A DNA stretch of 32,321 bases from Chloroflexota bacterium. Its GTDB lineage: Bacteria; Chloroflexota; Anaerolineae; Aggregatilineales; Aggregatilineaceae. The stretch covers positions 1 to 32,321 of the forward strand of contig JAADYV010000270.1 in the NCBI GenBank assembly GCA_010092855.1, written 5' to 3'. A program made the position numbers and the translations under genes. Shown here in pieces: positions 1-32,321 of this stretch. Numbering within the stretch: the first letter of the stretch is position 1; every line of letters starts with the position of its first letter. Under the pieces are notes generated by a model. The model worked only from the letters and a program-made list of their open reading frames with translations, did no database searches and had not been told where the DNA came from.

Positions 1-395
1 AAAATGCACGGGGCAACAAAGAAAAGCACGAAGTACATACTCAACCAGTAGGCGAAATGGTACCAGGGATGCGCCAGGTAGGGGTCGAGGAAAAAGAACG
101 TCAGCACGGTTGCCATGATGGAAAACAGCGCAATGACCACGACGATGATGCGAACTCTCGCCCAGTTGGTTTGGATGGCACCAAAGGCGACCAGGAGCAA
201 GGCATTGCTATACATCACGCCAATCAACCGGGCATTGATTTTGGGCTTGATAGTCCAAACAAACAGGGTCTTGGTCATACCCGGCAAGCTCATCAGGATT
301 ATGAAGGCAGGCACTGCGTTCGCAAGCAACACCAAAAAGACGATCTTTACCCCAATCGGAAGGTCGTTAGCCCACCACTGTTTTATCCTGTTCAT
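1..395 (-). CDS. Partial integral membrane protein, function unknown
   Basis: An open frame reads leftward from ATG at 395-393 and runs off the window edge, giving 131 residues without a stop. It begins MNRIKQWWANDL, and a strong ribosome binding site (GGAGGA, 3 bases before the ATG) supports the start. Four hydrophobic stretches can be seen, at about residues 17-36, 57-73, 78-101 and 113-131, with short basic or Trp-rich loops between them, so it is a polytopic inner-membrane protein. I recognise no family motif; the C-terminus, which might decide the family, lies outside the window. The plus-strand frames over the same bases lack this RBS and read as low-complexity polar sequence. Confidence 0.75.
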   Translation of the reverse strand, partial: MNRIKQWWANDLPIGVKIVFLVLLANAVPAFIILMSLPGMTKTLFVWTIKPKINARLIGVMYSNALLLVAFGAIQTNWARVRIIVVVIALFSIMATVLTFFFLDPYLAHPWYHFAYWLSMYFVLFFVAPCI

Positions 396-440
396 GAGTC
401 CTCCAAACTTTCAACAACACTAACTTCCGTACAATTGCTT

Positions 441-460
441 GGTAGTGTTGACATTCTCGC
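441..460 (+). repeat. Short intergenic repeat A, copy 1 (copy 2 at 8315-8334)
   Basis: The 20-mer GGTAGTGTTGACATTCTCGC at 441-460 recurs at 8315-8334 with two substitutions (G for A, T for C). Both copies lie in non-coding DNA in the same orientation. Two copies only; it could be chance or a remnant of a dispersed element. Confidence 0.3.
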
Positions 461-658
461 TCGTAATCAGCCTTTCGTTGCGTAGAAATTTCAACATAAC
501 CTAATGGCGGAGGGTAGACAATTCCCACAAACCCTACGCGGTTGAAGCTGGAGATTTTATCTGGTATTGTTGTACGTTACAACTAAAGTAATTATTTCAC
601 AAATAAATCCACAAATCGCCGTTCTGCATCGCTAATGAGCGGCATCGGCATAGATTCA

Positions 659-680
659 TTCCTGCTAAAAACCGGCGCGG
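659..680 (+). repeat. Short intergenic repeat B, copy 1 (copy 2 at 8871-8892)
   Basis: A 22-base segment beginning TTCCTGCTAAA and ending CGGCGCGG appears at 659-680 and again at 8871-8892, differing only in the three bases in the middle. Both copies are intergenic and in the same orientation, and each lies to the right of a copy of repeat A. Confidence 0.3.
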
Positions 681-732
681 AACTGAGAACAGGGGGCTTC
701 GAACACGGGTTTAAGCGGGGTGTTGAATGCTC

Positions 733-1671
733 CTAACGCGGCAGCTTGTCGAGCACGCTTTGCAGCGGGAGCGGCAGCGGCGCTTCAACTGTCAGCGACG
801 CATCAGCGTGGGGGGGCGAGAACGTCAGGGCCGCCGCGTGCAAAAAATGGCGCTTCATGCGAATGCGTTGTTTGCGTCGTCCATACACGCCATCGCCTAC
901 GATAGGATGACCGATAAACGCCATGTGCACGCGAATCTGGTGCGTGCGCCCGGTGTGGGGGAAAACGTGCAGCAGGCTGTGGTCGGCATAGTGTTCGACC
1001 AGCATGTATTCCGTAATCGCCTCGCGGCCATCGCGCGTGACAGCCATACGTTTGCGCTGTTTGGGGTCGCGTCCGATGGGGGCGTTGATAATGCCTTCCG
1101 GAGTATCGGGCGTGCCTTCGACCAGCGCGATATACTGCTTATGCACGGCGCGTTCCTTGAATTGGGCTTGCAGATAGGCGTGGGCGTCCTGCGTCTTGGC
1201 GATCAGGATCACGCCGGACGTTTCTTTGTCCAGCCGGTGCACGATCCCGGCCCGTTCCGCTTCGGCCCAGTCTGCGATGTGGGGCCAGCGGGCCAGCACT
1301 GCGTTGACCAGCGTACCGGACGAATGGCCATACGCTGGGTGCACGACCATGCCCGCCGGTTTGTCGATCACGGCCAGGTCGTCGTTCTCGTACAGGACAT
1401 GCAGCGGGATGGCTTCTGGTTCCGGGCCGGCATCGTCCGCTGGCAGCGGAAACCGCACCCGGATGACTTCACCGCCCTCGATGCGATAGGAAGCCTTCGA
1501 CAGCCGCTCATTTACGGTCACCAGGCCCTCTCGAATCAGGTTTTGGGCCTGCACCCTGGAAAGGTCGTCGAAACGCGCGACAAGGGCCTTGTCTAGCCGC
1601 TGGTCACTGCTTTCTGCGGTGAATTCAACTGTGTGGTAGTTCTGGAAATTCTCATTCATGTTTGTGTCCAT
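733..1671 (-). CDS. rluD: RluD-family 23S rRNA pseudouridine synthase
   Basis: A 312-residue protein of the RluA/RluD family, which isomerises specific uridines in large-subunit rRNA to pseudouridine. An N-terminal S4-like RNA-binding domain (about residues 22-85, with RLDKALVARF and NLIREGLVTVN) precedes the catalytic domain. The family signature HRLDKETSG is at 145-153 with catalytic Asp148, and the conserved HTGRTHQIRVH is at 239-249. Length and domain order match RluD, although RluC and RluA paralogues share this plan and the exact target uridines cannot be read from sequence. The start is uncertain: ATG at 1671 and a second ATG four codons later both lack a good Shine-Dalgarno. The gene is divergent from the thioesterase at 1752, whose putative -35 touches the rluD start codon. 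Confidence 0.92.
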   Translation of the reverse strand: MDTNMNENFQNYHTVEFTAESSDQRLDKALVARFDDLSRVQAQNLIREGLVTVNERLSKASYRIEGGEVIRVRFPLPADDAGPEPEAIPLHVLYENDDLAVIDKPAGMVVHPAYGHSSGTLVNAVLARWPHIADWAEAERAGIVHRLDKETSGVILIAKTQDAHAYLQAQFKERAVHKQYIALVEGTPDTPEGIINAPIGRDPKQRKRMAVTRDGREAITEYMLVEHYADHSLLHVFPHTGRTHQIRVHMAFIGHPIVGDGVYGRRKQRIRMKRHFLHAAALTFSPPHADASLTVEAPLPLPLQSVLDKLPR

Positions 1672-1699
1672 TGCGCGAGCAGGCTTGCGGCGCTAGAAT
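1671..1699 (+). promoter_or_regulatory. Putative sigma-70 promoter of the thioesterase gene
   Basis: TTGCGC at 1671-1676 and TAGAAT at 1694-1699 are separated by 17 bases, a good housekeeping-type arrangement. The expected start of transcription is near 1706, about 45 bases before the thioesterase ATG. The -35 hexamer abuts the rluD start codon on the other strand. Confidence 0.45.
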
Positions 1700-1751
1700 G
1701 CAGCGGGTTTGTTGACCATGGAAGGTTTTTTCGACGTAAGGAGTTTGCTGC

Positions 1752-2183
1752 ATGGCCCCGACCGACCGGTTCGTCTCTGAAACTACGTTTCGCGTGCGGT
1801 ATGCTGAAACCGACGCGATGGGCATTGTCCATCATTCCGTCTATATTGTCTACTTTGAAGAAGCGCGCAGCCACTATTCGCGCACTATTGGCGCTGACTA
1901 TGCGGAATTCGAACGCGACGGCTATTACCTGACCGTCGGCGAGGTCCACGCGCGCTACATGGTGCCCACGCGCTATCCCCAGGTGCTGACCGCGCGGTGT
2001 TGGGTCGATGAACTCAAAAGCCGGACGCTGACCTTTGCCTACGAAATCGTCGATGCTGAGACGCAGCAGGTGTGTGTCAGCGGCTATTCGCGGCATGTGT
2101 GCATCACTCACGACGGCCAGGTGTGCAAAATCCCCGACGACTGGGCGAAGCGCTGGAGCCAGGGCGGCCCCGAATCAGGGTAA
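1752..2183 (+). CDS. YbgC-type acyl-CoA thioesterase (hotdog fold)
   Basis: A 143-residue single hotdog-domain protein of the 4-hydroxybenzoyl-CoA thioesterase/YbgC family, which hydrolyses acyl-CoA thioesters in the cytoplasm. The active-site motif reads RYAETDAMGIVHHSVYIVYF (residues 16-35), with catalytic Asp21 in the position typical of this family, followed by FEEAR. The length is standard. The start is fixed by AAGGAG eight bases upstream of ATG. It stands alone on the plus strand between two minus-strand genes, and its last codons overlap the 3' end of the MoeA-PBP gene by nine bases (convergent). The acyl substrate cannot be inferred; YbgC itself works with the Tol-Pal system in proteobacteria, but no tol genes are present here. 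Confidence 0.88.
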   Translation: MAPTDRFVSETTFRVRYAETDAMGIVHHSVYIVYFEEARSHYSRTIGADYAEFERDGYYLTVGEVHARYMVPTRYPQVLTARCWVDELKSRTLTFAYEIVDAETQQVCVSGYSRHVCITHDGQVCKIPDDWAKRWSQGGPESG

Positions 2184-4094
2184 CACTTGCTGGCCCATTG
2201 CCGCCACGTTATAGCCGGGTTGCGCGGCCACCGCTGCCCGGAATTCTTCGTCCGCCAGCAGCGCGAGCACATGCTGGATCATGGGCAGGTCCACGTACTG
2301 CTTCGGAATCACCAGGTCATAGCGCTCGTGCGTGACCGGGATGAAGTCCAGGTGTAGCGCGAGCGCTGCGTTGCGAATTCCCAGTCCGCAATCCGCGCTG
2401 CCAGATGCCACCGCGGCTGCAACGGCGAGATGCGTGTATTCCTCGCGGTCATAGCCGGAGATTGTGCCCGGATCGATGCCGCGCTGCTCCAGTTCATAAT
2501 CGAGCAGCACGCGCGTCCCGGCTCCCCGCTGGCGATTGACGTAACGCACACGAGGCAGGTCATCCAACGATGCGATCCCCAATGGGTTGCCCGGCGCAAC
2601 CATCAGACCCTGTTCGCGATGAGTAAAGGTGACCACGTGCACCGGCAGCTCGCCCAATGTGCGCTGGATATAAGGCAAGTTGTACTCGCCCGTTTCGGGA
2701 TCAAGCAGGTGCGTGCCCGCCAGGTGAGCGTGGTCCCGTTTGAGCGCGACCAGTCCACCCAGGCTGCCCACATTGGCCGACGCCAACCGGTAGCCCGGAA
2801 AACGCACCGCCAGATACTGCCCCAGCAGGTCCAGCATGGGATCGTGGCTGCCGATGGCGACAACGGTGTGCGCGATCTCGTCCTGCGCGCGAAAAAGCTG
2901 GATATCAACCGTGCTTCCGGCGTCCAGCCCTTCGGAAAAGCGTGGAACGTGCAGCAAACCATCGGCGCGCACCAATGACGTGATGACGCCTGCACCGCGC
3001 TTCAGCGGTGTAGCCAGCGTCTGTTCCCCAACCTGGCCTACCGTCACCCGCACGAAGTCATCGTCCCCGGTGGGCGAGACGATTTTGCGCGTCAGGGTAG
3101 CCGCGATGTGTGCGTAGCGCGGGGCGGGTTGGCCCAGCCAGCGAAACAAAATCGGGCGCACGAAAATCTCGCCGGTCAGGGCGGCTGATACCGGGTAGCC
3201 GGGAATGCCGATGATGGGCGTGGCGTTGACCATACCCATGATGACCGGGTGACCGGGCCGCACCGCGACCCCGTGCACCAGCAGTTCCCCGGATTCGCGC
3301 ACGGCGCGTGCCGTGAAATCCCGCGATCCCGCCGATGAGCCGGACAGCACCAGCACCAGGTCATGATCGGCTGTTGCCGCCTGGATCGCGGAACGGATAG
3401 CGTCGGCGTCGTCGGGCAGCATATCCCAGCGCGTGAACTCGCCGCCCGCTTCTCGAATCTGCGCGCCGAGAACGATGCTGTTATATTCGATCACGGTTCC
3501 CGGCGGTGGATCGTCGCTGGGATGCACCAGTTCCGAGCCGGTGGGCAGCAGCGCGACACGCGGACGGCGGCGCACGCTGACCCGGCGGTGCCCGCATCCG
3601 GCCACCGCACCCAGGTCGTGTGGACGCAGGACGTGATTGGCAGGCAGCACGAGTTCGGTTGCTACCATGTCCTCGCCCATCATGCGCACATGCTGCCAGG
3701 GCGCGACCGGCGCGCGGATTTCGATTACGCCGTCGCCGACAGGCTGCGTGTGCTCGATCATGATGATGGCGTTGTATTGTTCGCCAAATGGTGCCCCGGT
3801 GTTGACCGGGAAGGCCTGCTCCGGCACCCGCAGTTGGACCGGGCGCGTTTCGGTCGCTCCCAGCGTAACGGCTGCGCTTACCGCGTACCCATCCATTGCC
3901 GCTGCGTGGAAGTGCGGGGAACTGATCTTGGCCCAGACGGGTTCTGCTATTACCCTACCTAAGGCGTCATCCAGGGCAACCGATTCGCCGGGCAGCGGCT
4001 CCCACTGGCTATGCTGCTCCAATGCGTGTTGCAGCCGCGCCTGCGCTTCGTCCAGCGGGATATCCTCCAGATAAAACTCGCGTTCCTCGGTCAT
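2175..4094 (-). CDS. MoeA fused to a C-terminal PBP-like domain
   Basis: A 639-residue fusion. Residues 1-405 form a MoeA (molybdopterin molybdenumtransferase) unit, which inserts the metal into adenylylated molybdopterin: MDGYAV at 67-72, LPTGSEL at 183-189, SGSSAGSRDFT at 251-261 and IPGYPVSA at 297-304. Residues 412-639 form a periplasmic-binding-like domain of the COG1910 type, with SLGGLVALKRDHAHLAG (444-460), HLLDPETGEYN (462-472) and NRQRGAGTR (520-528). There is no signal peptide, so this domain is cytoplasmic. I chose ATG at 4094 rather than the in-frame GTG at 4118 because it overlaps the upstream moeA stop as TGATG, implying translational coupling. Such two-MoeA pairs are known in archaea and some Gram-positive-type bacteria; the fused domain may sense or deliver molybdate or tungstate, or an anionic ligand, but this is inference. 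Confidence 0.9.
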   Translation of the reverse strand: MTEEREFYLEDIPLDEAQARLQHALEQHSQWEPLPGESVALDDALGRVIAEPVWAKISSPHFHAAAMDGYAVSAAVTLGATETRPVQLRVPEQAFPVNTGAPFGEQYNAIIMIEHTQPVGDGVIEIRAPVAPWQHVRMMGEDMVATELVLPANHVLRPHDLGAVAGCGHRRVSVRRRPRVALLPTGSELVHPSDDPPPGTVIEYNSIVLGAQIREAGGEFTRWDMLPDDADAIRSAIQAATADHDLVLVLSGSSAGSRDFTARAVRESGELLVHGVAVRPGHPVIMGMVNATPIIGIPGYPVSAALTGEIFVRPILFRWLGQPAPRYAHIAATLTRKIVSPTGDDDFVRVTVGQVGEQTLATPLKRGAGVITSLVRADGLLHVPRFSEGLDAGSTVDIQLFRAQDEIAHTVVAIGSHDPMLDLLGQYLAVRFPGYRLASANVGSLGGLVALKRDHAHLAGTHLLDPETGEYNLPYIQRTLGELPVHVVTFTHREQGLMVAPGNPLGIASLDDLPRVRYVNRQRGAGTRVLLDYELEQRGIDPGTISGYDREEYTHLAVAAAVASGSADCGLGIRNAALALHLDFIPVTHERYDLVIPKQYVDLPMIQHVLALLADEEFRAAVAAQPGYNVAAMGQQVLP

Positions 4095-5329
4095 CAGAAC
4101 AACACCACCTCTCCCCACGACCCTTCGTACAGACCGGTCGCGTCCAACGACACCTTGAGCAAACCGGCAGCACCAACCAGCGTAAATATCAAATTGCTTT
4201 TGCCGAATACGGGCTCGGCCCAGGTTTCGCCGTCACGCTCGAACAGGCGCACCGGCACATAATCCTCACGCCCGGCAGCCGACGGCACATTCACCGCCAG
4301 CCGCGCATGAGTGCGCACCTGGAGCGGCACATCGGCCCCCAGCAGGTGTGTGATGGCGGGCACGCCAAACAGCGAATACATCACCAGCGCCGACACGGGA
4401 TTCCCCGGCAGGCCGATCACGGGTTTGCCATCCACCACCGCCAGAATGGTCGGTTTGCCGGGTCTTGCCGCCACGCCATGCACCAATACCCCTGGCGCAC
4501 CCAACCGGTTGATCACGTCCGCCGTCATGTCGCGCGCGCTGACGCTGCTGCCCGCCGTTACCACGAGCATATCCGATGTCTCGAACGCTTCCACGAGTGC
4601 CGCGTACAGGGCTTCCGGCTGGTCCGGGATGATACCGCCCAGGAGTGCCTCCGCTCCCGCCTGGGTACTGAGTGCGTACATCGCGCTGCTGTTGATATCG
4701 CGGATTTGGCCGGGCTGCAAACTCTGAGTGTCGGGGGATACAACTTCATCCCCGGTCGAGAACAGGCTAACGCGCGGTTTGCGGCGGACGGGCAAATCGT
4801 CTGTGATGCCCAACGCCAGCAGCGCCCCGATGTCCTGGGGTTGGAGCCGGTGTCCGGCGGGTACGATCTCAGCTCCCAGCGTCACGTCTTCACCCACTTG
4901 CAGCACATTCTCGCCGGGCGCGACAGGACGCAGCACCTCGATCTCCTCATCGGCAAAGGGCTGGGTGTGCTCGACCATCACCACCGCGTCCGCACCAGGA
5001 GGCAGCATCCCGCCGGTGTGGATCAGGGCAGCTTGTGCGGTCTGAACCTCCACCTGGGAAGCTTGGCCCATCGGTACCTCGCCGACCACGCGCAAATAGG
5101 CGGGCAGCGTATCGGACGCGCCATAGGTGCTGGCGGCCTGCACCGCGTAGCCGTCAACAGTAGAGCGCTGGAAGGCAGGCAGCGCTTCTGGGCTGGTCAC
5201 AGCCTGCGCAATGACCCGGCCCAGTGCCTGCAACGTGGAAATCGCTTCTATTTCCGGGCGGTGGGTGACATGCTCCAGCCACTGGGCACGCGCGTCATCG
5301 GGGGGCAGTACTTGAAAGAATTCTGGCAT
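4094..5329 (-). CDS. moeA: Molybdopterin molybdenumtransferase MoeA
   Basis: A 411-residue protein, the same length as E. coli MoeA, which ligates molybdate (or tungstate) to the dithiolene of molybdopterin using MPT-AMP. Seen motifs are STVDGYAV (56-63, with Asp59 matching a residue needed in E. coli), VEHTQP (119-124), SLFSTGDEVVSP (188-199), AGSSVSARD (259-267) and IGLPGNPVSALV (305-316). The frame stays open 50 codons further upstream, but the start MPEFFQVLPP is favoured because AGGA lies nine bases before that ATG and homologues begin here. It is the first gene of a two-gene unit with the MoeA-PBP fusion, overlapping it by one base. No other cofactor-synthesis or molybdoenzyme gene lies in the window. 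Confidence 0.92.
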   Translation of the reverse strand: MPEFFQVLPPDDARAQWLEHVTHRPEIEAISTLQALGRVIAQAVTSPEALPAFQRSTVDGYAVQAASTYGASDTLPAYLRVVGEVPMGQASQVEVQTAQAALIHTGGMLPPGADAVVMVEHTQPFADEEIEVLRPVAPGENVLQVGEDVTLGAEIVPAGHRLQPQDIGALLALGITDDLPVRRKPRVSLFSTGDEVVSPDTQSLQPGQIRDINSSAMYALSTQAGAEALLGGIIPDQPEALYAALVEAFETSDMLVVTAGSSVSARDMTADVINRLGAPGVLVHGVAARPGKPTILAVVDGKPVIGLPGNPVSALVMYSLFGVPAITHLLGADVPLQVRTHARLAVNVPSAAGREDYVPVRLFERDGETWAEPVFGKSNLIFTLVGAAGLLKVSLDATGLYEGSWGEVVLF

Positions 5330-5352
5330 GTGGTGTTTTCCTGAGGTGCGAA

Positions 5353-5404
5353 AATCTATTGGTAGACCAAGCCTGCTGTCCAGCAGGTTTGCTGAATCAG
5401 CAAA
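5353..5404 (-). promoter_or_regulatory. Putative moeA promoter with two adjacent palindromes
   Basis: On the minus strand TGGACA (bases 5382-5377) and TAGATT (5358-5353) are 18 bases apart, upstream of moeA. A perfect palindrome, CCTGCTGTCCAGCAGG at 5372-5387, covers the -35. A second, TTTGCTGAATCAGCAAA at 5388-5404, lies directly beside it. The centres are about 16-17 bases apart. The position suits binding of a dimeric regulator, but the palindromes could also act as RNA hairpins. Confidence 0.45.
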
Positions 5405-5425
5405 TTCGCTAAACCAGATGGTAAC

Positions 5426-5455
5426 AAAAAACAGCGCTGCTTCAACAACGCCGTT
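5426..5455 (-). terminator. Rho-independent terminator of the TPR gene
   Basis: Read on the minus strand, a 10-bp stem (AACGGCGTTG with CAGCGCTGTT, two G-U pairs) closes a six-base loop and runs into a T tract (complement of A5426-A5431). It lies 43 bases after the stop of the TPR protein and separates it from the moeA pair. Confidence 0.65.
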
Positions 5456-5497
5456 AGCGATCGTAGCCATGTTGGGCAATCGTCGTGTGCAGGAATC

Positions 5498-6811
5498 CTA
5501 CAGCGACGTGATCAGGTGCCCAATCGAGGCGGCATTGAGCGCCAGCAACAGCACTACGCCCAACAGCTTGAGCGCGCTGCCCCCTCCGGCAGCCGCTTCG
5601 ATGTCGGCAGGGATGTACTGGGCGTACTGAGCTAACTCGGAACTGCTGCTGTCCAGGCTGAAACTGCTCTCCACGTCGTCGAACAACCCGTCCGAAAAGT
5701 CATCGTCGTCCGCGTCGAAGTCGAACATCGCCACCCCGGATGCCGTTGATGGTGGTTCGAAAGCTGGTTGGTCGAATGCAGCAGGCTCTTCATCGTCAAA
5801 CGTAAACATCGCATCTGCGGGCTCGTCAAGGTCAGGGCCGGGATCGTCCAGAGTGAAATGATCGTCAGCCAGCGCCTCGCCAAACGGGGCTGACGAGGAC
5901 CCAAGGGCGTCGCTGCCAAACGGGGAGGCGTCGTCCAGGGGAGCATCCGCTGTAAAACCGCCGCTGCCAAATGCCGACGAGTCGGTTTCGCTGCCCCAGG
6001 GGGTTGTCTCGCTGCCAAACAGGTCGCTGCCAAACGCTGAGCTCCCCTCACCCGCACCGCCGCTGTCCGCGCCAAAGCCCCCGTCAAACATAATCGAGGT
6101 ATCACCAAACGGTGCTGCGTTGTCTGCTGGGAAGGGCGAGGAAGCCGCCTCATCACTCGATCCTGCTTCGCCGTTGATGCCCAGGCTATCGACCCAATTG
6201 TCCAACACTTCACCGGACGGGGGATCGACCTGTTTGCCGCTGCCAAACACTGCCGGAGCATCATCGCGCCCCCACTCGACGCTGGATGCCGGACTGTCAC
6301 TGGTTGGGGCAGTTGGGGCAGAGTCGCCTGTGTCGAACCAGCCGCCGAAAATATCGCTTTCGGATTGTGGGTCAGGCGTTTCGAACCCGAAACTGCTGCC
6401 TGCGGTAGCCGGAGCCGGATCGCCGCCCAGCAGACTATCCCCAGACGCCGACGCAAATTCTGCCCCGATTGGCGCGGAGGATGCTCCGCTACCTGGCGCG
6501 CCAGCATCAAACGGTGAAGGTGAAGAGGGGGCGCTGGCGGGGGAGGGGGCGCTGCCGCGCGCGGCGAGCTTCTGGTTGACCGTATCCAGTCCCTTGCGGG
6601 CACGTTCATTGCCCGGATTAATAGCCAACACATTTTCCAGGCAGATTTGTTGTTCCTCCAGCGACTCCGCAACGGCGCTGAGCCACAACCAGCCCTGTTC
6701 GTGGTGTTCGTCCTGGTCAACAACCTGCATCAACAGGGTACGCGCCTGGTCTTTCTGCCCGGCTTTGAATGCCTTTATTGCCTGCTGGACTAATGTGTTG
6801 GGTGCGGGCAT
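5498..6811 (-). CDS. Tail-anchored TPR protein with FG-rich disordered region
   Basis: A 437-residue protein in three parts. Residues 1-80 are two TPR-like helical hairpins (AIKAFKAGQKDQARTLLMQV, then QICLENVLAINPGNERARKG), a protein-interaction scaffold. Residues 85-408 are acidic, Ser/Gly/Asp/Phe-rich low complexity with no predicted fold, including ten Phe-Gly dipeptides between 141 and 311 (SAFGSDLFGSE, SAFGSGGF, SPFGSDALG, APFGEAL). Residues about 413-434 form one hydrophobic helix (LKLLGVVLLLALNAASIGHL) with only a few residues after it, so the protein is probably tail-anchored with the TPR part in the cytoplasm. The start is firm: AGGAGG lies seven bases before ATG. It is followed by a terminator, so it is probably the last gene of its transcript. 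No enzymatic domain is visible, and the function is unknown. Confidence 0.85.
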   Translation of the reverse strand: MPAPNTLVQQAIKAFKAGQKDQARTLLMQVVDQDEHHEQGWLWLSAVAESLEEQQICLENVLAINPGNERARKGLDTVNQKLAARGSAPSPASAPSSPSPFDAGAPGSGASSAPIGAEFASASGDSLLGGDPAPATAGSSFGFETPDPQSESDIFGGWFDTGDSAPTAPTSDSPASSVEWGRDDAPAVFGSGKQVDPPSGEVLDNWVDSLGINGEAGSSDEAASSPFPADNAAPFGDTSIMFDGGFGADSGGAGEGSSAFGSDLFGSETTPWGSETDSSAFGSGGFTADAPLDDASPFGSDALGSSSAPFGEALADDHFTLDDPGPDLDEPADAMFTFDDEEPAAFDQPAFEPPSTASGVAMFDFDADDDDFSDGLFDDVESSFSLDSSSSELAQYAQYIPADIEAAAGGGSALKLLGVVLLLALNAASIGHLITSL

Positions 6812-6909
6812 GGTGTATCCTCCTGGTATGCGCTAATGCAGTCGGCAAGGGAAATTGTTCGAACCAGCACACTTGTGACAGAGTAGCCGGACAATGTTTA
6901 ATGACCATA

Positions 6910-6936
6910 CACGCCCATCGCAGTAGGACGGGCGTG
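6910..6936 (-). terminator. Inverted repeat downstream of the receiver-roadblock gene
   Basis: CACGCCC (6910-6916) and GGGCGTG (6930-6936) can form a 7-bp stem with a 13-base loop about 70 bases after the stop of the minus-strand gene at 7005. No T tract follows, so it is a weak terminator candidate only. Confidence 0.3.
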
Positions 6937-7004
6937 AGCTATTCTGTCTGGTTGTTAGCCTGGTCACTCTTGTCCTGGCTACAGCTTATCCGCACGCCCA
7001 ACAG

Positions 7005-8135
7005 CTATTCTTCCAAAATGCCCAGCTCTTTGGCTTCGTCATAGCCCACGCGATCCCCTTCTTCGGTGAGAATGGTCGCCGCAAGATTTTCCAGGGCATC
7101 TGGCGCGAACATGTCGTCGGCAGCACTTTCGTCTACATCCTGGCCAAACAACAGGTCAGGATCAAACTCGGCCAACGGTTCGAGTTCGGTTTCACCAGCA
7201 GCCGGTTGGGGGGGCGCTTCGGCAACCGCTTTCTTCTTCTTGCCGGTTGTGGCAGGCGGAGCAGACTTGGGGCGAGTGGCAGCTTTTTCACGTTTGGGTT
7301 TGGCTTCAGGAGTCTTGACTGCCCACGCTGCCTCACCGATCATCTTGATCATCTGATCGACGGCCCGCCGCCCAAACATCGTCACCGGGCCGAACGCCGG
7401 GCGATTGCTGCCATCGAAAATGAGGCCCATGAAATAGTGCACACCCAACGACAGGCCGAACACGTCCAGACGCTCACCGTCGTAATAGTGCATGGTCCAG
7501 GCATTGCCGCCGACCAATGTGCTGACATCGGCGGCACGCGAGAAAGCCGGACCTAGAATCACGGCCAGCTTTTCGCGGTCGATGTACCCGGTGGCACCCT
7601 CATCGACCAATACGCGCCCGTTGCGATCCGCCAGAATGATGCCCATCGCGCCGACATCGCGCATCAACTGCACGATGTCGGCACGTAGCCCATCTACATC
7701 AAGAGCTGGCACCGGCCCCAGGTCGGGGCGTGAGGGCGCGTCTGGCTGCCGTTCACCAGCCAGGGCCGCTTCGCCATCGAGCGCAATACGTAACCCGCGC
7801 AGGAATGGCTCGGCTACCGGACGCATGAAATATTGGAATGGCGCATCGCCGATGTCTTCTTCCTGGTCACCCGGTTCAGCCAGTACGATCACGGGCGTTT
7901 CCAGGGATAAATGGGAGATGCGTCTTGCCAGGTCGATCCCATTCATCTCGCCAGGAATGTCATACGCAGTCACGACAAGCGCGATGGTTGAATTTTGGAC
8001 TTCTTCCAGCACATCTTCAGCGGCTGGGACCTCCACCAGGATGTACTGGCGGTTTAGCAGCGCAAACGCTCCGCGCACGATGCGCGCCACATCAACGCTT
8101 TGATCAACTACGACTATTCGGGGAACAGACGGCAT
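7005..8135 (-). CDS. Degenerate receiver plus roadblock/LC7 domain protein
   Basis: A 376-residue protein. Residues 5-118 resemble a CheY-type receiver (RIVVVDQS at the start, MNGIDLARRI after the active-site loop), but the key residues are changed: the phospho-acceptor position in LVVTAYDIPG is Ala57, the conserved Thr/Ser is Ala86 (VIVLAEPG) and the Lys is Arg105 (YFMRPV). It therefore should not accept phosphate in the usual way. Residues about 145-275 look like a roadblock/LC7 domain (MGIILADRNGRVLVDEG, then FGLSLGVHYFMGLIF), a fold that binds small GTPases such as MglA. Residues 285-325 are Lys/Pro/Ala-rich, and the last 45 are acidic. A separate roadblock gene and an MglA-like GTPase lie within 5 kb. 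The upstream -10 at 8175-8180 and the lack of close neighbours suggest its own transcript. Confidence 0.8.
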   Translation of the reverse strand: MPSVPRIVVVDQSVDVARIVRGAFALLNRQYILVEVPAAEDVLEEVQNSTIALVVTAYDIPGEMNGIDLARRISHLSLETPVIVLAEPGDQEEDIGDAPFQYFMRPVAEPFLRGLRIALDGEAALAGERQPDAPSRPDLGPVPALDVDGLRADIVQLMRDVGAMGIILADRNGRVLVDEGATGYIDREKLAVILGPAFSRAADVSTLVGGNAWTMHYYDGERLDVFGLSLGVHYFMGLIFDGSNRPAFGPVTMFGRRAVDQMIKMIGEAAWAVKTPEAKPKREKAATRPKSAPPATTGKKKKAVAEAPPQPAAGETELEPLAEFDPDLLFGQDVDESAADDMFAPDALENLAATILTEEGDRVGYDEAKELGILEE

Positions 8136-8174
8136 GGTAGCTACCCTAGCAACATGATGATAAAAGACACCATA

Positions 8175-8180
8175 ATTATA
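8175..8180 (-). promoter_or_regulatory. Putative -10 of the receiver-roadblock gene
   Basis: A consensus TATAAT lies on the minus strand at 8180-8175, 40 bases upstream of the ATG at 8135. The -35 region (about 8198-8203) is T-rich rather than consensus and overlaps a hairpin, so an activator or a weak promoter is possible. Confidence 0.4.
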
Positions 8181-8197
8181 CCCACTTTAATGATCAT

Positions 8198-8224
8198 AAA
8201 AAACCATACATGAGTCATGGTTTT
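8198..8224 (-). terminator. Probable terminator of the HAD gene
   Basis: On the minus strand AAAACCAT pairs with ATGGTTTT around a nine-base loop and is followed by further T residues (six in a row). The stem has only two G-C pairs, so it is a weak intrinsic terminator. It lies about 160 bases after the HAD stop. Confidence 0.45.
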
Positions 8225-8380
8225 CTGTTTCTATCGTAACCGATTTGCCGGAGGTTGCAAGCAACGAACCCTTATGCAGCATGTGAAAATCACGAAAAAT
8301 TCATGATTCGCTAAGGTAGTGTTGGCATTTTCGCCTAAGAATAGCGCAAAACTGAGCGTAGCTTTCAACTCGGCCTGATG

Positions 8381-8854
8381 TTAGGGGCGCAGCGTGGCTA
8401 CCAGGCGTTGCGGGTGCAACAGGCTTTCCAGCGCGTCGTCAATGGTGCGGAAAATAATGTCGGCAGCGAGCAGTGCCGGAGTTGCCGTGCCTTCTGGCCC
8501 CAAGACGGCGATTCCCAGCGCCGCAGTGCGCAGCATCTCCACGTCGTTGCGGCCATTACCCACCGCAATGGTGTGCGCTGTGCCAAGTGTTTCCAGCAGG
8601 GCACGTTTTGCGGGGGCACCGGCTCCCTGAGGGGTGCGATGTGCCGCAATAGGCAGCTCCGCGATCACCTCGTCCAGTGTGCCGTGCGTATCTGCCGTCA
8701 TCACCACCAGGGTCAACTGCGTGCCCAACTCGGTTAGAAGCTGGCGCGTGGATGCTGCGATCAGTCCATCGCAGGCCAGAGTCCCGTTGAGATCAAACAA
8801 CACGGTGTTGATCTGTAGCTTAGCTTGTCCTGGAATTGAGAGTAAAAACACCAT
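8381..8854 (-). CDS. HAD-superfamily protein, soluble P-type-ATPase-like
   Basis: A 157-residue minimal HAD-fold protein without a cap domain. Motif I is FDLNGTLA (nucleophile Asp21), motif II is VVMTADT (Thr53), motif III is Lys83 in PAKRAL, and motif IV is VGNGRNDVEML (Asn103, Asp104). The general acid/base Asp two residues after the nucleophile in phosphatases is Asn23 here. This fits the group of small soluble proteins resembling the P domain of P-type ATPases (COG4087) better than a typical phosphatase. All four motifs are otherwise intact, so it is unlikely to be a pseudogene. The substrate is unknown. It is divergent from the roadblock-pyrG unit. Confidence 0.8.
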   Translation of the reverse strand: MVFLLSIPGQAKLQINTVLFDLNGTLACDGLIAASTRQLLTELGTQLTLVVMTADTHGTLDEVIAELPIAAHRTPQGAGAPAKRALLETLGTAHTIAVGNGRNDVEMLRTAALGIAVLGPEGTATPALLAADIIFRTIDDALESLLHPQRLVATLRP

Positions 8855-8897
8855 CAGCCGTACCGGTCCCTTCCTGCTAAATCTCGGCGCGGGTTTA

Positions 8898-8926
8898 TTG
8901 ACTTGAGCAAAGGCTTATGCTATCAT
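8898..8926 (+). promoter_or_regulatory. Strong sigma-70 promoter of the roadblock-pyrG unit
   Basis: TTGACT at 8898-8903 and TATCAT at 8921-8926 are 17 bases apart, with a TGC just before the -10 (8918-8920) making an extended -10. The expected start is near 8933, giving a leader of about 93 bases before the roadblock ATG at 9026. Confidence 0.7.
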
Positions 8927-9025
8927 GCAGGCGTCTCAATAGATTATCGGCCTATTGTGCCTTTTCATTCTAGCTTTAGACAAATTTCTGCCAATCCCCC
9001 ACGAACGGGAAAGGAGCACGATCCC

Positions 9026-9397
9026 ATGGCGAAATCGCGGACAGAGTTGATGGTTGATCGCTTGCGCGATTTGCAGGCCGGCACACCAGACATTGAAGCC
9101 TCTGCCGTTGTAAGTGTAGACGGGTTGATTATGGCGTCGTCGCTGCCTGCCGGGGTCGAAGAAGACCGCGTTTCGGCTATGTCAGCGGCCATGCTCTCGC
9201 TGGGCGAGCGCATCGCCGGTGAGCTTGGTCGCGGTTCGTTGGATCAGGTGTATATTCGCGGCGACAGCGGCTTTGTGATGCTATTGTCCATTGGGGACGA
9301 AGCCGTCCTCACGGCGCTGGTCCGCGAAAGCGCCAAGCTGGGCCTGGTCTTCCTGGACATGAAACGCGCTGCTGGCGACCTGGAAAAGCTGGTCTAG
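9026..9397 (+). CDS. Roadblock/LC7 domain protein (MglB-like)
   Basis: A 123-residue single-domain roadblock/LC7 protein. The pattern ASAVVSVDGLIMASSLPAG (residues 26-44), then an amphipathic helix (RVSAMSAAMLSLGERIAGEL) and strands QVYIRGDSGFVMLLSIG and AVLTALV, is typical of the family, whose members dimerise and bind or activate small Ras-like GTPases; MglB in Myxococcus is the best studied. I chose the ATG at 9026 over an upstream TTG in the same frame because AAGGAG lies nine bases before it. It is first in the plus-strand unit with pyrG, separated from it by two hairpins. Its natural partner is probably the MglA-like GTPase at 12534-13064, an inference from proximity. Confidence 0.9.
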   Translation: MAKSRTELMVDRLRDLQAGTPDIEASAVVSVDGLIMASSLPAGVEEDRVSAMSAAMLSLGERIAGELGRGSLDQVYIRGDSGFVMLLSIGDEAVLTALVRESAKLGLVFLDMKRAAGDLEKLV

Positions 9398-9420
9398 GTT
9401 AAATGTAAGCAACTATGCTT

Positions 9421-9466
9421 GAGACGGGCTGATTGTTGACTTCACGTGTCAGCATAGCCCGATCTC
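9421..9466 (+). other. Long imperfect hairpin between roadblock gene and pyrG
   Basis: Three stacked stems fit: GAGA (9421-9424) with TCTC (9463-9466), GGGCT (9426-9430) with AGCCC (9456-9460), and TGTTGAC (9434-9440) with GTCAGCA (one wobble), around a seven-base loop. No T tract follows. It may be an mRNA-stabilising or anti-attenuation structure, or a terminator of another type. Confidence 0.5.
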
Positions 9467-9501
9467 GCGGCGCGCCGGACAACCCTATTACGGTACCCCA
9501 G

Positions 9502-9545
9502 CGGCGGGGAATGAGGTGGCATACCTTAGCTTCCCCGTCGTTTTT
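9502..9545 (+). terminator. Intrinsic terminator or attenuator in the pyrG leader
   Basis: CGGCGGGGAA (9502-9511) pairs with TTCCCCGTCG (9531-9540) with one G-U wobble; an inner AGGT/ACCT can extend the stem. Five T residues follow at 9541-9545. Only 28 bases separate it from the pyrG ATG, too few for an independent promoter, so it should lie inside the pyrG transcript and act as an attenuator, unless the pyrG promoter overlaps it. Confidence 0.65.
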
Positions 9546-9558
9546 GTAGTTGAGTTGA

Positions 9559-11226
<1,668 letters not shown>

Positions 11227-11229
11227 GCT

Positions 11230-12279
11230 ATGTCTAGCACGTCCATCGAACGGTACATTCGCGCCATGCCTAAGATTGAGCTGCACGTCCACCTGGAAGC
11301 CACCATGCGACCGGAAACCCTGTTTGAGCTGGCGCAGCAAAACGGCGTTGTGCTGCCAGTAATGGACCAGGCCGGGCTGAAAGACTGGTTCAAGTACACA
11401 GATTTCGACCATTTTGTGAGTATTTTTGGCCTGATCTGCCAGTGCCTGCAAACCCCGGATGATTTCGAGCGCGTGGTCTATGAGCATGGTCAGACGATGG
11501 CGCAGCAAAGCATTCGCTACTCCGAAATTACGTTCACGCCCGCGTCGCACGTCACGGAGGATTTATCCTGGCTAGCGCTGTTTGACGGGATCACCGCCGG
11601 ACGCCAGCGTGCACAGGCAGATTTCGGCGTGGAAATGCAGTGGATTCCCGACATCGCACGCTGTTTCCCGGAGACAGCGGAACCGGTTGTCGAGTGGGTG
11701 ACGGCACCCGAAGCGCAGACGGGGGGCGTGGTGGCGTTGGGCCTGGGCGGGCCGGAAGTTGGTTGGCCGCCGGAGTTGTTTGAGGAAGCGTTCACTGCCG
11801 CCCGCGAACGTGGCCTGCACAGCAATCCCCACGCCGGGGAAACCGTCGGCCCGGAGAGCGTCTGGGGCGCACTGCGGACGCTGAAGGCGGAACGCATTGG
11901 GCATGGCGTGCGCGCGGTCGAAGACCCAGCATTGGTTGCCTACCTGGTCGAGCATCAGGTGCCGTTGGAGATCAGCCCCACCAGCAACCTGTGCCTGGGT
12001 GTGTACCAATCCTATGCCGAACATTCACTGCGCCAACTGGTGGAGGCCGGGGTCCCCGTGATCTTTAACACGGATGATCCGCAATTGTTCAATGCTACAC
12101 TGAACGACGAATATCTGCATGTTGTGCAGGACTGCGGGCTGAGTTTGGATCAGTTGGAAAACAGTGTCCTGGCCGGCATTCGTGCCAGCTACCTCCCGGA
12201 AGCACGCAAAACCGAACTGCTCGACGAATTCTGGGCGGATTTTGTACGGCTGCGGACCGAAATGGAGTTGGATGGGTGA
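11230..12279 (+). CDS. Adenosine deaminase family amidohydrolase
   Basis: A 349-residue member of the adenosine/AMP deaminase branch of the amidohydrolase superfamily, which removes the amino group from a purine nucleoside or base using one zinc ion. Metal ligands His19 and His21 are in PKIELHVHLEA, the proton-relay Glu204 is in HAGET with His201, and further ligands are His225 (GHGV) and Asp282/Asp283 (NTDDP). The family's usual HLEG (or HLDG) has become HLEA here, which may affect substrate fit. Adenosine is the likeliest substrate, but adenine or aminodeoxyfutalosine deaminases look alike. It follows pyrG by three bases and ends in a TGATG overlap with the next small gene, so this is a nucleotide-metabolism operon. 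Confidence 0.88.
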   Translation: MSSTSIERYIRAMPKIELHVHLEATMRPETLFELAQQNGVVLPVMDQAGLKDWFKYTDFDHFVSIFGLICQCLQTPDDFERVVYEHGQTMAQQSIRYSEITFTPASHVTEDLSWLALFDGITAGRQRAQADFGVEMQWIPDIARCFPETAEPVVEWVTAPEAQTGGVVALGLGGPEVGWPPELFEEAFTAARERGLHSNPHAGETVGPESVWGALRTLKAERIGHGVRAVEDPALVAYLVEHQVPLEISPTSNLCLGVYQSYAEHSLRQLVEAGVPVIFNTDDPQLFNATLNDEYLHVVQDCGLSLDQLENSVLAGIRASYLPEARKTELLDEFWADFVRLRTEMELDG

Positions 12280-12491
12280 TGGACCTTGAAGCGCTGTGGG
12301 CAGGCCTGCTCAGCCGCGATTCGGACACGGTGCTCGAAACCTGGCACGCGCTGAACAGTGAAGAACAGGCCGCCGTGTATGCGCATCTCAAGCGTATGAC
12401 CACCGAGGACGGTTGGAGCGAGCCCCAACGCATCTCGGCCCAGGCCGCGCTTGATGCGCTGGATACAGACGATACAAGCCAGGGCGGGTAG
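12279..12491 (+). CDS. Small helical protein, function unknown
   Basis: A 70-residue acidic protein (MDLEALWAGLLSRDSDTVLE at the start). Its ATG overlaps the deaminase stop codon as TGATG, which strongly suggests translational coupling and argues that it is a real gene; the GTG three bases earlier is a less likely start. The sequence looks all-helical (ETWHALNSEEQAAVYAHLKR, QRISAQAALDALD) with no cysteines or membrane segment. I do not recognise a family. The last codons and stop lie inside a terminator hairpin. Confidence 0.65.
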   Translation: MDLEALWAGLLSRDSDTVLETWHALNSEEQAAVYAHLKRMTTEDGWSEPQRISAQAALDALDTDDTSQGG

Positions 12492-12501
12492 CCTGGCTTG
12501 T
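12474..12501. terminator. Hairpin terminator between convergent genes
   Basis: ACAAGCCAGG (12474-12483) and CCTGGCTTGT (12492-12501) form a perfect 10-bp stem with an eight-base loop that holds the stop codon of the small gene. The following bases are only weakly T-rich. Its place between convergent units suits a bidirectional terminator. Confidence 0.55.
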
Positions 12502-12533
12502 GGTTTGAATCGCAGAAACCTGTGGCACATACC

Positions 12534-13064
12534 TCAGGCGTTGCGGTGGTGATCGATGAGTTCGATGATTTGCAGCAGCACCTGTCGCACACTCGACTTC
12601 TGGGTTGCCACGCACGGCATCACAGTCACGTCTTCGCCAGGGTTGCTGCGGCGGCGAATCTCGGCCAGGCTGACGGCCCCCGGCAGGTCGGTTTTGTTGG
12701 CGACGACCAGATAGGGTACGTCGTGGAAGTCGGAGAACAGGCGAATCAGGTCGGCGGCTTCGGGAAAGGATGGCGGATCGGTGCTGTCCACCAGGACGAT
12801 AAACCCGTTCATTTCGCGCGCCAGGATTTCCCACATAAAGTCAAACCGTGCCTGTCCTGGCGTGCCGTTGAGGTGCAACACGCGGCCATCCAACTCTACC
12901 CGGCCATAGTCCATTGCCACCGTTGTCTCAGCTTTGATCCCCCGGTCTTCGGTGGTGATCTTGCGCTCCGTCGTGACCACTGCGATGTCGGAGATTGTGC
13001 TGATAAACGCCGTTTTGCCAGAATTGAACGGGCCAGTGACGATAATCTTATACAGATTTGACAC
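12534..13064 (-). CDS. MglA-like small GTPase
   Basis: A 176-residue Ras-like GTPase of the bacterial MglA/COG2229 group. The P loop is GPFNSGKT (11-18), the G3 region is NGTPGQ (66-71, where Ras has DTAGQ), NKTD at 123-126 is the guanine-specificity motif, and ATQKSS near the end takes the G5 place. I placed the start at GTG 13064 because AAGGAGG lies five bases before it and the P loop then begins at a normal distance; an upstream ATG would translate through that ribosome binding site. Such GTPases switch between GDP and GTP with roadblock proteins as GAP or GEF partners and set cell polarity or motility in the studied cases. Two roadblock proteins lie nearby (7005-8135 and 9026-9397). Confidence 0.9.
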   Translation of the reverse strand: MSNLYKIIVTGPFNSGKTAFISTISDIAVVTTERKITTEDRGIKAETTVAMDYGRVELDGRVLHLNGTPGQARFDFMWEILAREMNGFIVLVDSTDPPSFPEAADLIRLFSDFHDVPYLVVANKTDLPGAVSLAEIRRRSNPGEDVTVMPCVATQKSSVRQVLLQIIELIDHHRNA

Positions 13065-13111
13065 AAAACCCTCCTTGAAAGGGGGATACTGCACTTTGCG
13101 TTAACAGCCTT

Positions 13112-13140
13112 ATTGTAGCGCGGATCGCCCTATGAGTCAT
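13112..13140 (-). promoter_or_regulatory. Putative promoter of the GTPase gene
   Basis: On the minus strand ATGACT (13140-13135) and TACAAT (13117-13112) are 17 bases apart. The -35 overlaps the end of the response regulator gene. The start would be near 13105, about 40 bases before the GTG. Confidence 0.4.
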
Positions 13141-13876
13141 CCGCGTGCTTGAAATCAACAAACCGGTAACCCACGCCACGCTCGGTCAAAATGTACTTGG
13201 GATTGGACGGGTCTTCCTCGATTTTCTCACGCAGGTAGTTGACATACAGGCGCACGTAATGGGTTTCATCCCGGTATTCATAGCCCCACACTTTGGCCAG
13301 CAGTTGTTCATGGGGTACTGTCCAACCCGCGTTTTCCACCAGATGATACAGCAGGCGGTATTCGGTTGGTCGCAGCTTGATCGGGGCGCCATCAACGACT
13401 ACCTCGCGGCGATTGAAGTCGACGCGCAACCGATCATCGATACGCAGCACAGCTTGCTCCGGCGATGCGCTTGGCATTTCGGCGCGGCGCATGACCGCGC
13501 GGACTCGGCTCGACAGCTCCCGCGAGCCAAACGGCTTGGTCACATAATCGTCCGCGCCCAACTCTAATCCGTAGACTTTATCGTCTTCTTCGCCTTTGGC
13601 AGTCAGCATGATCACGGGAATGCTGGAAAACTCGCGCAGCATCCGCAGCGTTTCAAACCCGTCCAATTCGGGCATCATCACATCAAGCAGCACCAGGTCT
13701 GGCAGTTGGGTGCGGATCATTTCCAGCGCTTCAAGGCCGTTGTGGGCTTCAAAGACCTGGAAGCCTTCTAGTTCCAGGTTCATGCGGATGAACCCGATCA
13801 TACGCGGTTCATCATCCACCACAAGAATTCGTTTAGCATCGCGCGCAAGACCGCGCGGTGGCTTACCTGACGACAT
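13130..13876 (-). CDS. OmpR/PhoB-type response regulator
   Basis: A 248-residue two-domain DNA-binding response regulator. The receiver (about 15-130) has the acidic pair in VVDDEP, phospho-acceptor Asp65 in [11 protein letters not shown], Thr92 and Lys114 (YVTKPF), all intact. A winged-helix output domain (about 150-245) has the family hallmarks [37 protein letters not shown] and RGVGYRF. The start at ATG 13876 is preferred to one 11 codons upstream because GGAG lies ten bases before it. No histidine kinase gene is adjacent, so its partner is unknown; the Ser/Thr kinase operon upstream is a speculative input. The GTPase gene follows after 65 bases with its own possible promoter. Confidence 0.92.
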
Positions 13877-13964
13877 TGCTATTCTGCTCCAGTTAGGATG
13901 TGCTGGCACCGGCGCTCAAAACAGCACACAGGCCAGCACGCAAAACGTATTATTTCGGCATTTT

Positions 13965-13998
13965 CTGCGTCGTGTTGATATGCTTGAATGTGACGCAG
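13965..13998. repeat. Inverted repeat between kinase operon and response regulator
   Basis: CTGCGTC (13965-13971) and GACGCAG (13992-13998) form a perfect 7-bp inverted repeat with a 20-base spacer, about 25 bases after the last gene of the kinase operon. There is no T tract on the relevant strand. It may be a terminator of the operon or an operator of the response regulator gene. Confidence 0.35.
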
Positions 13999-14022
13999 CG
14001 GTGCGTATCCCGTTACCACGGC

Positions 14023-14262
14023 TTAGTCCTTGTAGAAGGCCACGATCTCTTCCTCCTCACCGGAAGGCATGATCTCGATGAAACTGATACGCCACCAGGG
14101 CATGATAATTGTGTGCACTTCGGGCAGTACATAATGCACATCTTTTCCGTCACGACGACGTGGATTGATCAAGAAAACTGCGGTGTCAGTGGATTCGGGC
14201 AACGTTTCCACTTCGGCCAGAATGGGCTCTTCGTTGGTTACGTGGACGAGTAGGGTTTGCAT
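14023..14262 (-). CDS. Small conserved-looking protein, function unknown
   Basis: A 79-residue protein starting MQTLLVHVTNEEPILAEVET. It looks mainly beta-stranded (FLINPRRRDGKDVHYVLPEV, TIIMPWWRISFIEIMPSG), with an acidic tail (EEEEIVAFYKD). It has no cysteines or membrane segment. It lies 17 bases after the FHA gene on the same strand, and GGAG is found upstream of the ATG, so it is probably the last gene of the kinase operon. I recognise no family; an accessory role in that signalling module is a guess from position. Confidence 0.65.
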   Translation of the reverse strand: MQTLLVHVTNEEPILAEVETLPESTDTAVFLINPRRRDGKDVHYVLPEVHTIIMPWWRISFIEIMPSGEEEEIVAFYKD

Positions 14263-14279
14263 AAGCGTGATGGTCTCCG

Positions 14280-14777
14280 CTATTCAAAGTAAATGTGAAA
14301 CACAAGCTTGCCGATCCGCACTTCGTCGCCGTCGCGCAGCACACGTGGCTGGTACGGGATCAAACGCTGGCCGTTGAGGTGCGTACCATTAGTGCTTCCC
14401 AGGTCGACCAGAGTGAGGGTATCTTCGCCGCGCCGGATGCTGGCATGTTGGCGCGAAACGCCGTTTTCGGCAGCCCCATAGGGGCCCATATCCAGGTCGG
14501 GAAATGTCTGAGACTTGGTATCGGAACGCCCGAGCAGCACTTCTTCCTGAGCAGCGAGGCGGATTGGCTCGTCAAAATCGCGCACACGGATCACAATCGA
14601 TTGGGACCTGAAATGGGCCGTGCCCCAGGTCAGGCGCTTGGCCAACTCAGCCTGGTTTGTATCAACCAGGCGGTTGGTAGCCAGGGCGTCCTGGTCTCCA
14701 AAAAACGGGTGGCCACATTCTTCACAGAAAAACATACCTTCCCGATTGTTGTGTGTGCAATTGGGACACTCTCTCAT
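14280..14777 (-). CDS. Zinc-ribbon and FHA domain protein
   Basis: A 165-residue phosphothreonine reader. The N-terminus has a zinc ribbon with Cys4, Cys7, Cys18 and Cys21 (CPNC and CEEC). The FHA domain fills about residues 60-163 and has the residues that bind phosphothreonine: GRS at 83-85, SRQH at 108-111 and DLGSTNGTHLNG at 125-136. The linker between them is short and polar. Its ATG overlaps the end of the DnaJ-VWA gene by four bases and has a GGGAG five bases upstream. In this operon the probable ligand is a phosphorylated threonine made by the kinase at 17360-19273, perhaps on the kinase itself or on the DnaJ-VWA protein. Confidence 0.9.
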   Translation of the reverse strand: MRECPNCTHNNREGMFFCEECGHPFFGDQDALATNRLVDTNQAELAKRLTWGTAHFRSQSIVIRVRDFDEPIRLAAQEEVLLGRSDTKSQTFPDLDMGPYGAAENGVSRQHASIRRGEDTLTLVDLGSTNGTHLNGQRLIPYQPRVLRDGDEVRIGKLVFHIYFE

Positions 14778-16264
14778 TGGTCTCCCTCGCCGCTTGGTTT
14801 TGGCAAGGCCAACAGCATACGGGTGCCAAACTTGAGCGTCTTGCGACCCTCTTCCGAAAGCATATTCGTTTTGGAAACACGCCGGGCTTCCATTGCCGCA
14901 CGCTGAGCCAGGTCTTCCTGGCCAACGGCCAGCAAACGAGTGGCCAGGTTTTCCAGGCGGCGCGTGGCCTCGACGATATTCCCCTGGGCGACTGACTGTT
15001 CGGCTTTTTGCTGCATCCGGTACAAGGTGAGTTTGCCCAGCGCATCCAAAATGGCCAGGGGAGGTTCCTCCGGGGCAGGATTGCGTGCGATTTCCACCGA
15101 AATATCGCTCAGTACCTTGTAGCCCTCGCGTTCGGCCATCAGCACATCGCCGGTGACATCCAGCCGGGCAACGGTACGGAAACCGGTTTTGGAACTCGGC
15201 GGCATCTGCAACTGGATCAGCGCTGAGACCGGGCGACCAAACTCCAGGCTGCCAAGCGGGATCGGCTGGGGGCTAACATCGGCAGGCTGGGGCGTAGGTG
15301 ACAGCTTGAAGACCGATTCCAGTTCGACATCGGCATCGGGGGCGATAGTAAGCTGGAGCCGCTCGGTGAACGATGCGCCCAGGCTGCGCACCCGCTCGTT
15401 AAGGAAGCGCACGACCGAGGACGGCGAGTTGATGTAGGCTGAATAGCCCCCGGTCCTTGACGCCAGCGCATCGAGGAAATCATCGTTCCACTCTTCGCCA
15501 ATGCCCATTGCGCTGATGCCGATGCCAAGTTCGGACGCATCTTCCGCCAGCATCAGGCACTGGTTTTCGTCGCCAAATGTGCGGCCATCGGTCAGCAGAA
15601 TCACATGGTTAACATACTTGGAATTGAGATACCGTTCGGCCTCTTTCATCCCGGCAGCTAACCCGTGGAAAATCTCGGTGCCGCCCCCTGCCCGCATCAT
15701 GGAGATGATCGAGCGCAACGATTGCTTGTCCTGGATGGGTTCAGCGGGAATCATGACGTCCGCTCGATCACTAAAGCTGATCACGGACAACACATCGCCT
15801 GCGGCCATTTGATCGATGATCTGGTGTGCAGCGATCTTCACTTTTTCCAGACGAATACCGCGCATTGAGTTACTGCGATCCAACACCAGGGTCAGGTTCA
15901 TACGGGTGTCGGGCCGGTCATTTACTGAGGCCTGAGTCGCGGGGATCACTTCGAGCAGCAAATAGACGACTTGTGGTTCTTCCAACGTAGTCAAGACGCG
16001 CTTGCTGGGAGTCACACGCAGCGAATAAAAATTCGGCTCGTCGGCGAAGTCACGGCGAGCCAGATCGTACTCAGCCCGGTTGATAGGGTCACCCAACAAC
16101 TCGTAAGCAGCCGCAATATCCCGAAACTGTAAATCAGCGCCTTCATTCCCGTTGGCGTCTGGGTGAAAGCGCCGGGCGGCGATGCGGTAGGCTTCTCGAA
16201 TGTCTTGCTGAGTCGCCTCGGGCGGAATCCCTAAAATGGCATACAGGTTACGCGATGGATCCAT
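14774..16264 (-). CDS. J-domain and von Willebrand A domain fusion protein
   Basis: A 496-residue soluble fusion. Residues 5-70 form a J domain (NLYAILGIPPEATQQDIREA, with the HPD motif at 34-36, then YELLGDPINRAEYD), which stimulates Hsp70 ATPase. Residues about 122-300 form a VWA domain with an intact metal-ion-dependent adhesion site: Asp129-Ser131-Ser133 in DRSNS, Thr196 in GGGTEI and Asp226 in LLTDGR. Residues 300-420 look beta-rich, as in VWA proteins with an added beta-sandwich, and 425-496 are helical. There is no signal peptide or membrane helix, so it acts in the cytoplasm. It lies between the PP2C and FHA genes. VWA proteins near kinases and phosphatases are known from TerY-type modules, but a J-domain fusion in that place is unusual to me. 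Confidence 0.88.
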   Translation of the reverse strand: MDPSRNLYAILGIPPEATQQDIREAYRIAARRFHPDANGNEGADLQFRDIAAAYELLGDPINRAEYDLARRDFADEPNFYSLRVTPSKRVLTTLEEPQVVYLLLEVIPATQASVNDRPDTRMNLTLVLDRSNSMRGIRLEKVKIAAHQIIDQMAAGDVLSVISFSDRADVMIPAEPIQDKQSLRSIISMMRAGGGTEIFHGLAAGMKEAERYLNSKYVNHVILLTDGRTFGDENQCLMLAEDASELGIGISAMGIGEEWNDDFLDALASRTGGYSAYINSPSSVVRFLNERVRSLGASFTERLQLTIAPDADVELESVFKLSPTPQPADVSPQPIPLGSLEFGRPVSALIQLQMPPSSKTGFRTVARLDVTGDVLMAEREGYKVLSDISVEIARNPAPEEPPLAILDALGKLTLYRMQQKAEQSVAQGNIVEATRRLENLATRLLAVGQEDLAQRAAMEARRVSKTNMLSEEGRKTLKFGTRMLLALPKPSGEGDQ

Positions 16265-16294
16265 GAGTATGTGCCGCCGTTTTTTGGTGTGCCA

Positions 16295-17341
16295 TTAACC
16301 AGGAACGTGAATGAGAACAACCGTAATGTTATCCGATCCGCCACGTTCATTAGCCAGTTTGACAAGCTGATTACAGGTTTCTTGTGGATCATTGTAACGA
16401 TTAATCATCTCGGAAATGGTATCTTCAGACACCAGATTCCACAAACCATCACTGCACAACAGCAGCCGGGCGCGAGGGGACAACCGGCGTGTAATTGCGT
16501 CTACGTCCAGGCTGTCGTTTTGCCCAATGGCGCGATAGAGCACGTTCCGCTGGGGATGTTGAATCGCTTCTTCGTGTGTCAATTGATCCAGCTCGATCAA
16601 GCGTTGGACCAGCGAATGGTCGCGCGTGATTTGCTCAATACCTTCGTCGCTGATCATGTATGCCCGGCTGTCGCCGACGTGCGCAATATATGCCAGGTCG
16701 CCCAGGATGACGGCGGCGGTAACGGTTGTGCCCCCTTCGGGAATCGCGTCGGTAACAGCATCGTTAGCTTTTTGAATCGCCATGCGCAGCACTTCGGCAA
16801 TCGAGGGGCGGTCGGGATCGTTCATTTGGTCCTGAAGTACGGACATATAGATTTCGGAGATGATGAATTGCGCCACCATGCGAGTCGTCAAGGCGGACGC
16901 TTTCTCGCCATCGTGGTGGCCACCCATGCCGTCGGCCACAACAAACAGGCCAAAATCGGGCAGGTCATCGCTGCTCGTTCCCGAAGAAACGATGCTCAAC
17001 ATGGCGTCCTGGTTGTTACCGCGCACCATGCCTACATCGCTAAGTTGGCCAAAGACCACGCGCTGTCCAGGTTTAGGCATAATCGTTTCCAGTGGCGGCA
17101 AAGGCCGGGTACCAGCCAGTACTGCCTGGTCAAAATTTGAGGCTACAACCGGTGTGTCATGGGCTGAGGACCGGACGGCTTCTTCTGGCGGGGTATCTTT
17201 AACCTCGTCTGTAGGGGAGTCGATCACCGGCTCGGGTTGCGCAACTGGCTGCACCTCATCATGTGTGATTGTGATCTCGTCTTCGGTTGATGCTGCACTG
17301 GAGTTGCTTGACAGGCCCAGTACACGACGCAAGAAATCCAT
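16295..17341 (-). CDS. PP2C-type Ser/Thr protein phosphatase
   Basis: A 348-residue PPM/PP2C phosphatase that removes phosphate from Ser/Thr residues using two metal ions. After an N-terminal acidic, disordered stretch of about 90 residues, the catalytic domain starts at FGQLSDVGMVRGNNQDA (Asp112). The other metal motifs are present: VVADGMGGH (Asp137), HVGDSRAY (220-227), CSDGLW (Asp297) and GGSDNITVV (Asp337). No membrane helix is visible; MDFLRRVLGL at the start could bind a membrane or a partner. It lies 18 bases after the kinase gene and 30 before the DnaJ-VWA gene, so it most likely reverses phosphorylation by that kinase. Confidence 0.93.
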   Translation of the reverse strand: MDFLRRVLGLSSNSSAASTEDEITITHDEVQPVAQPEPVIDSPTDEVKDTPPEEAVRSSAHDTPVVASNFDQAVLAGTRPLPPLETIMPKPGQRVVFGQLSDVGMVRGNNQDAMLSIVSSGTSSDDLPDFGLFVVADGMGGHHDGEKASALTTRMVAQFIISEIYMSVLQDQMNDPDRPSIAEVLRMAIQKANDAVTDAIPEGGTTVTAAVILGDLAYIAHVGDSRAYMISDEGIEQITRDHSLVQRLIELDQLTHEEAIQHPQRNVLYRAIGQNDSLDVDAITRRLSPRARLLLCSDGLWNLVSEDTISEMINRYNDPQETCNQLVKLANERGGSDNITVVLIHVPG

Positions 17342-17359
17342 AACCTTGTCTCCGGCAGA

Positions 17360-19273
17360 TTATGCCTTGAGTGCGTAAACGTAATGATCCATAGAGCCAA
17401 TATACACTACATCATCGTGTACAATTGGCGAGGCGGGAATGGCACCTCCGGTCTCAAAACTCCAGCGCAATTGCCCTTTCTTGGCGTCTACGCTGTAGAC
17501 CTTGTGGTCGATGCCACCAAAATAGACCACGCCATCAACGTAGGCCGGTGACGAGGTAATCTGGCTTTCGGTGTCGTATTTCCACCGTTCTTTGCCGCTG
17601 GAAACGTCAATCGCGTACAGGCTGCCATCGACAGAGCCGACAAACACCTTGTCGTCGCCCACAGCCGGGGAGGAGATGATCGGTTTGTTGGTGCGATAGG
17701 CCCATATCTTCCAACCGCGGGTGATGTCCAAGGCATAGATATGCCAGTCCAGCGAGCCAAAAAACACCCGGCCATCATATTCTATGGGAGAGGACGACAC
17801 CGCACGTTTGGCTTTGAAGCGCCACACGGGTTGCCCCGACAAGTCCAACCCAACCACTTCACCGGACTCCAGCCCGACGATGATCAATTCTCCGGTGACG
17901 AGGGGGCGCGACCGGATCGCGGCTCCACCGGGCCAATCCCACTGCACGCGCCCAGTTGAGAGGCGCACTGCATACAACCGACCGTCGTCGCTGCCGAAGA
18001 AGGCGTGTCCGTGAGCAATAGTGGCCGACGACTGAACCGGGCCACCCGTCTGGACCGACCACGCCAAATCCCAGGTGCGCATATCTAGCGCGTACATCTG
18101 GCTATCCAACGACCCAAACAGGATCAGGTTTTCGGCAGGCACGATGGCTGGGGTGGACACGATCCCTTCGCCAACAGGGTATTTGCTACGGAATGAGCCA
18201 TCAGCCGCATTTAGCGCATAAAGATTGTGGTCAAACGCGCCAATATACAACACATTTTGATGCACTGCTGGCGAGGACCGGATCTCGTCCTCGCATTGGA
18301 AGCGCCACAGTGGTTCGATACCTTCGCCGATTGCGCCCCATTCAGACATTTCATCTGCGGAGTCAGCATCGGTGTGAATAGCCCCACTGAACGCAGCGGG
18401 TTTGGCCAGCGCTTCTAGGTTTTCTTTCATCACCGTGGCGTTCGGATAGCGTTCACCGGGTTCGAATGCCAGCGCTTTCATGATGATCGCTTCGAACTCT
18501 GGTGAAACAGCCGAGTTTGCATCGCGGATGGGACGTTCGGCAAACGTAAAAGGCGGCTCCAAACGCGGATCGCGGCGGGTGAGAAGATGATGCATCGTCG
18601 CGCCGATTCCGTACACATCGCTGGACGGGCTGGCCTCACCTTTGTACTGCTCTGGCGCGCTGTAGCCTTCGGTCCCAATCATGGTGCCTTTTTGGCCCTG
18701 CTGGAAGATTTTGGCGATGCCAAAGTCGACCAGGCGCAGCCGCCCATGCTGGTCGATCATGATGTTCGATGGCTTGACGTCGCGGAAGATAACGGGAACG
18801 GGTTCCTGGGCGTGCAGGTAGCCCAGCACATCGCACAACTCGATGGTCCATTCCAGGACTGTCTCGACGGGCAGGAACTCGGTCATCGAATTGAGAATCG
18901 CCTCAAGATCGCGACCATTGATATATTCCATGACAACATAGGCGCGCGTTTTGCTGGGGAAGTAGTCGTAGATTTCTGGTACCGCTGGATGGCTGAGCGA
19001 AGCCAACATATCCGACTCGCGCTCAAACGTGCGTAGTGTCATCTCGCGCATGGCCTGGTCGGTGTTGGTCAGGTTCAGCATTTCTTTGACTGCGACGAGG
19101 CGCGTTACATTCGGAAAGTGCAAGTCCCGCGCCTGGTAAACAGACCCCATGCCACCCACACCAATCACACCAGTGATTCGGTACCGGCCCTGGAGCACGG
19201 AGCCGGGTTGCAGCGCCCCTTCTCCAGCGGGTTGTTCAGGTATATTCCTGGCAAACTGCGTTGTATCAACCAT
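17360..19273 (-). CDS. Ser/Thr protein kinase with C-terminal eight-blade propeller
   Basis: A 637-residue Hanks-type kinase. The kinase domain spans about 30-290: glycine loop GVGGMGSVY, Lys63 in VAVKEM, FRDVKPSN at 163-170 with catalytic Asp165, DFG at 183-185 and APE at 207-209. Phe replaces the usual His of HRD. From about 320 to the end there are eight repeats of about 40 residues with the pattern SSPxxxxxxVYxGSxDxxxYAxD, a PQQ-like beta-propeller. No transmembrane helix separates the two parts, so the whole protein appears cytoplasmic, unlike PknB-type receptors. I chose the ATG at 19273 rather than the preceding TTG. It heads the operon, behind a strong promoter at 19341-19369. The propeller could bind a ligand or a protein partner. 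Confidence 0.92.
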   Translation of the reverse strand: MVDTTQFARNIPEQPAGEGALQPGSVLQGRYRITGVIGVGGMGSVYQARDLHFPNVTRLVAVKEMLNLTNTDQAMREMTLRTFERESDMLASLSHPAVPEIYDYFPSKTRAYVVMEYINGRDLEAILNSMTEFLPVETVLEWTIELCDVLGYLHAQEPVPVIFRDVKPSNIMIDQHGRLRLVDFGIAKIFQQGQKGTMIGTEGYSAPEQYKGEASPSSDVYGIGATMHHLLTRRDPRLEPPFTFAERPIRDANSAVSPEFEAIIMKALAFEPGERYPNATVMKENLEALAKPAAFSGAIHTDADSADEMSEWGAIGEGIEPLWRFQCEDEIRSSPAVHQNVLYIGAFDHNLYALNAADGSFRSKYPVGEGIVSTPAIVPAENLILFGSLDSQMYALDMRTWDLAWSVQTGGPVQSSATIAHGHAFFGSDDGRLYAVRLSTGRVQWDWPGGAAIRSRPLVTGELIIVGLESGEVVGLDLSGQPVWRFKAKRAVSSSPIEYDGRVFFGSLDWHIYALDITRGWKIWAYRTNKPIISSPAVGDDKVFVGSVDGSLYAIDVSSGKERWKYDTESQITSSPAYVDGVVYFGGIDHKVYSVDAKKGQLRWSFETGGAIPASPIVHDDVVYIGSMDHYVYALKA

Positions 19274-19340
19274 CAAGCCTAACCTTTAAGCTAATCCAAA
19301 TCCGGCAAACGTAAGGTGGATGGCAAACTACTTTGAGGCT

Positions 19341-19369
19341 ATTATAGTGTTCCAGTAAGGTTCTCGCAA
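19341..19369 (-). promoter_or_regulatory. Strong sigma-70 promoter of the kinase operon
   Basis: On the minus strand TTGCGA (19369-19364) and a perfect TATAAT (19346-19341) are 17 bases apart. Transcription should start near 19334, about 60 bases before the kinase ATG. The region is shared with the divergent hemW gene. Confidence 0.75.
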
Positions 19370-19392
19370 TTGCTGTGCGAGAGGGAAGCCGC

Positions 19393-20610
19393 ATGATAGC
19401 CCGCACCACACACACCCTTAACAGTAACGGAAAAGGCACCTGTTTTTCAAGTGTTTCTTTTGCTTTGTACCTACATATCCCATTTTGCCACAGCCGCTGT
19501 ACCTATTGCGACTTCAATACCACGACCGGCCAGGAAACCCTCATTGGACGGTACGTCCAGGCGTTAACCCGTGAGATACGCCTGGTGGGTGGCTTGCAGC
19601 GCCTGCCAGTTCATACCATCTATTTTGGCGGCGGAACACCGAGTTTGGTGTCGCCAGAAGATGTCGGCGCGATTATCCAACAGTGCCGGTCCACCTTCGA
19701 CCTGGCTCCTGACGCCGAGATCACGCTCGAAGCCAACCCCGGCAGCGTCATACAATCCCACTTGCACAAGCTGCGCCAGGCGGGTGTGAATCGTCTGAGC
19801 ATTGGTATGCAGTCGGCGCACCAGCGCGAACTACGTTTGTTTAGGCGTCCACATACCCTGGATGATGTATGGCACGCCACTCGCTATGCCCGGCAAGTGG
19901 GGTTTGACAATTTCAGCCTGGATTTGATCTACGGTGTGCCCCATCAAACGCTGGCGATGTGGCAGCACAGCCTGGACACTGCGCTGCTGATGAACCCTTC
20001 TCACCTTTCATTATACAGCCTGGGGATAGAAGATGGCACCCCCATGCAGCGCTGGATTATGACGGGACAGCTACTACCACCCGACTCTGACCTGGCGGCG
20101 GATATGTATGAGTGGGCGTGCGAACGCCTGGCCGCCGCCGGATTCGAACACTACGAGATCAGTAACTGGGCCAGGCCGGGTTATGCCTGCCAACACAACG
20201 TGCACTACTGGCGCAACCTACCCTATTTAGGGCTGGGAGCTGGTGCGCACGGCTACGCAAACGGTCAACGATATGCGAATATAGCCCAACCCGCCCACTA
20301 CATTGACCGCATTGAGGGCCAGCCCACGCCACTGCCCTTTCCATGTTCGGCAGCGACGGACACCCTGGAATCGGTTGACACTGCCGAAGAAATGAGCGAG
20401 ACCCTGTTGATGGGCCTGCGGCTGATACAGGGCGGCGTTGGGATGGCTGACTTTTGGGCGCGTTTTGGCCAAGATATGTGGGCGGTGTTTGGCGCACAAT
20501 TTGAACGCTTGATTGCTCAAGGGTTGCTCGAACACACCGACGGCGAACGGGTCCGACTGACGGCCAAGGGCCGGTTGCTGGGCACCCTCGTTTTTGCTGA
20601 ATTTGTATAG
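19393..20610 (+). CDS. hemW: Radical SAM heme chaperone HemW
   Basis: A 405-residue radical SAM protein of the HemW (formerly HemN-like) family, which binds heme and hands it to apoproteins. The 4Fe-4S cluster motif is CHSRCTYCDF with Cys32, Cys36 and Cys39. Also typical are YFGGGTPSLV, the EANPGS stretch, RLSIGMQS, and the HNVHYWRNLPYLGLGAGAH segment near residue 275. It lacks the N-terminal extension of true coproporphyrinogen oxidase HemN, so HemW is the better name. The ATG at 19393 has GGGA upstream; a GTG six codons earlier is possible. It is followed after 45 bases by a lipoprotein gene on the same strand. Confidence 0.92.
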   Translation: MIARTTHTLNSNGKGTCFSSVSFALYLHIPFCHSRCTYCDFNTTTGQETLIGRYVQALTREIRLVGGLQRLPVHTIYFGGGTPSLVSPEDVGAIIQQCRSTFDLAPDAEITLEANPGSVIQSHLHKLRQAGVNRLSIGMQSAHQRELRLFRRPHTLDDVWHATRYARQVGFDNFSLDLIYGVPHQTLAMWQHSLDTALLMNPSHLSLYSLGIEDGTPMQRWIMTGQLLPPDSDLAADMYEWACERLAAAGFEHYEISNWARPGYACQHNVHYWRNLPYLGLGAGAHGYANGQRYANIAQPAHYIDRIEGQPTPLPFPCSAATDTLESVDTAEEMSETLLMGLRLIQGGVGMADFWARFGQDMWAVFGAQFERLIAQGLLEHTDGERVRLTAKGRLLGTLVFAEFV

Positions 20611-20655
20611 GAGCCGCATTTGTTTGGGAAATCATCTGTTGGGGAGAAATTGTCG

Positions 20656-21261
20656 ATGAAGCGTTGGGTCTACCTGGTAGTTGTGTTCCTCATGTTGCTG
20701 CTGTTGGCCGCGTGCGGTAGGGATTCTGACGATGACACGGATGACTCCTTGTCTCTCACACCTTCACCAAACGGTGATACCACTGGCGATGACAAAGTCG
20801 ACTCGCCTGACGCGCTGGGTGAGGTGGACGTTTCGGATCAGGAAGCATCACTCAGCCAGCTGGACCGGCAGGAACTGGCCGCTCTCCAGCGCGACTACGA
20901 ACTGCTGGACGAGGACCTGGACACCATTTCCAGCATCTGGGAGATAATCGCCAGCGGGGAAGGCGGTGCTGCCTGTGAGCCCCAGCCGGAGCGGAAACGC
21001 CCGTCAGAAGCGATTACGTCCGTCAGTGACGATTCGCCGAATATCGCCCTGGCCAATACTCTTCAGGCTGCTGCCATCGCAACGGACGAAGCCTTTGAAC
21101 GTTGGCGTCAGGAATGTACCATCGACTCGGAGGTCATTCCGATTCCAGAGGCCCAGGCGATACTCAACGGCTCCATCGCGGATGCGCGGCGTCACCTTGA
21201 TGCCGCCCAGACTATGTTGTCCGATATCCAGGTCGTGCCCGGCGGAACCAACGAAGACTAA
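20656..21261 (+). CDS. Small acidic lipoprotein, function unknown
   Basis: A 201-residue secreted lipoprotein. The signal peptide MKRWVYLVVVFLMLLLLAAC ends with the lipobox LAAC, lipid-modified at Cys20. The mature part begins with an acidic, disordered run (GRDSDDDTDDSLSL) and continues as mostly helical sequence (SQLDRQELAALQRDYELLDE). Two further Cys, in ACEPQ and ECTID, could form a disulphide. The ATG at 20656 has GGGGAG about ten bases upstream; an earlier TTG in frame would spoil the signal peptide. It follows hemW on the same strand and converges with fni with seven bases between. No family is recognised. Confidence 0.8.
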   Translation: MKRWVYLVVVFLMLLLLAACGRDSDDDTDDSLSLTPSPNGDTTGDDKVDSPDALGEVDVSDQEASLSQLDRQELAALQRDYELLDEDLDTISSIWEIIASGEGGAACEPQPERKRPSEAITSVSDDSPNIALANTLQAAAIATDEAFERWRQECTIDSEVIPIPEAQAILNGSIADARRHLDAAQTMLSDIQVVPGGTNED

Positions 21262-21268
21262 ACAGGCG

Positions 21269-22315
21269 CTATTCTTCTGCGCAGAGCAGGGGAGTAGACT
21301 TGAGCGCTGGAATATCACCTGCGCCGCTAGCGAACATCGCGATCCGCAGCTGGGTTGTCAGTTCCCAGATAAGCTGGTGCACGGCTTCTAACGACTGATC
21401 GGCAGCCTTGAGGAACGGGCCGGCCAGTCCGCCCAGGTCCGCGCCGAGGGCAATACACTTGGCGATGTCCAGGCCGTCACGCAGGCCCCCACTGGCAAAT
21501 ATGGGCAGTTCGGGAGCTGCTTCACGTACATACTGGATGCTGTCGGCGGTTGGAATGCCCCAATCGGCGAAGGCGCGGGCGACATTGGCATGGCGCGCAT
21601 CCGGCGCGCGGTAATATTCCACTTCGCTCCACGACGTGCCACCCGCCCCAGCGACATCAATGGCTGCTACGCCTGCATCCGTCAAGCGGCGTGCTACCTC
21701 AGACGAGAAACCCCACCCTACCTCTTTGGCGATGACGGGCACTTCCAGCTGGCGACAGACTGCTTCGATTTTGTGGAGCAAGCCGCTGAAGTCGCCGTCG
21801 CCTTCGGGTTGCACGGCTTCCTGAATGGGGTTGAGATGCAGGATCAGCGCGTCCGCCTGGACCATGTCAACAGCACGGCGGCATTGGTCGATGCCATAGC
21901 CATAGTTAAACTGCACCGCTCCCAGGTTGGCCAACAGCAGAATGTCGGGTGCAACCTCGCGCATGGCAAAGGTATCCGCAACGTTGGGGTTTTCAATCGC
22001 TGCGCGCTGCGAACCGAGGCCCATCGCGATCCCGGCGGTTTGTGCCGCTTCGGCCAGGATGCGGTTAATGCGCTGGGCGAGTTCGGTGCCACCGGTCATT
22101 GACGAGATCAGGATGGGACTGTCCAGCCGCTTGCCAAAGACGGTGATCGTCGTCGTGATGCTGGCCAGGTTAAGCTCCGGGACAGCCTGGTGCACAAACC
22201 GGAAACGTTCCAGGCCAGTGGTCAAGTGCGGAAACTGCACTTGTTCTTCCAGGTTGATGCGAATGTGATCGTCTTTGCGGCGTGTGGTTGTGGCCGCTGG
22301 CGTAACTTTTGCCAT
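21269..22315 (-). CDS. fni: Type 2 isopentenyl-diphosphate delta-isomerase
   Basis: A 348-residue FMN- and NADPH-dependent isomerase (IDI-2) that interconverts isopentenyl and dimethylallyl diphosphate in isoprenoid synthesis. Family motifs are clear: [14 protein letters not shown] at the N-terminus, [19 protein letters not shown], the [15 protein letters not shown] segment, [19 protein letters not shown] and [21 protein letters not shown] set the start at ATG 22315 because AAGGA lies about ten bases upstream and homologues begin near the RRKDDHI motif; the frame stays open 24 codons further. Type 2 enzymes occur in archaea, Gram-positives, cyanobacteria and Chloroflexota. The gene is divergent from acpP. 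No other isoprenoid gene is near. Confidence 0.95.
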
Positions 22316-22377
22316 CAAGGGGTGTTCCTTAATCTCGACAACGCTTAGCAAAGCGTGTAGACTTGCTTCCGGAATAG

Positions 22378-22383
22378 AATATA
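22378..22383 (-). promoter_or_regulatory. Putative extended -10 of fni
   Basis: On the minus strand TATATT at 22383-22378 is preceded by TGG, forming an extended -10, about 63 bases upstream of the fni ATG. No good -35 is present, as is allowed for extended -10 promoters. Confidence 0.4.
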
Positions 22384-22478
22384 CCAAAAATGTCTATCCG
22401 GCGCAGGATGGTTGAGGTAAAATAGACCGGTAGTTGCTACTGAGCTACCTGACATAGCCACACTTTGGAGGTAAAGCA

Positions 22479-22721
22479 ATGGCAGAAGATATCAAGCAGA
22501 AGGTTTCGAAGATCATCGAAGACCTGCTCGGCGTAGATGCTGCGAAGATCACACCGGAAGCGCGTTTTCGTGAAGACCTGGAAGCCGACTCGTTGGACCT
22601 GGTGGAATTGATTATGGCCTTTGAGGACGAATTCGGCGGCGAGATTTCGGATGAAAAAGCGCAAGAAATCGAAACCGTCGGGGATGCCATCACCTATATC
22701 ACCACCGAAATGCAGAAATAG
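22479..22721 (+). CDS. acpP: Acyl carrier protein
   Basis: An 80-residue acidic acyl carrier protein for type II fatty-acid synthesis. The phosphopantetheine attachment serine is Ser38 in the canonical [12 protein letters not shown]. The four-helix pattern and length are standard, and GGAGG lies seven bases before the ATG. It is a single-gene unit here, without fabF or fabD beside it, and ends at a terminator-like structure. The promoter is not clear: TTGAGG at 22412-22417 has only a poor -10 partner. Confidence 0.95.
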
Positions 22722-22737
22722 CGCATTATCAACACCA

Positions 22738-22813
22738 GGGCGGCGGTACGAGGCGATGTGGCGTAACGGGGCAACCCGCCAACCCGCATGTAGTCAACAA
22801 CCGCCCCTTTTTT
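22738..22813 (+). terminator. Structured terminator after acpP
   Basis: GGGCGG (22738-22743) can pair with CCGCCC (22801-22806), followed by six T residues at 22808-22813. The interior of nearly 60 bases can fold too (for example TGGCG with CGCCA around a CGGG/CCCG hairpin), so the element is larger than a simple terminator. The T tract points to the plus strand, terminating acpP. Confidence 0.6.
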
Positions 22814-22824
22814 GTTTCTAGCCA

Positions 22825-23469
22825 TTATTCCAACAGGCTGGCTTCGCCTGGTTTGGTTGGTCTATCTTCCCACAGATATGGCCAGAGATTGATCATCCAG
22901 GCCAGTATCGATCCTACGGTCATACCGGCGATTCCGAAGCCAGTCTGCACGTCTATTTCGAAGTTGTCCAACAGCGTCTTGGCCCGCGAAAGCCCTTCCC
23001 ATCCGGCCAGTACCCCAATCCCGGTTAGGCCCACCAATAGCCACGCCTGCCAGGTTGCTGGTAAACGGTAAGCACGGCTGGCGGCCAGCACCAGCGCCAA
23101 CCCCAGCAGCGTCATCTGAAACATCTGGCGATAGTTCGGATCGTTGGAGGCGGTATCAAGGTACTCTCTGGGTGGGACCATGTGCACCACCAGCACCAGC
23201 GCGAGTCCGCGCAGTAGCCAGCGCCCGCGTGCTTCCTCCAGGTTATTGGCTGCTAGCGCCAACGCCCCCGCGAGCAGCACCAGCGGCAGCCGCAGCAAAA
23301 AGCTGGTCCACATTTCCGGGGATTCACTGCGCACAGCAGGATGCAAGCTGGACCACTCCGCCAGGTCGTAAGCGTGCATGGTGAAACCCGCGGTTTCGTG
23401 CGCAAACCAGGGCAGGTAGTAGCACACGACCGCCAGTACTACACATCCGATCACCAACCATACACGCAT
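22825..23469 (-). CDS. Polytopic membrane protein, function unknown
   Basis: A 214-residue membrane protein with about six hydrophobic helices: residues 3-22, 57-77, 84-98, 118-134, 140-158 and 178-200. The first may be an uncleaved signal anchor; it is followed by an outside-facing loop of about 35 residues (AHETAGFTMHAYDLAEWSSL). The C-terminus is short and polar. The start is firm, with GGAGG eight bases before the ATG. It is the last gene of the long minus-strand run, 25 bases after the BchI-like gene. I recognise no family motif. Confidence 0.75.
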   Translation of the reverse strand: MRVWLVIGCVVLAVVCYYLPWFAHETAGFTMHAYDLAEWSSLHPAVRSESPEMWTSFLLRLPLVLLAGALALAANNLEEARGRWLLRGLALVLVVHMVPPREYLDTASNDPNYRQMFQMTLLGLALVLAASRAYRLPATWQAWLLVGLTGIGVLAGWEGLSRAKTLLDNFEIDVQTGFGIAGMTVGSILAWMINLWPYLWEDRPTKPGEASLLE

Positions 23470-23494
23470 GGTCTAACCTCCAAACGGGTAGTGC

Positions 23495-24673
23495 TTATGA
23501 CTGCACGGCTAGCGCGTCGATCTGCTCGCGGATAGATGCATCCTCTTCCGCCTGGCGCACAAAGAAATCGGCCATGAACTGGCTGCGCCGCTGGCGAAGC
23601 GCCATCGGGGCCACCGCGCGAATATCGCTCACGTCGGCTACATCGCGCCCGTCAGCCGCAGCGTTGGCGCGAGCCGCCTCGAACATGGCGTATTCAGCCC
23701 GGTGCGAGTCGATCTCAAGCTGCTGAACCAGCGTCAGGCCAACCTCTATCGCCTCATCGGCCAGTCTGGTTTCTCTCAGCAGGTCCCGCGCTAGGGCGAC
23801 TTCTTCGCGCGCGGCTTCCGAAAGCTCCGCCCACTCCATCAAAAAGCGGCGGCGGTGCTGCTGGTAGCGGCGCACCCGCTGGTAAACTTCCAGCCGCTCC
23901 TCGAATGTTATCAAGCCCTGGACCGGCACGCGCAGCCCAAACCGGTCCATAATCTGCGGGCGCAGGCGCCCTTCTTCGGGATTCATTGAGCCGATGAGCA
24001 CGAATCGCGCGCTGTACGTGCCCGCCATCGCGCCGCGCCGCACAGTATAGTGGCCCTGGGCTGCCGCATCGAGAATCGCGTCCACGATGATGTCATCCAG
24101 CAAATTAACTTCGTCGATATAGAGCAGGTTCTGGTCTGCGCGGGAGAGGATGCCGCGTTCCAGGCGCACCTTGCCCTGCTGCACCGCGATGCGCTCATTC
24201 ACGCCCCCGACCACGTCTTCCAGGCGGGCGTTAAGTGGCAGCTCGACCAGTTTGACGGCTTCCAGCCGCGAAATCGGCTCCCCGGCGGCCAACTTGCGAC
24301 GGCATTCCGAGCACACGTCGGGATCGCCGTTGTCGTCCAGGTCCCCGGGCAGACAACCTTCGGCGCACGTGCTGACCTCGATGTAAGGTAGTACGTCGGT
24401 CAAACTGCGAACAGCGGTTGTCTTGCCCGTACCGCGCGGCCCAATGAGCAGTACTCCACCCACTGCCGGATTGATGATTGAGAGCAGCAGTGCGGTCCGC
24501 ATTTCGTGCTGGCCCACGATAGCAAAAAAGGGATAAGGCCTGTGGTCGGCCAGCCCTAGTTCGGCAGCGGGCTGACGCAGTACGCGACGCGCGCCAGAGC
24601 CGCGCAGTAAATCTAGCAGGCGCGATTTTTGCGCCCCGGAATCAAAGTCGGGCAGAATGTCGTCTATCGGCAT
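23495..24673 (-). CDS. BchI/ChlI-like AAA+ ATPase
   Basis: A 392-residue AAA+ ATPase resembling the I subunit of magnesium chelatase. FAIVGQHEMRTALLLSIINP leads to Walker A GPRGTGKTT (78-86); Walker B is LLYIDE (183-188), followed by VNLLDD, and sensor residues lie in LIGSMNPEEGRLRPQIMDRF. Four cysteines at 103, 107, 121 and 124 may bind zinc, as in some chelatase-like relatives. No BchD, BchH or other chlorophyll or cobalamin gene is in the window, so calling it a Mg-chelatase subunit would be unsafe; related ATPases work with VWA proteins as remodelling pairs. It precedes a small membrane protein and follows a thioesterase after nine bases. Confidence 0.88.
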   Translation of the reverse strand: MPIDDILPDFDSGAQKSRLLDLLRGSGARRVLRQPAAELGLADHRPYPFFAIVGQHEMRTALLLSIINPAVGGVLLIGPRGTGKTTAVRSLTDVLPYIEVSTCAEGCLPGDLDDNGDPDVCSECRRKLAAGEPISRLEAVKLVELPLNARLEDVVGGVNERIAVQQGKVRLERGILSRADQNLLYIDEVNLLDDIIVDAILDAAAQGHYTVRRGAMAGTYSARFVLIGSMNPEEGRLRPQIMDRFGLRVPVQGLITFEERLEVYQRVRRYQQHRRRFLMEWAELSEAAREEVALARDLLRETRLADEAIEVGLTLVQQLEIDSHRAEYAMFEAARANAAADGRDVADVSDIRAVAPMALRQRRSQFMADFFVRQAEEDASIREQIDALAVQS

Positions 24674-24682
24674 GACTACGTC

Positions 24683-25213
24683 CTATAACTCGTCGTTTTC
24701 TGCTGTGGCCAGTTGTTGGCGCAGCGCTTGTTCGCGTGTCTGGCGGCGTTTGCGTTCAGCCTGGCGTTCATGAGCTTGCTGGTAACGCAGTTGTTCTTCC
24801 GGCGTTTCTACACACAGCGGCGGCACCGGGTTGGGACGCCCCTGGGGGTCCACGGCCACATACACCAGGTATGCGACGTTGGTTTGCACCTTATCCCCCG
24901 TCATGGGATTTTCGGCAGTGACCTCGACGCGCACTTCCATCGAGGTTCGCCCGGTGTAGGTCAGTGCGGCCATCAGGGTGACGATGCTGCCGACGTAGAT
25001 CGGCTCGTCGAATGTCATCGAGTCGATGGCCACCGTCACCGCTGCCGAGCGGGCATGGCGCATAGCCGCAAAGCCGCCTGCCTCATCAACCAGCTTCATG
25101 ATAACGCCGCCGTGCACGTTACCATGTGCGTTGGCGTGTTCCGGATTCATCATGGTGCTGAGCACCACGCGCGAATCCGCGACACACTTGGGGGCCAGGT
25201 CGTCGCTCGCCAT
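24683..25213 (-). CDS. Acyl-CoA thioesterase (YciA/BFIT-type hotdog)
   Basis: A 176-residue hotdog-fold acyl-CoA thioesterase. The signature NAHGNVHGGVIMKLVDEAGG (28-47) contains the catalytic Asp43 and the helix-capping Asn/His-Gly of the YciA/cytosolic acyl-CoA hydrolase branch; TFDEPIYVGSIVTL and GRTSMEVRVEV follow as expected. The last 45 residues are charged and helical (EEQLRYQQAHERQAERKRRQ), a tail beyond the core fold. The chain-length preference cannot be read. It differs from the YbgC-type enzyme at 1752-2183, which belongs to another hotdog group. It sits between a beta-repeat protein and a BchI-like ATPase, with gaps of about ten bases. Confidence 0.88.
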   Translation of the reverse strand: MASDDLAPKCVADSRVVLSTMMNPEHANAHGNVHGGVIMKLVDEAGGFAAMRHARSAAVTVAIDSMTFDEPIYVGSIVTLMAALTYTGRTSMEVRVEVTAENPMTGDKVQTNVAYLVYVAVDPQGRPNPVPPLCVETPEEQLRYQQAHERQAERKRRQTREQALRQQLATAENDEL

Positions 25214-25223
25214 CAGTTGGCCA

Positions 25224-25598
25224 CTAATCCATGTCGGGGCGCAGGTCGGAAATGCGCTTGAAGGTGTCCGGGTCTTCGTCCAGCACGTCGATGACGCTGT
25301 AGTTCAACTCGGCCATCATGGGCGGCAGTGGCGCGCGCGGCGGCATTTTTTCTGGCTTTTCGGGTTTGGCCGGGGGATTGGGATGGAAGTCCCGGCGGCG
25401 TTCGGTGCGCTTGCGCAGAATACGCCCGTCCTTACTCAGCCGTCCGACCCATTCGCCATCACGCTTATACACGTCTTCGCCCTCGACGAACCCGATGTAG
25501 TCACCGCGCGAGCTGTAAATGTGGTTACCGATCTTGGTTGCTTGCCAGTCGCCATACGTATCGAAAATAAAATAGGGTTTGTTGGGGTCTTTCGCCAT
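25224..25598 (-). CDS. Small protein with beta-hairpin repeats
   Basis: A 124-residue protein. The first 60 residues contain successive short strands with a turn: FIFDTYGDWQATKIGNHIYS, then SRGDYIGFVEGEDVYKRDGE and WVGRLSKDGRIL. This recalls the small '4-fold beta flower' type of repeat domain, a tentative match from memory. The middle is Pro/Lys-rich (PNPPAKPEKPEKMPPRAPLP) and the C-terminus acidic. I chose the second of two adjacent ATGs because GAGGTG is then about five bases upstream. It lies between a GT4 glycosyltransferase and a thioesterase. The function is unknown. Confidence 0.7.
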   Translation of the reverse strand: MAKDPNKPYFIFDTYGDWQATKIGNHIYSSRGDYIGFVEGEDVYKRDGEWVGRLSKDGRILRKRTERRRDFHPNPPAKPEKPEKMPPRAPLPPMMAELNYSVIDVLDEDPDTFKRISDLRPDMD

Positions 25599-25621
25599 CA
25601 TGACACCTCGCTCATTTCAGA

Positions 25622-26761
25622 TTATTGTTCTAACACCCACCGATAAATATCTTGCAGGTGCTGGGCGGTACGCTGCCACGTAAACTGGCCAGCTTGCGCA
25701 AGGCCACGCTGCACTAAATTCATACACAACGTCTGATCGGATAACAACCGTTCCAGCGCGTCAGCAATCGCGCTCATATCATAGGGGTCAACCAGCAGGG
25801 CGGCATCCCCGGCCACTTCGGGCATTGATGACAGTGTAGAGGTAATGACCGGTGTTCCGCAAGCCATTGCCTCCAGCACCGGGAATCCAAAGCCCTCGTA
25901 CAGCGAAGGATAGGCCATACACGCTGCCCCGCTGTACAGAGCGGGTAAATCCTCTTCGCGCGCAAACCCGATAAAATGTACGCGTTCGGAAAGGTGGTAA
26001 TCTTTGACGGTTTGATAGATCGGGCTTTCCAGCCAGCCGCGTCCCCCGGCGATCACCAGTTGCACGTCGTCATAGGGCGGCCCCAGCGCGGCCAGCGCCC
26101 GGATCAGCCGGGTGTAGTTCTTGCGCGGCTGGACGGTGCCGATCGAAAAGACGTATGGCTTTTCGGGAATGCCATAGCGTTCGCGGACAGCCTTGCGCGC
26201 GGTGGCATCCTTGACCGGCAGGAACTCGGCATTTACTCCGCTCAGGAGAACCGTGATTTTTTCCGGCGGTGTACCGTACAGCTCGACCAGGTCATCTTTG
26301 GTGGCCTGGGAATCGGCGAGGACATGAAACGCACGCCGCACCGAACGGGGCACGACCTTGTCCAGGTAAGCCTTGAGCACAGGGGTGGCGGTTTCGGGCG
26401 CACGAACGAATGAGAGATCGTGTACGGTTAGCAGGGTACGCACTCCGGGGAGTGTCGGTGGCAGGGTGAAATCGGTGGCGTGGTAGAGCTTGACTTGCCC
26501 GATAAATGACTCAACTGGCAGTGGTAGGCGCAGCCGGTACCAGATACGCGCAAACCAGCGCGGTGTGATGCGCGTCGGGTGCCAGGAGAAATTTGGGCCA
26601 GGCACGGGGGGCAGGCCGTTCTGGGCAGCCCCGGCCACAAACAGCCGGTAAGGAGTTTGCTGGTCTTGCGCGGCGAGGGCACGCACTAACTCGCGGACAT
26701 AGCGCCCGATGCCCGCGCCCTGTTCGTAGGCAGCCGTGTAGTCAACCCCAATCTTCACCAT
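25622..26761 (-). CDS. GT4-family glycosyltransferase
   Basis: A 379-residue GT-B glycosyltransferase that moves a sugar from a nucleotide donor to an acceptor, probably a lipid-linked or surface polysaccharide. The N-terminal domain has a glycine-rich loop ([14 protein letters not shown]). The C-terminal donor-binding domain has [18 protein letters not shown] and the EX7E motif [20 protein letters not shown] with Glu289 and Glu297. It has no signal peptide, so it is cytoplasmic or membrane-associated. It is eight bases after a stand-alone receiver gene and downstream of O-antigen-ligase, GtrA and sugar-nucleotide genes, which supports a role in surface glycan assembly. Donor and acceptor are not readable. 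Confidence 0.9.
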
Positions 26762-26769
26762 GGCGAAGC

Positions 26770-27147
26770 TTACGAAGTAGCTGCCAACGTCGCCTGCACA
26801 CGCTCGACCAGCACATCCGGCGTGATCGGCTTGGTCAGGTATTCCACTGCGCCGATGTCCATGCCGGTTTTCTGGCTGATAGCGTCAACGCGCGCTGTCA
26901 GGAAAATGACGGGGATGTTGCTGATCTCCGGCTTGGCCTTCAGGTGCCGCAGCACGTCAAAGCCGTTGAAGTCGGCCATCATCACGTCCATCAAGATCAG
27001 GTCAACTGGCCCTTCTTCTTCCAGGTAGTCCAATGCACTCCGCCCGGAATAGACTTCGTGCGTGACATACCCCTCGCGGCCCAGCGCCATGCGCAGCAGG
27101 TTACACAACAGGGGATCGTCATCCACGATCAATATGCGTTCTGCCAT
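26770..27147 (-). CDS. Stand-alone response regulator receiver
   Basis: A 125-residue CheY-like receiver without an output domain. The acidic pocket (IVDDDP), phospho-acceptor Asp54 in LILMDVMMADFNG, Thr84 (FLTAR) and Lys106 (LTKPI) are all present, so it should be phosphorylatable. The proline usual four residues after the Asp is Ala58. It lies inside the polysaccharide run, between the GtrA-like and GT4 genes with gaps of six and eight bases, so it is probably co-transcribed and may tune a polysaccharide enzyme by protein contact. No histidine kinase is present here. Confidence 0.92.
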   Translation of the reverse strand: MAERILIVDDDPLLCNLLRMALGREGYVTHEVYSGRSALDYLEEEGPVDLILMDVMMADFNGFDVLRHLKAKPEISNIPVIFLTARVDAISQKTGMDIGAVEYLTKPITPDVLVERVQATLAATS

Positions 27148-27153
27148 CTTCCC

Positions 27154-27747
27154 TTACTCCACGTCGTTATACGTCCAATAGCGGTTGACGAAGAAATTCC
27201 ACAACATCACAATCCACACCGCGAAGAATTGTGCGATGTTGGTACCCAGTTGGCTTTCGGCGGCATCATCCAGGCCGCTTGCCAGCCCGCTACTCTCGAG
27301 CACATCGACTCCGATATTCCCGAAGGGACCAAACAAGGTATGTACGAACCACAACCGGAAAATCAGCCCAATGATGTTCACGATGAAAAACTGGACCAAC
27401 TGCTGCGATATGGGACGCGAGCGCGAATCGGGATAGGTCCAGTAGCGGTTCCAGATGAAGTTGCTGGTGACGGCGGCCACAAACGCCGTACCGGTGGCCA
27501 GCGAGACCTTTAGCTGCAAGTTCGGGTCTTCCGGGCGTAACACAGTCGCCTGCAGCACGTTCAGCACGCCAAAGTCCACCACCGCGCCGATAGTGCCTAC
27601 AATGGCGAACTTGAGGAAGCGCTCGACTTCTTTGGCTTTGGTGCCGAAGCGTAGGCTGATGCTTAGTATGAGCCGGTTGAGCAGCCCCAAAGGAGCGCCC
27701 CAGGGCGAGATTGGTTTTGAAAGTGTATCAGGTGTATTCGACGTCAT
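27154..27747 (-). CDS. GtrA-family membrane protein
   Basis: A 197-residue protein with four membrane helices (about 43-70, 80-104, 120-140 and 170-190), typical of the GtrA/DPMS family. Members are thought to move lipid-linked sugars or anchor glycosyltransferases. The family signature is visible twice: NFIWNRYWTYPDS after helix two and NFFVNRYWTYNDVE at the C-terminus. The ATG at 27747 is chosen over a GTG two codons earlier; either start overlaps the end of the O-antigen-ligase gene by 20 or more bases. The gene lies between that ligase and a receiver protein. Confidence 0.87.
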   Translation of the reverse strand: MTSNTPDTLSKPISPWGAPLGLLNRLILSISLRFGTKAKEVERFLKFAIVGTIGAVVDFGVLNVLQATVLRPEDPNLQLKVSLATGTAFVAAVTSNFIWNRYWTYPDSRSRPISQQLVQFFIVNIIGLIFRLWFVHTLFGPFGNIGVDVLESSGLASGLDDAAESQLGTNIAQFFAVWIVMLWNFFVNRYWTYNDVE

Positions 27748-29227
27748 GCTCACGTTCCAGGTTGGTGCAGTCTGCGTTCGACCGCTGGTAAGCTATGGCC
27801 AGCAGACCCAGCATTACCCCAATATGCAAAAACAGGTTGTTCACATACAGCTTATCCACGATGCTGTGAACACCCAGGTGGGTCCACGTGCCCAACAAGC
27901 CCAGGACCAGCCCGCGCCAGACCGGGTCGGAGAGCCGGAGCGCGCGCAGCGTCCAGTAGACCAATACCATCCACCCGGCCAGGTACACGGTTAGTCCTAG
28001 TATACCAGTTTCCGCGAGTATGTTGAGATAGTCGTTATGCGCATGACCGAGCGGCCTGGGCCAGCTTGGAATGCCATACTCCGGATAGACGACTTCGTAG
28101 TGGCCCAACCCCACCCCGATCCAGGGGTGGTCGTTGGTCATGTTGTATGCAGCCTGCCAGTGTGCCAGCCGTTCGACGATGGCGAAGTTCTCATCGCTGA
28201 TGGGCACACCGCGCATATCGCCGAAGCCCACGAACTCGTCCAGGGTGTTGGTGATACGCTGTTGGATACCGGCAGGCACATAGCCCGCTAACCACACGAT
28301 TACGATTAGCGCGCCGCCGCCGACCAGCAGTAGTGCTCCCTGCCAACGCTTACGTGGGGCAAAGAATACCATCACGGTCGCTGCCGCGCCAAAACCCAGC
28401 CACGCTCCCCGTCCCCACGAGACCAGCAGACCTGCCAAAATAACCACCCCACAGCCCCCATAATACGCCAAGAGTGTGATGGGAGCCAGCCACGCCTGGA
28501 AACTTCGATTCACGCGCCACGCCGCATAGGCCTGGTAAAGGTAGCCCCAGGCCATGCCCAGCGCTAGTGGGAGTGACAGGCCCATAAACGCGCTGAACGG
28601 GTTGGGTTGGCCAAAGGTGCCAAACGCGCGAAAGCGGGTATAGTCCAATACCCACAGGTGCGGCGCGCCCGACCCGCCCCGAAACTCGTACAGGCCAATC
28701 AGCGCTTGCAGCACCGCCGCCGTCACCACGCCGAACGCCAGCCATGTCCAGCGGTTCGGATAGGCCAGGTCCAGCACGATCACGACCAGCAGCAGTATCT
28801 CGACCCACTTAAGCATTTCGGACAGCCATGCACCTGCCGAAATCGCGTTCCACAGCGAGGGAGAAAAGCCCGCCATGATCGCCAGCAGCGGCAGCAGAAT
28901 CCGTGAGCGGGGCAGCGGCTGGAAGCGTCGATTCGTGGCGCGCCACACCGCCCAGGCTCCCACCGCCAGCGCGAAGGTAAGCTGGCCGATGTCTACCGGC
29001 AGGGCGAATGGGGCTTCGGTTGCGATCAGGGTTTTCAGCGGGGCTACACTTAACATGAGGACCAGGGCCAGGGTCGGTTCGAGCACGAACGCCAGCGCCA
29101 CAATCCCCAGCACCACCACGCCGCCTGCCAGCGTGACCGGCAGCAGCGCGACCAGCACACCTGCTAACACCGCCAGCCCGCCCCACAGCAACGCGCTGGT
29201 GCGAGACTGTGCAGGGGCCAACAACAT
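27728..29227 (-). CDS. O-antigen ligase/Wzy-like membrane protein
   Basis: A 499-residue polytopic protein with about ten to twelve hydrophobic helices. In the middle is the Wzy_C-type region: FGTFGQPNPFSAFMGLSLPL, SWGRGAWLGF and a periplasmic loop ending in GVGLGHYEVVYPEYGI and GHAHNDYLNILAETGILG. The last is the clearest family signature. Such proteins polymerise or ligate lipid-linked glycans on the outer face of the membrane. Its ATG overlaps the stop of the upstream SDR gene as TGATG. It may be ligase or polymerase, which sequence alone does not separate. A second gene of this family lies two genes upstream (30793-32321). Confidence 0.88.
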   Translation of the reverse strand: MLLAPAQSRTSALLWGGLAVLAGVLVALLPVTLAGGVVVLGIVALAFVLEPTLALVLMLSVAPLKTLIATEAPFALPVDIGQLTFALAVGAWAVWRATNRRFQPLPRSRILLPLLAIMAGFSPSLWNAISAGAWLSEMLKWVEILLLVVIVLDLAYPNRWTWLAFGVVTAAVLQALIGLYEFRGGSGAPHLWVLDYTRFRAFGTFGQPNPFSAFMGLSLPLALGMAWGYLYQAYAAWRVNRSFQAWLAPITLLAYYGGCGVVILAGLLVSWGRGAWLGFGAAATVMVFFAPRKRWQGALLLVGGGALIVIVWLAGYVPAGIQQRITNTLDEFVGFGDMRGVPISDENFAIVERLAHWQAAYNMTNDHPWIGVGLGHYEVVYPEYGIPSWPRPLGHAHNDYLNILAETGILGLTVYLAGWMVLVYWTLRALRLSDPVWRGLVLGLLGTWTHLGVHSIVDKLYVNNLFLHIGVMLGLLAIAYQRSNADCTNLEREHDVEYT

Positions 29228-30162
29228 CAGACGCGGTCCTTGAAGTATTCGATGGTGTGGTGCAGACCTGTGTTCAGGTCTACGTGCGGTTCCCAGCCTA
29301 AAATACTGCGCGCTCGGGTGATGTCCGGCTGGCGGGTTTGGGGATCGCCTTTGATGCGCAAGTCTTCTTTGTAGACCAGGCCTGCCGGGTTATCGGTCAA
29401 CGTATTGACCAGTTGGGCGAACTCCAGGATACTCATTTCGGTGGGATTGCCGATATTGACCGGGTCTGTGAAGTCGCTCATCAGCAGCCGGAAAATGCCG
29501 TCGATCAGGTCGCTGACGTAGCAGAAACTGCGCGTCTGGGACCCGTCGCCATAAATGGTCAGCGATTCGTGGCGCAGCGCCTGTCCAATGAAGTTTGGTA
29601 CCACGCGCCCATCGTCCAGCCGCATCCGGGGGCCGTAGGTGTTGAAGATGCGCACGATGCGCGTATCGACCTCATGGGCACGATGGTAGGCCATGGTGAT
29701 CGCTTCGGCAAAACGCTTGGCTTCGTCATATACCCCGCGCGGGCCGATGGTGTCCACGTTGCCGGGATAATCTTCCGTTTGCGGATGTATCAGCGGGTCG
29801 CCGTAAATCTCCGAGGTCGAGGCCAACAGAAAGCGCGCGCCTTTCGCTTTGGCCACACCAAGCGCGTTGTGCGTGCCCAGTGACCCCACCTTGAGTGTCT
29901 GGATCGGGTACATCAGGTAATCAATCGGGCTGGCGGGGGAAGCAAAGTGCAGCACGGCATCCAGCGGCCCGGCCAGGTAGATGTAATTCGTCACGTCGTG
30001 GTGTATGAAGGTGAAATCTGCACGGCCAGCCAGGTGTGCGATGTTGTCCGTATTGCCCGTGATCAGGTTGTCCATGCCGATGACGACATGGCCCTCAGCG
30101 AGGAACCGATCGCAAAGGTGTGAACCCAGAAAACCGGCTGCTCCGGTGATTAAGATGCGCAT
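29227..30162 (-). CDS. UDP-glucuronate decarboxylase-like SDR
   Basis: A 311-residue extended short-chain dehydrogenase. The NAD-binding motif GAAGFLG is at 7-13, the catalytic pair Tyr145 and Lys149 is in GVYDEAKR, and STSEIYGDP supplies the other active-site residues. [11 protein letters not shown] (72-82), DEAKRFAE and NTYGPRM are characteristic of UDP-xylose synthase/UDP-glucuronate decarboxylase, which makes UDP-xylose from UDP-glucuronate. The start [10 protein letters not shown] is used because AAGG lies four bases upstream and homologues begin here; the frame extends 19 codons further. It probably supplies a pentose for the surface glycan built by its neighbours; other NDP-sugar epimerases are possible. 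Confidence 0.88.
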
Positions 30163-30243
30163 GAGCCTTCGCTTCCGTGAACTTGTCTGAGATAAAGGAC
30201 CCGGCGAAGTGTACCACAAAACCGGCCTGCGTTCCGCTACCGT

Positions 30244-30792
30244 TTATTGGTCGTTTGCAAGTTCTTCCAGTTTTTTTGCAAATTCAGCCGCAAAAACGTC
30301 AAAAGCCTGGCTATCGTATAGGCACACGACGACGTGGGTCAGGTGTTCCAGTTCCTCGAAGGTATAGTCGATAATAACGCGCAGCATCACGTCAGCGCAG
30401 GCTTCGAGCGGGTAGCCGAAGACGCCGGTCGAAATGGCAGGTAAGGCGATGCTGTGCAGCGCGTGTTCTTCGGCGAGGGCGAGGCTGACGCGCACGGCAC
30501 AGGCAAGTTTACCTGCTTCGCTGCCCTCACCCATACGCGGCCCTACGGCGTGAATGACGTGGCGCGCCTTGAGATTGCCGCCGCCGGTGATGACCGCATT
30601 GCCCACATCGCAGCGGCCAATCGCGTCGCACTCCGCCTGGATGGATGGCCCGCCCTTACGACGAATGGCACCGGCCACCCCTTCGCCCAGCAGGAGCTGT
30701 GAGTTTGCCGCGTTGACGATCGCATCGGTTTCGAGTTCGGTGATGTCGCCCTGGACCAGTTCCACTGTGGTGTCATTGATGAAAGCTTGCAT
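30244..30792 (-). CDS. Macro domain protein (ADP-ribose binding or hydrolase)
   Basis: A 182-residue macro domain. GDIT (15-18) opens the fold; the ADP-ribose-binding loop NAANSQLLLGEGVAGAIRRK (27-46) and the second loop STGVFGYPLE (121-130) are intact. In MacroD-type hydrolases the first loop usually reads GGGVDGAI; here it is GEGVAGAI, closer to the archaeal Af1521 group. It may remove ADP-ribose from proteins or nucleic acids, or deacetylate O-acetyl-ADP-ribose. The C-terminus is helical and charged. It directly abuts the stop codon of the ligase upstream and lies between it and the SDR gene, an odd neighbour for polysaccharide genes. No ADP-ribosyltransferase gene is seen nearby. Confidence 0.9.
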   Translation of the reverse strand: MQAFINDTTVELVQGDITELETDAIVNAANSQLLLGEGVAGAIRRKGGPSIQAECDAIGRCDVGNAVITGGGNLKARHVIHAVGPRMGEGSEAGKLACAVRVSLALAEEHALHSIALPAISTGVFGYPLEACADVMLRVIIDYTFEELEHLTHVVVCLYDSQAFDVFAAEFAKKLEELANDQ

Positions 30793-32321
30793 TCACACGC
30801 GCTCCTCGTCTGGTGCTGGTTGTTCCGACGGGTGTGCGAGATGATACAACATCCCCAGCGAGAGGAAAAATACAAACGCGAGGTTGATCGAGAAGTAGCC
30901 TACATCGACCAGGCCATGCGCCAGGAAATCGGCCATGCTGCCGAACAGCCCCAACACCAGCGCAAAGCGCAGCAGGTCGGTTTTGTCCAGGCACTGGTAA
31001 ACGTGCCACAGCTTGCGCCAGTAGGCGGCCTGGAACGCGATCCCGGCCAGCACACCCAGCACGCCCAGCGCGACCCAGTGATTGAGCAGCACGTTGTGCG
31101 GCACGCGCAGGTCAGGTTCTTCCCAGGCTTCGGGCAGCAGATAGCGACTGCGATACCAGTACAGGAACTGGTCGGGTCCCACGCCGGTCAGGGGCTTTTC
31201 ACGGATCAGGTTGACCGAGCTGTACCACAGATGCTCGCGGAAAAACGCAGTATCACCGGTCAGGTCCCCGATGCGGGGCAGCACCAGCGTCAGCGGCAGC
31301 ACGATCAACACCCCGGCTACCGCGACGATGGTCAGCGGCACCAGCGCGCGCCGTCCGCGCCAGGCCAGCAATACCGCCGCTACCGCTGCTGGAATCCCCA
31401 GCAGGATCGCGCCCCGGCTCTGGCTGAACAGCACCGCCAGCAGCATGATCGCCGCCGCCACTGCGCCGTAGCCGCGCCGCAGTGAATCAAACGGCAGCAG
31501 CACATACGCCAGCGCAAACGGCAGGCAGCGCCCCAGGTATAACCCCACGCCGTTAGGCGACCCGTACACGCTCAGCAACCGGCCTGCGCCTTCGTCCGTT
31601 TCCACCACCGACTGGCCGGTGATGTACAGGTAGAAACCCATGACCGCAATCGCAGCCCCGGTAAAGATCAATGTGTCGGCCAGCCACAGCAGATCGCGTC
31701 GTTCCAACCGCATTAGACGCAGCAGGGCATAAAACAGCGCCGGTTCCAGGATCATGATCCGGACTTCGCGCGTGGCCTGCGACCAGAACTCGACCCAGGT
31801 GAGCGACAGGAATGCAATCGCCACGAACGCCAGTACCAGCCCATCCAGCGGGATCAGGCGTGGGCGTTCTGGCGGGGGATAGCTTTCCGGGTCCCTGCGA
31901 TGCTGGGCCCAGGCGACCATGCTGCGCGCAATTAGGGCGGCAACCGTCAGCGCAAAACAGATTTCGACCACTGCAAACGCCTGGATCAGCAGGTCCAGGT
32001 CGGTCATGAAGAACGCTGACCAGAAGATGACCAGCATCACGCCCAACAGCAGACGGTTGTAGATCAACACGAACAGGACTGCCACCGCTGCCAGCGTGAT
32101 AATCGCCACCGGGGACAGGGCTGCAATCCCTGCCGTGACAATGGTCAGCGCCAGGGCGGGCGGATCGCGTCGCAAAAAGGTCGGGATGGCTTCGCTCCAG
32201 GTGATGAGCAGCCCGGTCATCACGATGAACGACGCTGCCACGCCCAGCAGCCATTCCAGCGCCTGCTGCACGACCTGCGGAGACGGCAGCCGGATCGCGC
32301 CCCAGGATACGCGAGTGGCTG
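30793..32321 (-). CDS. O-antigen ligase/Wzy-like membrane protein, 5' end missing
   Basis: The frame is open from the stop at 30793 to the right edge, about 509 residues. A GTG at 32271 is possible, but the frame continues without a stop through RLPSPQVVQQ to the edge, so the true start may lie outside. It has ten or more membrane helices. Wzy/ligase-type features are SVYGSPNGVGLYLGRCLPFA, FSQSRGAILLGIP and the loop GVGPDQFLYWYRSRYLLPEA followed by PHNVLLNHWVALGVLG. It resembles the ligase at 27728-29227 in plan but not closely in sequence. Its stop codon directly precedes the macro-domain ATG, so the two are co-transcribed. Confidence 0.83.
   Translation of the reverse strand, partial: ATRVSWGAIRLPSPQVVQQALEWLLGVAASFIVMTGLLITWSEAIPTFLRRDPPALALTIVTAGIAALSPVAIITLAAVAVLFVLIYNRLLLGVMLVIFWSAFFMTDLDLLIQAFAVVEICFALTVAALIARSMVAWAQHRRDPESYPPPERPRLIPLDGLVLAFVAIAFLSLTWVEFWSQATREVRIMILEPALFYALLRLMRLERRDLLWLADTLIFTGAAIAVMGFYLYITGQSVVETDEGAGRLLSVYGSPNGVGLYLGRCLPFALAYVLLPFDSLRRGYGAVAAAIMLLAVLFSQSRGAILLGIPAAVAAVLLAWRGRRALVPLTIVAVAGVLIVLPLTLVLPRIGDLTGDTAFFREHLWYSSVNLIREKPLTGVGPDQFLYWYRSRYLLPEAWEEPDLRVPHNVLLNHWVALGVLGVLAGIAFQAAYWRKLWHVYQCLDKTDLLRFALVLGLFGSMADFLAHGLVDVGYFSINLAFVFFLSLGMLYHLAHPSEQPAPDEERV

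Follow-up and report, generated by a model that had tools for sequence, protein, structure and literature searches.

The question raised by this locus is which kind of regulatory system is encoded by a run of five adjacent minus-strand genes, and how that system is related to known ones. The window analyzed here is a 32,321-nucleotide stretch of Chloroflexota DNA, in which the genes for a kinase-propeller protein, a PP2C phosphatase, a DnaJ-VWA protein, a zinc-ribbon-FHA protein and a 79-aa protein are arranged head to tail in this order, with intergenic gaps of 18, 30, -4 (an ATGA overlap) and 17 nt. The first-pass annotation of this DNA had described the same five genes, with gaps of at most 30 nt or overlaps, as a phospho-signalling module, and had made the proposal depend on conservation of the gene order. 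All five genes were found in the same order and on the same strand in 35 of 40 loci of related Chloroflexota genomes. This arrangement is far above chance, and it supports the view of the set as a conserved phospho-signalling module. The one strong promoter that had also been claimed was not established, as the region contained four promoter-like sites versus 4.6 expected by chance. The candidate upstream of the kinase gene (19341-19369, minus strand; TTGCGA-17-TATAAT, 10/12) is not above chance and was rejected, the region being no richer than shuffles.

The first gene (17360-19273, minus strand) encodes a Ser/Thr kinase (Pfam Pkinase, 2.5e-39) with a C-terminal PQQ-type beta-propeller that is matched by propeller families; an alternative start is possible at TTG 19276. 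The kinase is of the Hanks type with FRD in place of HRD. Residues K63, E86, RD164-165, N170 and DFG183-185 (domain numbering) are intact, and the catalytic residues are conserved across 40 sequences. By eye, no hydrophobic stretch was seen between the kinase and propeller domains. The combination of a kinase with a C-terminal PQQ-like propeller resembles the AfsK-type kinases (NCBIfam AfsK match, 2.4e-65), but the score of 221.7 bits is far under the equivalog cut-off of 1300. The next gene (16295-17341, minus strand) encodes a PP2C phosphatase (Pfam PP2C, 2.2e-17) whose match to the NCBIfam Stp1 model (7.9e-70) exceeds the model cut-off. Its metal residues D42, D203 and D242 (domain numbering) are intact and are conserved in at least 95% of relatives. 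Judged by residue conservation, both enzymes are predicted to be catalytically intact.

ArnA and ArnB are regulators of the archaellum, the structure that serves swimming, in Sulfolobus, and to our knowledge they have been studied solely in the Sulfolobales. The first-pass annotation had named TerY-type triads and the PpkA/PppA/Fha set of type VI secretion as the relatives for comparison. However, ArnA and ArnB are the closest relatives of the FHA and VWA proteins encoded here, ArnB by sequence, profile and fold and ArnA by profile. The DnaJ-VWA protein (14774-16264, minus strand; Pfam DnaJ 1.7e-19 and VWA 6.1e-19) consists of a J domain (residues 6-67) followed by a split beta-sandwich, the VWA domain and a C-terminal helix bundle, and its VWA metal site (D129, S131, S133, T196 and D226) is intact and invariant in the aligned relatives. 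With phmmer, the protein matched ArnB (8S05) at 3e-12 across residues 124-439. The VWA family profile matched ArnB with an E value of 4.2e-25 over positions 50-419 of 425, an alignment that leaves out just the first ~50 positions of the VWA family. The top Foldseek matches of the AlphaFold model (pLDDT 91.3) were 4FX5, 8S05 (3.5e-26) and 5A8J (3e-22); the fold match to ArnB owes part to the common VWA core, and 4FX5, an uncharacterised actinobacterial VWA protein, equals ArnB in score.

The partner protein (14280-14777, minus strand; Pfam FHA, 8.8e-18) has an ArnA-type zinc ribbon followed by an FHA domain. The zinc-binding cysteines (4, 7, 18 and 21) and the pThr-site residues G83, R84, S108, R109, H111, N130 and T132 are intact and invariant in 22 sequences. 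Like the kinase, PP2C and VWA sites described above, these key sites are conserved in relatives. The FHA family profile matched ArnA (8S05_C) in one stretch that covers both ribbon and FHA domain (E 6e-15). Features shared with the Sulfolobus acidocaldarius pair (PDB 8S05, 5A8I and 5A8J) are the split beta-sandwich and the C-terminal helix bundle of the VWA protein, the layout of its partner, in which the zinc ribbon is N-terminal and the FHA domain C-terminal, a Hanks kinase, and a threonine in the C-terminal region of the VWA protein.

This threonine, T481, lies in the tail motif KTLKFGTRML (codon at 14822-14824, minus strand) and is a candidate phosphosite and FHA dock. In the profile alignment it pairs without gaps with the ArnB phosphosite T371, within the phosphosite cluster of ArnB, and it is invariant across 25 aligned Chloroflexota relatives. 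A regular expression for the motif matched 103 of 109 Chloroflexota tails, compared with a mean of 15 for shuffled tails. The cyanobacterial tail motif differs from this form (RKTVKMGAKGKTVK), and in Binatota neither form was found with the regular expressions. Because ArnB requires no single threonine (PMC12852372), T481 may be one site among several.

The 79-aa protein (SML; 14023-14262, minus strand) is conserved, occurring in 131 of 400 genomes with one copy each, and is predicted to be a small Sm/SH3-like beta-barrel with a disordered acidic tail. It had no Pfam or NCBIfam match and no sequence match to Sm/Lsm proteins. The top 50 Foldseek matches of its AlphaFold model (pLDDT 88.6) were all of the Sm/Lsm type with TM values of about 0.5-0.6, yet the best E value was 0.013. 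In one Chloroflexota family, SML is paired with the kinase alone. The extent of the unit as first described held for the five genes but was incomplete, since it overlooked a gene for an OmpR/PhoB-type response regulator (13130-13876, minus strand; Pfam Response_reg 8.4e-32 and Trans_reg_C 7.2e-25). This gene, whose start was placed at ATG 13876 and whose closest NCBIfam models are RpaB, YycF and MtrA, comes after SML in 22 of the 40 loci, often only a few nt apart; the gap in the window is 146 nt. The phospho-acceptor D76 is conserved, and the regulator is probably a sixth member of the unit. A small Ras-like GTPase gene (12534-13094, minus strand; Pfam Ras, 7.9e-10) is of uncertain membership and adjoins the cluster solely in L037 among the 40 loci.

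In Sulfolobus, ArnC phosphorylates the C-terminal bundle of ArnB, where the ArnA FHA domain binds; a loose ArnA-ArnB contact is made via the ArnA zinc finger, and PP2A reverses the phosphorylation (PMC6509490, PMC12852372). This published mechanism allows the FHA-VWA step of the module to be made specific. The operon is probably a bacterial version of the ArnA-ArnB phospho-switch that carries kinase and phosphatase genes of its own. The kinase, whose activity is probably adjusted by a ligand or partner docked on its propeller, would phosphorylate the VWA protein in its C-terminal tail, with T481 as the first choice. Once the FHA domain binds the phosphothreonine, the loose contact made through the zinc ribbon would become a tight complex, and the PP2C phosphatase would reverse both tail phosphorylation and FHA clamp. 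The complex may alter how the VWA metal site and the Sm-like protein act and, in Anaerolineae-like genomes, also how the adjacent response regulator acts. The output step is guesswork and would most likely be a changed gene expression or stress state. The differences from the archaeal system are that the bacterial operon itself encodes kinase and phosphatase, that it adds the propeller, the J domain, the Sm-like protein and often the response regulator, and that the archaeal output is archaellum control whereas the bacterial set is found without an archaellum. Because the operon encodes a PP2C rather than the PP2A of Sulfolobus, it is best regarded as a variant that does not strictly belong to the arn network.

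The J domain suggests another main job for the module: phosphorylation would bring the VWA and FHA proteins together around a client, which the J domain would then pass to DnaK to be folded or disassembled. Hsp70 recruitment through this domain is plausible from the sequences: the HPD motif, at residues 34-36 in the window's protein, is retained with the J-domain core residues in 36 of 40 J-bearing proteins, and on the tree the J clade is ancient and largely of single origin. Nevertheless, the domain is absent in the Chloroflexales and from all examined relatives outside Chloroflexota that have the same switch; it was lost in L059, and four of the 40 carriers (L038, L055, L058 and L159) lack HPD while retaining the remainder of the protein. 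This distribution marks the J domain as an accessory, a Chloroflexota add-on, and delivery to Hsp70 as the main job is considered unlikely. Phosphorylation-controlled Hsp70 recruitment, which had been proposed as the core function, would be at most a lineage-specific extension of the ArnAB-type switch. Where the J domain is present, the switch scaffold could also pass its bound partner to DnaK. It is possible, if somewhat doubtful, that in the Anaerolineae-like lineage the switch has been rewired as a phosphorylation-gated chaperone adaptor, with the kinase-controlled VWA-FHA assembly presenting a regulator that it has bound, such as the response regulator encoded downstream or an Sm-like RNA-binding partner, to DnaK via the J domain. 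We know of no description of such a mode of Hsp70 control in bacteria. No paper describing such a DnaJ-VWA protein was found in the literature library searched, in agreement with the earlier designation of the module as a candidate undescribed one. Alternatively, the kinase could primarily control the co-encoded OmpR-type regulator by Ser/Thr phosphorylation or sequestration, with VWA and FHA proteins as a feedback scaffold. The frequent position of the regulator immediately downstream and its 65-79% identity are consistent with this idea, but the regulator is not adjacent in those Chloroflexales-like loci among the 40 that keep the other genes, and the strong conservation may merely mark an essential regulator located next door; this reading is held to be rather improbable.

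A TerY-P-type or other anti-phage or stress triad shares with the operon the co-encoded VWA, PP2C and Ser/Thr kinase classes. Antiphage systems occur among TerY-P-like modules, in which a TerY-like stand-alone VWA protein accompanies a kinase with a C-terminally fused zinc ribbon or OB-fold (PMC11090510). Here the ribbon instead belongs to a distinct FHA protein, a component that the description of TerY-P does not include, the VWA domain is within an ArnB-type protein with sandwich and bundle, and the kinase is fused to a propeller, so the TerY-P assignment was rejected. The kinase matches PADLOC PD-T4-6 models, but these matches are generic, and there is no PADLOC match for the VWA, FHA and small proteins; an anti-phage system was rejected on these grounds. 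No ter, restriction or defence genes are nearby, and the layout, conserved across many families, is not that of a mobile island. A triad of this kind is thus very unlikely. The type VI PpkA/PppA/Fha set has a similar kinase, PP2C and FHA logic, with a weak VI_FHA match (7.3e-9), but it was rejected on architecture and neighbours, as the operon has an ArnB-type VWA protein and no type VI secretion genes in the window. The Pfam-tested neighbours carry housekeeping, polysaccharide or regulatory domains or have no match, which bears out the earlier remark that ter and secretion genes are absent. The actinobacterial GAP1-N2 GTPase theme likewise has adjacent kinase, PP2C and standalone vWA genes, and a separate theme has a DnaJ-fused FNIII protein; however, no ArnA-like FHA protein is described there, and DnaJ is fused to FNIII repeats and not to VWA (PMC7159879).

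The gene set of the putative ArnAB-type switch is not confined to this lineage. Outside archaea, just two prokaryotic structural relatives are given in the 2026 structure paper, an actinobacterial VWA structure and E. coli YfbK, and no FHA partner is mentioned (PMC12852372). In one contig scan, ranked by a cyanobacterial query, the VWA, FHA, PP2C and kinase genes were clustered in Cyanobacteria, Armatimonadota, Fischerbacteria, KSB1, Latescibacterota and Binatota. The co-occurrence search suggested in the first-pass annotation thus showed that these clusters recur in Chloroflexota and several other phyla, while among the relatives examined the J-VWA form occurs only in Chloroflexota. FraH is a cyanobacterial zinc-ribbon-FHA protein. 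Bacteria that encode the VWA, FHA, kinase and phosphatase proteins together include cultured Herpetosiphon, Chloroflexus and Nostocales cyanobacteria; co-encoding in such tractable bacteria opens the downstream role of ArnAB to attack, as the gene order pairs kinase, phosphatase and substrate, and the J-domain fusion provides a clean natural comparison with and without the domain. A plasmid search returned mostly lone VWA proteins in other contexts (Deinococcus, Picosynechococcus and Synechocystis), with the exception of plasmid B of Trichormus variabilis, which carries VWA, FHA and PP2C together.

The five minus-strand genes that the first-pass annotation had described as an operon are present at the positions proposed, separated by 18, 30, -4 and 17 nt. 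Pfam searches assigned a kinase with a propeller, a PP2C phosphatase, a DnaJ plus VWA protein (J-VWA), and a zinc ribbon plus FHA protein, while the fifth product, a 79-aa protein, had no Pfam match. The strong promoter that had been claimed for the cluster was not distinguishable from chance (4 promoter-like sites in the region versus 4.6 in shuffles). The Pfam-tested flanking genes include those for CTP synthase, adenosine deaminase and a HemN/HemW-like radical SAM protein, as well as MoeA pairs and polysaccharide genes; as had been noted, no tellurite or secretion genes were seen among them. One tandem pair of MoeA-type genes, at 2175-5479, includes a member with a PBP-like domain.

In a phmmer search, residues 124-439 of the J-VWA protein matched chain A, labelled 'Conserved protein', of PDB entry 8S05, an entry identified in PMC12852372 as the Sulfolobus acidocaldarius complex of ArnA with ArnB. 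A ten-member profile of the VWA family widened the match to positions 50-419 of 425 (E 4.2e-25). The AlphaFold model of the J-VWA protein is confident (pLDDT 91.3), and its best PDB fold matches were 4FX5 (an actinobacterial VWA protein), 8S05 and 5A8J (an ArnB paralog), followed by inter-alpha-inhibitor and Sec23/24. The profile of the zinc-ribbon-FHA family matched ArnA (5A8I, 3.9e-15; 8S05 chain C, 6e-15); the chain C match covers ribbon and FHA in a single stretch. The VWA/FHA pair is therefore ArnB plus ArnA, as judged by domain architecture and sequence profile and, in the case of the VWA protein, also by fold. Besides archaeal ArnAB, the published relatives include TerY-P, in which the zinc ribbon is on the kinase (PMC11090510), and a vWA, PP2C and kinase theme near GAP1-N2 GTPases (PMC7159879). 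Our literature search, with most subscription papers outside its reach, found no description of a bacterial ArnA-ArnB operon or of a DnaJ-VWA protein.

In Sulfolobus, the C-terminal bundle of ArnB is the target of the kinase ArnC. ArnA touches ArnB loosely through its zinc finger before phosphorylation and tightly through its FHA domain afterwards, PP2A reverses the switch, and the two proteins together repress the archaellum (PMC6509490, PMC12852372). In the bacterial cluster the kinase, phosphatase, ArnB-like and ArnA-like genes lie side by side, and the residues required for catalysis and pThr binding are all conserved; by analogy, the same phospho-switch would operate here. Positions without variation in an alignment of 25 VWA proteins include those of the metal site and, close to the C-terminal end, T481-R482 within the motif K-x-I/L-K-Y-G-T-R-x-L. 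Of 109 Chloroflexota proteins, 103 have the short form [YFL]xT[RK] in their final 75 residues, against a mean of 15 and a maximum of 26 when tails are shuffled, a count inflated by relatedness. In the profile alignment T481 pairs with ArnB chain residue 373. When calibrated on LIETT (340-344), SIETT (350-354) and T322/T335 as given in PMC12852372, the chain number is 2 higher than the paper's in this region, and the matching residue is therefore T371. It belongs to T371-T375, a cluster of late phosphorylation sites that lie partly hidden against the VWA domain (PMC12852372). In cyanobacterial tails the sequence is RKTVKMGAKGKTVK, and so the precise site is not universal.

A protein search found relatives of the VWA protein in 130 of 400 Chloroflexota genomes. 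When 40 Chloroflexota loci were compared, 35 had the order kinase-propeller, PP2C, (J)VWA, FHA and small protein on one strand; the exceptions were one locus truncated by a contig end (L037), one without PP2C (L056) and three that differ (L067, L068, L070). The next gene in 22 of the 40 encodes an OmpR/PhoB-type response regulator (13130-13876 in the window; 65-79% identical in relatives), which is the best local candidate for the output of the switch. It lies only a few nt from the small-protein gene in several loci, but its co-transcription with the cluster is unsure in the window because the gap there is 146 nt. A small Ras-like GTPase gene farther downstream (12534-13094) adjoins the cluster in L037 alone among the 40 loci; SaGPN, a GTPase of another family, co-purifies with ArnA/ArnB in Sulfolobus (PMC12852372), which may be coincidence.

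In one scan of GTDB contigs, from which 80 loci were annotated, clustered VWA, FHA, PP2C and kinase genes were found in Cyanobacteria, Armatimonadota, Fischerbacteria, KSB1 and Binatota; Latescibacterota have at least some of them. The general module is widespread. Outside Chloroflexota the orders vary and the J domain, propeller and small protein are missing; within this sample, versions with these features were seen in Chloroflexota only.

All 40 J-domain carriers among the 138 VWA proteins examined are Chloroflexota, and 36 keep the HPD motif (missing in L038, L055, L058 and L159). Chloroflexales are without the domain, and L059 has lost it. In a tree of 65 rows, built by a quick method and containing long branches, the J state requires three changes and most carriers fall in a single clade with the window. 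From this distribution and tree, the J domain is an old, vertically kept accessory and not the core of the module.

Of 400 genomes, 131 encode the small protein, each in a single copy. In loci that lack VWA and FHA genes beside it, its gene lies directly 3' of the kinase-propeller gene (L162, L163, L170) or follows the propeller at a contig start (L173); in L169, L171 and L172 it follows an FHA gene. The protein is predicted to form a five-strand barrel whose top 50 Foldseek matches were all Sm/Lsm-type, with a best E-value of just 0.013. Gene placement and predicted barrel together suggest that it partners the kinase or the FHA protein and may serve as an adaptor for nucleic acids or proteins. 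L162, L163 and L170 belong to Chloroflexota family f57 and hold a minimal kinase-propeller and small-protein pair, with no PP2C, VWA or FHA gene found nearby; this pairing suggests a kinase partner.

Two further arrangements were observed. Plasmid B of Trichormus variabilis (L080:4995-9038) carries a VWA-FHA-PP2C operon, in which RKTVKMG/GKTVKIG motifs recur along the VWA tail and a long N-terminal region of the PP2C resembles a kinase by eye. Herpetosiphon and relatives (L096-L098, L101, L102, L121) have clusters of three ArnB-like VWA genes and a PP2C in which the VWA tails all differ, a paralogue set useful for testing specificity.
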